From Deltaproteobacteria bacterium (GTDB lineage Bacteria; Desulfobacterota; Desulfobacteria; Desulfobacterales; Desulfosarcinaceae): a DNA stretch of 64,000 nucleotides. The position numbers and the translations under genes are program-made. The notes under the pieces are model-generated. The model was not told where the DNA came from, ran no database searches, and worked only from the letters and a program-made list of their open reading frames with translations. Positions 1-64,000 of the stretch are shown piece after piece (the first letter of the stretch is position 1; each line of letters begins with the position of its first letter). The DNA is taken from positions 62,001-126,000 of the forward strand of contig JAKALP010000009.1 of NCBI GenBank assembly GCA_021824175.1. The letters are read 5' to 3'.

Positions 1-1
1 T

Positions 2-376
2 AGCGGCGTGACCGCGGTGGTGGAAGGCACCGGCGACCATGCCTGCGAGTACATGACCGGCGGCCGGGTCGTCATCCTGGGCCCCACGGGCCGCAATGTG
101 GCGGCCGGCATGAGCGGCGGTATTGCCTATGTGCTCGATGAGACCGGCGATTTTGCTTCCCGGCGCTGCAACTTCGAGATGGTGGCCCTGGAGAAGTTGG
201 AAGAAGCAAAAGAGATTGAAGAAGTCAAAGCCATGATCCAAAAGCATTTCGACCACACCGCCAGCCCGGTGGCCAAACGGGTGCTCGAGCACTGGGAAGA
301 AATGCTGCCCAAATTCATCAAGATTATGCCCGTGGATTACAAGAAAGCATTGTTGAGCCAGGATCAGGTGGAGTAG
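2..376 (+). CDS. gltB: Glutamate synthase large subunit, C-terminal fragment (window edge)
   Basis: The frame is open from the first base, so only the last ~124 residues are present. The segment reads [20 protein letters not shown] followed by a Gly-rich [10 protein letters not shown] stretch, which is the signature of the C-terminal GXGXG beta-helix domain of the large subunit of NADPH-dependent glutamate synthase. That domain packs between the glutaminase and synthase domains of an enzyme that makes two glutamates from glutamine and 2-oxoglutarate. The small subunit gltD lies downstream on the same strand but 2.7 kb away, with an antisense gene between them. A palindromic repeat begins at the stop codon. 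Confidence 0.93.
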
Positions 377-583
377 TGCCTGACCGAAAATCCCCTATTT
401 TCCCAATTTCTGCGTTGGGGCAAAATTTTAATCCTCGAAATACTCCATGTATTTCCCGCCCCTGGCGGGATTAAAATTTTGCCTCCGTCTTCCTGTCCCG
501 TCGAACTTTAGAGCGGGTCGCAGATCCCGCCGCTCTTTGGCGGGAAGAACGTGGAAAAATATGGATTTTTCGGTCAGGCACTA
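374..583. repeat. Palindromic intergenic repeat element (~210 bp)
   Basis: The ends are near-perfect inverted repeats: TAGTGCCTGACCGAAAATCC at 374-393 and its complement, with one extra A, at 563-583. An inner pair (GGCAAAATTTTAATCC near 418 and its complement near 468-483) and short CCCGCC/GGCGGG hairpins lie inside. The whole block can fold into a long cruciform or RNA stem. It carries no plausible gene and looks like a non-autonomous dispersed repeat or MITE-like element, but no copy elsewhere in the window confirms this. It could also terminate gltB transcription. Confidence 0.7.
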
Positions 584-638
584 GAGTAGGGCGCTCCGCG
601 CTTTAATGTAGGTGCATGGAATGCACCCGACTATCAGC

Positions 639-2693
639 TCATTTGCTTCCCAGCGTCCCGATAAAACCGACGATTTCTTCCGCTGCTTTATTCGCTTGCC
701 CGAACTGGATGGCGTGGGAGCTGTCTACGTGGACCAGGCGGTTTCCATTGCCGCCGGTGAAGCGGTGGCCGATGAATTGAAGCACTTTGGCGTTGTCCAC
801 GATCCGGTCCTGATTCGCGATCACCATGAGCATGGGCCGGTCCACCTCCAGCATGGCCATCCATGAGAGCTCCTGGACTTCATCCATAATGCTGGCGGAT
901 TTCAAGGTGATCATGGTGGTTTTCAACGGATCGTTGGATATAAAATCCAGCCAGCGGTCCGAAAGAGTAAAATCCGTGCCTTCCATGGGGATGGGAATGC
1001 AGGCGTGATCCCTGGCCGGAGTCAGGTCAAAGGTGTCGATCATCTTGAGCACCACTTGTTCGGCAATGGAAATGACCGAGCGGAACCGTTCATTCCAGAA
1101 GAATCCCGGCGTTAACAGAATCAGGCTGTCGATTGCTTCGCCCAGGCGAACCGCGGCAACACTCGCGAACTGGCAGCCCTGGCACCAGCCCGCCAGATGT
1201 ACTCTTTTAAAAGAGCGTTTCAGATAAAGCAGATGGTGGACTACATCCGCAATAACTGCTTTCACCGTGCCCAGATCGCCCTTGGGCGTGTTCAGGCCGC
1301 ATCCGCGCCGATCCAAGGCAATCACGGTCATCTGGGGATTCAAGTTTCTTATCGCTCCCGCCAGGGGGGCCTGCCAACCCGAATGACTCATGCCGCCATG
1401 CAAAATGACCAGCGCATCTTCACCCGTTGGGGCACCCCAGGTGCGATAATGGACCTTGTAGCCGTCGGGCATTTCCAGGCTCTCAATCATTGGTGCGCTG
1501 TCATTGATCTCGAAGTTGATGCGTCCCTCAACGCCAAAGCCCTGATTCCAAACTTCGGGGGCAACGACGTTCAAGCCCATGACGGTCTTGTAGTAGTAAA
1601 AAGTATCAAGGTCCAGCCGGCCTTTATGGCCGAAGCGCAGCATGGGTTTGACCGGTTCCCACTCCATGAGGTAATCGCCGAATGCGCCTTCATGGGCGAT
1701 GAGATGCTGGCCCGCGGCGCCGGCGGCGATCATGGCGACCCGGGTGAGAAGAGAAGTTTCGCCTACGTGGCAACCGATAATAATCCTCATGTCGCGGTCT
1801 TTTAGGGCTTTAATCAGTTCCAGGGCCCGCAGCAATCCACCCACCTTGGAAATCTTCACGTTGGCGATATAGGTGCCCGCGGCGCCCTCCAAGCGATCTA
1901 AATCTTCGAGGGTGAGGAGACTTTCGTCCAGAATAATTGCCAAGCCGGTTTCCGCGTTGACCCGGCGCATGCCCTCTATATCGCGGGCGCCGACTGGCTC
2001 TTCAATGCCGAAGAAGTCGCCTTTGAGGAGCCGGATGTACTCGATTGCTTCCTCGGTGCGCCCGGCCCAGAGGTTGTTGGCATCCAGGCGGATGCGAAGA
2101 TTTTCTAACCCGTGATCCGCGGCCAACCGGGCGATAATATCCAGCTTCTTCTGATCCTTGGCCAACACACCTTTTACTTTGACCTTAAAATCGGTCATGT
2201 TGCGGATCATGTATTGGTCGGTTAAATAGGTGTAGCGCCAGGTGCGGTCGTCGCCCAAAACCGCGCTGTACCGGCTTTGGCGCGCCAGCGGTTCTATCCC
2301 CAGAAATGCTTCGATGCTTTGACCGGTTTCTCGGGCAAAAAGATCCAGTAATGCCATTTCCAGGGCACACCACGCGGATGGATAACGTTTGATAAACTCT
2401 TCATGGGTGCGGGCAAAGGCCGTCATATCTTCAAAGCAAGAAAAGCTTTGATCGCCGCTTACAAACTGCTCTCGAATCATGGCGACACTGGTGGCCAAAT
2501 CATCACCGGCCACATAGTCTCTGGGGCAGCCTTCGCCAAACCCGTAGATTCCGTTTCTTTCGGCCCGCACCCAGATACTCTCACCGTCGCTGCGGTCGGC
2601 ATGGGCATGGCGGAATTTTGTTTTTAAATGCACCCTCAGCGGGAGGGCCTCAATGCAGATACGTTGGTCAGAACTGCTGCGCGGTTGGATCAT
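639..2693 (-). CDS. Enolase-superfamily enzyme fused to Cys-nucleophile alpha/beta hydrolase
   Basis: A 684-residue two-domain protein. Residues 1-395 form an enolase-superfamily (mandelate racemase/muconate lactonizing/dipeptide epimerase group) domain. K172-x-K174 is the first lysine motif, D204, E231 and D256 are the likely Mg2+ ligands, and K280 lies in NVKISK on the opposite barrel strand, so the catalytic set looks complete. Residues ~403-684 form an alpha/beta hydrolase with HGG oxyanion loop, nucleophile elbow GWCQG (Cys504 in place of the usual Ser), D629 and H660. A Cys nucleophile occurs in dienelactone hydrolases. Start: ATG with GAAAGGAG upstream. It sits antisense between gltB and gltD, an odd place. 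Substrate unknown; a lactone- or ester-forming/opening pair is inference. MenC/MenH is a known enolase-family/hydrolase pair in one pathway but no other men gene is visible. Confidence 0.85.
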   Translation of the reverse strand: MIQPRSSSDQRICIEALPLRVHLKTKFRHAHADRSDGESIWVRAERNGIYGFGEGCPRDYVAGDDLATSVAMIREQFVSGDQSFSCFEDMTAFARTHEEFIKRYPSAWCALEMALLDLFARETGQSIEAFLGIEPLARQSRYSAVLGDDRTWRYTYLTDQYMIRNMTDFKVKVKGVLAKDQKKLDIIARLAADHGLENLRIRLDANNLWAGRTEEAIEYIRLLKGDFFGIEEPVGARDIEGMRRVNAETGLAIILDESLLTLEDLDRLEGAAGTYIANVKISKVGGLLRALELIKALKDRDMRIIIGCHVGETSLLTRVAMIAAGAAGQHLIAHEGAFGDYLMEWEPVKPMLRFGHKGRLDLDTFYYYKTVMGLNVVAPEVWNQGFGVEGRINFEINDSAPMIESLEMPDGYKVHYRTWGAPTGEDALVILHGGMSHSGWQAPLAGAIRNLNPQMTVIALDRRGCGLNTPKGDLGTVKAVIADVVHHLLYLKRSFKRVHLAGWCQGCQFASVAAVRLGEAIDSLILLTPGFFWNERFRSVISIAEQVVLKMIDTFDLTPARDHACIPIPMEGTDFTLSDRWLDFISNDPLKTTMITLKSASIMDEVQELSWMAMLEVDRPMLMVIANQDRIVDNAKVLQFIGHRFTGGNGNRLVHVDSSHAIQFGQANKAAEEIVGFIGTLGSK

Positions 2694-3066
2694 GATCTTT
2701 CTCCTTTCAAAATCAATAATCGAAATAACACTTCGATATCAAGGAAAAAATGAGTTATGATCGTTATCGTTTAAATGCAAAATCAGGCATTGTCATGGTT
2801 GTAACGTCCTCGGTGGTAATCTAGACTGGTTTACGCCAGAGGCTTTCGTGTATGTCGCAGGCTTACTCGAAACAACACAGAAAATCTATTCGAGTACGAG
2901 TACGCGTACGAGTACGAGTACGGTAAGAGAGGGGTATCATTCTTCATGTTACCGTTGTGATCTACACTCCCGAATCCTTTACCAGTGGTCTTTTAGTGTG
3001 TATTATGGGCTTATTTTGAAGATTGAATGATTAGCTTAAGCATTTAACCGATTTGCGAGCAGGGTC
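2694..3066. other. Intergenic region between divergent genes
   Basis: 373 bp between the antisense fusion gene and gltD. It contains the CGAGTA hexamer palindrome at 2891-2922 and AT-rich stretches around 2700-2780 that may hold the promoter of the minus-strand gene. No convincing gene or structured RNA was seen. Confidence 0.5.
2891..2922. repeat. CGAGTA-type palindromic hexamer array, copy 1
   Basis: Tandem CGAGTA units that invert at a central CGCG, giving a partly palindromic 32-bp block. Near-identical blocks occur at 9331-9369, 43916-43946 and 63686-63710, all between genes. Confidence 0.85.
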
Positions 3067-4539
3067 ATGGGAAAACCAACCGGATTTAAAGAATATAAAC
3101 GCGAGCTGCCCAAACGGCGGCCGGTGGAAGTACGCCTCCAAGACTTTCGGGAAATCTACCTGCCTTTTGCCAAAGACAAACTAAAGGCTCAGGCGGCCCG
3201 CTGCATGGATTGCGGCGTGCCCACCTGCATCTCGGGATGCCCGCTGGGCAATGTGATTCCCGAATTCAACGATGCGGTCTTTAAAGAACTGTGGCCGGAG
3301 GCACTGCAGCGCTTGTTGGCCACCAACAATTTTCCCGAATTTACCGGCCGGTTGTGCCCCGCGCCCTGCGAGGAGGCTTGCGTGCTCTCCATCAATGAGC
3401 CGGCCGTAACTATCGAGCAGATCGAAAAAGAGATTATCGAACATGCTTTTGCCCAGGGCTGGATTCAACCCGAGCCGCCCAAACGGCGCACCGGCAAGCG
3501 CGCGGCGGTGATCGGCTCCGGCCCGGCGGGCCTGGCCTGCGCTCAACAGCTCAACCGTGCCGGCCATCAAGTGACGGTGTTTGAGCGCGCCGACCGCATC
3601 GGCGGCCTGTTGCGCTATGGTATTCCTGATTTCAAGATGGAAAAATGGGTCATCGACCGGCGCCTGAAGATCATGGAAACCGAAGGCATTGAATTCCGCA
3701 CCAAGGCCCATGTGGGCGTCAATGTCGGCCAGGAAGAACTCAAAGCCTTTGATGCCGTGGTGCTCTGCTTGGGCTCCACCGTGCCCCGCGATCTATCCTT
3801 GCCTGGAAGAGAATTAAAGGGCATCTACTTTGCGATGGATTTTCTCTCCCGGCAAAACCGCATCAATGCGGGCGATGATCTGAAGGCCATGGGGATCGAA
3901 CCCATCAGTGCCGAGGGCAAGCATGTGATCGTCATCGGCGGCGGCGATACGGGCAGCGATTGCATCGGCACCAGCCTGCGTCAAAAAGCCAAATCCGTAA
4001 CCAATTTCGAAGCCGTGGCCCAACCCACGCCCGAAAGACCTGGACATCAGCCCTGGCCATACTACCCCATGCGTTTGCGCACCAGTTCCTCCCACGAAGA
4101 GGGCGGCCAGCGCCACTGGAGTATTTTGACCAAGGAGTTCATAGGGGAGAACGGCCAGATCAAAGAGCTGGTCACTGTGGATATCGACATGATCCCACAG
4201 GCCGGCGGCCCTCCCAAAATTCAGGAACGGCCCGGCACCCAACGCCGCTGGCCGGCGGATCTGGTGCTTATTGCCATCGGCTACGCCCACCCTGAAACCA
4301 GCGCCATTGCCCAACAGCTTGGCCTGGCCACCGATCCCCAGGGCACCATCACCACCAATACCCGCTACATGACCAGCAAGCCCGGCATCTTTGCGGCTGG
4401 CGACGCCAACCGCGGCCAGTCACTCATCGTCTGGGCCATCTCCGAAGGCCGCGAAGCCGCTCGTGAGGTAGATATCTTTCTGATGGGCGAAAGCAGCCTG
4501 CCGGCCAAGGGGTGCTGTGATATGCCGCTGATCCGGTAG
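3067..4539 (+). CDS. gltD: Glutamate synthase small subunit (NADPH, FAD)
   Basis: 490 residues, the normal size for GltD. The N-terminal half carries the Cys-rich iron-sulfur region ([17 protein letters not shown] near residue 42 and [10 protein letters not shown] near 98). Then come the FAD-binding [15 protein letters not shown] motif (~147) and the NADPH-binding [11 protein letters not shown] motif (~290), with a closing [19 protein letters not shown]. The subunit passes electrons from NADPH through FAD and Fe-S clusters to GltB for reductive amination of 2-oxoglutarate. The ATG follows GAGCAGGGTC. Related oxidoreductases such as NfnB share the fold, but the length, N-terminus and nearby gltB favour GltD. 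Confidence 0.95.
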
Positions 4540-4552
4540 AATTGTGTGGTGC

Positions 4553-4717
4553 ATGAACGAAGAAAATCATGACGAGCCCGGCGGCGAGGTCGATAAATCC
4601 CTGGTGGCGATGTTCATCAAGATGCTTCCAGAGGAACGGTTGCGCGCCAACGACCGAGCCGCCAGCGCCATTATGGAGTTGAGAAATGCCTTCAGCAAAA
4701 AAATTCGGCAGAAGTAA
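4553..4717 (+). CDS. Small acidic protein, antitoxin-like
   Basis: A 54-residue frame starting 13 bases after gltD. It contains [20 protein letters not shown] followed by a helix ending in ELRNAFSKK. This pattern (short helical protein with a PEERLR motif) is one I associate with small proteins encoded just before nucleotidyltransferase-type genes; I recall it only generally. The sequence after its TAA stop, in the same frame, resembles the C-terminus of such a nucleotidyltransferase, which supports the link. Codon use matches neighbouring genes. Function unproven. Confidence 0.5.
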
Positions 4718-4906
4718 ACTTATGAAATCGAGTTCCGGGGATACAAATTGCGGGTTCTCAATCTCGTCAAGCTCATTGGATTGAAACGTACCTCCCAAAC
4801 ACCGAAAGACAAACAGCGGCTTGCCGTTCTTGAAGAGGCATTGCGGCAATTGAAGAACGGACGCGAAAATTTTAAGAAGACTTGCCGTAAAAAAAGATCC
4901 CGAACC
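4718..4906 (+). pseudogene. C-terminal remnant of a nucleotidyltransferase-like gene
   Basis: Directly after the small protein's stop, in the same frame, the DNA reads YEIEFRGYKLRVLNLVKLIG and then a helix with KDKQRLAVLEEAL. This resembles the C-terminal part of small MNT/AbiEii-type nucleotidyltransferases, where a hydrophobic strand precedes 'L..LK......KD......LE..L'. The N-terminal catalytic part (G-S/G-V and DxD) is absent, so the gene appears to have lost most of its 5' portion by deletion. The frame runs on into a terminator hairpin. Confidence 0.4.
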
Positions 4907-4933
4907 GCAATCGGCAGGTTCGGGATCTTTTTG
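4889..4933. terminator. Bidirectional rho-independent terminator
   Basis: Perfect 14-bp stem AAAGATCCCGAACC (4893-4906) paired with 4917-4930, ten-base loop, A-run before and T-run after. It ends the gltD/small-gene transcript on the plus strand and the hydrolase gene (5006-5788) on the minus strand. Confidence 0.85.
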
Positions 4934-5005
4934 CTGATTCAAGATACAACGATCACATCCATCGAGCCGCGAAAGTCGTAAGGAACACCGCGGACCTCAT
5001 GGAAG

Positions 5006-5788
5006 TTATCGGCATACTGCCGGACCGCTGCCTTCGCCGTTCATGTAGTAATCCATCCAGGCGATGATGTCGCCGGAAAGCCGGCTGGCGGTGGTTCCGC
5101 TGGCATTGTACCAGGCCATATGGCCATACCCGGCGTATGAATAGTAGCATTTGGGAATATTGCCCAAACCGTTATATTCGCTGCGGGTCATGGAGGCAAT
5201 GGCCAGGGAATCGGTGCTGCCGGCCTGGATAAAAGTTGGGGACGTAATCGTTCTGAGAGTGGCCGGGGTAAATTCTTCCATCCAGGGCGCCATGCCGATG
5301 GTGGTCTTCAATTCGCCGCGCAGTTCGGACGATGCCCACAAAGAACCGCCGCCGCCTTTGGAATGACCACAGGTCTGCAATTTACCGGTATCGATCATGC
5401 CTCTGAGTTTGGCATGGGTCGTGTTGATGGTTTTGAGTCTGTCGATACAATTTTTGTGTGCATTGCGCCACTGGCTGACCATGCCCATGGTATTGGCCGG
5501 AGTGAAAGCCAGAACGACATACCCGCTTTTGGTAATGGCTTGGGACAGCCAGTCAAAATTCGCCAAAGTCTCCATGTAACCACCGGACATGGTCGTGGCG
5601 CCGGTGCGACTCGAAATGTTGCACGGGTAGTACAATTTGGCAGCGGAAGTACTGCCCACACCCGCAACATTTTCCGTGCAGACCGCATTGGTGGTCCCGC
5701 CGCCATCGCAGGCCATCCCAACAAAAGCAAAAATTGAAAGCGCCATCAACAATACAATGCATTTTCTTCCAAACAATTTTTTTGCCAT
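5006..5788 (-). CDS. Secreted lipoprotein alpha/beta hydrolase, cutinase/PETase-like
   Basis: 260 residues from the ATG at 5788, which has GGGAGGGG upstream (an earlier start at 5818 lacks one). The N-terminus is a lipoprotein signal peptide ending FVGMAC|DGGG, so the enzyme should be anchored outside the inner membrane. The core has GHSKGGGGS (nucleophile Ser), QAGSTDSLA (candidate Asp) and SYAGYGHMAW (candidate His), in the order and with the surroundings of the cutinase/polyester-hydrolase family, whose members carry GxSMGGGGS. Chlorophyllase-type or lipase alternatives remain. It stands alone between two terminator or non-coding regions. Confidence 0.75.
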   Translation of the reverse strand: MAKKLFGRKCIVLLMALSIFAFVGMACDGGGTTNAVCTENVAGVGSTSAAKLYYPCNISSRTGATTMSGGYMETLANFDWLSQAITKSGYVVLAFTPANTMGMVSQWRNAHKNCIDRLKTINTTHAKLRGMIDTGKLQTCGHSKGGGGSLWASSELRGELKTTIGMAPWMEEFTPATLRTITSPTFIQAGSTDSLAIASMTRSEYNGLGNIPKCYYSYAGYGHMAWYNASGTTASRLSGDIIAWMDYYMNGEGSGPAVCR

Positions 5789-5980
5789 GATTTCCCCTCC
5801 CTTTCGGTTCTCAGGCAATGGTTAACCACGCGGACCCTTGTCCGCTATAAAAGTAAGTGAAAAACGAAAAACTATTGTGAGGATAACAACCCGCCCAAGC
5901 AGGTACCATAAGGAAATCAAGCGGTCAATTAGGCAAAATCCTGAATCGAGGCCGGAAAACCCTAAATTCGCGGGTGGATT

Positions 5981-7039
5981 CTAGAAGAACTTAAATCGTA
6001 CTGACACCGGCATGCCGTGCACCCATTCAATAGCGGGCAGGGGCGCGACCAGGTCCAGGCGCACCAGCAGCATAATGTCGCGGGAGCCGATGGGAGAACT
6101 CAAGTCCGCTGGCAGCCGTTTGGTCAAGGTGGCATCTTCGCGCACCACGGCGGGCAGCTTGGTGCCATCCGAGAGTCTGACCACGGCTGCATGCCCTTTG
6201 CGGGCATAGCCGGCGTACTTGGGCGGGAGATATGCTTCCACATAAGGGTTTTGGGCACGGCCGAGAAGTAGAATAGGCGCGCCGTTGGCAATGGATTCAC
6301 CTTCCTTGGCAAAAATATCGAGCACTCTCCCAGCAAAGGGCGCTGTTTGGATCAGACGCGCCTGTTGATCGCTCAGGGCCATGATCTGGGCCTCAATCTT
6401 CAAACGCTGGGCTTCAGCCGCGGTATCGGTCAGCATGGCCGGTTTGACCATGCCCGGCCCAAGGCGGCCATAATCGTAGAGCGCTTGATCGTATTCAATT
6501 TTGGCGCGATTGCTTCGTTCCCGCGCCAGATCCAATTCAGCCATCGTGGCCGCGCCCTGGCTGAATAGAAATTTGATGTTTTTCAGATAGTCGGTCGCAA
6601 CCATCAAATTTTCTTCGGCCAGCGCAATTCGCTTCTTTAGATAGGCGGCTTGCGTTGCGCCCACCGGCGGCAAGCCAGGCTGCAAGGCATTCAATTCAGC
6701 ACGCTGCAGCGTAATCTGGGAAGAGAGGTCCGGATCATAAAGCCGGGCGATGGTCTGACCTTCAGCCAGGGGCTGCCCCACTTGAACGTCAATGCCCGTG
6801 ACAATACCGGTGGCCTTGCTGTTGACTTCAATTTGATCCAAGGAGATAAAACCTGGGGCGCTCACGATCAGCCAGGCCATGGAGAGCTTGAAGAGGAAGT
6901 AGAGCAGGGGGCTGGTCACGAGCAGTAGAATGATGTACCAGCGCATCTGGGCTGTGTAACGCTTGGCCGGCGCATAAGGCACCTTCATGCCGCGCACCAC
7001 GTTGGGATCATTCTCTTTTCTTAAGAAGCTGACTTTCAT
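5981..7039 (-). CDS. HlyD/Alg44-like membrane-fusion adaptor of exopolysaccharide cluster
   Basis: 352 residues from ATG 7039, which overlaps the upstream TGA as ATGA; a start at 7066 is possible. One membrane segment (YIILLLVTSPLLYFLFKL) near residue 35 is followed by split lipoyl-like halves (NSKATGIVTGIDVQVGQPL and later TAPFAGRVLDIFAKEGESI) around a long alpha-helical hairpin, then a beta-rich C-terminus. This is the layout of periplasmic adaptors such as HlyD and Alg44. No PilZ c-di-GMP domain precedes the membrane helix, unlike Alg44 itself. Coupled to the TolC-like gene, it probably links the inner-membrane synthase to the outer-membrane channel. Confidence 0.75.
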   Translation of the reverse strand: MKVSFLRKENDPNVVRGMKVPYAPAKRYTAQMRWYIILLLVTSPLLYFLFKLSMAWLIVSAPGFISLDQIEVNSKATGIVTGIDVQVGQPLAEGQTIARLYDPDLSSQITLQRAELNALQPGLPPVGATQAAYLKKRIALAEENLMVATDYLKNIKFLFSQGAATMAELDLARERSNRAKIEYDQALYDYGRLGPGMVKPAMLTDTAAEAQRLKIEAQIMALSDQQARLIQTAPFAGRVLDIFAKEGESIANGAPILLLGRAQNPYVEAYLPPKYAGYARKGHAAVVRLSDGTKLPAVVREDATLTKRLPADLSSPIGSRDIMLLVRLDLVAPLPAIEWVHGMPVSVRFKFF

Positions 7040-9273
7040 GGCTGCATCTCTTGGTAATCGCTCCACGCTTGAATCAGGATGGAGGTAAAATTGGAATAGG
7101 GTAACGCGCTGCGCAGGCGGCCAAGGCCGGCAACTAAATCCCGGCGCGTCCGGCCGGCATAACTCTCTTCGGGGGGCAAAGTTCTTTCTACGCTCTGGGC
7201 GATGGATAGCGGCAACTGTCCATATCGTTGGAAGATAGGGGCGGCAATCTGGGCGGCCCGCTCGGGATTGGCGACGTAGATCATTAATACTACTTCGTTT
7301 AATCCCATGGCCGCCAATCTATCCCCCAGACCTGTGTCGCCACGGGTTGGGTCCAGATAGCGGTAATGAATGCTCAGTCCCACGGGCAACGCGCAGATGG
7401 TTTTGACCGCCGCAACACTCTGCAGCAACTGGTCCAGCAGGTATTGCTCGGACTCGCCGCGGTGGGCCAATTGGTTGGGTTCCAAATCTAAATGGAGTCC
7501 CTGGAAGGGAAGTGCGGTCAATCGCTGTACCGCTTCCAGTAAGGCGGGACGGTACTGAGGCAGAATCCATAAGGGTTCGCCCAATAGCAGTTCGATGCGC
7601 AGGCCGCTGTTTTGGGCCGATGTCATCAATCCGCGCCAGCGGTTGGCGTTGCCCGGCATGCCCATCTCTTCTATCTGCGCGGCACTGAAAGAGATGAGCA
7701 GGCGGTTTACTCCTTGAGACCCCAGCTCACGCCAAATCGCGGCACCAGTTTCAAATTGCCGGAGCAGGCGGGCGCTATCCCAGACATAGAGCGCCAATGG
7801 TTGCGGGGAAAGAGTTGGGCCCGCGGTGCGGCCGGGTTCTGAGGCGGCATGGGTTTGGGGCCAGGTGGGAAGATCTTCGGCTCCTGTGCCGGGCCAAGGT
7901 GTTGATTGGCGATCCACGCTGCTGCCGGTTTCTTCTGGGGCCGGCACAAATGCCAATAATTTGGCCTGCTGCTGCAATCGCAGGGCAAACGCATCGACAC
8001 AGTCAACGACGGCCTGATAATAGTCAAAGCGACTTTTCTGCAGATGTTCGATCACATCACCGTTGAGATAGGTATAGCGCAGCATGTCTTCGCGCACTTT
8101 TTCCCTGGCGGCCGACAACCGTTGCACGGCAAAGCCGATGTTTTTGTCCGCCGCCACATACTGCCCCAGGGTTTCGCGGGCCTCCGCCAGAAGTTGACGC
8201 CGGACAGCCTCCCTTTGCTGCTGGGTTTTTTCCACGGCGGCGCGGGCCGCATTTCGTTTGGCCGAGGCCGCCTGGCGGACTTGCAGGGGAAAATCGATAT
8301 TGACGCCCACGCCAACCCCATAACCCGGTTCGCTGGAAGTAAATTCCGTAGAGACATTTGAAAATACCGCCAAATGGGCATCAGCCTGGGATTTGCCGGC
8401 CAATTCCAGCAATGATCGCTGTTCTTCCAGCAAGGCGTTGAGGGCCAGCAGCTGAGGGTGCTGCGAGTCGATCAACTTTTCGGTCGCTGCATCATCGGTG
8501 CATGGCCTGGATAGCTCGGGATAGGCGGCCTGAAATGGCTCTAGTGGCGTGGGTGTAATAAATTGCAGAGCATTAAGGGCGCGTTGTCGGGCGGTGTTCA
8601 GGCGGGCCAGGTCGCGGCGGGCCAAGGCAAAGCAGGAGATCAGGTCTTGGCGGTCGGAGTCCCGCAAAAGCCCGCTGGTGGAGCGTTGGCCAAGGATATG
8701 CGCCATCTGGGTTTCATTTTGCAGGAACAGGATCGCGGCCCGCGATTTCTCCTGGGCCGCCCAGTAATTGATATATTGCAGTCGTACCGCCAACAAACTG
8801 TTGCGCTGGGCCAGGTCATTTTCATAGGTCTTGCGCGCGGTGCCGGCCCGCGCGTCGAGGATCTGGCTGTGCTGCTTGTTGCGCGTGCCGAACAAGGGAT
8901 ATTGCAGGCCGGCTCGGACATTAAGCCGTTCGTAGGTGCGCAGATAATTGTCCGTGACCTGCTCGCGGTATTGGCCCACATCGCTGCCGGCGAACACATG
9001 CCAGCCGCTCTGGGCCTCGGTTTGAGCCTGGGTGTAAAGCTGCTCTTCCAGTTCGGCGGCGGCGGCCAAGGCTTCGGGGGCCGCGGCCGCTCCCGCCTCG
9101 AAGTCCGAAAGGTGGCGAAGCTCGCTGGAAGCAGAAGCACTATTGGCTGGAGCCGTTGGTAGCGACAGATCGGCGCGGGCCACGACGCACAAAGTCAACC
9201 ACGCCAGGGTAAAAACCGCCAACCCCAAAAGCCGTGTTGCTTTGCTTTCGTTTGCGAATTTAAGCTCCACCAT
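7036..9273 (-). CDS. TolC-like outer-membrane channel fused to TIM-barrel-like domain
   Basis: 745 residues from ATG 9273 (AGGGAAATA upstream). After a signal sequence (LLGLAVFTLAWLTLCVVARA), residues ~60-470 contain long Ala/Gln/Arg-rich coiled-coil helices with YPLFGTRNKQ and VNIDFPLQVRQAA beta segments, as in TolC-family outer-membrane factors. A Pro/Thr-rich linker follows, then ~220 residues starting LALYVWDSARLL that look like a glycosidase-type (beta/alpha) barrel, with GLHLDLEPNQL as a candidate acid strand. A channel fused to a hydrolase-like domain is unusual; by analogy with PelA or PgaB it may trim or modify exported polysaccharide (inference). Confidence 0.7.
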   Translation of the reverse strand: MVELKFANESKATRLLGLAVFTLAWLTLCVVARADLSLPTAPANSASASSELRHLSDFEAGAAAAPEALAAAAELEEQLYTQAQTEAQSGWHVFAGSDVGQYREQVTDNYLRTYERLNVRAGLQYPLFGTRNKQHSQILDARAGTARKTYENDLAQRNSLLAVRLQYINYWAAQEKSRAAILFLQNETQMAHILGQRSTSGLLRDSDRQDLISCFALARRDLARLNTARQRALNALQFITPTPLEPFQAAYPELSRPCTDDAATEKLIDSQHPQLLALNALLEEQRSLLELAGKSQADAHLAVFSNVSTEFTSSEPGYGVGVGVNIDFPLQVRQAASAKRNAARAAVEKTQQQREAVRRQLLAEARETLGQYVAADKNIGFAVQRLSAAREKVREDMLRYTYLNGDVIEHLQKSRFDYYQAVVDCVDAFALRLQQQAKLLAFVPAPEETGSSVDRQSTPWPGTGAEDLPTWPQTHAASEPGRTAGPTLSPQPLALYVWDSARLLRQFETGAAIWRELGSQGVNRLLISFSAAQIEEMGMPGNANRWRGLMTSAQNSGLRIELLLGEPLWILPQYRPALLEAVQRLTALPFQGLHLDLEPNQLAHRGESEQYLLDQLLQSVAAVKTICALPVGLSIHYRYLDPTRGDTGLGDRLAAMGLNEVVLMIYVANPERAAQIAAPIFQRYGQLPLSIAQSVERTLPPEESYAGRTRRDLVAGLGRLRSALPYSNFTSILIQAWSDYQEMQP

Positions 9274-9330
9274 TATTTCCCTAAAATGATAATTTGCAGT
9301 TGTTGAATCCGATGGGCACCCGATATTTTT

Positions 9331-9369
9331 CGTACTCGTACTCGGAATCAATCGAGTACGAGTACGAGA
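9331..9369. repeat. CGAGTA-type palindromic hexamer array, copy 2
   Basis: CGTACT units followed, after GGAATCAAT, by CGAGTA units: an inverted repeat of the same hexamer as at 2891, 43916 and 63686. It lies in the 154-bp gap between the GT2 stop and the TolC-like start, inside a presumed operon, so it can form a hairpin in the transcript. Confidence 0.8.
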
Positions 9370-9427
9370 GTGTTAATATGTCACCATCGTGACTTGTCTT
9401 TTATTTCCGGTCAGTTTGTTTACTCCT

Positions 9428-10762
9428 TTAAAACTTCGTTCTCTTCAAAACCCACCACGGCGCCATGGAAGAATCCAGGTGGGAGCGCATGGCCATCTCT
9501 TTCAACGTGGCCAAGGCATTGAACATCCGCAGCGCGAAAGTGTAAAACGGCACCAGAGGAATCAGCCAGGCCAAACGGATATCCTTGGCCGGACGTTCGG
9601 AGAGCATACCGATGTACATCAGGAAGAAGATCGAAGTGATGCCCAAATAGACCAAATACACCAACACCCACACCGCCAGCAGAAATCCCAGCGAAAAGAG
9701 GGTGAAAACCACCATGCTGTAAAAAAGAATAATGAACGGCATGACTAGTTGGAAGAAGACGCCGGTCCACAGCTGCATTAGAAAGTTCTTCCACCCAAAT
9801 AGCCGCGGCGTAAAACTCATGGCGTGTTTGCGGATATAAAGATAGTATAGATCGCCGTCCCAGCGCAGGCGCTGATTGAACAAGCCTTTCCAGGTGTCCG
9901 GGCCATCGGTGTGGCCCATGGCGCCGGGCTCGAACACGATTTTGAGCTTGCTGTGGCGGCCGAAGTAATTCTTGATGCGCATGGTGATGTCCAGGTCCTC
10001 GGCTGTGCCCGCATCCCAGCCGCCGATTTGCTGGATGAATGATTTGCGGAAGATGCCGAAAGCGCCGGAGATATTATTGACCACGTTGAATTCGCTTAAA
10101 CCCACTTTGCTGGCGTGGATGGAGAGCATGTACTCCAGGGACTGAAAGCGCGTCACCAGATTCTTGGATTCATTGCGCACCCGCAGGCTACCGGCCACGC
10201 CCACCACATCGGGATCGCAAAAGCGGGCCACGGCGGCCCGCACCATGGTGTTGTCAAAGGAGGTGTCGCCGTCAAGGGCCATCACGATTTCGCCCGTGGC
10301 TAGGGTCAGGCCGGTGTTGAGGGAGGAGACCCGCCCGCCGCGCTGCCATTTAGGCACCACCCGCAGCACCCGATTGGGCCGCCGGCGCACATACTCTTCC
10401 ATCTTCAGGGCCGCGCGGTAGGTGTGGTCGTTTTTGATGGCGCCGTCCACAATAGGAATAATTTCGATGATCCCCGGATAGATCTGCTCGGCCAGGGAGC
10501 GGATGGTCAGGGCCACGTCGTCACCTTCGGAATAGCAGGTGATCAAACAGGAGACTTTGGGCGTGTAGTGGGGATTGAGCGCGGCCGGATCATGTTGCCG
10601 CAGCCAATAGCGCACAATACCCAGCATGATGAAGAGATAGACCGGCAACTCGAAGAAGATCACATAGGGGATGAACTTCAAGGCAAAGGTCATCAGACCG
10701 TGATTGAACGGGCTGGCCAGCAGCATTTGCAGGGTTTGCAGCATTTCCGCCAGGGTGTTCAT
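9428..10762 (-). CDS. Processive GT2 glycosyltransferase (Alg8/BcsA-like polysaccharide synthase)
   Basis: 444 residues. Two N-terminal membrane segments precede a GT-A domain with ITCYSEGDD (nucleotide-sugar binding), MALDGDTSF (DxD-type metal site), TAEDLDITMRI (TED base) and QRLRWDGD (Q-x-x-R-W). Four membrane helices close the protein. This is the signature set of family-2 processive synthases such as Alg8, HasA and BcsA. The ATG overlaps the upstream stop (TGATG), so it is translationally coupled to the regulator gene. No PilZ domain is present. The polymer cannot be told from sequence. Confidence 0.88.
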   Translation of the reverse strand: MNTLAEMLQTLQMLLASPFNHGLMTFALKFIPYVIFFELPVYLFIMLGIVRYWLRQHDPAALNPHYTPKVSCLITCYSEGDDVALTIRSLAEQIYPGIIEIIPIVDGAIKNDHTYRAALKMEEYVRRRPNRVLRVVPKWQRGGRVSSLNTGLTLATGEIVMALDGDTSFDNTMVRAAVARFCDPDVVGVAGSLRVRNESKNLVTRFQSLEYMLSIHASKVGLSEFNVVNNISGAFGIFRKSFIQQIGGWDAGTAEDLDITMRIKNYFGRHSKLKIVFEPGAMGHTDGPDTWKGLFNQRLRWDGDLYYLYIRKHAMSFTPRLFGWKNFLMQLWTGVFFQLVMPFIILFYSMVVFTLFSLGFLLAVWVLVYLVYLGITSIFFLMYIGMLSERPAKDIRLAWLIPLVPFYTFALRMFNALATLKEMAMRSHLDSSMAPWWVLKRTKF

Positions 10763-12183
10763 CACTCGATGATTGCTCCCTCCATGCGCGCCATAAGCAG
10801 CTTGGCGCCTTCGCCGGTTACCAATTGCGACGGTGCGTGGAATGGCACACTCTCCAGCTCCAACCCGTCACCGGCATCGGCCTGCAGAGCCAGTATGCGC
10901 CCGCGCACAATCTCGCAACCCTTTGCGTCTGTTTTGGGCAGCAGCAGCCACAATGTGTACTGATTGGTGCGGGTGGTCAGGTCGGTGGAGCGGATCAGCT
11001 CCCTGACCCGCCGGGCAAATTCGTCCATCAGCTCACGCACCCGCAGCCGTCCGATGCGGTCGGTCAGTTCAACCACGTTTTTTATGCGGATGCCGAGCAG
11101 GCTGAACTGCTCTTCCTTATACCGACGGCACAGGGAGATCAGCCAATCCACGATGGATTCGAAATAGCTGTTGTCGACATTATTTAAGCAATCGAGCAGG
11201 GTGCAGACTTCTTCGACGGACCCGGTACGGACGCTGATGCGGCCCTTTTCGGTGAGCTGCAGGGCATACAATGGCCGGGGCAGCAGGTCTTGCGGGGCAT
11301 TGGCCGTGTCGCAATGCATGCAGCGCGCCGTGACCTTGGGATCGACAAACACATGCCGGCAGGCCCGGCATTGAAAGTTTTCCAGAGGCCGATCATAATC
11401 CGCGCCGATGTGCCGCAACCGCGCCGCGCACTTGGGACAGGTCAGGCCCATGCTGGCGATGAATTGATCATCCGGCCCCACATGGCCGCAGGTGAAACAG
11501 TGCAGAAAGGGTCTTTGTTCGATTTCGATGCTGTCGCAGCTCGGGCAGGTGTCGATGTAGTTCAGATGAACCCCTTCGCACCCCGGGCAGTGACGCAGAC
11601 GATCCACCAAATGGGCTGGCGCCAGCAGGTTGCGCTCCATCAGCCCCTGCAGGACGGTGGCCCCGTTGGCGGGCGGAATCATGGCATCCATCATGGGGTA
11701 GCTGTAAAATCGTTCGTTGCGCCAGTCGCCCACCGGTGTCAGCAGGGAATTGGGGCGCGAGTAGAGGTAGCCCAACAACCGTTGGGGGGCGTTGCCGGGG
11801 TCCGCCAGCTGCCGGGCCTCCAGATCAAGCAGCAATTTGTTGATGGGCGCGGCCTTGTCGCAGGCCTCATCAATGGTGTCAACGACTCCGTCGCACAGCG
11901 GCGCTACCTCCGGCCCCAGGTCCTTGAGCAAATAGATCGGCGTCAAGGCAATGGCCGGGTCAGAGCGTAGATTTTTGAGCAGCTTGCAGGCTTTGGGGAC
12001 CTCATGGGTGCCGATCACGATGCAGCCCGATTCAGGTCGTTGCTGGCTGAATTCCAAATAATTGCCGAACATCGCCACCGGGATGCGGCAATGTTTGGTC
12101 ATCTCCACAAACTCGGCCGAGAGGGCGAAACAGATCACCGGCCGGGCGATGGATGGTTGCGGTGTATGAACGGCTTGTTCCAT
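10762..12183 (-). CDS. Zinc-ribbon (TackOD1-like) protein with degenerate GGDEF domain
   Basis: 473 residues. An N-terminal receiver-like fold (~15-110) is followed by a Cys-rich region with at least seven CxxC pairs between ~215 and 300 (HCPGC, TCPSC, HCFTC, TCPKC, QCRAC, RCMHC) and RHIGADYDRPLE, which I recognise as the TackOD1 metal-binding module found with cyclic-di-GMP proteins. The C-terminus (~345-455) has the outline of a GGDEF domain, but the catalytic loop reads TNQYT, so it should not make c-di-GMP. Its place upstream of, and overlapping, the GT2 synthase suggests a regulator of polysaccharide synthesis, perhaps as c-di-GMP receptor or scaffold (inference). Confidence 0.7.
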   Translation of the reverse strand: MEQAVHTPQPSIARPVICFALSAEFVEMTKHCRIPVAMFGNYLEFSQQRPESGCIVIGTHEVPKACKLLKNLRSDPAIALTPIYLLKDLGPEVAPLCDGVVDTIDEACDKAAPINKLLLDLEARQLADPGNAPQRLLGYLYSRPNSLLTPVGDWRNERFYSYPMMDAMIPPANGATVLQGLMERNLLAPAHLVDRLRHCPGCEGVHLNYIDTCPSCDSIEIEQRPFLHCFTCGHVGPDDQFIASMGLTCPKCAARLRHIGADYDRPLENFQCRACRHVFVDPKVTARCMHCDTANAPQDLLPRPLYALQLTEKGRISVRTGSVEEVCTLLDCLNNVDNSYFESIVDWLISLCRRYKEEQFSLLGIRIKNVVELTDRIGRLRVRELMDEFARRVRELIRSTDLTTRTNQYTLWLLLPKTDAKGCEIVRGRILALQADAGDGLELESVPFHAPSQLVTGEGAKLLMARMEGAIIE

Positions 12184-12551
12184 AAACAGCTTGTTTCGGC
12201 GCTCAATTGCATCAAAATATCAATTGGTTAAAACCACGAAGACCCAAGCCGCACCAGCGCCCGACCAGCACGCCGGAACCGGGGCGTTGATTGCCGCCGG
12301 CCTGGCAGGGGTCTATCTCTTTATTTTTTCGGCAATTATTGGAAAAACTTGATACATGATGAAAAAACCGCCAAATTTCCATCAAACGGTTGCGCCGATG
12401 CGCGGTTGCGTTAAATTTGATCTTTGCGGGCGTCCGGGTAGGAATCCAGCACTTCACATATCCGTGAAATCCGTGCCATCCGTGGTCAAATTTTTAACTG
12501 CGGATATCATGAATCACACGGTTAAAAAGGACTGAACAAGGAGAGACTGAT
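12184..12551. other. Intergenic region with dispersed-repeat fragment
   Basis: 368 bp between divergent genes. Around 12460-12495 it carries the ATCCGTGAAATCCGTGCCAT type sequence that recurs as an intergenic repeat in many bacterial genomes. No riboswitch consensus for c-di-GMP (GEMM) was found on the minus strand ahead of the exopolysaccharide cluster. Confidence 0.4.
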
Positions 12552-13451
12552 ATGTCGACCGATCGATTCGAGCACCATTATGTCGATGTCAATGCGATTC
12601 GCCTGCATTATGCCAGCCATGGGCAGGGCCGCCTGATCATGTTTTTGCACGGGTTCCCCGAATTCTGGGCGGCCTGGGAAGCGCAATTGAGTGATTTTGG
12701 ACGCGATCATCTGGCCGTAGCGCCGGACCTGCGCGGTTACAATCTTTCGTCCAAGCCCGCGGACCCAAAGCAGTATCACGTCAAAATCCTGGTAGAAGAT
12801 ATCCGCGCCCTGCTCGATCATTTGGGGCATGAGCGCATGGTCCTCGTGGCCCACGACTGGGGCGGGGGCGTGGCCTGGGCTTTTGCCAACCGCTACCCCG
12901 AGCGGCTGGATAAACTGGTGATCATCAACTCCCCCCATCCGGCCGTATTCGCCCGTGAACTGCTGAATAGTGACCAGCAGCAAAAAGCGAGCGCCTATAT
13001 GAACATGTTCCGCCAACCCGACGCGGAAGCAAAACTGTCTAAAGACAATTTTTCCTACCTGATAACGGCCTTGTCCAAATGGGGGTCAAAATGGCGGATG
13101 AGTGAAGCGTTGCGCCAAAGATATATCGAAGCCTGGTCCCAGCCAGGGGCCCTGACCGGCGGCTTGAATTACTACCGCATTTCGCCCGTGCACCCGGCGG
13201 TTTCAAAAGAGGAAGAACAAGTGCTGCGCCAGATCGCCGCGCTTCCCCGGCAGACATTTGAAGTCAAAGTGCCTACCCTGGTGCTCTGGGGCGAATTGGA
13301 TGAAGCCTTGCTGCCGGGCAATCTGGACGGCCTGGAAGAGTTTGTAAATGACCTGACCGTCCGGCGCATGGCCGACGGCACCCACTGGGTGATCCACGAA
13401 CAGCCGGAGTTGATCAACGCGCGTATCCGGGCCTTTATTGATTCTAAATAG
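12552..13451 (+). CDS. Epoxide hydrolase/haloalkane dehalogenase-type alpha/beta hydrolase
   Basis: 299 residues, start ATG with AAGGAGAGACTGAT upstream. Motifs: HGFPEFW (oxyanion hole), VAHDWGGGVAW where the nucleophile is Asp rather than Ser, LNYYRI in the cap with candidate ring-opening Tyr residues, LWGELDEALLP (acid) and GTHWVIHEQPE (base His). HGFPE plus HDWGG is the pattern of soluble epoxide hydrolases; haloacetate dehalogenases are the closest alternative. It is cytoplasmic, monocistronic and not obviously linked to its neighbours. Confidence 0.85.
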   Translation: MSTDRFEHHYVDVNAIRLHYASHGQGRLIMFLHGFPEFWAAWEAQLSDFGRDHLAVAPDLRGYNLSSKPADPKQYHVKILVEDIRALLDHLGHERMVLVAHDWGGGVAWAFANRYPERLDKLVIINSPHPAVFARELLNSDQQQKASAYMNMFRQPDAEAKLSKDNFSYLITALSKWGSKWRMSEALRQRYIEAWSQPGALTGGLNYYRISPVHPAVSKEEEQVLRQIAALPRQTFEVKVPTLVLWGELDEALLPGNLDGLEEFVNDLTVRRMADGTHWVIHEQPELINARIRAFIDSK

Positions 13452-13478
13452 CGCCTAAATGAAAAATATTGCGACTCG

Positions 13479-13637
13479 CTAAGAGCCTGTGAGGGCAGTC
13501 CGGGACACGATCTTTACTTTCATGAAACCATCGGCGTTATTGCGGCAGGTGACGGAGTGGTTGCGCTCCGCCACCTTGGCTCCATTCATGTCGAGGACGA
13601 GGCAGATGGGATCGGCGGGCAAGTGGATGGTGCGTCC
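13479..13637 (-). pseudogene. Possible orphan C-terminal gene fragment
   Basis: Just past the YbhB stop the minus strand reads, in one open frame, GRTIHLPADPICLVLDMNGA followed by AERNHSVTCRNNADGFMKVK and a stop at 13479. It is strikingly protein-like for intergenic DNA, but there is no start codon or ribosome site of its own. It may be the end of a gene whose front was lost. No family recognised. Confidence 0.3.
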
Positions 13638-13639
13638 TT

Positions 13640-14188
13640 TTATCTTTGGTAATAGGAGATCAAAGACGCCTTGGCGATCAGGTTGGCGTTGAGCATGTAG
13701 CCCACCATGGCGGGCGAAGCCTTCTCGTCCAAATCCAGTTTCGGCGTGCTCAGCGCGTAGACCGTAAAGATATAACGGTGGGGCTTGTCGCCCTGGGGCG
13801 GGCAGGCACCGCCAAAGCCCAGCTTGCCAAAGTCCGTGATGCTCTGAATACTGCCCGCGGGGGCCAATTTGCTTTCGATCCGACCGGCATCGGCTTTCAG
13901 TTCGGTGACGTTGGCAGGAATGTTGAACATCACCCAATGCCACCAGCCGCTGCCCGTGGGCGCATCCGGATCATAGACTGTAACGGCGAAGCTCTTGGTG
14001 TTGGCGGGCGCATGCGTCCATTTCAGCGCGGGCGAAATGTTTTTGCCGCTGCAGCCGAAACCTGAAAACACCTGGGTTTCGGTCAACTGGCCCGCCAAGT
14101 CGTCGCTCTTCAAGGTAAACTGCTGGGCGCTCGCAGTTCCAACGAACAACAATGCGATCCCCACCACTGTAAAAATTAATTTTTTCAT
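13640..14188 (-). CDS. Exported YbhB/YbcL-type Raf-kinase-inhibitor-like protein
   Basis: 182 residues from ATG 14188, chosen for its AGGAGAAGCGTG site and because it begins a clean signal peptide (MKKLIFTVVGIALLFVGTASA). The mature part shows the PEBP-family marks: NISPALKW, TVYDPDAPTGSGWWHWVMFNI and GGACPPQGDKPHRYIFTVYAL. Bacterial members bind small ligands or phospholipids; their roles are poorly defined. It has no obvious operon partner. Confidence 0.9.
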   Translation of the reverse strand: MKKLIFTVVGIALLFVGTASAQQFTLKSDDLAGQLTETQVFSGFGCSGKNISPALKWTHAPANTKSFAVTVYDPDAPTGSGWWHWVMFNIPANVTELKADAGRIESKLAPAGSIQSITDFGKLGFGGACPPQGDKPHRYIFTVYALSTPKLDLDEKASPAMVGYMLNANLIAKASLISYYQR

Positions 14189-14243
14189 CACGCTTCTCCT
14201 TTCATTTATATTGCGGTCAATGGTTGCGATGTGCCGCCGGCCG

Positions 14244-14620
14244 CTATTTGGCCCGGCCGGCGCACATGGAGAGGCCCTCTGGAACTTTTGTTTGGGCAAC
14301 AAAATCATGCTGGTTTGTGAATCTGTCAACTTGCCAGGTTATGGTGCGGCCGATGATGTGGTTGTGACGCTCGGTCACGTTGGTGCCTTCCACGCTGAGG
14401 CTGCGGAACGCAATATTGCTGGCCACCACGCAGTTCTCGCTGGGGGTGCCGTCCTTATAGTCGGTCACCATGATCCAGGGCGAGGTAGCGTTGCCCTACT
14501 CCTGGTCAAAGACTGTGTTGTTCAGGATTGAGCTGTTGCGCAGGCCGTAAAAGGTGATGCCGTGATAGTGTGATCTACGACCACCACCTTATTCTCTACG
14601 ATCCAGCGCCCACATAGCTG
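14244..14620 (-). pseudogene. Broken parallel beta-helix protein gene
   Basis: Reading the minus strand, short coding-like blocks join as IVENKVVVVDH, then after a frame change YHGITFYGLRNSSILNNTVF, an in-frame TAG, and then WIMVTDYKDGTPSENCVVAS and onward to HNHIIGRTITWQ. The repeating Ile/Asn ladder pattern is that of right-handed parallel beta-helix proteins (polysaccharide lyase, epimerase or NosD type). At least one frameshift and one stop are needed to join the blocks, so the gene is decayed. Its proximity to the exopolysaccharide cluster may be coincidental. Confidence 0.55.
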
Positions 14621-14656
14621 TCCTTATGCAGGGGCATCTCCTTGAGATTGCTTGTA

Positions 14657-15496
14657 TTATTTTGGACGGTAGAGGTCTGGATACAATTTTATTGCACAGT
14701 CTGGACATAATCCATGACTGAATTCGGCTTTCGAGTGATCTCTAATATAACCCTCTATTTGCTCCCAGTATCCACCATCGTTGCGTATCTTTTTGCAGGA
14801 AGAACAGATCGGAAGCAATCCACTCAACTCTTTATTTTCCGAAAGTGCCTTTTGCAAATCCTTATTGATTTTTTCCGTCTCGCACAGAAGTGCGAACTGT
14901 TTCCGCTGTAAAACGCCGAGTCGGATTGCGGTCACCGCGCCGACTACTACCGGTAGCATGAATACCACAAATAAGCCAATCAGGCCGCGAATCGGAGCAC
15001 CCAGCACCAAGCGGGTGAGCAAGGTGATAAAGACGGCATAAAGGGCAGCGAAGAACGAAATAATAAATCGGATGGGGACAAACATCAACAAGCTGATGAC
15101 CTGGAGCATGATCACGCCTAAGACCAATTGAACGCTGTCCGGCCGATAAATGAAAAACATCATAAATCCGGAAATGTATGCCACGACCACTGCGGCGACA
15201 GGATAAGTTATTTCAAAAATGGTTGTTTCGGGCGCAATCATGAAAAACAGAATTAATAACGCTGCGACTGTGACCATGCGGAAAGTCAAAAGATAGTAAA
15301 ACGGCCGGACCGCGCCAAGTGCAATGTAATCGGGGATTGCGAAAAGCAGCAGTAAGACTCCCCAGACCATCAGAGCGATGCGCAACTGTCTGGTCATAAT
15401 GGGCTGCACATGGCGTTGAAAGGATTTCTCCACGTCGCGATCAGTAAATTCAGCCAGCCATATTGATATTTTATATTGGTCCGTATCGTCAGTCAT
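14657..15496 (-). CDS. Six-helix membrane sensor with C-terminal 'LLPICxxCKKIR' module
   Basis: 279 residues: a soluble N-terminus, about six membrane helices between residues 38 and 193, a short coiled coil (200-225) and a ~50-residue module LSGLLPICSSCKKIRNDGGY with paired cysteines C231/C234 and C264/C267 plus H261. The module is common at the C-terminus of sensory proteins from deltaproteobacteria and probably binds zinc, but its role is unknown to me. No kinase, cyclase or receiver domain is present. The membrane part resembles a MASE-type integral sensor. A paralogous module ends the gene immediately upstream (28 bp away), so the pair is likely co-transcribed. Confidence 0.65.
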   Translation of the reverse strand: MTDDTDQYKISIWLAEFTDRDVEKSFQRHVQPIMTRQLRIALMVWGVLLLLFAIPDYIALGAVRPFYYLLTFRMVTVAALLILFFMIAPETTIFEITYPVAAVVVAYISGFMMFFIYRPDSVQLVLGVIMLQVISLLMFVPIRFIISFFAALYAVFITLLTRLVLGAPIRGLIGLFVVFMLPVVVGAVTAIRLGVLQRKQFALLCETEKINKDLQKALSENKELSGLLPICSSCKKIRNDGGYWEQIEGYIRDHSKAEFSHGLCPDCAIKLYPDLYRPK

Positions 15497-15523
15497 ACCA
15501 AATGGTCATATTAAGAATCTAAG

Positions 15524-16597
15524 TCATTTGTCTTTCCTGGATAGTATATCTCCATAATACTTCGCTCCGCACTCCGGGCAGAAGCTGTGGGAGAAGCGGG
15601 CGCCGGTGTGCATGGAGACAAACTGCTCCACCTGCTGCCAGTAGCCTTGATCATTGCGGATCTTTTTGCAGGAGCAGCAGATGGGCAGCAGGCCGCTGAG
15701 CACTTTGACTTTTTCCAGGGCGGTTTCCAGGGCCTCGGTGCGATCCTTGACCCGCTGGTCCAGGTGATCGTGGGCGTCGCGCAGCTCGGTCATGACCTGG
15801 TCCGTTTTGGCGCGCGCTTGGGATAATTCTTCGCTCATGGTGTTGAACGCTTCGATGAGATCGTCGAACTCATCATGGGTTTGCATTTCGATCTTTTCGT
15901 CGAAGCGGCCCAGCGCCAGCCGGCGGCAGCGTTTGATCAGAGTGTTGATGCGTCCGGTCAGACCCCTGGAGAGATAGAGGGCGAAGATCAGAGCCAGCAG
16001 TAAAGAGGCCAGCAGCGATACCAGGCCGGTGAGGCGCAATTGGGACAGCTTGTTGTCGACTTCATCGGCGCGCATGTCCATGCCCACCAGATAGCGCCCC
16101 TCGCCGTTGCGCAGGGGCGCATAGCCGGAAAGAAATACGCCCCATTCATCGCGGTAGGGTTTTTCATCCACCGCTGGTTCGTGAAAGCCTTCATGCATGC
16201 GCTCCGGCGCGTCGTCATATACACGACCCGGCAGGGCCTGGCGGTCGGTTTCATCGGAATCGACCACAAAGTTGATGTGATCGCCTTCCAGGCGCATGAT
16301 GTAGAGGAAGGCGATATCGGGATTGGCGCGCCGCAGCCGCCGCAGCCTTTCGAGGGTGGTGATGTAAATGGGCTGGGTGATGTCGGCTTCGCTGCGCAAG
16401 GCCTCCAGATCCCGGGCATCGATGCTTTGGCTCAGCAGAGCCGCGCTGTTTTGCAGGCGCGAGCGCAGACTGCGGATCAGGCTGTCGATGGCATTGATGT
16501 AGAAAAAGGTGCCGATGCTGCCGGAGACGAGCAGGACGGCGATGAAATGGCTTAAAAACAATTTGAGGCTGAATTTGAGGCGGATGCGCGCGGGCAT
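15524..16597 (-). CDS. Periplasmic-sensor HAMP protein with 'LLPICxxCKKIR' output module
   Basis: 357 residues: TM1 (13-35), an extracytoplasmic Cache-like domain (36-188) with FLYIMRLEGDHINFVVDSDE, TM2 (190-210), HAMP (~210-265), a coiled coil (265-300) and the Cys module (301-350) with C307/C310 and C340/C343. Everything expected of a chemoreceptor or histidine kinase input is there, yet the output is only the ~50-residue putative zinc module. Start ATG 16597 has AAGAGAGAATCC upstream. The following gene carries the same module behind a different sensor. Confidence 0.72.
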   Translation of the reverse strand: MPARIRLKFSLKLFLSHFIAVLLVSGSIGTFFYINAIDSLIRSLRSRLQNSAALLSQSIDARDLEALRSEADITQPIYITTLERLRRLRRANPDIAFLYIMRLEGDHINFVVDSDETDRQALPGRVYDDAPERMHEGFHEPAVDEKPYRDEWGVFLSGYAPLRNGEGRYLVGMDMRADEVDNKLSQLRLTGLVSLLASLLLALIFALYLSRGLTGRINTLIKRCRRLALGRFDEKIEMQTHDEFDDLIEAFNTMSEELSQARAKTDQVMTELRDAHDHLDQRVKDRTEALETALEKVKVLSGLLPICCSCKKIRNDQGYWQQVEQFVSMHTGARFSHSFCPECGAKYYGDILSRKDK

Positions 16598-16670
16598 ATG
16601 GATTCTCTCTTTGGTCTTAAGGCGATAAAGTATTTTATGCTCGGAACATTGGGCTGTTGCGGTTGTTTCT

Positions 16671-16954
16671 GTTCAACGCGGAGGCGCGGAGGTCGCGGAG
16701 ATGCGCAGAGGTTTTGTAATGTGTATTTCAGGTAACTGGGAATTTCTTCCGTCATGTCCGCGCAGGCGGGCATCCAGTGTGAGAGCTTCCTGAGATCCTG
16801 GATTCCCGCTTTCGCGGGAATGACATACCTCCAATTGGAATACTCCCCGACTCCTCATATATTTAGAATTTCATAGAACCTATAAGGCATGCCGCATAGT
16901 GCCAAAGATTTAACGTCTCCTCCGCGTTCTTTCGCGACCTCTGCGCCTGCGTTA
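16671..16954. repeat. Cluster of dispersed intergenic repeats
   Basis: The 16598-17003 gap holds three repeat types. A CGCGGAGG-type direct tract (16671-16715) has an inverted counterpart at 16916-16954. Between them, 16749-16824 is a palindromic unit running from GTCATGTCCGCGCAGGCGGG to CTGGATTCCCGCTTTCGCGG. The last is a well-known kind of genome-dispersed hairpin repeat. A pyrimidine-rich TTCTAC stretch follows at 16967-17010. No gene seen. Confidence 0.6.
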
Positions 16955-17003
16955 ATAAAGAACCCTCTCTTCTACCTCTGCATCTATTCTTCTACTGCTT
17001 CTT

Positions 17004-18881
17004 CTACTCCCCCTTGCCCTCCGGCCGGGCGAACTGGATGGTGAGCATGCAGATGCCTTCGCGCACCTTGGTCTTGACGGGAAATTCGCCGCGTTCGAAC
17101 ACGGTGAGCATGGATTTGTTGGAGGCCAGCACATCCGCGGTCAACCCCATCAAGCCACGCTGCTGGGCATGGCGGGCCAGCAGCCGGTAGAGGAAGCTGG
17201 CGATGCCGAGTTTTTGATAGGCTTCATCCACGACAAAGGCCACATCCGCATAGGGGCGGTCGTCATGTTTGACATAGCGCCCTTCGGCAATGAGTTTTTC
17301 TTCGCCCGGTTCGCCCACCAGGCCCACGATGGACAAGGCATCGCGGTAATCCACGTTGACGTAATCCTGCATGGCGGTGTGGGGCATGGTTTTGATGGGC
17401 GCAAAATAGCGGTAGTAGATGGCCTCGTCGGAAAAACGGTAGAACAGACGGCGCATCTGCTCTTCATCCGAGGGCTTGATGGCCCGGAAACGCACTTCCA
17501 GCCCGTTTTTGAAGGTGTGGCGCGTGGCCACCTCCTGGGGGTAGAAATGGGCGCTGTCGGCCAAAAAAACCTGGTCCCGGTAGAGGATGTGGGCCTCCTT
17601 GGCGGCTTTGACCAGGGCCGGCCGGTCTTCGGGGTGGGCGATTTCGATCAGGGCCTGGGCCCGTTCGCGCAGGGTGCGGCCGCGCAGATGAGCGGCGCCG
17701 AATTCGGTGACGATGATGTCCATGGATTCGGGCTGATTGAGCTGGTTGGGCACGTCCTCCACCGACAGGCGCACGTTGGGTTCGCCTTTACGATTGCGGC
17801 TGGGCAGGGCCACGATGGTGTAACCGCCCTGGGAGATTTCGGCACCGTTGAAGAAGTCGGCCATTTGGCCGGGACCGGCGGTGACGCCGCCCTTGCCCAC
17901 GTTCATGGCGGCCCGGCCGGTCAGATCCACCCGCCGGGCCTGGACAATGAGCACAAAACGAGGGTTGCGGCCGATATCGGCGGGGTTGAACACCCGGTCC
18001 ACGCCTTGAAACTCCACCAGGGGGTTATGATCCAGCCACTTCATCAACTTGGGGCTGCCCAGGGCAAAACCGGTCAAGGAGCGGCCGCGGAATACCCCTT
18101 TGCGCCGGTTGCTCACCGCGCCGCTTTGAACCAGCTCCATCAGGGCATCGGTGAAAAAGGGCGTATGGATGCCGAGATCCTTTTTGCGGGAGAGATATTT
18201 GGGCAGCGCTTCGTACAAGGCGCCGATGCTGTAGGCCAGGCAACTGCCGTCTTCGACCACCGAAGCCACGTTGGCCGCCACCTTGTCGAAGACCTCGTCC
18301 AGGGGCCAGCGGGTAAAATAGATGGGCGGATCGGCGGCCTGCACCAAGATATTGAACTGATCCACCGGCACGAAGGTGTCGCCATAGGTAAAAGGGACCT
18401 CGGGGTTGATTTCACCCACCACCAGTTTGGCCTGGTCCATGGCGTGCCGGGCCACGTCGGCGCCCACGCCCAGGCTGCAATAGCCCTCGGCGTTAGGTGG
18501 CGTGATCTGGATCAAGGCCACGTCAATGGGGATCTGGCCGGAGCTGAACAAGTGGGGCACGGTGGAGAAGCGCGATGGGATTAGATCCACATAGCCGGCG
18601 CTGATGGCTTCAGAGGCCACCCAGCCGGAAAAGAAGGTTTTGAGCCGGTATTTGTGGGATTGCAGGGCTTGCAGGGAGATGGCATCGCCGAAGCTCACCA
18701 GTTGGATCAGGGTCAAATCCTGGAGATTGCCGTACTTGGAGGTCATGAGGTGCTTGACGATGGTGCGCGGTTCGGCCGTGCCGGTGCCGATGAAGATGTT
18801 CATGCCCGGTTCGATGCGTTTGAGCACCTCATCGGGCGAAGCGATATTGATTGGCGGTTTGGTGTGGTTGGTGTGGGTCAT
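17004..18881 (-). CDS. Acetyl-CoA hydrolase/CoA-transferase fused to GNAT acetyltransferase domain
   Basis: 625 residues. The first ~440 belong to the acetyl-CoA hydrolase/4-hydroxybutyrate CoA-transferase family (GMNIFIGTGTAEPRTIVKHL at the front, then PYTYGDTF-like and GGVTAGPGQMADFF segments and GAAHLRGRTLRERAQALIEI). The last ~165 form a GNAT domain (FRAIKPSDEEQMRRLFYRFS through DVAFVVDEAYQKLGIASFLY, the latter covering the acetyl-CoA binding loop). This transferase-GNAT fusion recurs in anaerobes and hints at lysine-acetylation control of a CoA enzyme or at sharing of acetyl-CoA, though this is inference. It likely serves in fermentative or syntrophic acid activation. Monocistronic. Confidence 0.88.
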   Translation of the reverse strand: MTHTNHTKPPINIASPDEVLKRIEPGMNIFIGTGTAEPRTIVKHLMTSKYGNLQDLTLIQLVSFGDAISLQALQSHKYRLKTFFSGWVASEAISAGYVDLIPSRFSTVPHLFSSGQIPIDVALIQITPPNAEGYCSLGVGADVARHAMDQAKLVVGEINPEVPFTYGDTFVPVDQFNILVQAADPPIYFTRWPLDEVFDKVAANVASVVEDGSCLAYSIGALYEALPKYLSRKKDLGIHTPFFTDALMELVQSGAVSNRRKGVFRGRSLTGFALGSPKLMKWLDHNPLVEFQGVDRVFNPADIGRNPRFVLIVQARRVDLTGRAAMNVGKGGVTAGPGQMADFFNGAEISQGGYTIVALPSRNRKGEPNVRLSVEDVPNQLNQPESMDIIVTEFGAAHLRGRTLRERAQALIEIAHPEDRPALVKAAKEAHILYRDQVFLADSAHFYPQEVATRHTFKNGLEVRFRAIKPSDEEQMRRLFYRFSDEAIYYRYFAPIKTMPHTAMQDYVNVDYRDALSIVGLVGEPGEEKLIAEGRYVKHDDRPYADVAFVVDEAYQKLGIASFLYRLLARHAQQRGLMGLTADVLASNKSMLTVFERGEFPVKTKVREGICMLTIQFARPEGKGE

Positions 18882-19140
18882 GGGCGAGTCCTAAATCCCG
18901 CCGAGCAGGCGGCTGAAAGGGGTTGGCCAGTGGGACAGATTCAAAAGTTGTTATAAAGCCTTTTGGGGTCGGGGCCAAGGGTAAAGAGCGATTGGTTGAT
19001 TGGTTGATTCGTTTTTTGATTGCAAGCCAAGCACGCGGCATGGTAGGGAGCCCGCGTGCCGTTTTATAGTTTAACGATAAGGGTGTTTAAGGGGCGGGTA
19101 AACATCATCCCCTCAAATGGCCCCAAAGGAGAATCAAGCG

Positions 19141-19278
19141 ATGACGTCCAAAACCAAACAAAAAAAGATGATCAAGATAAGAAAAGAGCGCGCTCACAAA
19201 GCCAACCGCAAGGCCGATCAAAAGCGCATGAAACGCTCTCATGATGCTCTTTTTGGCGAAGAGCGCCAAGGGGCCTAG
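19141..19278 (+). CDS. Small, highly basic protein of 45 residues
   Basis: ATG at 19141 is preceded by AAAGGAG at ideal spacing. The peptide is about 40% Lys/Arg (KTKQKKMIKIRKERAHKANR, then QKRMKRS) with an acidic end. It is too short to be assigned by similarity here; very basic small proteins of this kind may bind nucleic acid or ribosomes. The strong ribosome site and uninterrupted frame argue that it is real. Confidence 0.6.
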   Translation: MTSKTKQKKMIKIRKERAHKANRKADQKRMKRSHDALFGEERQGA

Positions 19279-19386
19279 CAAAACAGATTGCCGCTTAAGA
19301 AATGGCTCTCCCTATGGGGGGAGGCAGCCCCCTTTCTTTACATTCAGCGGTATATCATAAAATACAACTTCCCTAAGATAGCCTCG

Positions 19387-19421
19387 AAACGGCGGCTTGG
19401 AATTGATCCAAGCCGCCGTTT
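19387..19421. terminator. Terminator hairpin between convergent genes
   Basis: Perfect 14-bp stem AAACGGCGGCTTGG / CCAAGCCGCCGTTT with a 7-base loop, lying directly at the end of the EAL-HDOD gene (minus) and downstream of the small basic gene (plus). The T-run is short on both sides. Confidence 0.7.
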
Positions 19422-19423
19422 TG

Positions 19424-20644
19424 CTATTGTTCCGAGCCAGGGAAGCTGTTGGCCCACTCACAGGCTTCGGCATAAATTCCTGGCAGCTGCTCTTCGGTCA
19501 GACCCAGCGCGCCTGAAATGCGACTCATCAAGCCCCAGCGGCCTTTTTCGTAATACTCGATCAATCCCAGATAGCCGATCAGTTCGCCTTTGCGGTAAAC
19601 CAGGGCGTCTTTAATACGATCCGTAAAGGGCAGATCCTTCATCACGCGCTCCATGGGCTGGTCCAGTACGGCATCGATGAGGGAGAACATCCCCAAGGTG
19701 AACATCTCGGCCGCGGGCACATTGGAGAAAGTCTCCCTGGCCAGCAATTCGCAGAACTTGCCGCGGATACACGATGCCCGGATGAGCTCATCGGGCTTGC
19801 CCTTGGCCAGATTGGACATGGCTACCAGGGAAACAAACCGCCGAATTTCAGCTTCCCCCATGTGAACCAGGGCCTGCTGGATCGAGGAGATTTCTTGAGC
19901 CCTGGCAAAAAAGGCTGAATTGATATAGCGCAGCAACTTGTAGGAAAGGGCCACGTCAGGGGTGATCATCTTTTCCAAGGTGCTGAAATCAAAATCGGTC
20001 CGGTTGACCTCGGCCATGATCCGCAACAAACTCAGTTGTGAGCCCGAAACCTCTTTGCCTTTGATCAATTCGGGTTTGGAGAAAAAGTATCCTTGGAAAA
20101 AGTCAAACCCCATCTCTTTGGCGGCCTTGAACTCATCCTGGGTTTCCACCTTTTCAGCCAGCAATTTCAGACCGTTGCGCCGTTCAAGCTGCTTCAGATA
20201 GGATTCGATCTCCGCCATGGAGGTGGCGCGGAAATCAAACTTGATGATGTGGGCCATGTCAATGAGGGGCTTGAGTTCGGCGTTATATTTGAAGTCGTCC
20301 AGGGCGATGGTATAGCCCTTCTGGGAGAGTTCCTGACAGACGGCCACCAGTTCGGGCGTGGGTTGGACGGATTCAAGAATCTCCACCACGGTTTCCTTAC
20401 TGGGAAGCAGCAGCGGCGCCTTTTGCAGCAGCAGGTTTTGAGTAAAATTGATGAAGGACTTTTTGTCGCCGATCAGGTTTTCCATGCCGATATTGAAATA
20501 GCTGTTGCCCAGCACCGTGGAGGTGGCGATATCGCCATCCACCTGGGGATCGAACCGGGCGGTCTTGTCCCTGAACAGCAGTTCGTAGCCGAAAATAGCT
20601 TTACGGCGGTTGAATATAGGTTGACGGGCGACGTAAGTATCCAT
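19424..20644 (-). CDS. EAL-HDOD signalling protein (YuxH-like)
   Basis: 406 residues. The N-terminal ~200 are an EAL-type domain that opens VARQPIFNRRKAIFGYELLF and contains IALDDFKYN and LAEKVETQDEF. The C-terminal ~200 are an HDOD domain (LSLLRIMAEVNR, PDVALSYKLLRYINSAFFA, IQQALVHMGEAEIRRFVSLV). The EAL signature is reduced to YELLFRD, so phosphodiesterase activity is doubtful; such proteins usually act as c-di-GMP binders or regulators of motility and stress. Terminator hairpin immediately downstream. Confidence 0.9.
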   Translation of the reverse strand: MDTYVARQPIFNRRKAIFGYELLFRDKTARFDPQVDGDIATSTVLGNSYFNIGMENLIGDKKSFINFTQNLLLQKAPLLLPSKETVVEILESVQPTPELVAVCQELSQKGYTIALDDFKYNAELKPLIDMAHIIKFDFRATSMAEIESYLKQLERRNGLKLLAEKVETQDEFKAAKEMGFDFFQGYFFSKPELIKGKEVSGSQLSLLRIMAEVNRTDFDFSTLEKMITPDVALSYKLLRYINSAFFARAQEISSIQQALVHMGEAEIRRFVSLVAMSNLAKGKPDELIRASCIRGKFCELLARETFSNVPAAEMFTLGMFSLIDAVLDQPMERVMKDLPFTDRIKDALVYRKGELIGYLGLIEYYEKGRWGLMSRISGALGLTEEQLPGIYAEACEWANSFPGSEQ

Positions 20645-20723
20645 GCAGCGGGTTACTACTCCTTAAATTGGAAACGAAAAACCCCTGCATCTCTATCGGC
20701 CCGGTCTGAAAATAACTTAAGGG

Positions 20724-20762
20724 GTAAAAAAAAATAAAGGCGCCGGCTGGTGGCCGGCGCCT
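20724..20762 (-). terminator. Rho-independent terminator of the chemoreceptor gene
   Basis: Ten-bp GC-rich stem AGGCGCCGGC / GCCGGCGCCT with a 5-base loop; on the minus strand it is followed by a run of nine T. Lies 45 bp past the chemoreceptor stop. Confidence 0.9.
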
Positions 20763-20806
20763 GGGTCAGAACCCTTTTATAAAAGGGATGATGTATATAA
20801 ATTCTA

Positions 20807-22516
20807 TTAGATACGGAACTGGCGCACCAATTGGTTGAGCTGCTCCGCCAAGGCGGAAAGCTCCTTGGAGCTGCTCAATACTTGGGTGCTGGCACCACTG
20901 ATTTCTGCCGCGGAATTATTTACACTGCTGATTTCTTTGGCAATGTCCTCTGATACCTGAGTGCTCTGGCTGATATTCTGATTGACTTCCTGAACTCCCT
21001 GGGCCGCCTGGGCGATATTTTGAACGATATCCCGGGTAGTCACCGATTGCTCTTCGGCGGCCGCCGCGATAGTGGCGACGATTTCATTCACATTGTTGAT
21101 GACCTTGGCGATCTCCTCAATCTCGGCCACGGTGCCGGCCGTGGTGGTTTGAATACTGCTGATGCGGTTTTTGATTTCGGCCGTGGCTTGGGCGGTCTGT
21201 TTGGCCAGCTCTTTGATCTCGTTGGCTACAACGGCGAAACCCTTACCGGCCTCGCCGGCCCGGGCCGCTTCGATGGTGGCATTGAGGGCCAATAGATTGG
21301 TCTGGTCTGAGATCTCGGTGATCACCTCCGTGACTTTGCTGATTTCGTGGGCCGAGGTGCCCAATTCGCCCACTCGCTGGGTGGCGGAGGTGGCTTTGGT
21401 CACCGCGGCGGCGGTGATGGTGCTGGCGGTTTCGGAGCTCTTGGCAATCTCGGCCACCGTGGCCGACATCTCTTCGGAGGCCGTGGCCACCATTTGAACA
21501 TTGGTGGAGAGCTGTTCGCTGGCCGTGGCCACCGACCGCATGTTGGAGCTCATCTCCTCCGTGGCCGTGGCCACGCTGCCGGACTGCTGGGCCGCACCTT
21601 CGGAGTTTTGGCTCATTTGTTCTGAAATGGCCGAAAGCTGGGTGGAGGAAGCGGTCAGGGTCTGAACGCCGCTGGCCACATTGCCGATCATGGTGCGCAA
21701 ACTCTCGGTCATCCGGTTCAAGGCCCTGGCGAGGGTGCCAACTTCATCAGCTTGATCGATATGCAACTGGTGGCTGAAATCTCCGCCAGCCATGCGTTCC
21801 GTGTGCTGGACAGCCTGCCGAATGGGCACGGTGATCAGACGGGCCGTCAGGCCGCTGAGGAATATGGCCAGGGCCACACCGGCCGCTATGGCCAGGACCA
21901 GGATGAGGCTGGCATGGCCAGATGCATCGATGGCGCGCAACTTGGCTGAATCGATCTCGGCCTTGGCGTCTTCTTCGACCTTTCCCAGCAGAGCCAACAT
22001 CCTCTGTCCGACCGCATCTATTTCCTTATCCAGCGTGGTTAGGGCTTCCGGGCTGACGGCCTGGCCCGCAATCTTCTGAGCGGCCAACTCATGGCCTTTC
22101 TTAAGCTTTGGCAGAAATTGATCATTGTGAAACCGATCTGCTTCAGAAACGACCGATTTGAGTTTTTCATCCTTGGTGGCATAGATCATACCCTCATCGG
22201 TATTGGCGCCATTGGTGATAGCGTTGGAGAAAATGTCGTAGGTTTTGGCAAACCCGAGGTGTTTGTTCCAGGTTTCATCCAAATCGCGCTGAGTGCTGGC
22301 CGACATCAATTCCATGAAGGTCTGCATGTCTTCGGACACGGCCAGTTTCATCTCCATGGCGGCGTCGATCAAAGGGGCGGTTTCCAATACATATTCCATT
22401 TCAGCCTTTTGGTGCTGAATCCCACTGTAACCGATAAGGCCGATCACCAGGGCGATTAGCGTCACCATCCCAAATCCGGCCAGCTGCTTGGGCAGTATTT
22501 TCATGTTCTTGAGCAT
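20807..22516 (-). CDS. Methyl-accepting chemotaxis protein
   Basis: 569 residues from ATG 22516, favoured by GGAGGACAAG directly upstream. TM1 (~12-30), a four-helix-bundle-like periplasmic domain (~32-185), TM2 (~187-210), HAMP (~212-265), then a long signalling hairpin whose tip reads [20 protein letters not shown] and [17 protein letters not shown]. It should report an extracellular or membrane-proximal cue to CheA/CheW; the ligand is unknown. No CheR-binding pentapeptide at the C-terminus. A sigma-28-like promoter lies 66 bp upstream. Confidence 0.95.
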
Positions 22517-22581
22517 CTTGTCCTCCACTCCTCTTCATTCCCTTGGGGTGTAGCCAGATAAAAAGAGCTTTTACTCAAAGA

Positions 22582-22608
22582 ATATCGGCGCTATCTATTA
22601 AAAGATTA
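22582..22608 (-). promoter_or_regulatory. Sigma-28 (FliA)-like promoter of the chemoreceptor gene
   Basis: On the minus strand TAAT, 15 bases, then GCCGATAT, against the FliA consensus TAAA-N15-GCCGATAA. Position (66 bases before the start) and target gene type both fit. Confidence 0.5.
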
Positions 22609-22663
22609 GAAGGAAATGCTTCGCTCAGAACCAACTATCCCCTTATGCACTCCAGGAGCCCTC

Positions 22664-25066
22664 ATGCGTCGTAAGCTATGGATCGTTTTTATCCTTTTGG
22701 TGGTTGGGCTGGCGGGTATTTTGGCCACGGTCTATTGGCGTTGGGTGCAACGCCCGCTGCCGCTGACCCAGGGCGCCCTTGAAGTCCATGGCTTGCGCGC
22801 GCCGGTAGAGGTTCTGCGCGACGCCTGGGGCCTGCCCCACATTTTGGCCCAGAACAACCATGACCTGCTCATGGCCCAGGGCTATGTGCAGGCCCAGGAC
22901 CGGCTCTGGCAGATGGAACTCAACCGCCGCGTGGCTGCCGGACGGTTGAGCGAAATCATCGGCCCGGACACTCTTGGGGTGGATAAGCTTTTGCGCACCT
23001 TTGGCCTGCTGCGGGCCGCCCGGGCTGAACTGGCGCAAAGCCGGCCTGAAGAGATGGAGCTGCTGCAGGCTTATGCCGATGGCGTCAATGCCTATATCGA
23101 ATCGCGCCGCGAACGCCTGCCGCTGGAATTTCGCCTTCTATCCGTGGAGCCTGAACCGTGGGTGCCCGAACACTCCCTTGCCTGGGGCAAGCTCATGGCC
23201 CTGCAGGGCGCCAAGAACTGGCAGGAGGAGATTGTGGGCGCCATGTTGGTGCAGCGGTTGGGCGCTGAAAAAGCCCAAGAGCTCTTGGGAATGCAGCGGC
23301 CCGCGGCCCAGGTGACGGTTCCACCCGCGTTGGCCCTGGGTGAAATCTTCGGGACCATGGCCGCGGCGGATACCGGCTTACTGCCTGCCTGGGTGGGGGG
23401 CAGCAACAACTGGGTGGTGCATGGCTCGCATACCGACACCGGCGCGCCCCTGCTATCCAATGACATGCACCTGGATGTGCCCATCCCCTCCATCTGGTAT
23501 GAGATGCACCTCAACGGCGGCGACTTCGATGTCATCGGTCTGACCTTGCCCGGCGTGCCTCTGGTGATCGCCGGCCACAACCGCGAGGTGGCCTGGGGCA
23601 TCACCTTTGCCTACACCGACACCCAGGATCTTTTCCTGGAGAAGATGAATCCGGACCAGCCCAGTCACTATCTCTACAAGGGCCAATGGCGGAGCGCAGA
23701 CAAAATCAGAGAATCCATTACCGTCAAAGGCAATCCCGTCCCCGCGATCCATGATGTGCTGCAAACCATCCACGGGCCGATCCTCACCCCCCTGGTGCCC
23801 GCGGTAAAAGGCGGCGAATACGCTCTGGCCCTGCGCTGGAGCGCCTATGACTCCGGCGGCATGATCGGCCCCTTGGCTGGAATGAATCAGGCCGCTAATG
23901 TGGCTCAATTCAAGGCCGCGGCCCTGACCTGGACCGATCCGCCCCTCAACCTGGTCTGCGCGGATCGGCACGGCGACATTGCTTACATACTGGCCGGCGG
24001 AATTCCCATCCGGCCCCAGGGCCACGGCCAGGGGCCTTTTCCCGGCTGGGATGGCCAATATGACTGGACCGGATACCTCCCCGATGAAGAAAAACCCTGG
24101 CGTTTGAATCCCCCCGAGGGCTTCATGGCCACCGCTAATAACCGCCTGGCAGTGGAAGAATTTGCCCGTTACCTGTCGGCCGATTATCTGCCGCCCTACC
24201 GCGCCCAGCGAATCGCCCAAGTGCTGGCGGATAAGGCCAAGGTGTCTAAAGAAGACTGCCGGACCCTGCAGGGCGACTACCAATCCCTGCAGGCCAAAGA
24301 AGTATTGCAGGCATTGAGCCGGATAAAAGTTCATGCACCGGACGCCAAAGATCTTCTGAACCGCCTGCGCGCCTGGGATTGCGACCTCGGCCCGCAAAGC
24401 ATGGGCGCCGCAATCTATGAAGTGCTTTTCTTCCGGTTGATGAAGAACACCTTTCAGGATGAATTGGGCGACACGGCCGATTACTTCTTTGGCCAGGGGC
24501 TTTCCATGTTGAACCCCTTGAGCAGTTACGCCGGACACAGCCGGCTGATGTTGACTCATCTTCTATCCAAACCGGATTCGGCCTGGTTCGATGACATTGC
24601 CACTCCTGAAAAGGAGACGCTATCAACCATTCTCGAAAAGAGTCTGAGCGAAACCGATCGCTTCCTGCGGCAGACCTTAGGCAGCGATCCGGCCGCCTGG
24701 CGCTGGGGGCGCCTGCACCGCATCGAGTTTCGCCACCCCCTGGGCCAGGTCAAACCCCTGGATAAAATCTTCAACCTGGGTCCCTATGAAGCGGGCGGCG
24801 ATCTTTCCACGGTGTGGCAGTCCACCGCGGCGCCGGGCATGGATTTTAATTACAAAGGTTGGACCGTGAGCAACCGTCACATCTATGACCTCGCCGATTG
24901 GGATAACAGTCTGGGCATGATCGTGCCGGGGCAGTCCGGCATGTGGGGCAGCCCTCACTACAGCGATCAGATGGTCCTGTGGCTCACCGTGGGCCACCAC
25001 CCCTTATACTTTTCCCAGGCGCGGGTGGAAAATGAAGCCAAGCAGCGGTTAATTCTTTCACCTTAA
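22664..25066 (+). CDS. Penicillin acylase-family N-terminal-nucleophile hydrolase
   Basis: 800 residues from ATG 22664 (AGGAGCCCTC upstream; an earlier ATG at 22616 has no such site). One N-terminal membrane helix (LWIVFILLVVGLAGILATVY) acts as anchor or signal. The precursor follows the family plan: alpha chain starting VEVLRDAWGLPHILA, then the autocleavage point WVGG|SNNWVV, where Ser becomes the beta-chain nucleophile, and LLSNDMHLDVPIPSIWYEMH just after. Members cleave amides such as acyl-homoserine lactones or penicillin side chains in the periplasm. The natural substrate here is unknown; acyl-homoserine lactone acylase is one possibility. Confidence 0.92.
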   Translation: MRRKLWIVFILLVVGLAGILATVYWRWVQRPLPLTQGALEVHGLRAPVEVLRDAWGLPHILAQNNHDLLMAQGYVQAQDRLWQMELNRRVAAGRLSEIIGPDTLGVDKLLRTFGLLRAARAELAQSRPEEMELLQAYADGVNAYIESRRERLPLEFRLLSVEPEPWVPEHSLAWGKLMALQGAKNWQEEIVGAMLVQRLGAEKAQELLGMQRPAAQVTVPPALALGEIFGTMAAADTGLLPAWVGGSNNWVVHGSHTDTGAPLLSNDMHLDVPIPSIWYEMHLNGGDFDVIGLTLPGVPLVIAGHNREVAWGITFAYTDTQDLFLEKMNPDQPSHYLYKGQWRSADKIRESITVKGNPVPAIHDVLQTIHGPILTPLVPAVKGGEYALALRWSAYDSGGMIGPLAGMNQAANVAQFKAAALTWTDPPLNLVCADRHGDIAYILAGGIPIRPQGHGQGPFPGWDGQYDWTGYLPDEEKPWRLNPPEGFMATANNRLAVEEFARYLSADYLPPYRAQRIAQVLADKAKVSKEDCRTLQGDYQSLQAKEVLQALSRIKVHAPDAKDLLNRLRAWDCDLGPQSMGAAIYEVLFFRLMKNTFQDELGDTADYFFGQGLSMLNPLSSYAGHSRLMLTHLLSKPDSAWFDDIATPEKETLSTILEKSLSETDRFLRQTLGSDPAAWRWGRLHRIEFRHPLGQVKPLDKIFNLGPYEAGGDLSTVWQSTAAPGMDFNYKGWTVSNRHIYDLADWDNSLGMIVPGQSGMWGSPHYSDQMVLWLTVGHHPLYFSQARVENEAKQRLILSP

Positions 25067-25087
25067 ATTGGAAAAGGAGCAGCGAGT

Positions 25088-25654
25088 ATGTCTAAAATCA
25101 GTCTGGATTGCGGGGCGGCCTTCATATACCCCATGCCCATGGTGCTGGCGGGCGCAGTGGTGGAGGGCAAAGCCAACTTCATGGCTGTCGGCTGGGTTGC
25201 GCGGGTCAATTTCAAGCCGCCGTTGATCGGCATCGCTTTGGGCCCTCATCATACCAATGCCGGCATCGAACAGAACAAAGCCTTCAGCATCAATATCCCC
25301 GATGTGGCGCTGATGGAAAAGACCGATTACTGCGGGCTGGTGTCGGGCCGCAACACGGATAAATCCGCTTTGTTTAAAGTCTTCTATGGCCAGTTGGACC
25401 AAGCCCCGTTGATCGAGGAGTGCCCCGTGTCCATCGCCTGCACCCTTTATGAGGCCGTCCGCCTGCCCTCCAATACGCTCTTCATCGGCGAACCCAAGGA
25501 AGTGTTCACTGAAGAGAGATTTCTTACCGACGGCAAACTGGACATCAAGAAACTAAACCCCTTCACCCTGACTATGCCGGACAACGCCTATTGGTCCATC
25601 GGCGAATGTTTGGGCAAGGCGTGGAATGTCGGAAAGCAATTGAAGAAGAAATGA
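25088..25654 (+). CDS. Flavin reductase-family protein (flavoredoxin-like)
   Basis: 188 residues, ATG preceded by AAAAGGAGCAGCGAG. The FMN-binding split barrel is visible as YPMPMVLAGAVVEGKANFMA, the N-terminal strand pair, followed by GIALGPHHTNAGIEQNKAFS and DYCGLVSGRNTDKS. Small FMN proteins of this size are typical of anaerobes, where flavoredoxin moves electrons between ferredoxin or hydrogenase and acceptors. Its stop overlaps the next start (ATGA), so it is translated together with the YhiN-type flavoprotein. Confidence 0.88.
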   Translation: MSKISLDCGAAFIYPMPMVLAGAVVEGKANFMAVGWVARVNFKPPLIGIALGPHHTNAGIEQNKAFSINIPDVALMEKTDYCGLVSGRNTDKSALFKVFYGQLDQAPLIEECPVSIACTLYEAVRLPSNTLFIGEPKEVFTEERFLTDGKLDIKKLNPFTLTMPDNAYWSIGECLGKAWNVGKQLKKK

Positions 25655-26835
25655 TCACCCAGACAGATGTCCTCATCATCGGCGCCGGCGCATCGGGGTT
25701 GATGTGCGCCTTGACCGCGGGGCAGCGCGGCCGCAAAGTGCTGGTGATCGACCATGGCGAAAAACCGGGGCGCAAGATTTTGATCTCCGGGGGCGGGAAG
25801 TGCAATTTCACCAATGAAGAGGTGCGGGCCGAGCACTACATCTGCCACAACCCCCATTTCTGCAGATCGGCCCTCAGTCGATTTACTTCCCAGGATTTTC
25901 TCGCCATGGTGCGCCGGCACGGCATTGCCTTCAGCCGCCGGGAACACGGCCAACTCTTCTGTGAACGCGGCGCGGGGGATATTTTGAATATGCTGCTCAT
26001 GGAGTGCCGTCAGGCCGGGGTTGAATTTCAGATGGGCGCGCCTGTGGACGCCGTGGAGCATCCGGCTGAGCGGCAATTCAAGGTGCGTACCGGCCAAACC
26101 GAAATGACCGCCGAATCCCTCGTGGTGGCCTGCGGCGGATTGGCCATGCCTTCGGCTGGCGCCAGCTCCCTGGGTTACACCCTCGCCGCGCAATTCAACC
26201 TCAAGGTGTGGCCACCCGCGCCGGGCCTGGTGCCTTTTACGCTGCAACCCAAAGACAGGGCGAGTTTGCAAAGTTTGTCCGGCATCGCGCTGCCGGTGGA
26301 GGTTCTTTGCGGTGGAAAGCGTTTTTATGAAAATCTGCTCTTCACCCACCGGGGCCTCAGCGGCCCTGTGATCCTGCAAAGTTCTCTCTACTGGCAGCCC
26401 GGCGACATCCTGACCGTCAACTGGCTGCCGCATCTGGATCTGATCGAAGAACTCAAGGCCCAGCAAATCCATCATCCCCGGCGCAGCGTTAAAACCGCCC
26501 TGGCTCAATATCTTCCCAAGCGGCTGGTGGCGGTCCTGGCGGCGCCGGATCTATGCGACCAGCCCCTGCAGAGCGTGTCCCAGTCTCAGTTCAAACAGTT
26601 GGTGGCCCAGGTGCAGCAATGGTCCATCAAACCCGGCGGCACCGAGGGATTTCGCACCGCCGAGGTCACCTTGGGCGGCGTGGATTGCGCGGCCATCTCC
26701 TCAAAAACCATGGAAGCCGTGGCAATTCCCGGCCTTTTCTTCATCGGCGAAGTTTTGGATGTCACCGGCTGGCTGGGCGGCTACAACCTCCAGTGGGCCT
26801 GGTCATCCGGCTGGTGCGCCGGGCAGTATGTGTAA
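25651..26835 (+). CDS. YhiN/HI0933-family FAD-dependent oxidoreductase
   Basis: 394 residues from the ATG that overlaps the flavin reductase stop. N-terminal Rossmann motif VLIIGAGASGLMCALTAGQR, then KPGRKILISGGGKCNFTNEE, the signature of the HI0933-like family, and a C-terminal GVDCAAISSKTME ... FFIGEVLDVTGWLGGYNLQW block that closes the FAD site. Members related to BaiN are implicated in reducing unsaturated ring or steroid substrates; most are uncharacterised. Coupling with a flavin reductase suggests a shared electron route (inference). Confidence 0.9.
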   Translation: MITQTDVLIIGAGASGLMCALTAGQRGRKVLVIDHGEKPGRKILISGGGKCNFTNEEVRAEHYICHNPHFCRSALSRFTSQDFLAMVRRHGIAFSRREHGQLFCERGAGDILNMLLMECRQAGVEFQMGAPVDAVEHPAERQFKVRTGQTEMTAESLVVACGGLAMPSAGASSLGYTLAAQFNLKVWPPAPGLVPFTLQPKDRASLQSLSGIALPVEVLCGGKRFYENLLFTHRGLSGPVILQSSLYWQPGDILTVNWLPHLDLIEELKAQQIHHPRRSVKTALAQYLPKRLVAVLAAPDLCDQPLQSVSQSQFKQLVAQVQQWSIKPGGTEGFRTAEVTLGGVDCAAISSKTMEAVAIPGLFFIGEVLDVTGWLGGYNLQWAWSSGWCAGQYV

Positions 26836-26872
26836 CCTGGGATTTTGTAATTACTTCTCTGCCGAACCGCTG

Positions 26873-29062
26873 CTAAAAAAGAAGTTTGACATCCATATTC
26901 ATGCTTCGTGATTCACTCTTCTGGATCGTATCTTCGGTTTCGCTTTGAGTAAAGTAAACGTTCATCAGGATATGTCTTCCGATGGTCCAGCGCGCGCTGG
27001 GCCCGATGACCCGTTCGATTTGATCGGTTTCGGGACGCAGTACTTCGCTGTATAAAAATGAGAACTGCAGATCGCCCTGGGGGAAGGGGGACCAGTTGAT
27101 GGAGTAGTTTTGAAAGGTATCCGAGCGCTGGGACCGCTCCACGACGTTCATCTTGGCGAAGAGACTCAGGTTGGGAAACAGCAGGAAGAACCCTTGTATG
27201 TCATATTGGGTCTCCACCTGGCTTTCCGTGTCCGGCTCGGAAGGTTCGATCAGCTTGTACGAGTAGGAGGAGTTCAGCGTCAGTTTTTCCGAGGGGGTTA
27301 GACTGGTACCGCTGCGCAGCATTTTGCTGGTGTCGCGGGTGCCGTCGGCCAGCTTGTCCCAGCCATAGCCGAGATCCAGGAACATGCTCCAGCCCTTGTA
27401 GAGGATGGCGTTGGTGCGCAAAAAGACGGAATCTTGCGTCGCATTCTGGTCTTCAAAAACGCTTCGGCCGCTATAGGTCAAGGCTTGGTTCAAGGTGGCC
27501 AGCCAGGCCGCTCGAAGCGAGGCGCCGTAGGAGTAATCGACGGAGGTCTGTTGGTAGCTGTTGTTATTGTCCGTGCGTTGAACGTTGGCGCTGGAAGAAT
27601 AGGTGGAATTAAAAATATGATTCATAAAGACGTCATTGGTCAACATGGTGCGTTCAGCCTGCAGCGGGTCCTGCGTTTGCCGGCTGTGCAGCAGGTTATA
27701 CCCCACGATGGTTTGCTTGCCCAGACGGCTCTGCAGGTTGAGATTGTAGTTGTGGTAGACGGTGGTGGTATTCTGGGCTGACTGTTCGCTGGTCTTGGTG
27801 ATGAAAGCCTCCATTTCGGTCACAAAGATATTGGCGTATTGGGACGCGTCGGGCGTGGCGGGCAACAGCGGGCGGGTCACGACCTTGATGAAGCGCGTGT
27901 GCACCGCTGGAAATCGGATTTCAAACCGATTGTCGAATGTCCCGAAAGGAGCCTGAGCCACGGAGGCCACCAGAGTCCAGGTGCTGCCGTCCAAGTTGTC
28001 CGGGCTGGAGTAAACCGACCAGGTGAAGGCGTTGGCAATGGCCGTGGAAAGACGGCGGTCGACCCAGAGCTGGATCTGATCGACATCCGTGGGAAATCCA
28101 AAATCGAGGCCGATATTGGTCAAGGTGCTCTCATCGCCGCCCAGGCCGAGATCCAGACCGGTGGAAGCGGTGGTGTTGCCGTCAATGAGCGTCTGGGTGG
28201 ATGCCAGGGCCGGTCCATCTTCGGGGGTATTGTCCTGGGAAGACAAGCCGGCAAAGCGTAATAAAGGTTCTTCGGTGGTGGCGTTGTTGGAAATGTCAAA
28301 GGTGTTGTAGCGGATTCGATAGCCGGTGTTCAAGGAGAGACGATCGTCGAGGAAGTTCTTGGCATAATCGATGTGGCCGAAGTGGGTTTGATCCTTGGTT
28401 TCGGAGTCCCTCAAGAAGTCTTTGGTGTCATTGAGGGTATATTCATAATCCACGGTCAACTGCCGCCAGAAATCATATTGGGCACTGAAGTTGTAAGTAT
28501 CGGCCTCTTGATTCAGCGTTACGGGATTGCTGGTAGTATCTAAACGCGTGAAGGAAAAATTCCACTTGGGCAGCAGTTCGGTGGAGTTCATACCCATGAC
28601 GGCCGTATACTGATCCCGGCTGGATCGGTTGGTTGGAAGATCGGTGATATCTTCGTTCAAGGTACTGTTGCGGTAGGAGACGCCGGCTTGATACATGGGA
28701 TTGTTCAGGTTCAAATCAATGAAGGGCTGCACGCGCTCGTCCCGGATATCAAACTCCTGGCCCTCGTTGGTGGAAACCGATTTATCCAATTCATAATACG
28801 ACCCGCCGGCAATGGTCAGGTACGGGTAGATCTCCTTGGAGATATCCAGGTTGTAGCGTTGATCAAATCTGGACAGGTTGCTGCTGGTTTCCCGGCCGGT
28901 GTCCTTGAGAGTGACTTTACCGTCAGTGGTGGTGTAGAGAAACTCGCCGTTGAGGTTGAGATTGTCCGCTTGAACCGCGCCGATTCCGGCAGCGAAAAGC
29001 AATGCGGCCGCGAGCAAGTACTTCCTGAGACAATGGGCCGCTTGAAGCGCTGATGGCTGCAT
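26873..29062 (-). CDS. Outer-membrane beta-barrel of electron-conduit locus, with discoidin-like insert
   Basis: 729 residues with a signal peptide (LLAAALLFAAGIGAVQA). Residues ~35-270 and ~430-729 are alternating aromatic/polar strands (for instance YLTIAGGSYYELDKS and ILMNVYFTQSETED) and the protein ends in Phe, as outer-membrane barrels do. Residues ~285-422 differ: TNIGLDFGFPTDVDQIQLWV, FTWSVYSSPDNLDGSTWTLV and HTRFIKVVTRPL form an F5/8-type (discoidin) fold. It starts 3 bp after the propeller lipoprotein stop. Next to multiheme cytochromes it is the obvious candidate for the barrel that sheathes hemes across the membrane. Confidence 0.78.
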   Translation of the reverse strand: MQPSALQAAHCLRKYLLAAALLFAAGIGAVQADNLNLNGEFLYTTTDGKVTLKDTGRETSSNLSRFDQRYNLDISKEIYPYLTIAGGSYYELDKSVSTNEGQEFDIRDERVQPFIDLNLNNPMYQAGVSYRNSTLNEDITDLPTNRSSRDQYTAVMGMNSTELLPKWNFSFTRLDTTSNPVTLNQEADTYNFSAQYDFWRQLTVDYEYTLNDTKDFLRDSETKDQTHFGHIDYAKNFLDDRLSLNTGYRIRYNTFDISNNATTEEPLLRFAGLSSQDNTPEDGPALASTQTLIDGNTTASTGLDLGLGGDESTLTNIGLDFGFPTDVDQIQLWVDRRLSTAIANAFTWSVYSSPDNLDGSTWTLVASVAQAPFGTFDNRFEIRFPAVHTRFIKVVTRPLLPATPDASQYANIFVTEMEAFITKTSEQSAQNTTTVYHNYNLNLQSRLGKQTIVGYNLLHSRQTQDPLQAERTMLTNDVFMNHIFNSTYSSSANVQRTDNNNSYQQTSVDYSYGASLRAAWLATLNQALTYSGRSVFEDQNATQDSVFLRTNAILYKGWSMFLDLGYGWDKLADGTRDTSKMLRSGTSLTPSEKLTLNSSYSYKLIEPSEPDTESQVETQYDIQGFFLLFPNLSLFAKMNVVERSQRSDTFQNYSINWSPFPQGDLQFSFLYSEVLRPETDQIERVIGPSARWTIGRHILMNVYFTQSETEDTIQKSESRSMNMDVKLLF

Positions 29063-29065
29063 CCC

Positions 29066-30481
29066 CTATCTTTCACCCATCACGGCAATGGTATTGGCGC
29101 CATCGGCCAGATCCATGACCGCATTGATTTTTTTGCTGACCAAATCGATTCGAACCAGTTGCTTCCGATCAGGTTGAAGCGCAAAAAGAGCTTTTTCCTC
29201 CTGGTCGATGGATATATAGGCGGTATGGCCATCGGCTTCGATGAGATCAATGAAGGTCGATGCAAAGCGATCGACCACGGCAATTTCCTTGGAGCGGGCA
29301 AATCCGATGTAGAGCAGGCCGCTGCTGGGATCAGCGGTGATGCAGCGGGCGCCCATTCCAACAAAGATATCACTTGTGGCGGCCAGGCGCGCCAAGTCGA
29401 TCACCGCCAGGCTGGCCGAATCGCGCCGGATCACGAACATTTTACTGCCGTCTGGATTAAAGGCCGCGCGCAGCGGCGCTCCCTCGACACCGATGGTCAA
29501 AGCCGCGGACATTTGCGTCAAATCAATCACGGAGATCGTGCTCGAACGGGTATTCATCACAAAGGCGCGCGCTCCCGTGGGAGCGATCACCGCCGAGCGC
29601 GGCCCTTCGCCCACATTGATGCGGTTCGTTTCAACCATGGCCAGCGCATCAATGACGCTGATGCTGTTGGAATCGCTGTTCACCGCAATCAGAAGGCGGC
29701 CGTCCGGGGAGAGGGCCAGATCGATGGGGTGGTCATTGAGCCTGAGCCTGAGACGGTCGACTACTTCGCTTTTGATCAGATCAATGGCTTCCACCATATT
29801 CGCCCGCTCGGCGGCGACATAGGCCCTGTTTCGGATGCGGTCAAGGACGACACCGATGGGTCCCGGACTGGTGGTCAGGGTGTCGACGATCCGCAGACTC
29901 TTTTTATTGAATATGGAAATGGTATTGACGTCGGCATTGCTGATGTAGCCGGTCAGGTTGAGGATCGGGCGATGGGCTGGCGCCAGCGTGAAAAGGGTAT
30001 CTAAGCGGGGGCGGTTGCCTTTGAGCTCCGACGGTTGCAGGGAGAGAAACAGGGTGGTTATCTTCCCCCGCGCCACGTCAAAAGGAAGATCTATTAATAT
30101 GGCCTTTTCCGGCACCGATAGAGCGATTTCGCCTTCCTCCGCGCGTGCAAATGCTTCTTTGAGCTGGAGGGCCAACCCCGTGCAAGAGCCGGGGGGTAGA
30201 ATGGCCGATGCCAGTTGGGTTTGAATGGGTTGGCGGTCGACGCTCCGAATTTCGGGGCTCTGCAATTGTGCCGTGATTTCCTTGCCGTTACTGTATCTAA
30301 CGGAAATACTGCTGATGGTCAGTCTCAGGTTCTGGGCTTCCTGGGGCAATGGCTGAAGATATAAAAGCAGTTGGCCGTCTTCGGCTGATACGGTGCGGTA
30401 TTCGGGGGTGCGGTTTTGGGGCGGGCAGCCCCCAAGGAAGAAAAAAAGAAATAAAATAAGTATCGTGCGGGGATGCGGCAT
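29066..30481 (-). CDS. YVTN-type beta-propeller lipoprotein
   Basis: 471 residues from ATG 30481. The signal peptide ends in a lipobox (FLFFFLGGC|PP). Residues ~160-470 hold repeated blades such as NADVNTISIFNKKSLRIVDT, LAVIDLARLAATSD and AVVDRFASTFIDL, the pattern of seven-bladed YVTN/lactonase-like propellers; residues 40-150 form a separate beta-rich domain. Encoded 3 bp upstream of the barrel gene, so the two are one unit. A propeller at the surface could hold cytochromes to the barrel or bind partners (inference). Confidence 0.8.
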   Translation of the reverse strand: MPHPRTILILFLFFFLGGCPPQNRTPEYRTVSAEDGQLLLYLQPLPQEAQNLRLTISSISVRYSNGKEITAQLQSPEIRSVDRQPIQTQLASAILPPGSCTGLALQLKEAFARAEEGEIALSVPEKAILIDLPFDVARGKITTLFLSLQPSELKGNRPRLDTLFTLAPAHRPILNLTGYISNADVNTISIFNKKSLRIVDTLTTSPGPIGVVLDRIRNRAYVAAERANMVEAIDLIKSEVVDRLRLRLNDHPIDLALSPDGRLLIAVNSDSNSISVIDALAMVETNRINVGEGPRSAVIAPTGARAFVMNTRSSTISVIDLTQMSAALTIGVEGAPLRAAFNPDGSKMFVIRRDSASLAVIDLARLAATSDIFVGMGARCITADPSSGLLYIGFARSKEIAVVDRFASTFIDLIEADGHTAYISIDQEEKALFALQPDRKQLVRIDLVSKKINAVMDLADGANTIAVMGER

Positions 30482-30616
30482 GGGCAAAAGATGATGTTAG
30501 CGTTGTTGGTTGAAGCACAACCGTGGTTATGGAGACAACGGCCTGCGGGAGCCTGTGTGTGCCTTGCGCGTTGGCGCACGCACTTATCCTAATACCACTA
30601 AATCCGGGGAATGGTC

Positions 30617-30650
30617 AAAAAAGGCTGACGAAGGGATCTCGTCAGCCTTT
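30617..30650 (-). terminator. Rho-independent terminator after hexaheme cytochrome gene
   Basis: Twelve-bp stem AAAGGCTGACGA / TCGTCAGCCTTT with a 7-base loop; the minus-strand transcript continues TTTTTT. It separates the cytochrome gene from the propeller-barrel pair, which must rely on read-through or its own promoter. Confidence 0.82.
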
Positions 30651-30672
30651 CGGGGTCATAATATCGAAAAGA

Positions 30673-31854
30673 CTAATCTTGGATGTGGCACTTGTTGCAC
30701 AAACTTCTCTGACCAGTGCCGAAAACGGCGGCTACGTCGCGTCCATAATAGCTGTTTAATTGATCGGTCGCTATAGCGCCAGTGTCGGTGGTCTGCGGAT
30801 GCGAATCCACGAGGAACTGCACTTCGAAATCCCAGCGGCCCGCATTGGTAAAGGCCGAAGCATGGGCCCGGTGGCAGCTCAAGCACATGGCGTTGGAGCT
30901 GGAGCTCGCGCCCGCCGTGGTAGTAGAGCTCAACTGGGTGCGATCGGAAATCTGTCTTTCAAAAGGAACCAAAGCCAGATAAGCGGTGGCGGAGGTGCCC
31001 GTCAAATCGCCGGACCTGACGTACATATTATAATTCGTGCTCAAATTGGAGCCCAAGGTGGCGGTGTTGCTGGCCGGATGGCGATGGGCGCCTACGCCGG
31101 CGGCGATGAAGCCGGTGTGGCAGTTGGAGCACCACTCGGACATGCCGCGGCCGTAGTCGGTGTGGTTGCTGTTGGTTTCATTGGCGGCGCTGGTACGAGC
31201 GGTGGTGGCAGTGGGCGCCGGGTTGGTAAAAGTGGTGGTCGGCGCGGGACGGTAGCCCACATCGCCCAGCAGACGGTAGTTGCCCAGAACGCCTTGGGCC
31301 GGCGTCGGATCGCCGTATGAACCAGAGCCCATGATTTGACGGGTGTTGTTGGCGATTTTGCCATGGGGATCATGGCAGCTGGAGCAGGCCAGTTGCGCGG
31401 AGGGGAAAGTGCCGCCCGGCGCCTGGGTCAAGTCGCTGTCCGCCACCAAACCGAAGTCGGCGGCCACGATGTTATGACCGCAGTTTCTGCCATTGCGGGT
31501 TTTCATGGTGGTGGAACCCGGCCGGGAAGGGAACGTCAAGGTTTTGGTCAGCCAGTAAAAATCGCCGCCCGGAGTGAGGTTGCCGCCGGTGGTGCTAAAG
31601 ACATGATAACTGCCGGAGCCCGAGTGGCAGTTCAAGCAAGTGGAGCTGGGGTCTGCCCCTTTGGTCAGCGAATCCCCGGTGACACCGGGCACGCCCCCTG
31701 GAATAATGGACTGGCCATTTTCCGAGTTGTGCATGGTGTGGCAACCGTTGCAGTATGCCACGCCGCCATCGTGGAAGGCCATCGCGGGAGTGGCCAACCA
31801 CATCAGCAGCGAAGCAATCGCCAGAAGCCTAATAATCGTTTTGATGGGTTTCAT
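30673..31854 (-). CDS. Exported hexaheme c-type cytochrome
   Basis: 393 residues from ATG 31854, chosen because AAAAAGGAGATAAACTGG precedes it. Signal peptide ends TPAMA|FHDGG. Six CxxCH motifs: CNGCH, CLNCH, CSSCH, CSNCH, CLSCH, CNKCH, spread widely rather than packed. The order CSSCHDPHGK, CSNCHTGF, CLSCHRAHASAF, NAGRWDFE matches the second hexaheme protein at 42848-43660, so the two are paralogs. Wide heme spacing with long Ser/Thr-rich loops suggests an extracellular or outer-membrane cytochrome. Confidence 0.88.
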   Translation of the reverse strand: MKPIKTIIRLLAIASLLMWLATPAMAFHDGGVAYCNGCHTMHNSENGQSIIPGGVPGVTGDSLTKGADPSSTCLNCHSGSGSYHVFSTTGGNLTPGGDFYWLTKTLTFPSRPGSTTMKTRNGRNCGHNIVAADFGLVADSDLTQAPGGTFPSAQLACSSCHDPHGKIANNTRQIMGSGSYGDPTPAQGVLGNYRLLGDVGYRPAPTTTFTNPAPTATTARTSAANETNSNHTDYGRGMSEWCSNCHTGFIAAGVGAHRHPASNTATLGSNLSTNYNMYVRSGDLTGTSATAYLALVPFERQISDRTQLSSTTTAGASSSSNAMCLSCHRAHASAFTNAGRWDFEVQFLVDSHPQTTDTGAIATDQLNSYYGRDVAAVFGTGQRSLCNKCHIQD

Positions 31855-32055
31855 CCAGTTTATCTCCTTTTTCTTCATGAGATTCATTTATCTTCCCCGT
31901 AAGAATCCTTTAGCCGATAGATCGTTCTTGCTGGAGTACAATTTTTTAGAATTCCGTGCGGGGGCGCTTTATGTTCTTTGATCGATTGAACGGTTGTATA
32001 AATCACTGTTGCAAAATCTGCTGCGAAAAAATTGACGGCCTCACCTCCTTTGCTA

Positions 32056-33033
32056 TTATTTATAGTTGAGCTTGAATACGCTTACGCCCCGGCTGTTCAA
32101 TTGGGAGATGTACAGCCGGTGGTGGCTATCCAGGCCTAGATCTTTGGGACCGATCAGATTGTTTGATTTGTTGCCGCGATAGCCAAATTCCATCTGGAAG
32201 TTGAAGTTCTTGTCGAAAATCAGGATTACCGATTTCAAGCGGTCGGCGACATAAAGATTGCCCTCATCGTCGGCCACAATGCCGCCCACCACGCCGAAGC
32301 GTCCCGGCGCACTGCCCGGCCGGCCGAAACTGAAGATTTTTCCCTCGGGTGTCAGCTTATAGGCTGTGAAAAGCACGGGGATGGTGAAAAGGATATTTTT
32401 TTCGCCGTCTACGCTGAATCCGCTGATCTGGGTGGCCAGGCGTTTCTTTTCGCTGACGGCCAGCAGCCGGCCGATGTCGTAGCCAAACTGAAATACTCCC
32501 TCTTCATCCGTCACCACGATGAGAAGCGCGCCCTGGTCCAGCAAGTAGATCCGCTCGTGGCGGATAACGATGCGCTCGGCTGAAAAGGCGGAAAACTCAG
32601 GTGGAAGATTTTTGAGGGTGAGTTTGGAAACGGGTTGGCCTTTGTAATCGCAAATCAGGATGGCGGGTTTGGCGTCGATTTGGGTCAACAATAGGATTTG
32701 ACCGCTGTCGTTGACCGCTACGCCGGATACAGCCCCCAGGCTGCCGTCTTCACCAAAACGGTGGATCTCCATGCCTTTGTCGTTGAAGATGATGATGGCG
32801 CCGGTTTTGGGATCGGTGACGTAGATTTCATCGCGGGTCTGGTCGATGCCGATCTGGCCCCAATTGAGATGCACCGGGCCGTTAAAACCGGATAAGTTGT
32901 AAAGGTAAGCAGGTTGAACATCGGCCCACATCTGGCCGACGGCGATCCCGCCAATCACCAGAAGGGATACGAATATGGCGCTTAGGTATCGCTTAGCCCG
33001 CAGCGATCGGCCCAATTGGAGAATCATGGTCAT
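32056..33033 (-). CDS. NHL-repeat beta-propeller protein (minus arm)
   Basis: 325 residues from ATG 33033 (GAGGAAAGCAAC upstream). An N-terminal hydrophobic segment (YLSAIFVSLLVIGGIAVG) exports or anchors it. Repeats of the NHL type follow: IGIDQTRDEIYVTDPKTGAI, GVAVNDSGQILLL, GGIVADDEGNLYVADRLKSV and LGLDSHHRLYISQLNSRGV, giving about six blades. It is a distant paralog of the NHL protein closing the plus arm (38440-39366). Such propellers often occur among outer-membrane cytochrome genes and may act as assembly or docking proteins. Confidence 0.82.
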   Translation of the reverse strand: MTMILQLGRSLRAKRYLSAIFVSLLVIGGIAVGQMWADVQPAYLYNLSGFNGPVHLNWGQIGIDQTRDEIYVTDPKTGAIIIFNDKGMEIHRFGEDGSLGAVSGVAVNDSGQILLLTQIDAKPAILICDYKGQPVSKLTLKNLPPEFSAFSAERIVIRHERIYLLDQGALLIVVTDEEGVFQFGYDIGRLLAVSEKKRLATQISGFSVDGEKNILFTIPVLFTAYKLTPEGKIFSFGRPGSAPGRFGVVGGIVADDEGNLYVADRLKSVILIFDKNFNFQMEFGYRGNKSNNLIGPKDLGLDSHHRLYISQLNSRGVSVFKLNYK

Positions 33034-33367
33034 GTTGCTTTCCTCTTTTGCCCAGCCATTGTTAACCAATAAATGTGCCAAAATGGCGATTTAAATGATT
33101 ACCGAGTGGCTACAGCATGTTAGGTGGGTGACAACGATTTTTTCTAAGGCTGGAACCATGGCTAAACCGGTAAAAACACCAGGTGGAGGTGGTGTTATCG
33201 CCGGTTGCGTGAAGGCCCTTCGAAGGATATGAAATGACAGAGATGGTGGCCCCTTTCGCTCATCGGGCCATGGATGCTCCCGTGAGTCTTGGACGGGCGC
33301 GGTCGCGGCGGGATCCTAGCGGGAAAATTGGCTTGAAAATCGTCATTGAGTATGAAATGAGAAGTTT
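33034..33367. other. Shared upstream region of the divergent conduit operons
   Basis: 334 bp between the minus and plus arms. It holds the sigma-54-like site below and a GC-rich stretch (33160-33230) with short self-complementary pieces such as CACCAGGTGGAGGTGGTG. I looked for a GEMM c-di-GMP riboswitch consensus and did not find one. Confidence 0.4.
33066..33080 (-). promoter_or_regulatory. Sigma-54-like -24/-12 element
   Basis: Minus strand reads TGGCAC-ATTTA-TTGG, against the consensus TGGCAC-N5-TTGC; one base differs. It lies 33 bases before the NHL start codon, leaving a short leader of about 20 bases. Confidence 0.35.
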
Positions 33368-35032
33368 ATGCCTAAATTACGGTTATATCTGCTGATTATC
33401 ACCATGTGGGCGCTGGTATTGCCTTGGCCCGCGACGGCGACTCAACCCAGTGCCATCGGCCCGGACGAAAAGATAGCCTCGGTCAACAAAGAACCCATCA
33501 CCTGGGCGGATATCAGCAGCGAGTTGGCCTCCTTCCATGAAATGAACCTTGGTAAAGCCAAGGCCGGCCGCATTGATTATGCTTCCGTCTTGCATCGGAT
33601 TATCAACACCCGGCTTATTTTGCTCGAAGCCCGCAACATCGGCTTAGACCAATTGCCGGAACTCAAATCGGCCGTGCAATCCTATTCACAGCAATTGCTG
33701 TTGGAGATGCTGCTTGAAAATTACGTCAAAGATATCCATGTGGATGAAAGCGAAGTGCGCCAGGTGTATGAGCCCATGGTCAGGGAGTGGAAAATCAAAT
33801 CCCTGCGCATAAAAAAAGAGGCCGACGCCAAAAAAATAGAAGATCAGATCAAAGCGGGCGTGAATTTTGACCAGGTGGTGGAAAAGGCGCTCCAGTGGGG
33901 CGTCGCCGAGGCCGATGACCAGGGCGTGTATGTAAAAACCAATGATCTATCCATGCCGGTGGCTCAGATCATTTTCAGGATGAAAGTGGGAGAGGTCAGC
34001 CCTATCCTTGCCATCGGCAAGAAAGGCTTCGTGATCTTCAAGCTCGAAGAAAGCCGCATTCCGGCCACGGAAGATCCTGAAATAAAACAGGTCGCCACGC
34101 GCCAGGCTTTGAATGACAAAAGGGTCAAGTCCGCCCGGCAGTATTACGAAGAACTTCGCAAGAAATACGCCAAAACCGACAAAAAGCTGTTGGACTCCCT
34201 GGACTACCAAGCCGCCACTCCCGGCATGCAAGCCATGACCAAAGATCAACGCGTGATCGTCGAAATCGAAGGCGATACGCCTATCACCGTGGCTGATTTG
34301 AGTCAGGCTTTGGAGAAGCAATTCTACCATGGCATTGAGTTGGCGATTCAAAACAAATCCATCAATCGCAGCAAGGAGCAGGTCTTCGAAGATCTCCTGC
34401 AGAAGAAAATACTGCGCTGGGAAGCGCTCAAGCAGGGCATCGACAAGACCGCGGAATATACCGCGCGCGTAGCAAAGTATGAAAATTCCGCGCTGTTCGA
34501 CGTTTTCATCAAAAGGGTGATTATCCCCGAAATACAGTTGGACCCCAAGGAGCTGCAATCCTATTACGAAAAGAATGCGGAAAAGTTCAGCACGCCGCCG
34601 ATGATTCGGATCAAGAGTCTGGTATTTGATAAGAGAGACAACGCCGTCGGGGCCATGGAAAAACTGAGAAAAGGAACCGATTTCGAGTGGCTGAGCGCCA
34701 ATGCCACGGAGCAGGTGGACAAGCGCACCAAGGGATTGCTTAACTTCGACGGCCAACTCGTGACCGTATCCAGTTTGCCGGAGAAGGTCCAAGAGCTCGT
34801 TCAAGGCACGGCTAGCGGCGATTTGCGGCTGTATGAAAGTCCGGCCGGGCAATATTATGTGTTATCCGTTACCCAAATCGTCAAACCCCAGAAACGACCC
34901 TTTGATGAAGTCAAGATGGACATCTCAAAGGAAGTGTTTGATTCAAAGGTAAAGGCCAGCATCGAACAATGGGCTGAAAAGCTGAAAGCGTACTACCCGG
35001 TTAAAATATACAAATCAGAATTCAAACAGTAG
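33368..35032 (+). CDS. Tandem SurA/parvulin-type periplasmic peptidyl-prolyl isomerase
   Basis: 554 residues with a signal peptide (IITMWALVLPWPATA). Two similar halves follow, each with a SurA_N-like helical chaperone part and a parvulin-like part: first VNKEPITWADISSELASFHE to LEESRIPATEDPEIKQ (~40-255), second IEGDTPITVADLSQALEKQF to LSVTQIVKPQKRPFDEVKMD (~305-520). It stands first in the plus arm, 17 bp before the 26-heme cytochrome gene. A dedicated chaperone-isomerase for folding or exporting the barrel or large cytochromes is the natural reading. Confidence 0.85.
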   Translation: MPKLRLYLLIITMWALVLPWPATATQPSAIGPDEKIASVNKEPITWADISSELASFHEMNLGKAKAGRIDYASVLHRIINTRLILLEARNIGLDQLPELKSAVQSYSQQLLLEMLLENYVKDIHVDESEVRQVYEPMVREWKIKSLRIKKEADAKKIEDQIKAGVNFDQVVEKALQWGVAEADDQGVYVKTNDLSMPVAQIIFRMKVGEVSPILAIGKKGFVIFKLEESRIPATEDPEIKQVATRQALNDKRVKSARQYYEELRKKYAKTDKKLLDSLDYQAATPGMQAMTKDQRVIVEIEGDTPITVADLSQALEKQFYHGIELAIQNKSINRSKEQVFEDLLQKKILRWEALKQGIDKTAEYTARVAKYENSALFDVFIKRVIIPEIQLDPKELQSYYEKNAEKFSTPPMIRIKSLVFDKRDNAVGAMEKLRKGTDFEWLSANATEQVDKRTKGLLNFDGQLVTVSSLPEKVQELVQGTASGDLRLYESPAGQYYVLSVTQIVKPQKRPFDEVKMDISKEVFDSKVKASIEQWAEKLKAYYPVKIYKSEFKQ

Positions 35033-35049
35033 GTATTCACGCGACATCC

Positions 35050-37116
35050 ATGATGCATCCTCTGCGCGGTTTCTATAAAAATCCCCTTTTCATTCTATTG
35101 TGCGCCCTGGCGGCGGCGGCCGTTATCATCACCTGCGCCGGCGCGCCGGTGCGCGAATCCGGGCGCTTTGCGCAGAAACAGTGCCTGGACTGCCATACCA
35201 ACTTTGCTTCCAAGTATTTTTCCAAGAAGGATGTCCACGCAGTCGTCAAGGAAAAGAAGTGCGAGGAGTGCCACTTGCGGCACGGCGTGGTGCCCAAACT
35301 CTTGTTAAAGAAAGATATCAATCAGATCTGTCTGGATTGCCACAACGCCCAAAAAATCGGTTTGGACAAACCCCAGATCCACACGGCCTTGCAAAAAGGC
35401 AAATGCGTGGATTGTCACTACCCCCATGCTTCCGACGAAGACCACTTGTTGAAGGCCGCCAATAATGAGCTGTGCTTCAAATGTCATCAGCGCGGCCTTT
35501 TTAATAAGACGGTCGTTCATACGGCCTTGAAAAAAGAGAACTGTTTAAAATGCCACTATTCCCATGGATCGAGCTATCCTGAGCTGTTGCGCAACCAGGA
35601 GACGGCGCTCTGTCTCAGCTGTCATGATCCTCAGAAATCGGCTTTCAAAACCGCCCATGGCGGGTACCCGGTCCAATCTTCTTCTTGCAATAGCTGCCAC
35701 AATCCGCACGCCTCAGCCCAGCCCAAGCTTCTTAAGGCCAGTGCCCATGTGTCCCTGGCCAATGTAAGTTGTGAGAAGTGCCATGTCCCGGCCGCCTCCG
35801 CCAAACCATTTGCCACGCTTCAGGATGGCAGCGCTCTTTGCTTGCAGTGTCATAAGGCCGAAGTGTTGAAGGCCGGCGGGCCGGTGGAGCATCCACCTTT
35901 CAAGGAAGGCAAGTGTTCCCAATGCCACGACGCGCATGCCTCGGAGAACCCTCGCCTTCTGGCGCGGCCCGACAATGCCTTGTGCTACGGTTGTCATACG
36001 ACCATGAGTGCCAAGTTGTCCGTGACCCACAAGGCCCTTGAAAAGGATAAAGGGTGCCTGATCTGCCATGCCCAACACAGCGGGCCAAAGAAAATGCTGC
36101 TTAGGGATGACGAACAGGCCCTCTGCATGAAATGCCATGCCAAAACACGGGAGAAGGCCGCCACGCTCATGCCCCACAAGCCCTTTGCCGAAGGCGCTTG
36201 CAGCAAATGCCATGATGCCCATGGTTCCAATTATTACGGCATGCTCAGGGCCAATACCAACACGGTATGCTATTCGTGCCATTACGACTCCGAACAACAG
36301 TTTGTCAAAACCAACACCCATAAACCGGTGCTGGAAGGTAAATGCTATAGCTGCCACCATTCCCACGGCGCGGCGAAGAAAAACCTGCTGGACCTGGACG
36401 GCAATGACCCGCGCCTGTGTGCCCAATGCCATGGCGACCTCATGAAACCCATTGAGGGCGGCACCAATCACGATTCCTTCAAGAAAGGAGAGTGCCGCAA
36501 GTGCCATGCCGTGCATGGCAGCGACTTCGAAGGCATGCTGGTGGCCAAACAGGGGTTCCTGTGTTTTTCCTGCCATGGGACTGATCCCGAAGGGAAAATC
36601 AAAAAGCCGGTCAGCAAACATAAGCCAGTGGTGGATGGCCAGTGCACCCGTTGCCACAATCCCCACAAATCCAAGTTGGGGGATTTGCTTCTGGCCGACT
36701 ACCCCGATTTGTGTCTGGTCTGCCACACCGCATTGAAAGCCAGAATGTTCCCGGAGGCCGAGGCCAATCAGGGACGCAAGAAGAGCGCCCCAGGCGCCGA
36801 AATGGAGAACGAGACCGCCTCGGTGAAGTATTACGTGCATGCGCCCTCGGATCTGAAAAATTGCAAGTTGTGCCATGAGCCGCACTTCGCCCAAGAGCCC
36901 GCATTGGCTAAAAAACCGATTCAACAAATGTGCGCCGAGTGCCACGACTACAAGGCCGATAAGTTCAAGCTGGCTCACCTTAACGTTGACGCGGATCAAA
37001 TGGATTGCAGCAAATGTCATGACGCTCATACTTCTACGGACCCCAAGCTGTTCAAGACAAGCATTCACAAGCCGTTTGCAGAGCGAAAATGCAAAGACTG
37101 CCATATTACGGAATGA
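35050..37116 (+). CDS. 26-heme c-type cytochrome, probable lipoprotein
   Basis: 688 residues with 26 CxxCH motifs by direct count (CLDCH near residue 45 through CKDCH at the end). The hydrophobic N-terminus ends VIITC|AGAP, a weak lipobox at Cys29. Motifs come in pairs: one heme, ~20-40 residues, then 'C..CH..HGS' or 'DAHAS', the doublecysteine-motif arrangement with distal His supplied by neighbours. This high density over an elongated repeat suits a nanowire-like electron path through or outside the outer membrane. Overlaps the 16-heme gene by ATGA. Confidence 0.93.
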   Translation: MMHPLRGFYKNPLFILLCALAAAAVIITCAGAPVRESGRFAQKQCLDCHTNFASKYFSKKDVHAVVKEKKCEECHLRHGVVPKLLLKKDINQICLDCHNAQKIGLDKPQIHTALQKGKCVDCHYPHASDEDHLLKAANNELCFKCHQRGLFNKTVVHTALKKENCLKCHYSHGSSYPELLRNQETALCLSCHDPQKSAFKTAHGGYPVQSSSCNSCHNPHASAQPKLLKASAHVSLANVSCEKCHVPAASAKPFATLQDGSALCLQCHKAEVLKAGGPVEHPPFKEGKCSQCHDAHASENPRLLARPDNALCYGCHTTMSAKLSVTHKALEKDKGCLICHAQHSGPKKMLLRDDEQALCMKCHAKTREKAATLMPHKPFAEGACSKCHDAHGSNYYGMLRANTNTVCYSCHYDSEQQFVKTNTHKPVLEGKCYSCHHSHGAAKKNLLDLDGNDPRLCAQCHGDLMKPIEGGTNHDSFKKGECRKCHAVHGSDFEGMLVAKQGFLCFSCHGTDPEGKIKKPVSKHKPVVDGQCTRCHNPHKSKLGDLLLADYPDLCLVCHTALKARMFPEAEANQGRKKSAPGAEMENETASVKYYVHAPSDLKNCKLCHEPHFAQEPALAKKPIQQMCAECHDYKADKFKLAHLNVDADQMDCSKCHDAHTSTDPKLFKTSIHKPFAERKCKDCHITE

Positions 37117-38438
37117 TCATGCCATTGAGCCATTACAAAAGCTGCCGGATCTACTATTACTGCTTGGTTGCCATCTTGGCGGCCATGGTCATGGCATCGC
37201 CGTCTTTTGCGGCCCACAAAGAGAAGCTCAAGCCAGGGGTAAAAAGCAAAGAGTGTCTGAAATGCCACGTCGAACTTCAAAAAACCTTTAGCAGCCGTTC
37301 GGTTCACCCCATGACCAAAGACGCGGAGTGCCTCGGGTGCCATGATCCCCATACTTCCTACCAGAAGAGTTTGCTCGTGGCGGAGCCCAAGAAGCTATGC
37401 TTGAACTGCCACGCCAAAATCATTCCGGACAAGGCCAGCAGTGTTCATCAAGTCGTAGTGGAAGGCAATTGCGGACGTTGCCATTATTCCCACGGCTCCG
37501 AAAACCGTTCTCTGCTAAAGAAATCGGGCAATGACCTGTGTCTTGAATGTCACCAGGAGATTATCAAGGCCGGCAGTGAAATGAAATTCCCCCATCAGCC
37601 CGTCAAAACCAAGGAGGGCTGCCTCAATTGCCACACGCCGCATGCTTCGGCCAAGGCCGATTACCTATTGAAGAATGATCCTTCCAAACTGTGTATCGCC
37701 TGTCACAAAACCGACAAGCCTGGATTTGCCAAGAAGCATATGAACTACAATGTGGCCGCCAGCAAGTGCGAGGCCTGCCACAGCCCCCATGGTTCCAACC
37801 GGCGTGGCATTCTTTACGATCATGTCCATCCGCCCGTGGCCGAGAATAAGTGCAGCAGCTGCCACTATGAGCCATCTTCTTCCATGGCGTTGAAAACCCG
37901 GCAGACCGGCACGGAGCTGTGTCTGCAGTGCCATAAAAAAATGGTTGCCGAAGCCATGGGTAAAAATCAAGTGCATTGGCCGATGCTGGACAAAACCGGA
38001 TGCCAGCATTGCCATACGCCCCATGGCTCCAAGGCGGCCGGGCTGCTCAGCGGACCGCAACCCAAAGTTTGCGGCCAATGCCATATCGACACCGTGGAAC
38101 TGCAGAAGTGGTCCATCGCCAATCCCAAAAACGAGCATCTGTGTGAACCAGTTAAAAAAGGCAAATGCAGCAGTTGCCACTTACCCCATGCGGCCAACGG
38201 GGATCTGTTGTTTGCTTCGGAAAATGTGTCCGTCGACATTTGCGGTAAATGTCATAAATGGGAATCCCATTCCACCCACCCCATTGGCGCCAAGGCCATT
38301 GACCAGCGCAATAAGAATTTGACCGTGGAGTGCCTGAGCTGCCACAAAGGGTGCGGCACGAGCAACAAACCGTATATGATGCCTTTTGATACCACCTACG
38401 ATTTATGCGTTCAGTGCCACATTGATCGCAAACGGTGA
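37113..38438 (+). CDS. 16-heme c-type cytochrome
   Basis: 441 residues starting at the ATG that overlaps the previous stop (ATGA). Signal peptide YYYCLVAILAAMVMASPSFA|A. Sixteen CxxCH motifs by count, in the same paired layout as the 26-heme protein (CLGCHDPHTSYQKSLL, CGRCHYSHGSENRSLL, CEACHSPHGSNRRGIL, CQHCHTPHGSKAAGLL), so the two share ancestry by repeat duplication. Likely the periplasmic or membrane-embedded partner that feeds or drains the 26-heme chain. Confidence 0.93.
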   Translation: MIMPLSHYKSCRIYYYCLVAILAAMVMASPSFAAHKEKLKPGVKSKECLKCHVELQKTFSSRSVHPMTKDAECLGCHDPHTSYQKSLLVAEPKKLCLNCHAKIIPDKASSVHQVVVEGNCGRCHYSHGSENRSLLKKSGNDLCLECHQEIIKAGSEMKFPHQPVKTKEGCLNCHTPHASAKADYLLKNDPSKLCIACHKTDKPGFAKKHMNYNVAASKCEACHSPHGSNRRGILYDHVHPPVAENKCSSCHYEPSSSMALKTRQTGTELCLQCHKKMVAEAMGKNQVHWPMLDKTGCQHCHTPHGSKAAGLLSGPQPKVCGQCHIDTVELQKWSIANPKNEHLCEPVKKGKCSSCHLPHAANGDLLFASENVSVDICGKCHKWESHSTHPIGAKAIDQRNKNLTVECLSCHKGCGTSNKPYMMPFDTTYDLCVQCHIDRKR

Positions 38439-38439
38439 C

Positions 38440-39366
38440 ATGATGGTGAGACTTTCCCTAAAACCATACATTCTGCTTGGGGCACTGCTCATGCTGTGGA
38501 GCGCGCTGCCCGATTGCCTCCAGGCTGGCGCCATCCGCTTCGAGCATCTCTTCTCGATTTATGCGGATAGTTTGGGCGCACGGTTGAAGTATCCCCAAGG
38601 GGTGGCGTGCGGCAGCGATAACCGCATTATCGTCGCGGATACCGGCAACGGCCGCCTGGTGCGTTATACCTTCACTGAAGACGCCACCAAGCCCCAAAGC
38701 GAAGTATTCAAGCTGGCCCAGCTGCCGTACCCCCAAAAGATTCGCATCCATCCCAAAGGCGACATCTATGTGCTGGACGGCAAACTGCGTCAGATCGCTC
38801 GTCTGGGAGCTCAAGGCAAGTTCATCAGCTATGTGGAGCCGGCCCAATCGCTCCAGGCATCGAGCCCGCTAGTGCGAAGCTTTGATATCGACGTCAACGG
38901 CAACCTTTATTTGCTGGATTTATCCTCAAAGAGCGTCATTGTGACCGATGCCCTTGGGCAGTATATCAGAAGTATTCGCTTTCCCAAGGAGTATGGATTT
39001 TTCTCCGATGTGGCCGTGGACCAGGCGGGCAATGTGCTGCTCGTCGACAGCATCAACGCCATGCTTTATTCCGCGGGAGGCGGCAGCGCCGAATTCGCCC
39101 CCATGAGCGCCCGGTTAAAAGAATACATGCGCTTTCCCACCGGTCTGGTGGTGGAACCCAAAGGCCGCATTTTTGTGGTGGATCGCAACGGCAGTAAAAT
39201 CATTATCCTGGCAAGCAACGGGGTTTACGTTGATCGCCTATCCGCCATGGGCTGGAAAGAGGGCCTGCTTAATTATCCCTTCCAAATGTGCCTCAACGGC
39301 CAGAATCAGGTGATTGTGGCGGACACCAACAATCACCGCATCCAGTTTTTCGAAGAACTTAAATAA
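38440..39366 (+). CDS. NHL-repeat beta-propeller protein (plus arm)
   Basis: 308 residues from ATG 38440, one base after the 16-heme stop, so translation is coupled. N-terminal signal (YILLGALLMLWSALPDCLQA). Blades read GVACGSDNRIIVADTGNGRL, SFDIDVNGNLYLLDLSSKSV, VAVDQAGNVLLVDSINAML, GLVVEPKGRIFVVDRNGSKI and MCLNGQNQVIVADTNNHRIQ. It ends the plus arm. The symmetry, an NHL gene in both arms, suggests the propellers are structural members of the complex. Confidence 0.85.
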   Translation: MMVRLSLKPYILLGALLMLWSALPDCLQAGAIRFEHLFSIYADSLGARLKYPQGVACGSDNRIIVADTGNGRLVRYTFTEDATKPQSEVFKLAQLPYPQKIRIHPKGDIYVLDGKLRQIARLGAQGKFISYVEPAQSLQASSPLVRSFDIDVNGNLYLLDLSSKSVIVTDALGQYIRSIRFPKEYGFFSDVAVDQAGNVLLVDSINAMLYSAGGGSAEFAPMSARLKEYMRFPTGLVVEPKGRIFVVDRNGSKIIILASNGVYVDRLSAMGWKEGLLNYPFQMCLNGQNQVIVADTNNHRIQFFEELK

Positions 39367-39593
39367 GGGGTCGGGGAGTTTTTCGACCAAAGGCACATCA
39401 TTCTTTCGCGGTTATGACGGGACGTAAGTCGCAAAACGCCCCGCCCCCTCATATGGTCGATTCGCAATGCGTGGAAGGAATTCTATCTTTCTATATTTCG
39501 TATCGGATATGACAAGCCATCTTAAAATAAAGATTTTGGGCCAAAAAATTATTTTGAGATAGCGTGTAAATAGTTACATAAATACCCTTCCCG

Positions 39594-41150
39594 TCAGCAG
39601 CGCAATTGCTTTTTATCGATCTTGCCGCTGGGTGTTTTCGTAAATGCTTCTAAAAAAGTCACTGATTTGGGCACCATGAACGGTTCGAGATTCTTCGAAC
39701 AGAATTTGATCACGTCATTTTCAGTAATCTTCGCGTTTTTCCGTTTGACCACATAAGCCTGTATAGCGTTGCCTAAAAATTCATCGGGCACGCCAATGAC
39801 CGCCGCCTCGGCGACGCCATCCAACTCGCAGATTATGTTTTCTATCTCTCTGGGGCTGATTCTTTCCCCCCGGCATTTGATCATGTCGTCTTTGCGGGCC
39901 ACGAAATAGAGAAAGCCCTCTTCGTCCCTTCGGAAAAGATCGCCGGTGTAAAGCAAAACTTCTCCGAACCGGGAGCCGGCGCGAAATACTTTTTCCGTGG
40001 CCTGGGGCGCATTCCAATAGCCGCGCATGACATTCGCGCCCCGGACCACCAGCTCGCCGATTTCTTTGGTTCCCACTTCTCTGCCCGACTCGTCGACGAT
40101 GAAAACTTCTTCGTTCGGAATCGGTATACCCACTGATCCGGGCTTTGTATTGAGGTATTCAGGCGGCAGGTAGGATACGCGTTTGCACTCCGTCAAACCA
40201 TACATGGAGAATATTTTGACTTGCGGAAACAAGGCTTGCATTTTTTTGATATGCGCCACCGGCAGGGCCGCGGCCGTGTTGGAGATATAGCGCAAGGAAC
40301 TCAAGTCGAATATGGAGAGGTCTTCCATCTGAAGCAACATGGCGATCATCGTCGGCACAATGGGAAAACCCGTTACCCGCTCCCGCTGCAAAGTCTCCAT
40401 GATCTTATATGGAAAAGAAAAGGATCGTTCCAAAACGACCGTGCCGCCGAATGCAACGGCCATCAATACCTGGTACAATCCGTAATCAAAAGACAAAGGC
40501 AGGGCGTTGAGGATCACATCTTCTTCGATGTTTTCCAGGTAGGTGGTGATGCTGCGCACGGCAGCCACCATATTGCAGTGGGCCGATACAACCCCCTTGG
40601 GCTCGCCGGTGGAGCCGGAAGTATAAATGATGGCCGCAATATCCTGGTCGATATTGCGGCTTTGGCGCTCGGCAAGCTTTGACTCGCTCTTATTCAGTAG
40701 TGCGGCCCAGGAAAGGCATAGCGCCGATTCCAAATATTTGGGGTCTGTGGGCTGAATGTCTCCGGGCACCCAGATGAGATTTCTGACCCCATCGCAGCCT
40801 ATTAGGGCGGCGTCAACCACTCCGGCCTTATCACTATGGGCGATGAGGGCGCTCGCGCCGGAATCCTTGATGATATAGTTCAGCTTGCGAGCCTTCATGG
40901 CGGCATGGACGATGATGAACGCACAGCCGGCCTTTAATATGCCGAACAGGGCGATGACGGCCTCAACGGAGTTATCCATGAAGATGATCACCCGGTCATG
41001 CCGCGCGGTGCCGCGCCGAACCAGGGCGGCCGCCAGCCTGTCCGCGGCCGCATTGAGATCGCGGTAGGTCAACCGGTCTGGGCCGCAAATGAGCGCCACC
41101 TTATCCGGGCGGCGGGCGGCCGAGTTTTCCAGAAAACCGTTTACCAGCAT
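39594..41150 (-). CDS. AMP-forming acyl/aminoacyl ligase (adenylation enzyme)
   Basis: 518 residues with the ANL-family cores in order: IIYTSGSTGEPKGVVSAHCN (P-loop-like A3), MYGLTECKRVSYLP (A5), LLYTGDLFRRDEEGFLYFVA (A7), RKDDMIKCRGERISPREIEN (A8) and TPSGKIDKKQLR with the catalytic Lys (A10). A separate acyl carrier protein gene sits 46 bp upstream on the same strand, so the enzyme probably loads that carrier. Similar ligase-carrier pairs occur in exosortase-type polysaccharide clusters and in small peptide synthetase systems; neither context is complete here. Confidence 0.9.
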   Translation of the reverse strand: MLVNGFLENSAARRPDKVALICGPDRLTYRDLNAAADRLAAALVRRGTARHDRVIIFMDNSVEAVIALFGILKAGCAFIIVHAAMKARKLNYIIKDSGASALIAHSDKAGVVDAALIGCDGVRNLIWVPGDIQPTDPKYLESALCLSWAALLNKSESKLAERQSRNIDQDIAAIIYTSGSTGEPKGVVSAHCNMVAAVRSITTYLENIEEDVILNALPLSFDYGLYQVLMAVAFGGTVVLERSFSFPYKIMETLQRERVTGFPIVPTMIAMLLQMEDLSIFDLSSLRYISNTAAALPVAHIKKMQALFPQVKIFSMYGLTECKRVSYLPPEYLNTKPGSVGIPIPNEEVFIVDESGREVGTKEIGELVVRGANVMRGYWNAPQATEKVFRAGSRFGEVLLYTGDLFRRDEEGFLYFVARKDDMIKCRGERISPREIENIICELDGVAEAAVIGVPDEFLGNAIQAYVVKRKNAKITENDVIKFCSKNLEPFMVPKSVTFLEAFTKTPSGKIDKKQLRC

Positions 41151-41196
41151 AGATGGGAAGCCTCTGTTTCAAAAGCCGGCGCGGACTTGAGAGCCG

Positions 41197-41442
41197 TCAA
41201 ACCATCTTCCGTGACAGATATTCCGATAGGTTGTTAATCGAATTCAGATTTTCCGGGATCAATTCCTTGTCAGCTACATGGATCGCAAACTCTTTCTCCA
41301 GAAACTGGACAATCTCCATAACCCCGGTCGAATCAATGATGCCCGTTTCGATAAATAATGTATCGTCCTTCAGGCCATTCGCCTCTCCAAATAAGAAGTG
41401 ATCAATGACGAAAGCTCTGAGTTTGGGTTTCAAATCCATCAT
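41197..41442 (-). CDS. Acyl carrier protein
   Basis: 81 residues, start ATG with AAGGAGCTAAGCCC upstream. The phosphopantetheine site is GIIDSTGVMEIV (Ser of DST), with TLFIETG before it and an acidic helix (FLEKEFAIHVADKELIPENL) after it. It is not the housekeeping AcpP (which carries DSLD) and pairs with the AMP-ligase downstream. Confidence 0.88.
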   Translation of the reverse strand: MMDLKPKLRAFVIDHFLFGEANGLKDDTLFIETGIIDSTGVMEIVQFLEKEFAIHVADKELIPENLNSINNLSEYLSRKMV

Positions 41443-41685
41443 GGGCTTAGCTCCTTATTTTCAACATGCCAAAATCAACTCCGGCAGACATCGTTTTTTA
41501 AGACCGTAGAAAAAGAATAAGTGCGCCCTTTGGTCATAAATAGGCTGACCAGCGATACGTTACCGAATTTATGCCGCAGAGCACTTAGGCTAATTTAAAA
41601 TTAACTGCAATGTTAATTATTAACAAGGAGCCCCATGGAGGGACAAGCGGAGAAAGTCTAAAAAGCAATGGTTAAAAACCTAATT

Positions 41686-42783
41686 TTAAGCTTTCAGATC
41701 GACCTGTTGAATGGTCCCGCCGGCGCCGTTTCCCTGGAGAAAGAGGCCCGTGGCGCGCAATTGCCCCAGGGACTCGTTGGCGGCGTCGTTATAGCTGAAG
41801 GGCGTGGAGACCGCATCCAGATAGATGGCGCCAATGCCGACCTCGCCCAGCGCGGCCAGGGTGGAGTTGCCGGCTCCATCCACCCGCCAGAGGCGCAGTT
41901 TGTTGAAGATGGGATCATTTTCATCGATCCAGCGGTTGCCGTCCGCGTCATGGGCCGCCAGCTCGGCAAACCCATCACCAGTGGTTGGCCCGAAGAGTTC
42001 ACGGCCGTCGTTGACCACACCGTCCTCGTTGCGATCCAGAACCAGAAAAGCACTGTTGCCGGCCAGGGAAGAGATTTGATCTTCGGTGCCGTCGGCGTCA
42101 AGATCAAAGCGAACGGTTCGTGGCCCCAATTGGGCCGCATTGCCATCAAAATTGAGCACCAATGGGTCTTTGACCTGGGCTGCGGCGTCGCCGGCCCGCA
42201 GGCTGAGTTCATTTTGCCCCACAAAAGACCGGCTCAGGTTGAGCTGGACTTGAAGAGTGATATCCCGGCCATCCTGGGTGCGGACCAATGCGCCGGCCTC
42301 AAAGGAGGTCATCTCGGTCTCTTCAATTCGCTCCTGCCGGTCGTAGATTAAACCCCACCCTTGGCTTTGGGCGGGCGCGGCCCCCGAAACCGCATTTTGG
42401 GCGGCCGCGGCCGCGCTGATATCCTGTTGGGCCTGCTCCGCCTTTTCGCTGGGCGGGCCAAGGGGTCGGATCAGACGCAGGCGGATCTTTTTGCCCAGAA
42501 TCATCTCGATCATCTTTTCCAGCAGGCTTATTTGTGGGTCTGCCTCGGCGCCAGCGTCCTGGGCCTGTTTGCGGGAACAGGCCGCGCAGCGCGCGTTGGC
42601 CGAAGCCATGGCTGCATTTTGACGTTTGGCCTCTTCGGAGAGGGTCAGGGCCACTGGCGGCGATCCGCCGCGATCCGTGGAAGGGCGATCTCCCACCCAG
42701 AAGAGAAAATTCTCACGGGTATCGACCTTTCTGGTCAATTCGTGCCGGGCGTCCATTTTGACGGTGGCGTCCTGAACCTTCAT
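41686..42783 (-). CDS. EF-hand/Ca-binding-type repeat protein next to hexaheme cytochrome
   Basis: 365 residues, no signal peptide seen. The N-terminal third is Ala/Gln-rich with CAACSRKQAQ, reminiscent of flagellar-hook-type or secreted proteins without a clear match. The C-terminal third has DLDADGTEDQ, DRNEDGVVNDGRELFG and HDADGNRWIDENDPIF, Asp-rich loops like those in RTX-type and EF-hand proteins where they bind calcium. It follows the hexaheme gene by 64 bp on the same strand and is probably co-transcribed. Surface or secreted role is inference. Confidence 0.6.
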   Translation of the reverse strand: MKVQDATVKMDARHELTRKVDTRENFLFWVGDRPSTDRGGSPPVALTLSEEAKRQNAAMASANARCAACSRKQAQDAGAEADPQISLLEKMIEMILGKKIRLRLIRPLGPPSEKAEQAQQDISAAAAAQNAVSGAAPAQSQGWGLIYDRQERIEETEMTSFEAGALVRTQDGRDITLQVQLNLSRSFVGQNELSLRAGDAAAQVKDPLVLNFDGNAAQLGPRTVRFDLDADGTEDQISSLAGNSAFLVLDRNEDGVVNDGRELFGPTTGDGFAELAAHDADGNRWIDENDPIFNKLRLWRVDGAGNSTLAALGEVGIGAIYLDAVSTPFSYNDAANESLGQLRATGLFLQGNGAGGTIQQVDLKA

Positions 42784-42847
42784 GATTGCCGCACCCCTCC
42801 TGCGCGAACCGTTCCTACCGGGAAATGCTCAAACCCCGGGAGTGGAG

Positions 42848-43660
42848 CTAAAAGGTATGACACTCCAGGCAGCCCTGGGAACTTTTGCCGTAATCCCAAC
42901 GCATGGCATCCTGATAGGCGCTGCCGTGGGCCCGGTGGCAGGTGAGGCAAAAGACCTGCCCGTCACGGGCATTGCCATTGCCCTGTGGGAATTGGGCTAT
43001 GGTGACGCGCTGATCCAACCGCGCCCAGTGGTTGAAATTCGCCTTTGGCGCGCTCGAGATGTAAATGTCCACCGGATGCCGTTGCCGCGCCGCCGAAGTG
43101 CCGGCATTGCCGAATCGTTGATGGCAGGCGCCACAAAAAGTGGAGATGCCGGAGATATAGAGGTTGTTTTGATAGCCCGGATCAGAATCGCACTGGACCA
43201 GGGTTTGGACGCCGTTGATCTTCTTCTTTAGATTTCGGCAGTTGCCATTGGCGTGGGGATCATGGCAGCTCAGGCAGGTAAATTCGGGCAACGGTTGCCC
43301 GCCAGGCGGCGTCAATCCCAGGGTCAGGTCCATATTGGCCAAATTGTGCCCCATGCCGTCAGCATAGAGAGTGGCCGTGAATGAACCGCCAGCCAGCTCC
43401 TTGCGACCATTGATGACATAGGGGGGATTGAGTCCCGAGGCGTCCAGCTCGGCATCGTGACATGAGAAACAGAGTGCCGAGGCGGGCTGTCGCAGATCGC
43501 GGGACGAGTGCTTTTTTGATGTTTTTCCAGTGGGTAAGTGGCAGGTGGTGCAGTTCAAGCCTTCGTGGGAAGCCAGGGTGGTTGAGGTTGGGACGATGAT
43601 CAGCAGGCAAAGGAAAAGAAATAATCCAAAGTTGCGTAGATAACCAGCCAGGATCAGCAC
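42848..43660 (-). CDS. Second exported hexaheme c-type cytochrome
   Basis: 270 residues from a GTG start with GTGGAGGTGGAAG upstream. Signal peptide FLFLCLLIIVPTSTTLA. Six CxxCH motifs: CTTCH, CFSCH, CLSCH, CGACH, CLTCH, CLECH. The order CLSCHDPHANG, CGACHQRFGN, CLTCHRAHGSAY, AMRWDYG parallels the 393-residue hexaheme protein at 30673-31854; this one is shorter between hemes 2 and 4. It lies 3.5 kb beyond the main conduit locus on the minus strand and may be an alternative or soluble partner. Confidence 0.88.
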   Translation of the reverse strand: MLILAGYLRNFGLFLFLCLLIIVPTSTTLASHEGLNCTTCHLPTGKTSKKHSSRDLRQPASALCFSCHDAELDASGLNPPYVINGRKELAGGSFTATLYADGMGHNLANMDLTLGLTPPGGQPLPEFTCLSCHDPHANGNCRNLKKKINGVQTLVQCDSDPGYQNNLYISGISTFCGACHQRFGNAGTSAARQRHPVDIYISSAPKANFNHWARLDQRVTIAQFPQGNGNARDGQVFCLTCHRAHGSAYQDAMRWDYGKSSQGCLECHTF

Positions 43661-44010
43661 CTTCCACCTCCACCAACGTACAGGTTCAGTTCAATTGCGG
43701 CAACTTGAATTAGGATCGGTCGTTGGGTGGAAAACTTGAGGAATTATTTTGCTTTTTTACTCTTGGCGCGGATTGACCCGCAATAAGAAGTAATTCATCG
43801 ACTTGCTTATATTTCGATCAAAATGAGAGGATATGGCAAGGTTTTGTGGTCAGGGGCAAGGAGCGCAAGTTGAGACTTTCGCGCGCCGAATGCTTCTATG
43901 CTTGTAAATTCATTTGAGTACGAGTACGCGTACGAGTACGAGTACGATGAGGAAGAGACCTCATGCTTCATGCGGCAGTCGTGACTCACAGCCACTCGGG
44001 GCCGCCATCT
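43661..44010. other. Intergenic region with hexamer palindrome
   Basis: 350 bp between the hexaheme gene start and the CoA-transferase end. Apart from the CGAGTA array at 43916-43946 nothing gene-like was found; any promoter of the cytochrome should lie in 43680-43800. Confidence 0.4.
43916..43946. repeat. CGAGTA-type palindromic hexamer array, copy 3
   Basis: GAGTACGAGTACGCGTACGA and two more hexamers: essentially identical to the copy at 2891-2922. Flanks also agree partly (CTTCATG followed by a GTGA block), so the repeated unit is larger than the hexamer array. Confidence 0.85.
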
Positions 44011-46014
44011 TTACTTCTTCAACGCCCGCTGGGCCTCTTTATGGGTTTCATAGATATGGGGCGAGACCTGCCGCTTCTTCAGGGCTTCGCCCAATTTCAT
44101 GCGCAAGAAGGCGCTGGTGGTAAAGCGTGTGGCGCGCTCGTAGTAGTTGTCCATCAGATACTTGATCAAGGCCGTGTACTCTTCTTCCAGGTCCGGCCGG
44201 ATGTAGAAGTTGTCGTAGTTGACGATGGTGTAGACTTTCTTTTTCAGCGGCGTGAGCATGGCCTCGACCAGATCCTTGATCTCGCGGATATCCTGGCGGC
44301 TCTTGATGGAAAGGGCCTCGAAGTTGACGAAGAATTGATTGGTGGCCTCATCGTAGCTCAGGCGGCTGGCCAGGGGCACCACCACCATCTCTTCGCGCAA
44401 GCCCATGGGCTCGGGTTTGAAGATGCGCGCATCCATGACGGCCAAAGTATTGGCGATCAGCGGCCGGAACTCCATTTGGGCCAGAATGTCGCGCTCCAGA
44501 TCTGTACCCGGCGCGATTTCGATCAGTTCCAGACCCTGCTCCGAGAGTTGAAACACGCAGCGTTCGGTCACATAAAGGGCGGATTGCCCCTTTGAAGCGG
44601 CATAGCGACCGCTGTAGGTGCGGTGCTCCACCTGGCGCACGAACTTTTTGACCTTTCCTTCTTCTTCGATCTTAAGTTGCCCGTCGTTTACCGCCACCCG
44701 CAACCCGCCGGCCGTAAAGGTGCCCACGAAGACCACCTTCTTGGCGTTCTGGCTGATGTTGATAAACCCGCCGGCCCCGGCCAGGCGCGGTCCGAACTTG
44801 CTGACATTGAGATTGCCCTGCTGGTCGGCCTGGGCCAGTCCCAGGAAGGCCACATCCAGGCCGCCGCCGTCGTAGTAGTCGAACTGCGTGTTTTGGGGGA
44901 TCAGGGAAGTAATATTGGTGCCGGCGCCGAAGTCCAGCCCGCCGGCCGGCACTCCGCCGATGATGCCCGGTTCGGCCGTCATGGTCATCAGATCCATGAT
45001 GCGCTCCTCGTTGGCTACCTCGGCGACACCTTCGGGCATGCCGATGCCCAGATTGACGATGTCGTTGGCCTGCAGGGCAAAGGCCGCCCGGCGGGCGATG
45101 ATTTTGCGCTCGCTCATCTCCATGGGCGGCAGGGATTGCAACGGGATGCGGATCTCGCCGCTGAAAGCCGGATTGTAGCGGGTACCGAAGGTCTGCCAGT
45201 GCCGTTCGGCGTCGGCCCTGACCACGCAATCCACCAGGATGCCGGGAATGGCCACATCCCGGGCGCGCAGGGCGCCGTGATCGGCGATGCGCTCCACCTG
45301 CACGATCACAAAACCGCCCGAGTTCTTGGCCGCCTGGGCCATGGCCAGGGCATCCAGGACCAGGGCCTCCTTTTCCATGGTGATGTTGCCGTCCAGGTCG
45401 GCCGTAGTGCCGCGCAGGACGGCCACATTGATCGGAAATGCTTTGTAGAAAAGCCACTCCTTGCCATTGAGGGTGATGCGTTCCACCAGATCCTCGGTGG
45501 TGCGGGCATTGAGTTTGCCGCCGCCATGGCGCGGGTCCACGAAGGTGTCCAGACCCACGTGGGTGATGGTGCCGGGCTTGCCCGCGGCAATATCGCGATA
45601 GAGATGGGACACCACGCCCTGGGGGAAATTGTAGCCTTCGATAATCCCCTCCACGGCCAGCTTCTGTAATTTGGGCACCAGACCCCAATGGCCGCCCACC
45701 ACCCGCTTGACCATGCCGGCATGGCCCCAATGGTTCAAGCCGCGTTCCTTGCCGTCCCCCTGGCCGGCGGCATAGACCAGGGTCAATCCCTTGGGGCCGC
45801 CGCTATTGAGAAAGCGTTCTTCCAGACAGATGGCCAGGTGCTCGGGAAAGCCGATACCCACAAAGCCGCTGGTGGCAATGGTATCGCCATCCAAAATGAG
45901 GTTGACCGCATCTTCGCCCGAGGCGACCTTGCTTTTGCGGGCAGGCCGAGCGGCCATGTCTTTGATGAGCGGATGGGTCCGTTCATTCTGGTGGTTTTTT
46001 CTGTTGCTGCCCAT
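44011..46014 (-). CDS. Fused acyl-CoA:acetate/3-oxoacid CoA-transferase (YdiF-like)
   Basis: 667 residues, ATG preceded by AGGGGGTCTC. Residues ~25-540 contain both CoA-transferase halves in one chain: [20 protein letters not shown] at the start of the alpha half and [17 protein letters not shown] with [19 protein letters not shown] in the beta half, where the Glu of AEPG is the likely thioester-forming residue. About 125 extra C-terminal residues (from [10 protein letters not shown]) form an extension not needed for the core family. It probably activates short-chain acids by CoA exchange with acetyl-CoA, fitting a fermentative or syntrophic metabolism. Confidence 0.9.
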
Positions 46015-46507
46015 GAGACCCCCTTGATCGATGATTTGAATGTCCCAGCCAATGGTGGCGATGAGGCCCGTGCCTCATCATGGCGCAACCCGACTCGCGG
46101 GCGATAGTTGGCGGATTTCAAAAGCTGCTGGATGAAGATCCAAAAAGCAAGACAGATGCCGCGTCGGCGAGAACCGATGTGGGCCTATCGCGGGAAGCGG
46201 GAACTGAAGGAATTCAGCCGAGCCCAGGTTGATTGAAGTGATGCCAGTGTAGTACAGCGCCGGCTCCTTTTCAAGAACCATGCGGCTGTATAAGGCTCAG
46301 GCGCGTTGCCTAAACATTACGTTTTTAACTTTAGTTGCAAATACGGGTCGTTTCGAATATAGGGAAAAACATTATACGTTGGAAGCATAATATCAGCCTG
46401 TTAAGACCGGCGCTAAAGATTGAATGGGCTCATCCTGATTGAATCTCATTGCTGCTGTTCGAGGCGGGGTGGGAATCATACACAGCGGATATGACATAAG
46501 GACAACC
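46015..46507. other. Intergenic region between divergent genes
   Basis: Roughly 490 bp. 46300-46410 is AT-rich (possible promoters) and includes a small imperfect inverted repeat around ATTATACG...GCATAAT at 46371-46392. No gene or known RNA recognised. Confidence 0.35.
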
Positions 46508-47719
46508 ATGATGAGGGCTGCATTTCGTCGAAGAGTATCTCCCATCGAACGCCTTTTTACTCTTCTTCATGAAATGGATCATCCTTTCAGCAATCAGGTG
46601 GTTCTAGAAGGAACCGGCGTGCTGGATGAAGCACGCTGGCAAGAAGCCGTACATGCGGCTTGTGAAGCCAATCCCGGCAGCCGTTTGGTGCAACGGGGAG
46701 TCTCGCGCTGGGCCAGTTGGGTCGATTCGGGAAAGGCCGCGCCCATCAGATTCGTGGATGGCACCGGCTGGTCCGGCTATGGGCCGGAAGGGGCGTCTTT
46801 TCTTTGTGATCCGTTGCCTTTCAAATCCTCTCATTCCAGTGAAGTCTTGCTGGTGGAGGGCAATCCGTTACGGGTAGTATTTCGAGTGTTACATGCAGTC
46901 ATGGACGGCAGAGGCACCCTGTTATGGATGGAAGACATTTTCCGGGCCTTGCGGTGCGAACCGTTGAAGGGCGCCACCTGCACGCTCAACGATGAACAGT
47001 TTCTATCCGATCTGGATATTCCCAAACGATGGGATCGCAAGAGCAGAAATTGTCTGGCGCCCACCGGCGCCGCCGATGGGGATGACTCCGGCAATGTGTG
47101 GAAAAGAGTGCGGCTGGATGGCAGATTTGTAAAACTTCTGCCGCAAGTGGTTCTCGCCATGGCCAAGGAGACGCGAAAGCAGGGGGAAACAAATGTATGT
47201 TTCAATATACCGGCCGATCTGCGGTACCGGCAGCCCGGTATCCGCTCGACGGCCAATTTAGGGCACAGGTTCGTTGTGCAAGTGCCCCCCGACGCCACGG
47301 TGGACAGCATTCAACAGCAGATATTTGAAAAGCTCCGCAATGTGGCCTGGGAATCCCACGCGCTTTTCTTTCTCTACTACATCCCCCTGGGCCTGATGAA
47401 GTATATTCTCAGGCGCATCCGCAAAAGAAATTTGCGCAGCGGTCTGCATTCCAGCACGGGAACCATCTCCTACCCTGGCAAACTGCCGATTGAAAACTTT
47501 CAGGGCGGAGGCTTCACCGCCAAAACAGGCTTCTTGATCCCGCCCAGCATGGAAGGAAAACCCTTGTTCGCGGTCCTCTCAAACTGCGACGATGCGGTGG
47601 AGATGCTGATTTCCATGCCGAAAACACTGGCTTCCAACGGCCGCCTGGAAGAATTCCTCGCCGGCGTGGTGTCGCAATTGGAGCCGATACCTCCCATCAA
47701 CAGCCCACCTCTGAATTAA
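46508..47719 (+). CDS. Stand-alone condensation-domain acyltransferase
   Basis: 403 residues from ATG 46508 (ATAAGGACAACC upstream); a TTG frame extends to 46439 but lacks a site. VSPIERLFTLLHEMDHPFSN opens the fold, and VLHAVMDGRG carries HxxxDG, the active-site motif of NRPS condensation/CoA-dependent acyltransferase proteins. The rest (VCFNIPADLRYRQPGIRSTA, TGTISYPGKLPI) also fits that superfamily. It likely joins an acyl group held on a carrier protein to an amine or alcohol. A free ligase and carrier protein lie 5 kb away on the other strand. Confidence 0.75.
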   Translation: MMRAAFRRRVSPIERLFTLLHEMDHPFSNQVVLEGTGVLDEARWQEAVHAACEANPGSRLVQRGVSRWASWVDSGKAAPIRFVDGTGWSGYGPEGASFLCDPLPFKSSHSSEVLLVEGNPLRVVFRVLHAVMDGRGTLLWMEDIFRALRCEPLKGATCTLNDEQFLSDLDIPKRWDRKSRNCLAPTGAADGDDSGNVWKRVRLDGRFVKLLPQVVLAMAKETRKQGETNVCFNIPADLRYRQPGIRSTANLGHRFVVQVPPDATVDSIQQQIFEKLRNVAWESHALFFLYYIPLGLMKYILRRIRKRNLRSGLHSSTGTISYPGKLPIENFQGGGFTAKTGFLIPPSMEGKPLFAVLSNCDDAVEMLISMPKTLASNGRLEEFLAGVVSQLEPIPPINSPPLN

Positions 47720-47755
47720 CCTGATTTCAGCGATGGCATGCTGTCTCAGGCAATG
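47703..47755 (+). repeat. Direct repeat, left copy (flanks nucleotidyltransferase module)
   Basis: About 53 bp, including CTGAATTAACCTGATTTCAG and CGATGGCATG, repeated ~85-90% identically exactly 1110 bp downstream at 48813-48865. The left copy overlaps the end of the condensation-domain gene. Confidence 0.75.
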
Positions 47756-47816
47756 TCCACAAATAGCCAACCAGCGAAGGTTTTGGAAGGAATTACTTCT
47801 TTCCTGACCGGGGTCT

Positions 47817-48017
47817 CTATTGAATTGGATGGGCGTTATCTTTCGATGGTCCCTGTTTTGATTGCTTTTCGTGAGAAATCGAGGAGGGTCGTTTCAAGGC
47901 AACCAATGCGCGGCGCATGGTAACAGAATCCCGTAATTTTTGGCTCCATGGCCGTTGGGATCTAGAGCGTTGCCAGGCAGCCTGCTTTTCCAGAATGGTC
48001 TGGATTTCATTTTTCAT
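47817..48017 (-). CDS. Small basic partner of nucleotidyltransferase
   Basis: 66 residues from ATG 48017, overlapping the end of the nucleotidyltransferase gene by 11 bp. It begins MKNEIQTILEKQAAWQRSRS, is helical and Arg/Lys-rich, and has no recognised domain. Tight overlap with a small nucleotidyltransferase gene is the arrangement of toxin-antitoxin or partner-modification modules. Which of the two would be the toxin cannot be said. Confidence 0.55.
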   Translation of the reverse strand: MKNEIQTILEKQAAWQRSRSQRPWSQKLRDSVTMRRALVALKRPSSISHEKQSKQGPSKDNAHPIQ

Positions 48018-48516
48018 TGAATCGCTCCATGAATCGATCCCACGCCGAAGCCAGACCGAAACGCCTCGCCAGTTCACAGATCTGTTGATCGGTGGTGACT
48101 CCGGCTTCACGTAGCGCCAGAATCCGCGCGAAATCTTTGGCCCGGCCGACACTGAGGGCGATGACCGCAAGGTAATCTGCTCTCACCACTCGCAAGGGGA
48201 CTCCATCGATGTCGCCGGTTTCGGCTTCGCGTATGGCTTCTGCCGTAAGATCGTTGAAAGCGGGAATGAATTGGACAGGCCACTCGCCGACGCCGATGGC
48301 TTCACCGTCGGGCATATAGCCGCGCTCTTGGCAAAAAGCGTAGATGGGGCCGAGCAAATCCAACCGGTCCGTTTTGGGGGTGGCCACCAGAATGTCGGCA
48401 TCCATGGTGGCCACCGCTTCAGTGTAGCGCATCTGGGCCACGGCGCCAAACACGGCATAGTTTGTAATAATGCCTGCTTGGACCATGTCGTTTAGAAGTT
48501 TGGCCACTTGATCCAT
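48007..48516 (-). CDS. AbiEii/MNT-type nucleotidyltransferase
   Basis: 169 residues. The core reads YAVFGAVAQMRYTEAVATMD followed by ADILV: a G-A-V-A turn and an acidic D-x-D pair as in nucleotidyltransferase-fold proteins. It ends in helices (VVRADYLAVIALSVGRAKDF, then the C-terminal QICELARRFG). Similar proteins work in type IV or VII toxin-antitoxin pairs by adding nucleotides to tRNA or to a partner. Compare the decayed nucleotidyltransferase remnant at 4718-4906. Confidence 0.7.
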   Translation of the reverse strand: MDQVAKLLNDMVQAGIITNYAVFGAVAQMRYTEAVATMDADILVATPKTDRLDLLGPIYAFCQERGYMPDGEAIGVGEWPVQFIPAFNDLTAEAIREAETGDIDGVPLRVVRADYLAVIALSVGRAKDFARILALREAGVTTDQQICELARRFGLASAWDRFMERFNEK

Positions 48517-48855
48517 GAACTTTTTATAGCAATTAAGTGTAACAACTTCAACCCGCTTGAAATCTCACCAGCTTGAAATCTTAGTAAATTCGCACCAACA
48601 AGCGCTGGATTGGCGCAAGATAACGCCCATCTATCAAGCATTCGTGTTTCACTGGTAACGGTGGCTGGTCGGGCAATGCGGTGATTTATGAGTTGGGCTA
48701 AAAATCGAAGAAAGGCCGTCATAAACATAAGTAGAGGCCATCCCTTGAAAACACCGGAGAGCCATCTCCCAAGTTTAACGACTAAACAATTGGAAAATTG
48801 GGGTATTCTTCTGCCCGCTTCTGAATTATCCTGATCTCAGCGATGGCATGCCCAT
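48517..48855. other. Intergenic region upstream of nucleotidyltransferase
   Basis: About 340 bp, with the right direct-repeat copy (48813-48865) at its far end. It contains the promoter region of the nucleotidyltransferase operon; no other feature recognised. Confidence 0.35.
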
Positions 48856-48865
48856 TCAGGCAATG
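48813..48865 (+). repeat. Direct repeat, right copy
   Basis: Counterpart of 47703-47755 at an exact 1110-bp offset; it overlaps the last codons and stop of the giant GGDEF protein gene (stop at 48856-48858). Confidence 0.75.
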
Positions 48866-51800
48866 GTCAACCGATTGCGACCTTCCGCCTTGGAGCGGTA
48901 CAGGGCCGTGTCCGCTCGCCGGATCAGACTTTCCTTGTCGGGAATGCTCGCATCCAAAGTGGCCAATCCCAAGCTGATGGTGACTTTTAACTGCTCGCTA
49001 TTGTGCGCCACGCGGTGGCTCTCCACCGCGGCGCGAATGCGTTCAGCCACCAGTTCGCCGCTATCGCGGTTGGCCATGGGCAGGATGACCGCCATCTCTT
49101 CGCCGCCGTAGCGCGCCACGGTGTCACCGCTGCGGCAGGAAGTTTTGATAATCTGGGCCACTTCCCGCAGTACTTTGTCGCCCACCTGATGACCCCAGGT
49201 GTCGTTGAATTTCTTGAAGTGATCGATGTCGATGAGCACCATGGCCAGTTCACGGCCGTGGCGCCGGGCCGAAGCGAACTCCTGGCTCAGCAGGTTCTGG
49301 AAGTAATCGTGGTTATACAGTTCAGTCAAACCGTCGATGACCGCTTTGCGCGACAGCTCCAGGCGTCCGGCCGCGGCCAGGCAGATGATCTCCAGCGTGT
49401 CAAAGCGCTCCTGGGTGAAGGTGGCGCTGGCCAGGTTGTTCTCCATGTAGAGCATGCCGATCAGCTCGCTTTGCTCCTGGCTGCCGGTGAGAATGGGCAT
49501 GCAGAGCATGGAGCGCACCCCTTGGGCCAGGACATGAGAATCTTGGTCCAGACCCGGGATCTGGTTGTTGGGCTTCTGGGCATCCTGAATCACAATACTG
49601 GAGCGGGTCCGGGAAACGTAATTGATCACGGCCAGGGGCAGGCGCCCGGCGCTGACCGGTATGGATTGCAGGATGCGCGGCTCTCCGCCATCCACGCTGG
49701 CTTCGGCCTCGATGCACAGCTCGCCGGAGGGGTTGCGCAAGATGAGCAGTCCCAGTTGGGCTCCGGCAAACTCCATGGCCGTGGTGATGATGGTCTCCAC
49801 CATCCGGCTGTGGATCTTTTCCGCGGCAATGGCCTTGAGCGCTTTCATCAGTGAACCGATGTCGATGCCGACCAGCGGTGTGGCGATGGACGTGGTCTTG
49901 CCGCCGCCCTTGCGGGCTATTTTTTCAATGAGCCAGGGATAGCGGCGCTCCATGTCATTGACCTTGGCCTGGGCGCCCCAGTGGCGATAGAGATCGCGGG
50001 CCTTGGCCAGATAGGGCTGGCCCAGGGTGTCGCGTTCGGCATTGAGGTGCATGAGGCCACACAGTTCATAGGCCAGGGCTTCTTCTTGAATGAATTCATT
50101 TTCCCGCGCCAGACGGATGGCTTCGTCATAGCGCCGGTGGGCCTCAAAATCGCGGCCTATGATCCGCAGCCGTTCGGCTTCGACCAGCCGTAGTTTGTTC
50201 AGGCCGTTGACGGGATTGATTTTGGCCCAGCGTTTGAGCTTGGCATGATTGGCGGCCACCTGGCGCAACAACTGCTTGCGGTCCTTTTTGGCCGCTCCGG
50301 GCACATTGGCCAGCCGCACCAGAGAATCCAGCAGGCAGTAGGGCAGCGAGAAGTACATACCCCGCAGTCCGCTGCCCGTATTGGCCAGGCTCCTCTTGCC
50401 CGCCATGGCCAGGGCCTCCACATGGCGGCCGAACAAATAGCTGAGCTGGACCTGGTTTAAGCGGTCGGTGATGGCCAGGCTTTTGTCGCCGGACTGCTCG
50501 TGCATCGGCATCATCTGATCGATATCGTAGTAGCGCCCTTTGAGCTTGGCCGGATCGGAAGCATTGCCGAGCAGACAGTCAATCTTCTGCAGGTAATTTT
50601 CCAGATATTCGACCCGGGGGCCTTGCTTGAGCGGTTTCATGATCGCCAGGTATTCGTGAATTTCACCCAGCAGATGCTTGAGATCCGTTCCAACTTCATA
50701 GGCATATCCAAGACGGACGCACACAGCGTGGGCCGCATACTCGAAATCGCCATGCTCCAGGCAAAGCCGGAAGGCCTCGTGCAGCGGCTCCAGGCAGTTG
50801 CGCAGCGGCTCCTTCCAGTGCCGCACCATGGAATTATAGACGTGATGCAGGCGGCCTTCGAAATTTTTGACCTGGTGCCGTTGGGCCAGATCCAGGGCCA
50901 GTTGGCCAAAGGTCATGCCCTGGTCGGCTTTTCCTAGGGCTTCGGCCAGAATCGCGCCATAAGCCGCGAAGGTGCCCAGCGATTCGGGCGCATAGCCGTG
51001 GATTATGGATGTTTTGAGGCCATGGAGGATCAGCAGCGGCAGCAGGGTGGGCTGGGCAAACATAGCCGCCCCGCCGATAGAGCCGCCAATTTTCATGGCC
51101 GCCAGATGTTTGGGCTCGGTCATGGCCGGCCGATTGAGCAAATAGTCCGTGTTTTTGCCGCGCAGATGCCGCTGGAGCTGGATCAGCTTCAGGATGACGT
51201 GCAACTGGGTCGGCTTTTCCGGGTAGTGATGGCCCAGTCGCGCCAGGACCTTTTTGGCGATGTTGATGGCTTCCAACAAGCGGCCCCGGGCCATGCAGGC
51301 TGAAATCATCACCTGGTAAAGTTTGACCTTATCCAGAATATCTTTGGCGTGTTCAAGTCCGGCGGTCAGCAGATTGTCCATGGTATCATAGCGGCCGGTC
51401 AGATAGGCGGCTTCGGCTGCCTCGCTGTAAAGTTCCAGGGCCAGCGGGTAGTTATCTTGCCAGATATGGCCGTCGATCAACAAAAAGGCGATTTGCAAAT
51501 AGTCAAAGGCCGGCTGGTAGGCGTTGGAGTTCTTGGCGCGTTTGCCAGCCTCCAGATTGAGTCGGCACATGGCCGCGCGTTCATCCAGGTCGTCGACCAA
51601 ACCCGATCCCAGGTTTAAATGATCGGTGATTTCAAACAGGCGTTCCTTTTGCTCCATGGGCGATAGATGGTTGAGCAGCAGGCGCCCGATTTTCAGATGG
51701 GCTTCACTGCGCCGCTGCCCCTCGAGCAACGAGTAAGCCGCCTGTTGGATGCGGTCGTGGGCAAAGGCGAAGTCCACCGTCACTTCCGGGGTGTCCGGCG

Positions 51801-53850
51801 CCTGTTCCAATTCGAGCAGCTGGTAGGCATCGCCGATGGGCGCCACCAACCCGAGGCTGATGGCTTCGTTCAGCCGATGGGCCACCACGGCCGGCTTTTC
51901 TTCCGATACAACCGCCAACACATTGAGCGGGAAACGGAACCCCACGCAAGCGCCCAGTTCGAGCAGTTGGCGGGTTTCATGTGAAAGCTGGCGCAGCTTG
52001 GCGGTCATCAGCTCCACCACATTATCCGTCATCTGCTGGGCGCGGATGCGCTCAGCGTCCCAGCTCCAGTGGCCTTTGTCGCGGGCAAAAGTGATCAGCT
52101 CCTGCTGATGCAGGGTTTTGAGAAACTCTTCGGTGAAGAAGGGATTGCCCGCGGTCTTCTGCTCCACGATTTCCGACAGCTCGGTTACACCGGAGCGCTC
52201 CGCGCCCAAGGTATCGGCCAGCAGATCGGTCAGATGCTCGCGCCCCAAGGGCCGCAGGCGGATCTCTTCCAGGGCCACTTCACGGGCGCGCAGCTCCTTG
52301 AGCCAGAGCGCCACGGGATGTGAGGCGATGACCTCATTGTCGCGGTAGGCGCCGATGAGCAGCAAATGGGTGGCGCCGGAGTCGCCGCTGGTCAGGATAT
52401 CGAGCAGCCGCATGCTGGCGCTGTCCACCCATTGCAAGTCGTCCAGGAAAATGGCCAGCGGATGTTCGGGACCGCAAAAGACCTGAATAAAGCGTTGGAA
52501 AATAAGATGGAAGCGCTGCTCGGTTTCGATGGGCGAACTGGCGGCCACTGGCGGTTGCGGCCCGATGATCAGTTCCAGTTCATGGATGATATCGATCATC
52601 AACTGGCCGTTGGCGCCCACTGCTTCCATGATTTTGGTGCGCCAGCGGGCCAGCTCTTCTTCGGGTTCGGTCAGCAGTTGGCGCACCAGATCGCGCAGGG
52701 CCGCGGCCAATGCGCTGTAAGGCGTGCTGCGGTGCAGTTGATCGAATTTGCCGGCCACGAAATGGCCGTGGCGCTCGGTAATGGGTTTGTAGATCTCTTT
52801 GATCAGACAGGTTTTGCCAATGCCTGAGTAGCCGGACACCAGAATCATTTTGGTGGTGCCGCGCCCTACATCATCAAAGGCCGACAGCAATTGGGCCACT
52901 TCATTTTCGCGGCCATAAAGTCTTTGGGGAATCTGAAAACGATCCGAAATATCATGGCTGGCCAGCTTAAACGGCGCAATATCGCCGGTGCGGCGCAACT
53001 GATCCAGGCAGTATTGCAAATCCGCCCGGATGCCCTGGGCGCTTTGGTAGCGGTCTTCGGCTGTTTTGGCCAGCAGCTTCATCACAATATCGGAAATGGG
53101 CCGGGGAATGATCGGATTGATATCCACCGGCGCCACCGGTTGTTTGGCGATGTGGCAGTGGAACCACTCGATGGGCTCGCTCACGATGAACAGGGGCCGT
53201 CCGGTGAGCAATTCGTACAGCGTCACCCCCAGGGAGTAGAAGTCGGTGCGGTAGTCGATGGAGCGGTTCATGCGGCCGGTCTGTTCGGGCGAAATGTAGG
53301 GCAGACTCCCTTCAAACACCTGGGGGCTGGCCAGGGCCGCCTGCTCGCGGGTCAGATAGGTGGAGATGCCGAAATCGATGATCTTAGCCAGGCCCGTGGC
53401 CGGATTATAGACAATGTTGGAGGGGTTGATGTCCTTGTGGATGATATTGGCGGCATGGATATCGATCAACCCCTGGGTCAACTGAATGGCAATCTGCAGC
53501 AGCTCTTCCAGCGGGAAGCGCCGCTGGCGGGCCAGATTGTCTAAGGAGTCGCCGCCGAAATCCTCCAACACCATGACCGGCAGGTTGTTGTGGCGTTCCA
53601 GATCGTAGACCTGGATCACGCTGGGGGCGTTGATGCGCCGGGTGACTTCGAATTCGTGCTTGAGCCAGGCCGCCGCCTCACGGGCCGCGCGTTCATCGCG
53701 CAAGGTCTTGAGCATCACCGGCACGCCGTTGGAGCGGCGGCGCGCCCGGTAAATGCGTGTCGGATCGCCGTAAAAGATGACGGCATCCACTTCGTAGGAT
53801 GGAAAACAATCGCTGGCGACGGCCAAATTTTGCGCTTGAGCTGCGGACAT
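48856..53850 (-). CDS. Giant Ser/Thr kinase - AAA ATPase - GAF - GGDEF signalling protein
   Basis: 1664 residues. (1) ~20-290 protein kinase: K48, E66, HKDINPSN 138-145 and DFG 159-161. (2) ~320-700 predicted STAND-type ATPase with ILVSGYSGIGKTCLI (Walker A) and LAIFLDDLQWVDSASM (Walker B). (3) ~700-1290 helical repeats (TPR-like). (4) ~1310-1480 GAF. (5) ~1490-1660 GGDEF with ARYGGEEMAVILP; an RSGD inhibitory I-site lies just before. The active loop is GGEEM rather than GGEEF, so cyclase activity is likely but not certain. Such chains tie phosphorylation and ATP-driven switching to c-di-GMP output. No partner gene is adjacent. An octamer repeat lies upstream. Confidence 0.9.
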   Translation of the reverse strand: MSAAQAQNLAVASDCFPSYEVDAVIFYGDPTRIYRARRRSNGVPVMLKTLRDERAAREAAAWLKHEFEVTRRINAPSVIQVYDLERHNNLPVMVLEDFGGDSLDNLARQRRFPLEELLQIAIQLTQGLIDIHAANIIHKDINPSNIVYNPATGLAKIIDFGISTYLTREQAALASPQVFEGSLPYISPEQTGRMNRSIDYRTDFYSLGVTLYELLTGRPLFIVSEPIEWFHCHIAKQPVAPVDINPIIPRPISDIVMKLLAKTAEDRYQSAQGIRADLQYCLDQLRRTGDIAPFKLASHDISDRFQIPQRLYGRENEVAQLLSAFDDVGRGTTKMILVSGYSGIGKTCLIKEIYKPITERHGHFVAGKFDQLHRSTPYSALAAALRDLVRQLLTEPEEELARWRTKIMEAVGANGQLMIDIIHELELIIGPQPPVAASSPIETEQRFHLIFQRFIQVFCGPEHPLAIFLDDLQWVDSASMRLLDILTSGDSGATHLLLIGAYRDNEVIASHPVALWLKELRAREVALEEIRLRPLGREHLTDLLADTLGAERSGVTELSEIVEQKTAGNPFFTEEFLKTLHQQELITFARDKGHWSWDAERIRAQQMTDNVVELMTAKLRQLSHETRQLLELGACVGFRFPLNVLAVVSEEKPAVVAHRLNEAISLGLVAPIGDAYQLLELEQAPDTPEVTVDFAFAHDRIQQAAYSLLEGQRRSEAHLKIGRLLLNHLSPMEQKERLFEITDHLNLGSGLVDDLDERAAMCRLNLEAGKRAKNSNAYQPAFDYLQIAFLLIDGHIWQDNYPLALELYSEAAEAAYLTGRYDTMDNLLTAGLEHAKDILDKVKLYQVMISACMARGRLLEAINIAKKVLARLGHHYPEKPTQLHVILKLIQLQRHLRGKNTDYLLNRPAMTEPKHLAAMKIGGSIGGAAMFAQPTLLPLLILHGLKTSIIHGYAPESLGTFAAYGAILAEALGKADQGMTFGQLALDLAQRHQVKNFEGRLHHVYNSMVRHWKEPLRNCLEPLHEAFRLCLEHGDFEYAAHAVCVRLGYAYEVGTDLKHLLGEIHEYLAIMKPLKQGPRVEYLENYLQKIDCLLGNASDPAKLKGRYYDIDQMMPMHEQSGDKSLAITDRLNQVQLSYLFGRHVEALAMAGKRSLANTGSGLRGMYFSLPYCLLDSLVRLANVPGAAKKDRKQLLRQVAANHAKLKRWAKINPVNGLNKLRLVEAERLRIIGRDFEAHRRYDEAIRLARENEFIQEEALAYELCGLMHLNAERDTLGQPYLAKARDLYRHWGAQAKVNDMERRYPWLIEKIARKGGGKTTSIATPLVGIDIGSLMKALKAIAAEKIHSRMVETIITTAMEFAGAQLGLLILRNPSGELCIEAEASVDGGEPRILQSIPVSAGRLPLAVINYVSRTRSSIVIQDAQKPNNQIPGLDQDSHVLAQGVRSMLCMPILTGSQEQSELIGMLYMENNLASATFTQERFDTLEIICLAAAGRLELSRKAVIDGLTELYNHDYFQNLLSQEFASARRHGRELAMVLIDIDHFKKFNDTWGHQVGDKVLREVAQIIKTSCRSGDTVARYGGEEMAVILPMANRDSGELVAERIRAAVESHRVAHNSEQLKVTISLGLATLDASIPDKESLIRRADTALYRSKAEGRNRLTIA

Positions 53851-54060
53851 GCTGATCCCCCTTAGGCAAATATTCAGGGCTGTTGTTGTCCTCTATATCG
53901 GCTCTAAAAAGGAACTCTTTAGACGTTGTTGCAAAACTCTGAGCAGGAACTATTCCGGGCAATATAGGGGCCGCTTACACCGGAATCGGGGGAGCATACG
54001 TTCTATGGAATATGAATAGCATCGGTTGATCATTTTGTAAAGATATCGGTGGGATCTGGG

Positions 54061-54211
54061 GGGGGGAGGGACTGAGGGGCTGAGGGACAAAGGCACAAAG
54101 GCACAAAGGCACAGGGGCAAAGGGACTGAGGGACTGAGGGACTAAGGGGCAAAGGCACAAAGGTACAGAAGGACAGAGGCACAAAGGCACAAGGCGCAGA
54201 GGCACAAAGAC
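54061..54211. repeat. Octamer tandem repeat array, upstream of giant kinase gene
   Basis: About 18 imperfect 8-bp units of two kinds, GGCACAAA and GGGACTGA, with occasional 7- or 9-bp units. Located ~210 bp before the kinase start and ~140 bp after the HD-CBS-HEPN stop. Not coding on either strand in a consistent way. Confidence 0.8.
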
Positions 54212-54349
54212 AAACAGTATTCTCTTCTCTGAGCTCTCTTTGCCCTTGTGGTGGCATCTATAGGTTACATACGCGCAAATCTTTCGAGGCTTACAATGTG
54301 TATACCCAAAAGGGAGGGCGACATTTTTCGATGTCTCTGATGAAGAATT

Positions 54350-55696
54350 CTACCTTTGCTTTTGCTGGCCCTCTTCCACCCGCCGGGCCAAACGGGCGAT
54401 CTGGGGCCAGTTGCGGCTGACAATATCCTGGGCATGGGCCAGATCATTGCGCAGGGTCTCGATCTCTTTGATGATTTGTTGGGCCGCGCCTTTGCTCTTG
54501 AGCCCGAAGAGGGCCAACTGTTCAGGGTCGCTCATCAGGAGGTGGCCTTTGTCCGAAAACTGCAGGCAATCGGTCAGGGTGACATTTTGGCCGCGCCGCC
54601 GCCGTTCTTCCAATAGCAGCCGCGTTTTGTCCAGCCGTCCGGCCGAAATGAGCCCGGTCCAGCTCTCGTCCGGCCAGCGCCGGGCAATATAATCGGACAT
54701 ATACATTTCAAAAAGGGTTACAATGCCGAACAGCCACATGCGTACATAGGGTTTTTGCATGCAGGCGCGGGTGATCACCGCGCCGATGCCGTCGATACCT
54801 CGGACAAAACAGTGCTCATACTTGGTCAGTACTTCGATGGCGCGGGAAATGGGCGCGTCGTGATCCAGCACTTGATATTTGGAAAAAGCGGAGATCGCAA
54901 CACTGGCCGACCCATCGGTGCTGGTGGTTAACTGGAAAAATCCGGTGACGCGACCGGTTTGGCGCGCTCCTGCCACTTCAATATGGCTTTGCGCCATGGC
55001 CTGTGCGATCTCTTCCAAGGGGCGCTCCTGATCAAAGGAGCGCAGAGGTTCGGCGATGTGGCCGGCGCGGAAGGCTTCCAGGAAAAGCCGGGTGCTCTGA
55101 GCGCCGCCGATGGCGGTCACGGTCGAGCCGGGCTCAACAAACTCTTCGTCGCCGGAAGAGTGCTCCGCAGAGATGTCCAGTTGCCGCATGCACTGGGCGA
55201 TGGTCTGCCGGGCCAATTGAAACAAGTCGGGATCACCCTGATCGAGCACCTCCATCAATAATATCGCCTCGCGCACAAAGACTTGGCCAAAGTCCGGATC
55301 GTGCTTGCAGATATCTCGGCAATTGTCGATGAGATCGGCCAGCTTGATGGTCTTGGCCTGGGGCGAAGCCTGGGCCGTGTGGGCGCGGTCGAGGGCCTTG
55401 CGCGCGGCGCGGTTGCCGTCCGAAGGCTTGCTGACATCGGTCAAGTCAGCCACCAGCCCGGCGATCTCGTCTCCAAATTCCCGCTGAATGTCGGAAAAGG
55501 TGGCGGATGTGTCTTCCACCACATCATGCAGCCAGGCCGCGGCGATCATTTTGGGATCGTCGCTGAACTGGGCCACCAATTTGGCAACGGCCTGCAGGTG
55601 AACCTGATACGGTTGGTGGGTGTATTTGCGGAAATGATCAATGCCCTGGTGGGCCTCGGTGGCGTACTGGCGCGCTTTACGGATGAGATCGTTCAT
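54350..55696 (-). CDS. HD (ppGpp hydrolase-like) - CBS - HEPN-like fusion protein
   Basis: 448 residues. Residues 1-175 are an HD domain of the RelA/SpoT/MESH1 type with every metal and catalytic residue in register: H33, H57, D58, E61, D62, D121, N125 (SpoT-like spacings). Residues ~190-315 resemble a CBS pair (SRAIEVLTKYEHCFVRGIDG). Residues ~318-448 are helical and end TLRNDLAHAQ: R416-N-D-L-A-H421 is the Rx4H motif of HEPN ribonucleases. A single chain joining alarmone hydrolysis, nucleotide sensing and an RNase-like fold is unusual. The start ATG lacks a strong Shine-Dalgarno. Confidence 0.72.
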   Translation of the reverse strand: MNDLIRKARQYATEAHQGIDHFRKYTHQPYQVHLQAVAKLVAQFSDDPKMIAAAWLHDVVEDTSATFSDIQREFGDEIAGLVADLTDVSKPSDGNRAARKALDRAHTAQASPQAKTIKLADLIDNCRDICKHDPDFGQVFVREAILLMEVLDQGDPDLFQLARQTIAQCMRQLDISAEHSSGDEEFVEPGSTVTAIGGAQSTRLFLEAFRAGHIAEPLRSFDQERPLEEIAQAMAQSHIEVAGARQTGRVTGFFQLTTSTDGSASVAISAFSKYQVLDHDAPISRAIEVLTKYEHCFVRGIDGIGAVITRACMQKPYVRMWLFGIVTLFEMYMSDYIARRWPDESWTGLISAGRLDKTRLLLEERRRRGQNVTLTDCLQFSDKGHLLMSDPEQLALFGLKSKGAAQQIIKEIETLRNDLAHAQDIVSRNWPQIARLARRVEEGQQKQR

Positions 55697-55714
55697 TTTA
55701 AAACCAACAAATGA

Positions 55715-55767
55715 TGCGCAGAGCGCACCCTACGGTGTGTGCCCGAATGTAGGGTGCGCTCTGCGCA
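55715..55767. repeat. Intergenic perfect palindrome (REP-like)
   Basis: 19-bp arms TGCGCAGAGCGCACCCTAC and GTAGGGTGCGCTCTGCGCA with a 15-base loop. GTAGGGTGCGC-type palindromes are frequent dispersed repeats in proteobacteria; this one lies between the HD-CBS-HEPN start and the OmpW-like gene end. Confidence 0.8.
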
Positions 55768-55806
55768 CCGTTGATAATAGATCAAAACAAAGATGGCGGC
55801 ATCGGG

Positions 55807-56427
55807 TTAGAACCTGAACACGATGCCGGTGCGTCCTTCGAACTGGGTGAAGAGATCGCCGGCCACGCTGACTTGGCAGGCGCCGTTGCTGCAAAAGATC
55901 GATCCCGCGCCGCTCATCAAGGTGCCGTAGCCCCGGCCTTCCACCAGCAGCCCGATGCGTGGCGTAAAGAAGTATTTCAGTCCCAGACCCAGGGCCATGG
56001 AAAAGCGCAGTTCATTATTGTAGCCGGGATCGGTGGGCCCAAAATTGGTGGCCCCCACCGAGCAGGCCACATACGGCTTGAAGTATTTATCATCGGACCA
56101 GCTATAGGTGCCGCCGAAATGGTAGTAATCGATGTTGAGACTCAGCTTTTCACCAGGCGCGCTGGGGGTTTTGATTTGGGAGGATTGGCGGCTCCACAGC
56201 AGTTGCAGTTGGCCGGTGGCGTCATAATCCCAATCCAGGCTCAGGCCGTAGATCATGGATTCGTCCACCATCAGCGTGTCGTTGGAAATTGAGTCTTTAA
56301 AAGTGCCGCCGGCGCGGATGCCTGTAAATGGTACGATCTCAAAGTGGCGCTCCGTGCTGCCGGCGAAGGAACTCCAGCCCAACAGGAAGGTCAGCATCAA
56401 TACGGTGATCCGCGATGTTCTATTCAT
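55807..56427 (-). CDS. Small outer-membrane beta-barrel protein (OmpW-like)
   Basis: 206 residues from ATG 56427 (GGGAGTAATT). After a signal peptide (VLMLTFLLGWSSFAG), strands alternate (IVPFTGIRAGGTF, IYGLSLDWDYDATGQLQLLW, GLGLKYFFTPRIGLLVEGRG) and the chain ends FRF. Two Cys near the C-terminus (FCSNGACQV) may bond. It fits an eight-stranded porin-type barrel; OmpW-like is the best guess. It follows PPK2 on the minus strand by 28 bp. Confidence 0.72.
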   Translation of the reverse strand: MNRTSRITVLMLTFLLGWSSFAGSTERHFEIVPFTGIRAGGTFKDSISNDTLMVDESMIYGLSLDWDYDATGQLQLLWSRQSSQIKTPSAPGEKLSLNIDYYHFGGTYSWSDDKYFKPYVACSVGATNFGPTDPGYNNELRFSMALGLGLKYFFTPRIGLLVEGRGYGTLMSGAGSIFCSNGACQVSVAGDLFTQFEGRTGIVFRF

Positions 56428-56455
56428 AATTACTCCCAAATTGAGCGCTTGCGTT

Positions 56456-57361
56456 TTACTTCTTTTCCGCCATTAGTACCCGCCGGGCCTCGGCCAGCTC
56501 CTTTTTCTTCTCCGCACCCACCTTGGGATATTGCAGATCCAGGTTATCCATGGCATCCACGATGGCCAGGGCCACCGCCAAGCGCGTGAACCATTTGTTG
56601 TCGGCCGGAATCACGTACCAGGGGGCGTGCTTCTTGGCCGTATGGGCGATCATGGTTTCGTAGGCTTCCATGTAGGCTTTCCAGTGCCGGCGCTCGTTGG
56701 CGTCGGCGGTGGAGAACTTCCAGTTTTTGTCCGGCAGGTCCAGACGTTCGAGAAATCGCCGTTTCTGTTCTGCATGGGACACATTGAGAAAAAATTTGAG
56801 GATGATATAGCCGTTGCGGGCCAGGTAACGTTCGATGTGGTCAATGTCTTCGTAGCGGTGCTCCCAGATCTTTTTGGTCACGAGTGCTTCGGGCAGACGC
56901 TGCTTGGCCAGCAATTGCTCGTGAACCTTGACCACCAATACTTCTTCGTAATAGCTGCGATTGAAGATGCCGATGCGTCCCCGCTCGGGCAGGGCTTTCA
57001 TGCAGCGCCACATGAAGTCGTGGTCGAGATCTTCGGCCGAGGGCGCCTTGAAGGAGGTCACCTGCACCCCCTGGGGATTGACCCCTGACATGACATGCTT
57101 GATGGTGCCGTCTTTGCCGGCCGCATCCATGGCCTGGAAAAGCAGCAGCACGCTCCAGCGGTCCTGGGCATAGAGTTTGCCTTGGGCCTCGGTCAGCCAT
57201 TCAACCCCGCGCTCCAGCAGTTCCTTGGCTTCGCCCTTGTTTTCGGAAGTAAATTTTTGAGTATCAGTCGGGTCATGATCCTTGAGCCGGAACCCTTTGC
57301 CCTGGGTGATGCAATATGGTTCGAGGAACTCGCGGATTCTTTTTTTTTGTGATTTTTCCAT
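56456..57361 (-). CDS. ppk2: Polyphosphate kinase 2 family protein
   Basis: 301 residues from ATG 57361, preceded by AAGGAGGACTTCCC. The Walker A is FQAMDAAGKDGTIKH, the Walker B region is GRIGIFNRSYYEEVLV, and a lid-type helix follows (SHAEQKRRFLERLDLPDKNW). PPK2 enzymes phosphorylate nucleotides from polyphosphate. Its coding run follows the outer-membrane factor gene by 25 bp, so the efflux operon may extend through it. Confidence 0.93.
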   Translation of the reverse strand: MEKSQKKRIREFLEPYCITQGKGFRLKDHDPTDTQKFTSENKGEAKELLERGVEWLTEAQGKLYAQDRWSVLLLFQAMDAAGKDGTIKHVMSGVNPQGVQVTSFKAPSAEDLDHDFMWRCMKALPERGRIGIFNRSYYEEVLVVKVHEQLLAKQRLPEALVTKKIWEHRYEDIDHIERYLARNGYIILKFFLNVSHAEQKRRFLERLDLPDKNWKFSTADANERRHWKAYMEAYETMIAHTAKKHAPWYVIPADNKWFTRLAVALAIVDAMDNLDLQYPKVGAEKKKELAEARRVLMAEKK

Positions 57362-57386
57362 GGGAAGTCCTCCTTCAGCCTTTTTC

Positions 57387-58829
57387 TCAAGGAATAAACC
57401 CCGCCTCTTTCTCCGGTTGCACGGCAATCTTTCCTTCCGCCAACTCTACCCATCCGCCGCCCATGGCTTTGTAGACATTGATCAGGGCGCGCAGCAGATT
57501 TTCCTGTCCGCTGGCGTAGGCGATTTCGACGCTGAAGAGGCTGCGTTCGGCGTCCAGCACTTCCAGATAGCTGGCGTAGCCGCCGTCATAGCGCATGCGC
57601 GCCAGACGCGCATAGTTGCGCAGGGCCGCCAGTTGCTTGCCCAGGGCGTCGAGCCGCTGGGCCGATTTGGCCCGGTCTAGCAGGGCGTCTTCGGTTTCGC
57701 GGAAGGCGTTTTGGATGGTCTGCTGATAGCTGTAAAGGGCCTGCTTCTGAAATGCTTCGGCTGCTTTGACTTCGCCGCCGATGCGTCCGGCGGAAAAGAT
57801 TGGTAGGCTGATGGGCGCGCCAATGCTCCAGACCTGGGCCGGACCGGTGAAGAGATCCGACAGATCGCTGCTCACCGCGCCAAATCCGGCGGTCAGGGAA
57901 ATGGTGGGGAAGTAAGCCGATTTGGCCACGCCGATGCGGGCATTGGCTGCGATCAAGTTCTGTTCGGCCAGACGCACATCAGGCCGCCGTTCCAGCACTT
58001 CGGAGGGCACGCCCGCGGGGATAGCCGGCGGCGCCAGGGTATCGATGGCCAATCCGCGCGTGATGGGGCCGGGGTTGCGGCCCAGCAGGATGCTCAAGGC
58101 ATTTTCAGCGCGGCCGATGGCGGCCTCATAATCGGGAATGCGCGCCATGGCGTCCTGATATTGGGATTCAATCTGGCTCAAATCCAGCTCCGAGGTGATA
58201 CCCTTGGCAAAGCGCATGGAGAAGAGATCCAAGGTTTGCTTGCGGCTGGCCGCGGTCTGCACCGTAACCTCCAATTGCTTATCCAGAGTGCGCAGGTCCA
58301 CATAGGTGCTGGCAGTGGCTGTGACCAGGGTCAGCACCACGGTGCGCCGGGCCTCCTCGGTGGCCAGCATTTGGGCCCGGGCCGCTTCGGTGGCGCGGCG
58401 GTATTTGCCCCAGAAGTCAATCTCCCAAGCCGCGCCCAAGTTGACTTCATATTGGTTGTACGGGTTGTTCAACCCCGTGATGGGAATGTTGCTTTTTTCG
58501 GAGATCTGCTGCCGTGAGGCGCTGCCGCCGGCGCCCACAAAGGGGAACTGATCGCCCCGAGTGGAGAAGTAGCGGCCGAAGTACTCTTCGACCCGGGCCG
58601 TGGCGATGCGCAGGTCCTTGTTTTGGGCCAGGGCTTCATCAATCAATGCTTTAAGGACCGGGTCATTGAACTGCTCCCACCAGGCCGTATTGGCCAAGTC
58701 CCGGACCTCTTTTTCTTCGAAACGCCAGTTGGCCGGCGTCTGTACTTCGGGCCGCAGGTAATCCGGCCCCACCGACCAGCAGCCGGTCAGAAGCAGTAGT
58801 ATAACCAGAAGTAGTGCACCTCTACGCAT
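57387..58829 (-). CDS. NodT-family outer-membrane factor lipoprotein of RND efflux pump
   Basis: 480 residues from ATG 58829, which overlaps the RND stop by 8 bp and has AAAGGAG nine bases upstream. Lipobox [17 protein letters not shown]. Two repeats of long helices ([16 protein letters not shown]-like and [15 protein letters not shown]) with short strands ([20 protein letters not shown]) define the TolC/OprM family. It forms the exit duct for the RND pump. Confidence 0.92.
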
Positions 58830-61800
58830 GCTGTTCTCCTTTCTTGGCGGGCACGCCATGATCGCCGCCGGCGCCCTCGCGGTGAGCCAGTTTTTCGACG
58901 ATGTAGAAGGTCATGGGAATCAGAAAGATGGCGATGAAGCTGGCCGCCAGCATGCCGCCGATGACGCCCATGCCCATCACCTGGCGCGCGACCGCGCCCG
59001 AGCCCGTGGCCAGGGCCAGGGGGACGCACCCCAGAATAAAGGCGAAACTGGTCATCAGGATCGGCCGCAGCCGCAGGCGGGCCCCTTCCAGGGCCGCATC
59101 GATTAAGGGCTTGCCCTTTTCATATTCCACTTTGGCGAACTCAACGATCAGAATGGCGTTTTTGGCCGACAGGCCGATGAGCATAATCAAGCCGATCTGG
59201 GCATAGAGGTTGAACTCCAGCCGGCCCAGCAGGATGGCGGCAAAGGCACCGAACACGGCGATGGGCGTTCCCAAAAGAACACTGAAGGGCAGCGACCAGC
59301 TTTCGTACTGGGCCGCCAGGATCAGGAAGACAAAGAGCAGCGACAGACCGAAGATCACTGAAATCGGCACGCCCTCCTGGGCCTTTTTCTCCTGGAAGGA
59401 CATGCCCAGGTAGTCATAGCCCATTTCGCGTGGCATGGTCTGGGCAAATACTTCTTCCAGGGCTTTCATGGCCTGACCGCTGCTGTAACCCGGCGCGTTG
59501 ATGGCGTTGATCTGGGCCGACCGGTAGAGATTGTAGCGCATAGTGAACTCCGGCCCCGAGCGCTCTTTGATGCTGGTCAAAGCCGCCAGGGGCAGGGTTT
59601 CGCCGGCATTGTTGCGCACGTAGAATTGTCCCAGTTGCTCGGCCTGGGTGCGGTATTCGCCTTCGGCCTGCACGTAGACCTGCCACTGGCGGCCGAAGCG
59701 GTTGAAGTAATTGACGAAGATGCCGCCCATGAAGGCCTGCAGGGTGCGGTAGACCTGCCCCAGATCCACGCCCTGCTTCAGTGCCTTGTCGCGGTCCACA
59801 TCCACGAAGAGCTGGGGCACGGTGGGCAGGAAGGTGGTGGAGATGCGGGCAAACTCGGGCCGCTTGCGCGCTTCGGTCAGGAATTTTTGGGTGTTATTCC
59901 ACAGGAAGCCGATATCCTTGCCGGCTCGGTCCTCCAATATAAAAGTGACGCCGCCCGAGGTGCCGATGCCGGGAATGGCCGGTGGCGAGAAGGCAAAGGC
60001 CACGCCCTGGGGCAGGCGGCTCAGTTTCTGGTTGAGGCTCGCCATGATGGCGGTGTACTGCTCATCGGGCGCCTTGCGTTCCTCCCAGGGTTTCAAGGAG
60101 ACAAAGAAGAAGCCGCTGTAGGTGTTGGTGACGCCCGAGAGCATGCTGTAGCCCGATACGGCCGTGACATACTCCACGCCAGGGGTTTCCAGCAAAATCT
60201 TCTCCACATCCGCGCAGGCCGCATTGGTGCGCTGCAGCGAGGCGGCGTTGGGCAGTTGCACGCCGGCATAGAGATAGCCCTGGTCCTCTTCGGGCAAAAA
60301 TCCGCCGGGCACGGCCTTGCCCATCACGCCAATGGCGCCGGTCATGATGGCCAACAAGACCAGGCTGACAACGAACTTGCGAATGAAAAAACCGCACCCT
60401 TTCACATAACCGTTGGTGGCTCGGCCGAAAGCGTTGTTGAACCAGCGGTAGAAAGCCCCCAGAGGGCCGCGGGCCTGTTTCTTGGGCTTGAGGATCAGTG
60501 ATGACAGGGCCGGGCTCAGCGTCAGGGCGTTGAAGGCCGAGATGATGACCGAGATGGCGATGGTCACGGCGAACTGCTGGTAGAGTTTACCGGTGATGCC
60601 GGGGATGAAGATGGTAGGCAAAAAGACCGCCGAGAGCACCAGGGCGATGGCGATGACCGGCCCGGAGACCTCCTCCATGGCCTTCAAGGTCGCCTCCTTG
60701 GGCGACAGGCCGTGCTCGATGTGGTGCTCCACGGCCTCAACCACTACGATGGCGTCATCCACCACCAACCCGATGGCCAGCACCATGCCCATCAGGGCGA
60801 TAGTATTAATGGAGAACCCCAGAATGGGGAACAGGGCAAAGGTGCCCACCAGGGAGACTGGCACGGCCAGGGCCGGGATCAGCGTGGCGCGCCAGCCCTG
60901 GAGGAAGATGAAGACCACGATGATCACCAGGATCAAGGCTTCGAACAGAGTGTGGACGATCTCCTTGATGCCTTCGCGCACCGACAGGGTGGTGTCCAGC
61001 GGGATGGTGTACGTCAGATCGGGCGGAAAGGAGGTCTGCTTGACCCGTTCCATCAACTTCTTCACCCCATCCACGGCCGCGATGGCGTTGGTGTTGGGCA
61101 ATTGGTAGAGGGCCAGAACGGCCGACGGTTTGCCGTTAAGCCGGCCGGTCATGGCGTAGGTCTGGGAGCCCAGTTCGATGCGGGCCACATCCTTGAGGCG
61201 CACGATCGATCCGTCCGGATTGGCGCGCACCACGATTTTTTCGAACTCGTCGGCGCTCTCCAAACGTCCCTGGGCCCGAATGGCGTAGGTGAATTCCATG
61301 CCCGGCGGCGCGGGTTCCGCGCCCACCTGGCCGGCGGGGTTGACCGTGTTTTGCTTTTTGATGGCATCCACGATTTCGGCCACCGTAAGGTTGAGCTTGG
61401 CCAGTTGATCGGGCTTGACCCACATGCGCATGGCGTACTGGCCCGCGCCGAACACCGTGACGCTGGCGATGCCCGGCACGCGGGTCAACTGGTCGTTCAA
61501 ATTGATGTAGGCGTAGTTGGCCAGAAAGGTGGCGTCATATGTGCCTTTGGGCGAGTTGAGGGCGATGAGCATCAGAGGCGCGGCCGTGGATTTTTTCACC
61601 GTGATACCATAGTCGCGCACTTCCGAAGGCATCTTGGAGTCAGCCTGGGACTTGCGCATCTGGGTCAACACCTGGTCGATATTGGAGTCGGTCTTGACGT
61701 CGAAGTTGACATAGAGCTTCATCTCGCCGTTGTTGGCGTTGAGGGAGTACATGTAGTTCATGTTGTCCACGCCGCTCATCTCCTGCTCGATGGGCGTGGC

Positions 61801-61983
61801 CACGGACTGCTCCACGGTCTGGGCGTCAGCGCCGACGTAGGTGGTATTAACAAATATTTCGGGCGGCACGATGTTCGGGTACTGGGCGATGGGCAGCCTC
61901 AGCAGGGCCACGATGCCCAGGATGACGAATACAATGGAGATGACAATGGCCACAATGGGCCGGTTGACGAAGAATTTTGCCAT
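58822..61983 (-). CDS. RND (HAE1-type) multidrug efflux transporter
   Basis: 1053 residues from ATG 61983 ([20 protein letters not shown]). An open frame continues 73 codons upstream through octamer repeats but has no ribosome site and is not expected to be translated. Twelve membrane helices, two periplasmic loops, and proton-relay Asp pair in [17 protein letters not shown] (TM4) match AcrB/MexB. Drives proton-coupled drug or solvent export with the adaptor and the outer-membrane factor. Confidence 0.95.
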
Positions 61984-62020
61984 GGTTGCGACCTTTCGGC
62001 ATTGGTGGTTTTTTGGCGTT

Positions 62021-62130
62021 TGCCTGTTTGCCCGTTTGCCCGTTGGCCCGTTTGCCCGTTTGCCCGTTGGCCCGTTTGCCCGTTGGCCCGTGTGCCCGTT
62101 GGCCCGTGTGCCCGTTGGCCCGTTGGTTGG
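62021..62130. repeat. Octamer tandem repeat array, upstream of RND gene
   Basis: About 13 imperfect units CCCGTTTG / CCCGTTGG / CCCGTGTG (8 bp), 38 bp before the RND start codon, between adaptor and transporter genes of one operon. Same unit length as the array at 54061-54211, different sequence. Confidence 0.85.
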
Positions 62131-62156
62131 TGGGCCTGTTTCCCAAGTCCCTGCGT

Positions 62157-62198
62157 TCTGCGTGGGAGCAGGTCGGGGCGAAATGCTTCCCACGCAGA
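62157..62198. repeat. Hairpin repeat TCTGCGTGGGA type
   Basis: TCTGCGTGGGAGCA and its near-complement TGCTTCCCACGCAGA, 13-base loop; of the kind of GTTCCCACGC palindrome seen dispersed in many genomes. Lies just after the adaptor gene's end. Confidence 0.6.
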
Positions 62199-62214
62199 GC
62201 ATGGGAACGAGGAG

Positions 62215-63489
62215 CTACTTCGCTTGCGAGGCCGGTTCCGGTGAGGCCGGCGGCTGCTGAGCCGGTTCCTGTGATACCGGTTGCGGTGGCGCTGATTCCG
62301 GCGAAGCTGCCGGTTGCTGTGCCGCCGGTGGTTGCTGCGGCGCCGGTTCCGGCGGGGCCGGGGCGGCCTTGGGCATTACCTTAACGCCGTCGCCCACCTT
62401 CTGGATGCCTTCGGCCACCACGCGGTCACCGGGGACCAGCCCCTCTTTGACCACCCACAGGTCGCCGCTGCGTTCACCCATCTTCACGTTGCGAATATGC
62501 ACCGTGTTGTCCGCATCCACCACCGCCACCTGGTAGTTGCCTTGCAATTCGCCCACGGCGCGTTGGGGCACCAGCAGGGCGTCCTTTTCAATGCCGATCT
62601 GGGCGCGCACTTTGGCATATTGCCCCGGCCGCAGCACATTGCCGGGGTTGGGGAAGAGAATGGCCACTTTCAGGGTGCCGGTCTGGGGGTCCACCTGGCG
62701 GTCGGCAAAGGCAAATTCGCCGGGCTGGGGCCAGGCGCTGCCATCGGCCAGAAGCAGAGTAAAGGTGGGGCGCTCGCCCGCGCCAGTGGCTTCGCGCTGT
62801 TTGGCGCGCTCCACGGCCTGCAAATACTCTTTTTCGCTGATGGGGATATAGACCTTAATCGGATCGACGGTGGAAACCGTGGTCAAGGTCTTGGCCTGGG
62901 GCGTGCCCACCAGATCGCCGATCTGGGCCGTGGCCGCGCCGGCGATGCCATCGATGGGCGATGTAATTTGGGTGAACCCCAGGTCGAATTCGGCCTTTTT
63001 CACGGCGGCCTGGGCCTGCACTTCCTGGGCTTCGGCGGCTTGGACGCGGCCGATGGCATCATCCTTGTCCTTCTGGCTGACTGCGTTGGCTTTGGCCAGG
63101 GGCTCGATGCGGGCCAGGGTGGCTTTGGCAGTCTGCAATACGGCTTTTTGCTTGGCCAGGGCACCCTTGGCTTCATCCAGGGCAGCCTGGAAGGGGCGGG
63201 GATCGATTTCGAACAGCGGCGCGCCGGTCTTGACGAAGTCACCTTCTTTATAATTCTGCTTGATCAGGTAGCCCTGCACCTGGGCCAGGATGGTGGCGTT
63301 CACCGATCCGTCCAGGGTGGCCACCCATTCACGGTTGATGGGCACATCCTTTTGCACCACGGTGGCCACTTCCACTTCGGGCGGTGGCGGTGCTGCGGCG
63401 GTTTTCTTCTTTTTGGAACAGCCGGTAGAAAGTGCCGCGGCGATGATCAACACCGTCAATACGGATAGGGATAGCGTCTTGCGTTTCAC
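62215..63489 (-). CDS. RND periplasmic adaptor (AcrA/MexA-like) lipoprotein
   Basis: 424 residues from a GTG start with AAGGAGGAGAT immediately upstream; an in-frame ATG at 63582 lies further up without a site. Signal peptide LIIAAALSTGC|SK lipobox. The lipoyl halves (ATILAQVQGYLIKQNYKEGD and TSPIDGIAGAATAQIGDLVG) flank a helical hairpin; the C-terminus ends in ~50 residues rich in Pro/Gln/Ala. It is the first gene of the RND operon. Confidence 0.93.
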   Translation of the reverse strand: MKRKTLSLSVLTVLIIAAALSTGCSKKKKTAAAPPPPEVEVATVVQKDVPINREWVATLDGSVNATILAQVQGYLIKQNYKEGDFVKTGAPLFEIDPRPFQAALDEAKGALAKQKAVLQTAKATLARIEPLAKANAVSQKDKDDAIGRVQAAEAQEVQAQAAVKKAEFDLGFTQITSPIDGIAGAATAQIGDLVGTPQAKTLTTVSTVDPIKVYIPISEKEYLQAVERAKQREATGAGERPTFTLLLADGSAWPQPGEFAFADRQVDPQTGTLKVAILFPNPGNVLRPGQYAKVRAQIGIEKDALLVPQRAVGELQGNYQVAVVDADNTVHIRNVKMGERSGDLWVVKEGLVPGDRVVAEGIQKVGDGVKVMPKAAPAPPEPAPQQPPAAQQPAASPESAPPQPVSQEPAQQPPASPEPASQAK

Positions 63490-63755
63490 ATCTCCTCCTT
63501 TATGGTTTGGATGCTGGGAAACTTTGAATATATCCAAAGTAGCTATTAAGTGCGTGAATAAAACGCCCGTGTGAAATTCCAATGGACCTCGATTAATGAA
63601 CAGAGCTATATCTTAGCAGGTCGAAAAAGTAAATCCGGTCATTGAGTTGGGTTGTGGGTTACGGCCGTTGTTTTAGGCTGGAAATCGTACTCGTACGCGT
63701 ACGAGTACGACTTGCACGGCAGTCTTGAGCCCGCAACAGTTGCAATTTGTTTCCC
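63490..63755. other. Intergenic region
   Basis: 266 bp upstream of the RND operon and downstream of the amylase-like gene end; it holds the hexamer palindrome at 63686-63710 and the probable efflux promoter (AT-rich 63530-63625). No regulator gene or operator palindrome was recognised. Confidence 0.4.
63686..63710. repeat. CGAGTA-type palindromic hexamer array, copy 4
   Basis: CGTACTCGTACGCGTACGAG plus TACGA: a complete palindrome around CGCG made of the same hexamers as the other three copies. Confidence 0.85.
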
Positions 63756-64000
63756 TCACCCCCCTCTTTCAACCTCAAACACCAGGGCGCGCCAGCCCGG
63801 CTCGTCTAGGAAGAGCCCTTTGGACCGCAACTCCTCTCCCCGGCGATCATGCTGGACATTGCTGAGCAAATCCTTTAAGCGCCACACCCCATCGGGGAAC
63901 TCGGGCAGTCGCACATAACACTGGCTCCGGTGGGGCGAAAAATTCACCACTACCACCAGCCGCTCTTGGGAATCGCCCTGCCAGGTAAATACAATGAAGC
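63756..64000 (-). CDS. Alpha-amylase (GH13)-type protein, C-terminal fragment (window edge)
   Basis: The minus-strand frame is open to the window end; about 80 C-terminal residues are visible: FIVFTWQGDSQERLVVVVNF, then SPHRSQCYVRLPEFPDGVWR and a closing LFLDEPGWRALVFEVER. This is the beta-sandwich C-terminal domain seen after the catalytic barrel of GH13 alpha-glucosidase/amylase-type enzymes. The catalytic part lies outside the window. Confidence 0.7.
   Translation of the reverse strand, partial: FIVFTWQGDSQERLVVVVNFSPHRSQCYVRLPEFPDGVWRLKDLLSNVQHDRRGEELRSKGLFLDEPGWRALVFEVERGG

Follow-up and report, generated by a model that had tools for sequence, protein, structure and literature searches.

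Gene content of the locus

The host genome measures 6.07 Mb, and the locus lies on its contig C47, inside a window of 64 kb, which is the whole stretch of DNA that was analysed. All eight open reading frames that an earlier note had placed here are present at the positions and on the strands claimed, in two divergent arms, and its counts of 6, 26 and 16 CXXCH motifs for the three cytochromes were reproduced by direct recount. Shuffled copies of the same hexaheme, 26-heme and 16-heme proteins carried on average 0.02, 0.31 and 0.21 motifs, respectively, and at most 1, 3 and 3 in 2000 shuffles, so the real counts are far higher. The features are as follows.

26873..29062, minus strand: outer-membrane beta-barrel of 729 aa, with an inserted CBM32/F5-8C-like domain at about residues 290-425
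29066..30487, minus strand: YVTN-type beta-propeller lipoprotein, lipobox LGGC (Pfam, NCBIfam)
30673..31887, minus strand: hexaheme OmcS-family cytochrome (phmmer, alignment, synteny)
32056..33081, minus strand: first NHL propeller, exported (Pfam, conserved neighbours)
33082..33367, no strand: intergenic stretch separating the two arms
33368..35032, plus strand: double-parvulin periplasmic protein (Pfam), probably OscH-like by position
35050..37116, plus strand: 26-heme cytochrome, OscI/GSU2495-like, with a lipobox-like IITC
37089..38438, plus strand: 16-heme cytochrome, OscJ/GSU2494-like
38386..39366, plus strand: second NHL propeller, closing gene of the core (Pfam, conserved order)
42848..43660, minus strand: second hexaheme cytochrome, 3.5 kb downstream of the locus (CXXCH count)

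The translations point to likely ATG starts at 30481 (propeller lipoprotein), 33033 (first NHL propeller) and 38440 (second NHL propeller). Pfam recognises a YNCE/lactonase-type propeller, NHL repeats, two PPIC-type stretches and paired CXXCH repeats on the locus, and NCBIfam recognises YVTN repeats. The downstream hexaheme protein has matches of 26-35% identity within osc-type loci and thus appears to be a distant relative of their cytochromes; its membership of the locus is uncertain. No Rfam match was found in the window. Promoter-like and terminator-like sites of the locus are no more frequent than expected by chance; sigma-70-like sites number 7 against 9.3 expected, with none in the intergenic stretch. 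The GC content of the locus is 53.8%, against 56.2% and 57.5% on its two sides.

Conservation of gene order and taxonomic distribution

In the host locus, the 26-heme and 16-heme genes are adjacent on the same strand, with a PPIC-type protein (PPIase) encoded directly before the 26-heme gene and a propeller after the 16-heme gene, and the barrel, the propeller lipoprotein and the OmcS-family hexaheme are all part of the cluster. A PPIase search of 247 genomes of the host phylum gave 16 matches at E 1e-20, host included, and each of the 15 other genomes carries a 26-heme gene. The six closest loci (L022-L027) all encode the barrel, lipoprotein, PPIase, 26-heme, 16-heme and second NHL proteins, while the hexaheme is found in five and the first NHL propeller in two, the fetched stretches ending nearby. 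Their homologs are 27-50% identical to the host proteins, counting the cut lipoprotein of L025; the lipoprotein homologs (29-37% identical; the L025 copy is cut by the end of the stretch) adjoin the barrel.

Named genomes were also scanned with the 26-heme alignment, and the best 80 of 455 confirmed loci were used; these come from Geobacter, Geomonas, Anaeromyxobacter, Nitrospirota, Acidobacteria, Zixibacteria, Rokubacteria, Gemmatimonadales and others. Order and motif counts were compared across 91 distinct loci listed, host locus left out. The PPIase gene is directly upstream of the 26-heme gene in 82 of the 91, a barrel homolog is present in the fetched stretch of 66, and homologs of all eight genes occur together in, for example, L039, L044, L046, L053, L083 and L144. 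The earlier note had called for a comparison of gene order among relatives, and that order proves widely conserved, in dozens of loci from several phyla. We are highly confident that the locus belongs to the family of 26-heme plus 16-heme (osc/Oet) clusters.

Within the taxonomic order of the host, few genomes carry the marker PPIase (11 of 389 at E 1e-15, host included), and in its genus only the host's own genome among 11 has it. The HI0933-type flanking gene was found in three of the ten other genomes of the genus; the penicillin-amidase flanking gene lies on the other side in one of these, in the host order in one, and was unseen in one. No gene from the right flank was seen in any of the three HI0933-bearing stretches, so these reveal no empty insertion site. 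The GC difference and the occurrence of the family in many phyla may point to acquisition by transfer. The host phylum also holds Geobacter, and the same 26-heme protein occurs in a genome of the phylum (G211) and in a Geobacter (L1geo). Since DsrA is encoded in the host genome (615 bits, cut-off 393), the host is probably a sulfate reducer.

The hexaheme cytochrome is a member of the OmcS family

The minus-arm hexaheme protein matches OmcS (6EF8) over the full chain (phmmer, E 1.3e-79), with 42.6% identity over 413 columns, and keeps 12 of 12 OmcS ligand-type histidines: the six CXXCH histidines and His 2, 16, 110, 147, 257 and 335. His16, which we take to be the inter-subunit ligand of OmcS, is kept in 37 of 42 aligned rows. 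The heme at the OmcS subunit interface is described as common to adjoining subunits (PMC12954529). In a tree of 43 rows the hexaheme groups with two-arm relatives from the host's order, and the branch between it and OmcS of G. sulfurreducens has an SH-aLRT of 100. It is thus filed as OmcS family, the tree arguing against identity with OmcS itself. An OmcS-family gene stands directly before the propeller lipoprotein in 24 of the 42 non-OmcS rows, host locus and L144 included. The hexaheme is the only close OmcS-family protein encoded in the host genome, the other match (E 1e-3) being the downstream hexaheme gene. By synteny it appears to hold the position of OscC (GSU2501).

Relationship to known systems

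This OmcS relationship, overlooked in the earlier note, makes the osc (omcS companion) cluster of G. sulfurreducens (GSU2501-GSU2493) the closest relative of the locus. The two have in common an OmcS-family hexaheme, 26-heme and 16-heme cytochromes (GSU2494 presumably carrying 16 hemes), a PPIase and propellers; the comparison was made with Geobacter and Geomonas loci, as G. sulfurreducens is absent from the best 80 of 455. In contrast to the single-strand cluster of Geobacter, the host locus has two divergent arms, its OscF/OscG-like genes are 50 kb away, and only one close member of the OmcS family is encoded in its genome. A link to the maturation and secretion of OmcS nanowires has been described for GSU2501 and for the block GSU2500-GSU2493, with 26 hemes given for GSU2495 (PMC12977616); GSU2501, GSU2495 and GSU2494 are named OscC, OscI and OscJ, and roles are proposed for OscD to OscH (PMC13194489). 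We infer the assignment of individual host genes to OscD-OscH from gene order. The omcS region has also been described as encoding the lipoprotein GSU2497 and six other cytochromes (PMC3495685), and Gbem_1124 has been equated with GSU2495 (PMC2996986).

The earlier note had also likened the locus to outer-membrane electron-transfer loci of sulfate-reducing partners of methanotrophic archaea, and this likeness holds: the four-gene core of PPIase, 26-heme, 16-heme and propeller is found in the same order in C00003106 (L091), termed Seep-SRB1g by Murali 2023 (PMC10553843), as in the SEEP-SRB1/Oet operon (Skennerton 2017; Murali 2023). The SEEP-SRB1 core is given as propeller, 16-heme, 26-heme and PPIase, and the same study found no known porin with it (PMC5539420). 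The 26-heme and 16-heme cytochromes of host and C00003106 are 33% and 35% identical, respectively, the SEEP-SRB1/Oet operon is on another branch of the 26-heme tree than the host, and L091, a contig of 8.8 kb, has no OmcS-type hexaheme listed, unlike the host locus. In the Oet cassette, omcX/omcS-like genes are described in positions like those of Geobacter omcS and omcT, and OetABI is named a porin:cytochrome conduit (PMC10553843). A similar operon with 26-heme and PPIase genes is reported from another sulfate reducer, a MAG of class QYQD01 (PMC12246660). Osc and Oet appear to be one family.

A third point of comparison is MtrCAB (6R2Q, which we take to be the Shewanella complex, with chains A and B as MtrA and MtrB). 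By predicted fold the host barrel may be MtrB-like, at a TM below 0.5, and its 26-heme cytochrome is MtrA-like, the latter also by sequence. MtrA has 10 hemes, against 26 in the host protein; the host barrel differs in its inserted sugar-binding-like domain, and no MtrC-like gene was recognised in the host locus.

The outer-membrane barrel

The AlphaFold2 model of the barrel has a mean pLDDT of 90.1, and no family in Pfam or NCBIfam matches the protein at E 0.01. Among the 50 Foldseek matches listed of 897, MtrB (6r2q_B) has the top TM score (0.42/0.46, below 0.5); by E-value it ranks fourth, behind three siderophore-receptor chains. Counted by hand, the model has 11 strands before the inserted region and 17 after it. 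If the N-terminus is periplasmic, an insert that follows an odd strand would face outward. The family profile matches CBM32 in this region (YeCBM32, E 8.5e-5), and W362, the sole invariant column among 45 barrels, sits within it. A discoidin domain on such a barrel is mentioned neither in PMC10553843 nor in the other literature matches listed, and one may nonetheless have been published. Searches with the single barrel sequence gave 11 pattern matches and no confirmed relative in named genomes, and among 60 genomes of relatives the sole match was the host's own. Since homologs are widespread once located through neighbouring genes, the barrel is fast-evolving and the idea that it is unique to the host is rejected.

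The 26-heme and 16-heme cytochromes and natural 42-heme fusions

The 26-heme protein as a whole passes the NCBIfam cut-off for the DmsE-family decaheme cytochromes (302.7 against 192.2 bits, over five stretches). Its predicted model has a pLDDT of 89.6, and the sole Foldseek match below E 0.001 is MtrA (6r2q_A), at a low TM of 0.13/0.31 over 285 columns; by sequence the same chain is matched at E 1.8e-14, and the molecule name printed for it does not fit. Conservation in at least 90% of the 51 aligned rows extends to all 26 CXXCH histidines and to exactly 26 others, the pattern that a wire with bis-His ligation throughout would be expected to show. For the 16-heme family, 77 rows were aligned; the 16 heme histidines and 10 distal ones are conserved at the 90% level, and a further three histidines at 75-82%; because distal histidines are fewer than hemes, some hemes may borrow a ligand from a partner or go without one.

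Among the 91 loci listed, complete 26-heme ORFs number 90, with 26 motifs in 80, 25 in two and 42 in eight; 16-heme proteins number 75, with 16 motifs in 68, 15 in six and 11 in one that is cut by its contig. No separate 16-heme gene is listed in the eight 42-heme loci, and a natural 42-heme polypeptide in place of the 26-heme and 16-heme pair is what is new here; none of the literature matches listed concerns multiheme cytochromes by title, and publication elsewhere is still possible. In these ORFs, 17-28 residues separate motifs 26 and 27 (Cys to Cys), and no second signal peptide was seen by eye at this junction. The C-terminal part has its best match in the 16-heme protein in five of the eight and, slightly better, in the 26-heme protein in three, which is unsurprising given the repetitive sequences. 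On the 26-heme tree the fusion requires three changes, every one forced by well-supported branches, which could be one gain and two losses. Given this replacement of the pair in 8 of 90 listed ORFs and the three forced changes, the hemes of the 26-heme and 16-heme proteins are likely to make up a single chain.

The double parvulin

Both parvulin domains align, at low identity, with PrsA, CBF2 and a Par-type isomerase. The four aligned positions that we take to be the active-site histidine pair of each domain are occupied by S145, V222, S417 and Y496, and among 66 rows of the low-identity alignment histidine is found at the second site in six rows in each domain and at the first in three or fewer. 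The description of this protein as a dedicated isomerase is therefore doubtful; judging from these substitutions, a holding chaperone is more likely.

Two-arm layout and displaced genes

Where the fetched stretch includes a barrel gene (66 of the loci listed), it shares the strand of the 26-heme gene in 63 and is opposite in three (L039, L040, L067). These three, L038, L037 (whose contig begins inside the PPIase gene) and the host form one group in the 26-heme tree, with a support of 100. Of the ten other PPIase matches in the host's order, five are close (E below 1e-140), and four of these (L144, L145, L146, L148; L145 and L146 are taken as the same contigs as L038 and L039) have the same divergent start, the contig of the fifth (L147) being too short. 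In L144 and L146, the two stretches reaching further, the barrel is followed by OscF-OscG.

In colinear relatives the interval from barrel to PPIase encodes a GNA1162-like lipoprotein and a longer relative of it whose C-terminal stretch is also GNA1162-like; by gene order these two are presumably OscF and OscG. Such OscF/OscG-like genes are absent from the 64-kb window; a search of the genome found them side by side at C47:36471-38145 (E 1.2e-77 and 5.6e-133), on the same contig, where 24 kb separate them from the start of the window and about 50 kb from the barrel, and loss of these genes is thus rejected in favour of relocation. The earlier suggestion of a complete, self-contained conduit is not supported, as two lipoproteins of the set are about 50 kb away, while in both two-arm relatives from the order whose stretches cover the whole region they adjoin the barrel. 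Adjacency to the barrel is not treated as defining, given that the published core consists of four genes (PMC5539420). By eye, a histidine kinase and a sigma-54-type regulator are encoded next to the displaced pair, and beyond it lie two sets of a multiheme cytochrome, a b561-type cytochrome and a triheme cytochrome.

Proposed function

The reading that we tentatively favour, at somewhat short of even chances, is that the locus makes an OmcS-type cytochrome filament at the outer membrane and also loads it electrically. It draws on the genes present, their homology, heme and ligand counts, order and fusions, and on predicted folds. The degenerate double parvulin would hold the long cytochromes during heme attachment; the 16-heme and 26-heme proteins would be linked end to end in the periplasm into a single chain of 42 hemes, whose 26-heme part, resembling MtrA, would dock into the possibly MtrB-like barrel. 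The OmcS-family hexaheme would pass out and may assemble and polymerise into a filament on the outer face, with help from the propellers and from the displaced lipoproteins of OscF/OscG type, and electrons would move, in one direction or the other, between periplasm and filament. Secretion and membrane anchoring of OmcS filaments have been called still speculative (PMC12307469), and the physiological evidence for such filaments has been disputed (PMC11077965).

A pure electron conduit of the Oet kind, in which the barrel and the 26-heme and 16-heme proteins cross the outer membrane and the hexaheme is a local terminal cytochrome that forms no filament, is possible but less probable. The treatment of OetABI as a porin:cytochrome conduit (Murali 2023, PMC10553843), the MtrA/MtrB-like predicted folds and the position of the host hexaheme apart from OmcS in the tree all accord with it, whereas the full OmcS ligand set of the hexaheme, His16 included, and the repeated placement of OmcS-family genes directly before the propeller lipoprotein argue against it. 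We consider it unlikely that the locus is purely a machine for secretion and maturation, with cytochromes, parvulin, propellers, barrel and lipoproteins folding and exporting the OmcS-family protein and carrying no respiratory current: Osc proteins are indeed described as folding, secretion and morphology factors (PMC12977616 and PMC13194489, citing Shen 2025), but without electron transfer it is difficult to account for 26 conserved heme sites of bis-His type and for the natural 26+16 fusions. That cytochromes and propellers of unrelated function are neighbours by chance is refuted by a gene order that recurs in dozens of loci across several phyla, even if flanking genes with a Pfam match, the downstream hexaheme aside, are unrelated metabolic or chemotaxis genes.

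Beyond the favoured builder-and-loader reading, a more specific and rather doubtful extension is that a 42-heme wire crosses the periplasm and, through the MtrB-like barrel, plugs into the base of an OmcS-type filament without an MtrC-like surface cytochrome. The gene set would then be builder and power socket at once, with the sugar-binding-like domain of the barrel anchoring it to surface polysaccharide.

The gene set itself is already known, and Geobacter is thought to build and wire cytochrome filaments with it. The two-arm layout, together with the fusions seen in relatives, hints at how the two largest cytochromes of the set cooperate, and the natural 42-heme ORFs, scattered in the tree, are a testable hint that these act as one chain. 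The presence of an OmcS-type set in a host that encodes DsrA, and whose order rarely has the marker PPIase, bears on the spread of electric traits among sulfate reducers.

Surroundings of the locus

The intergenic stretch between the two divergent arms contains a short inverted repeat, AACACC...GGTGTT, possibly an operator, and a second small hexaheme cytochrome is encoded near the locus, with a distant likeness to cytochromes adjoining the 26-heme and 16-heme genes in several Nitrospirota loci. Outside the window, the same genome carries a second electron-transfer cluster (stretches L133 and L124 of contig JAKALP010000009.1, here C47). The OscF/OscG-like genes displaced from the locus lie close to this cluster, as do a sensor kinase and its paired regulator.

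Window 33175-33196: inverted repeat, candidate operator
Window 42848-43660, minus strand: small hexaheme cytochrome
C47:19686-32617: second cluster, comprising a frame of 892 codons with 20 CXXCH motifs, two 7-heme, two 6-heme and one 5-heme cytochromes, one NHL propeller, and two cytochromes of b561 type, both of them paired with a triheme cytochrome

Variation among relatives

Tandem repeats, spotted by eye, lengthen the N-terminus of the OscG-like proteins at L042:4691-8143 and L061:5511-7793, both loci of relatives. In eight further loci (L058, L092, L097, L107, L108, L109, L111 and L113) a single ORF carries 42 motifs and corresponds to a fusion of the 26-heme and 16-heme proteins. Since a lipobox-like Cys precedes the first heme in 27 of the 51 26-heme proteins whose N-termini were compared (alignment A5), anchoring of these cytochromes may differ among lineages.
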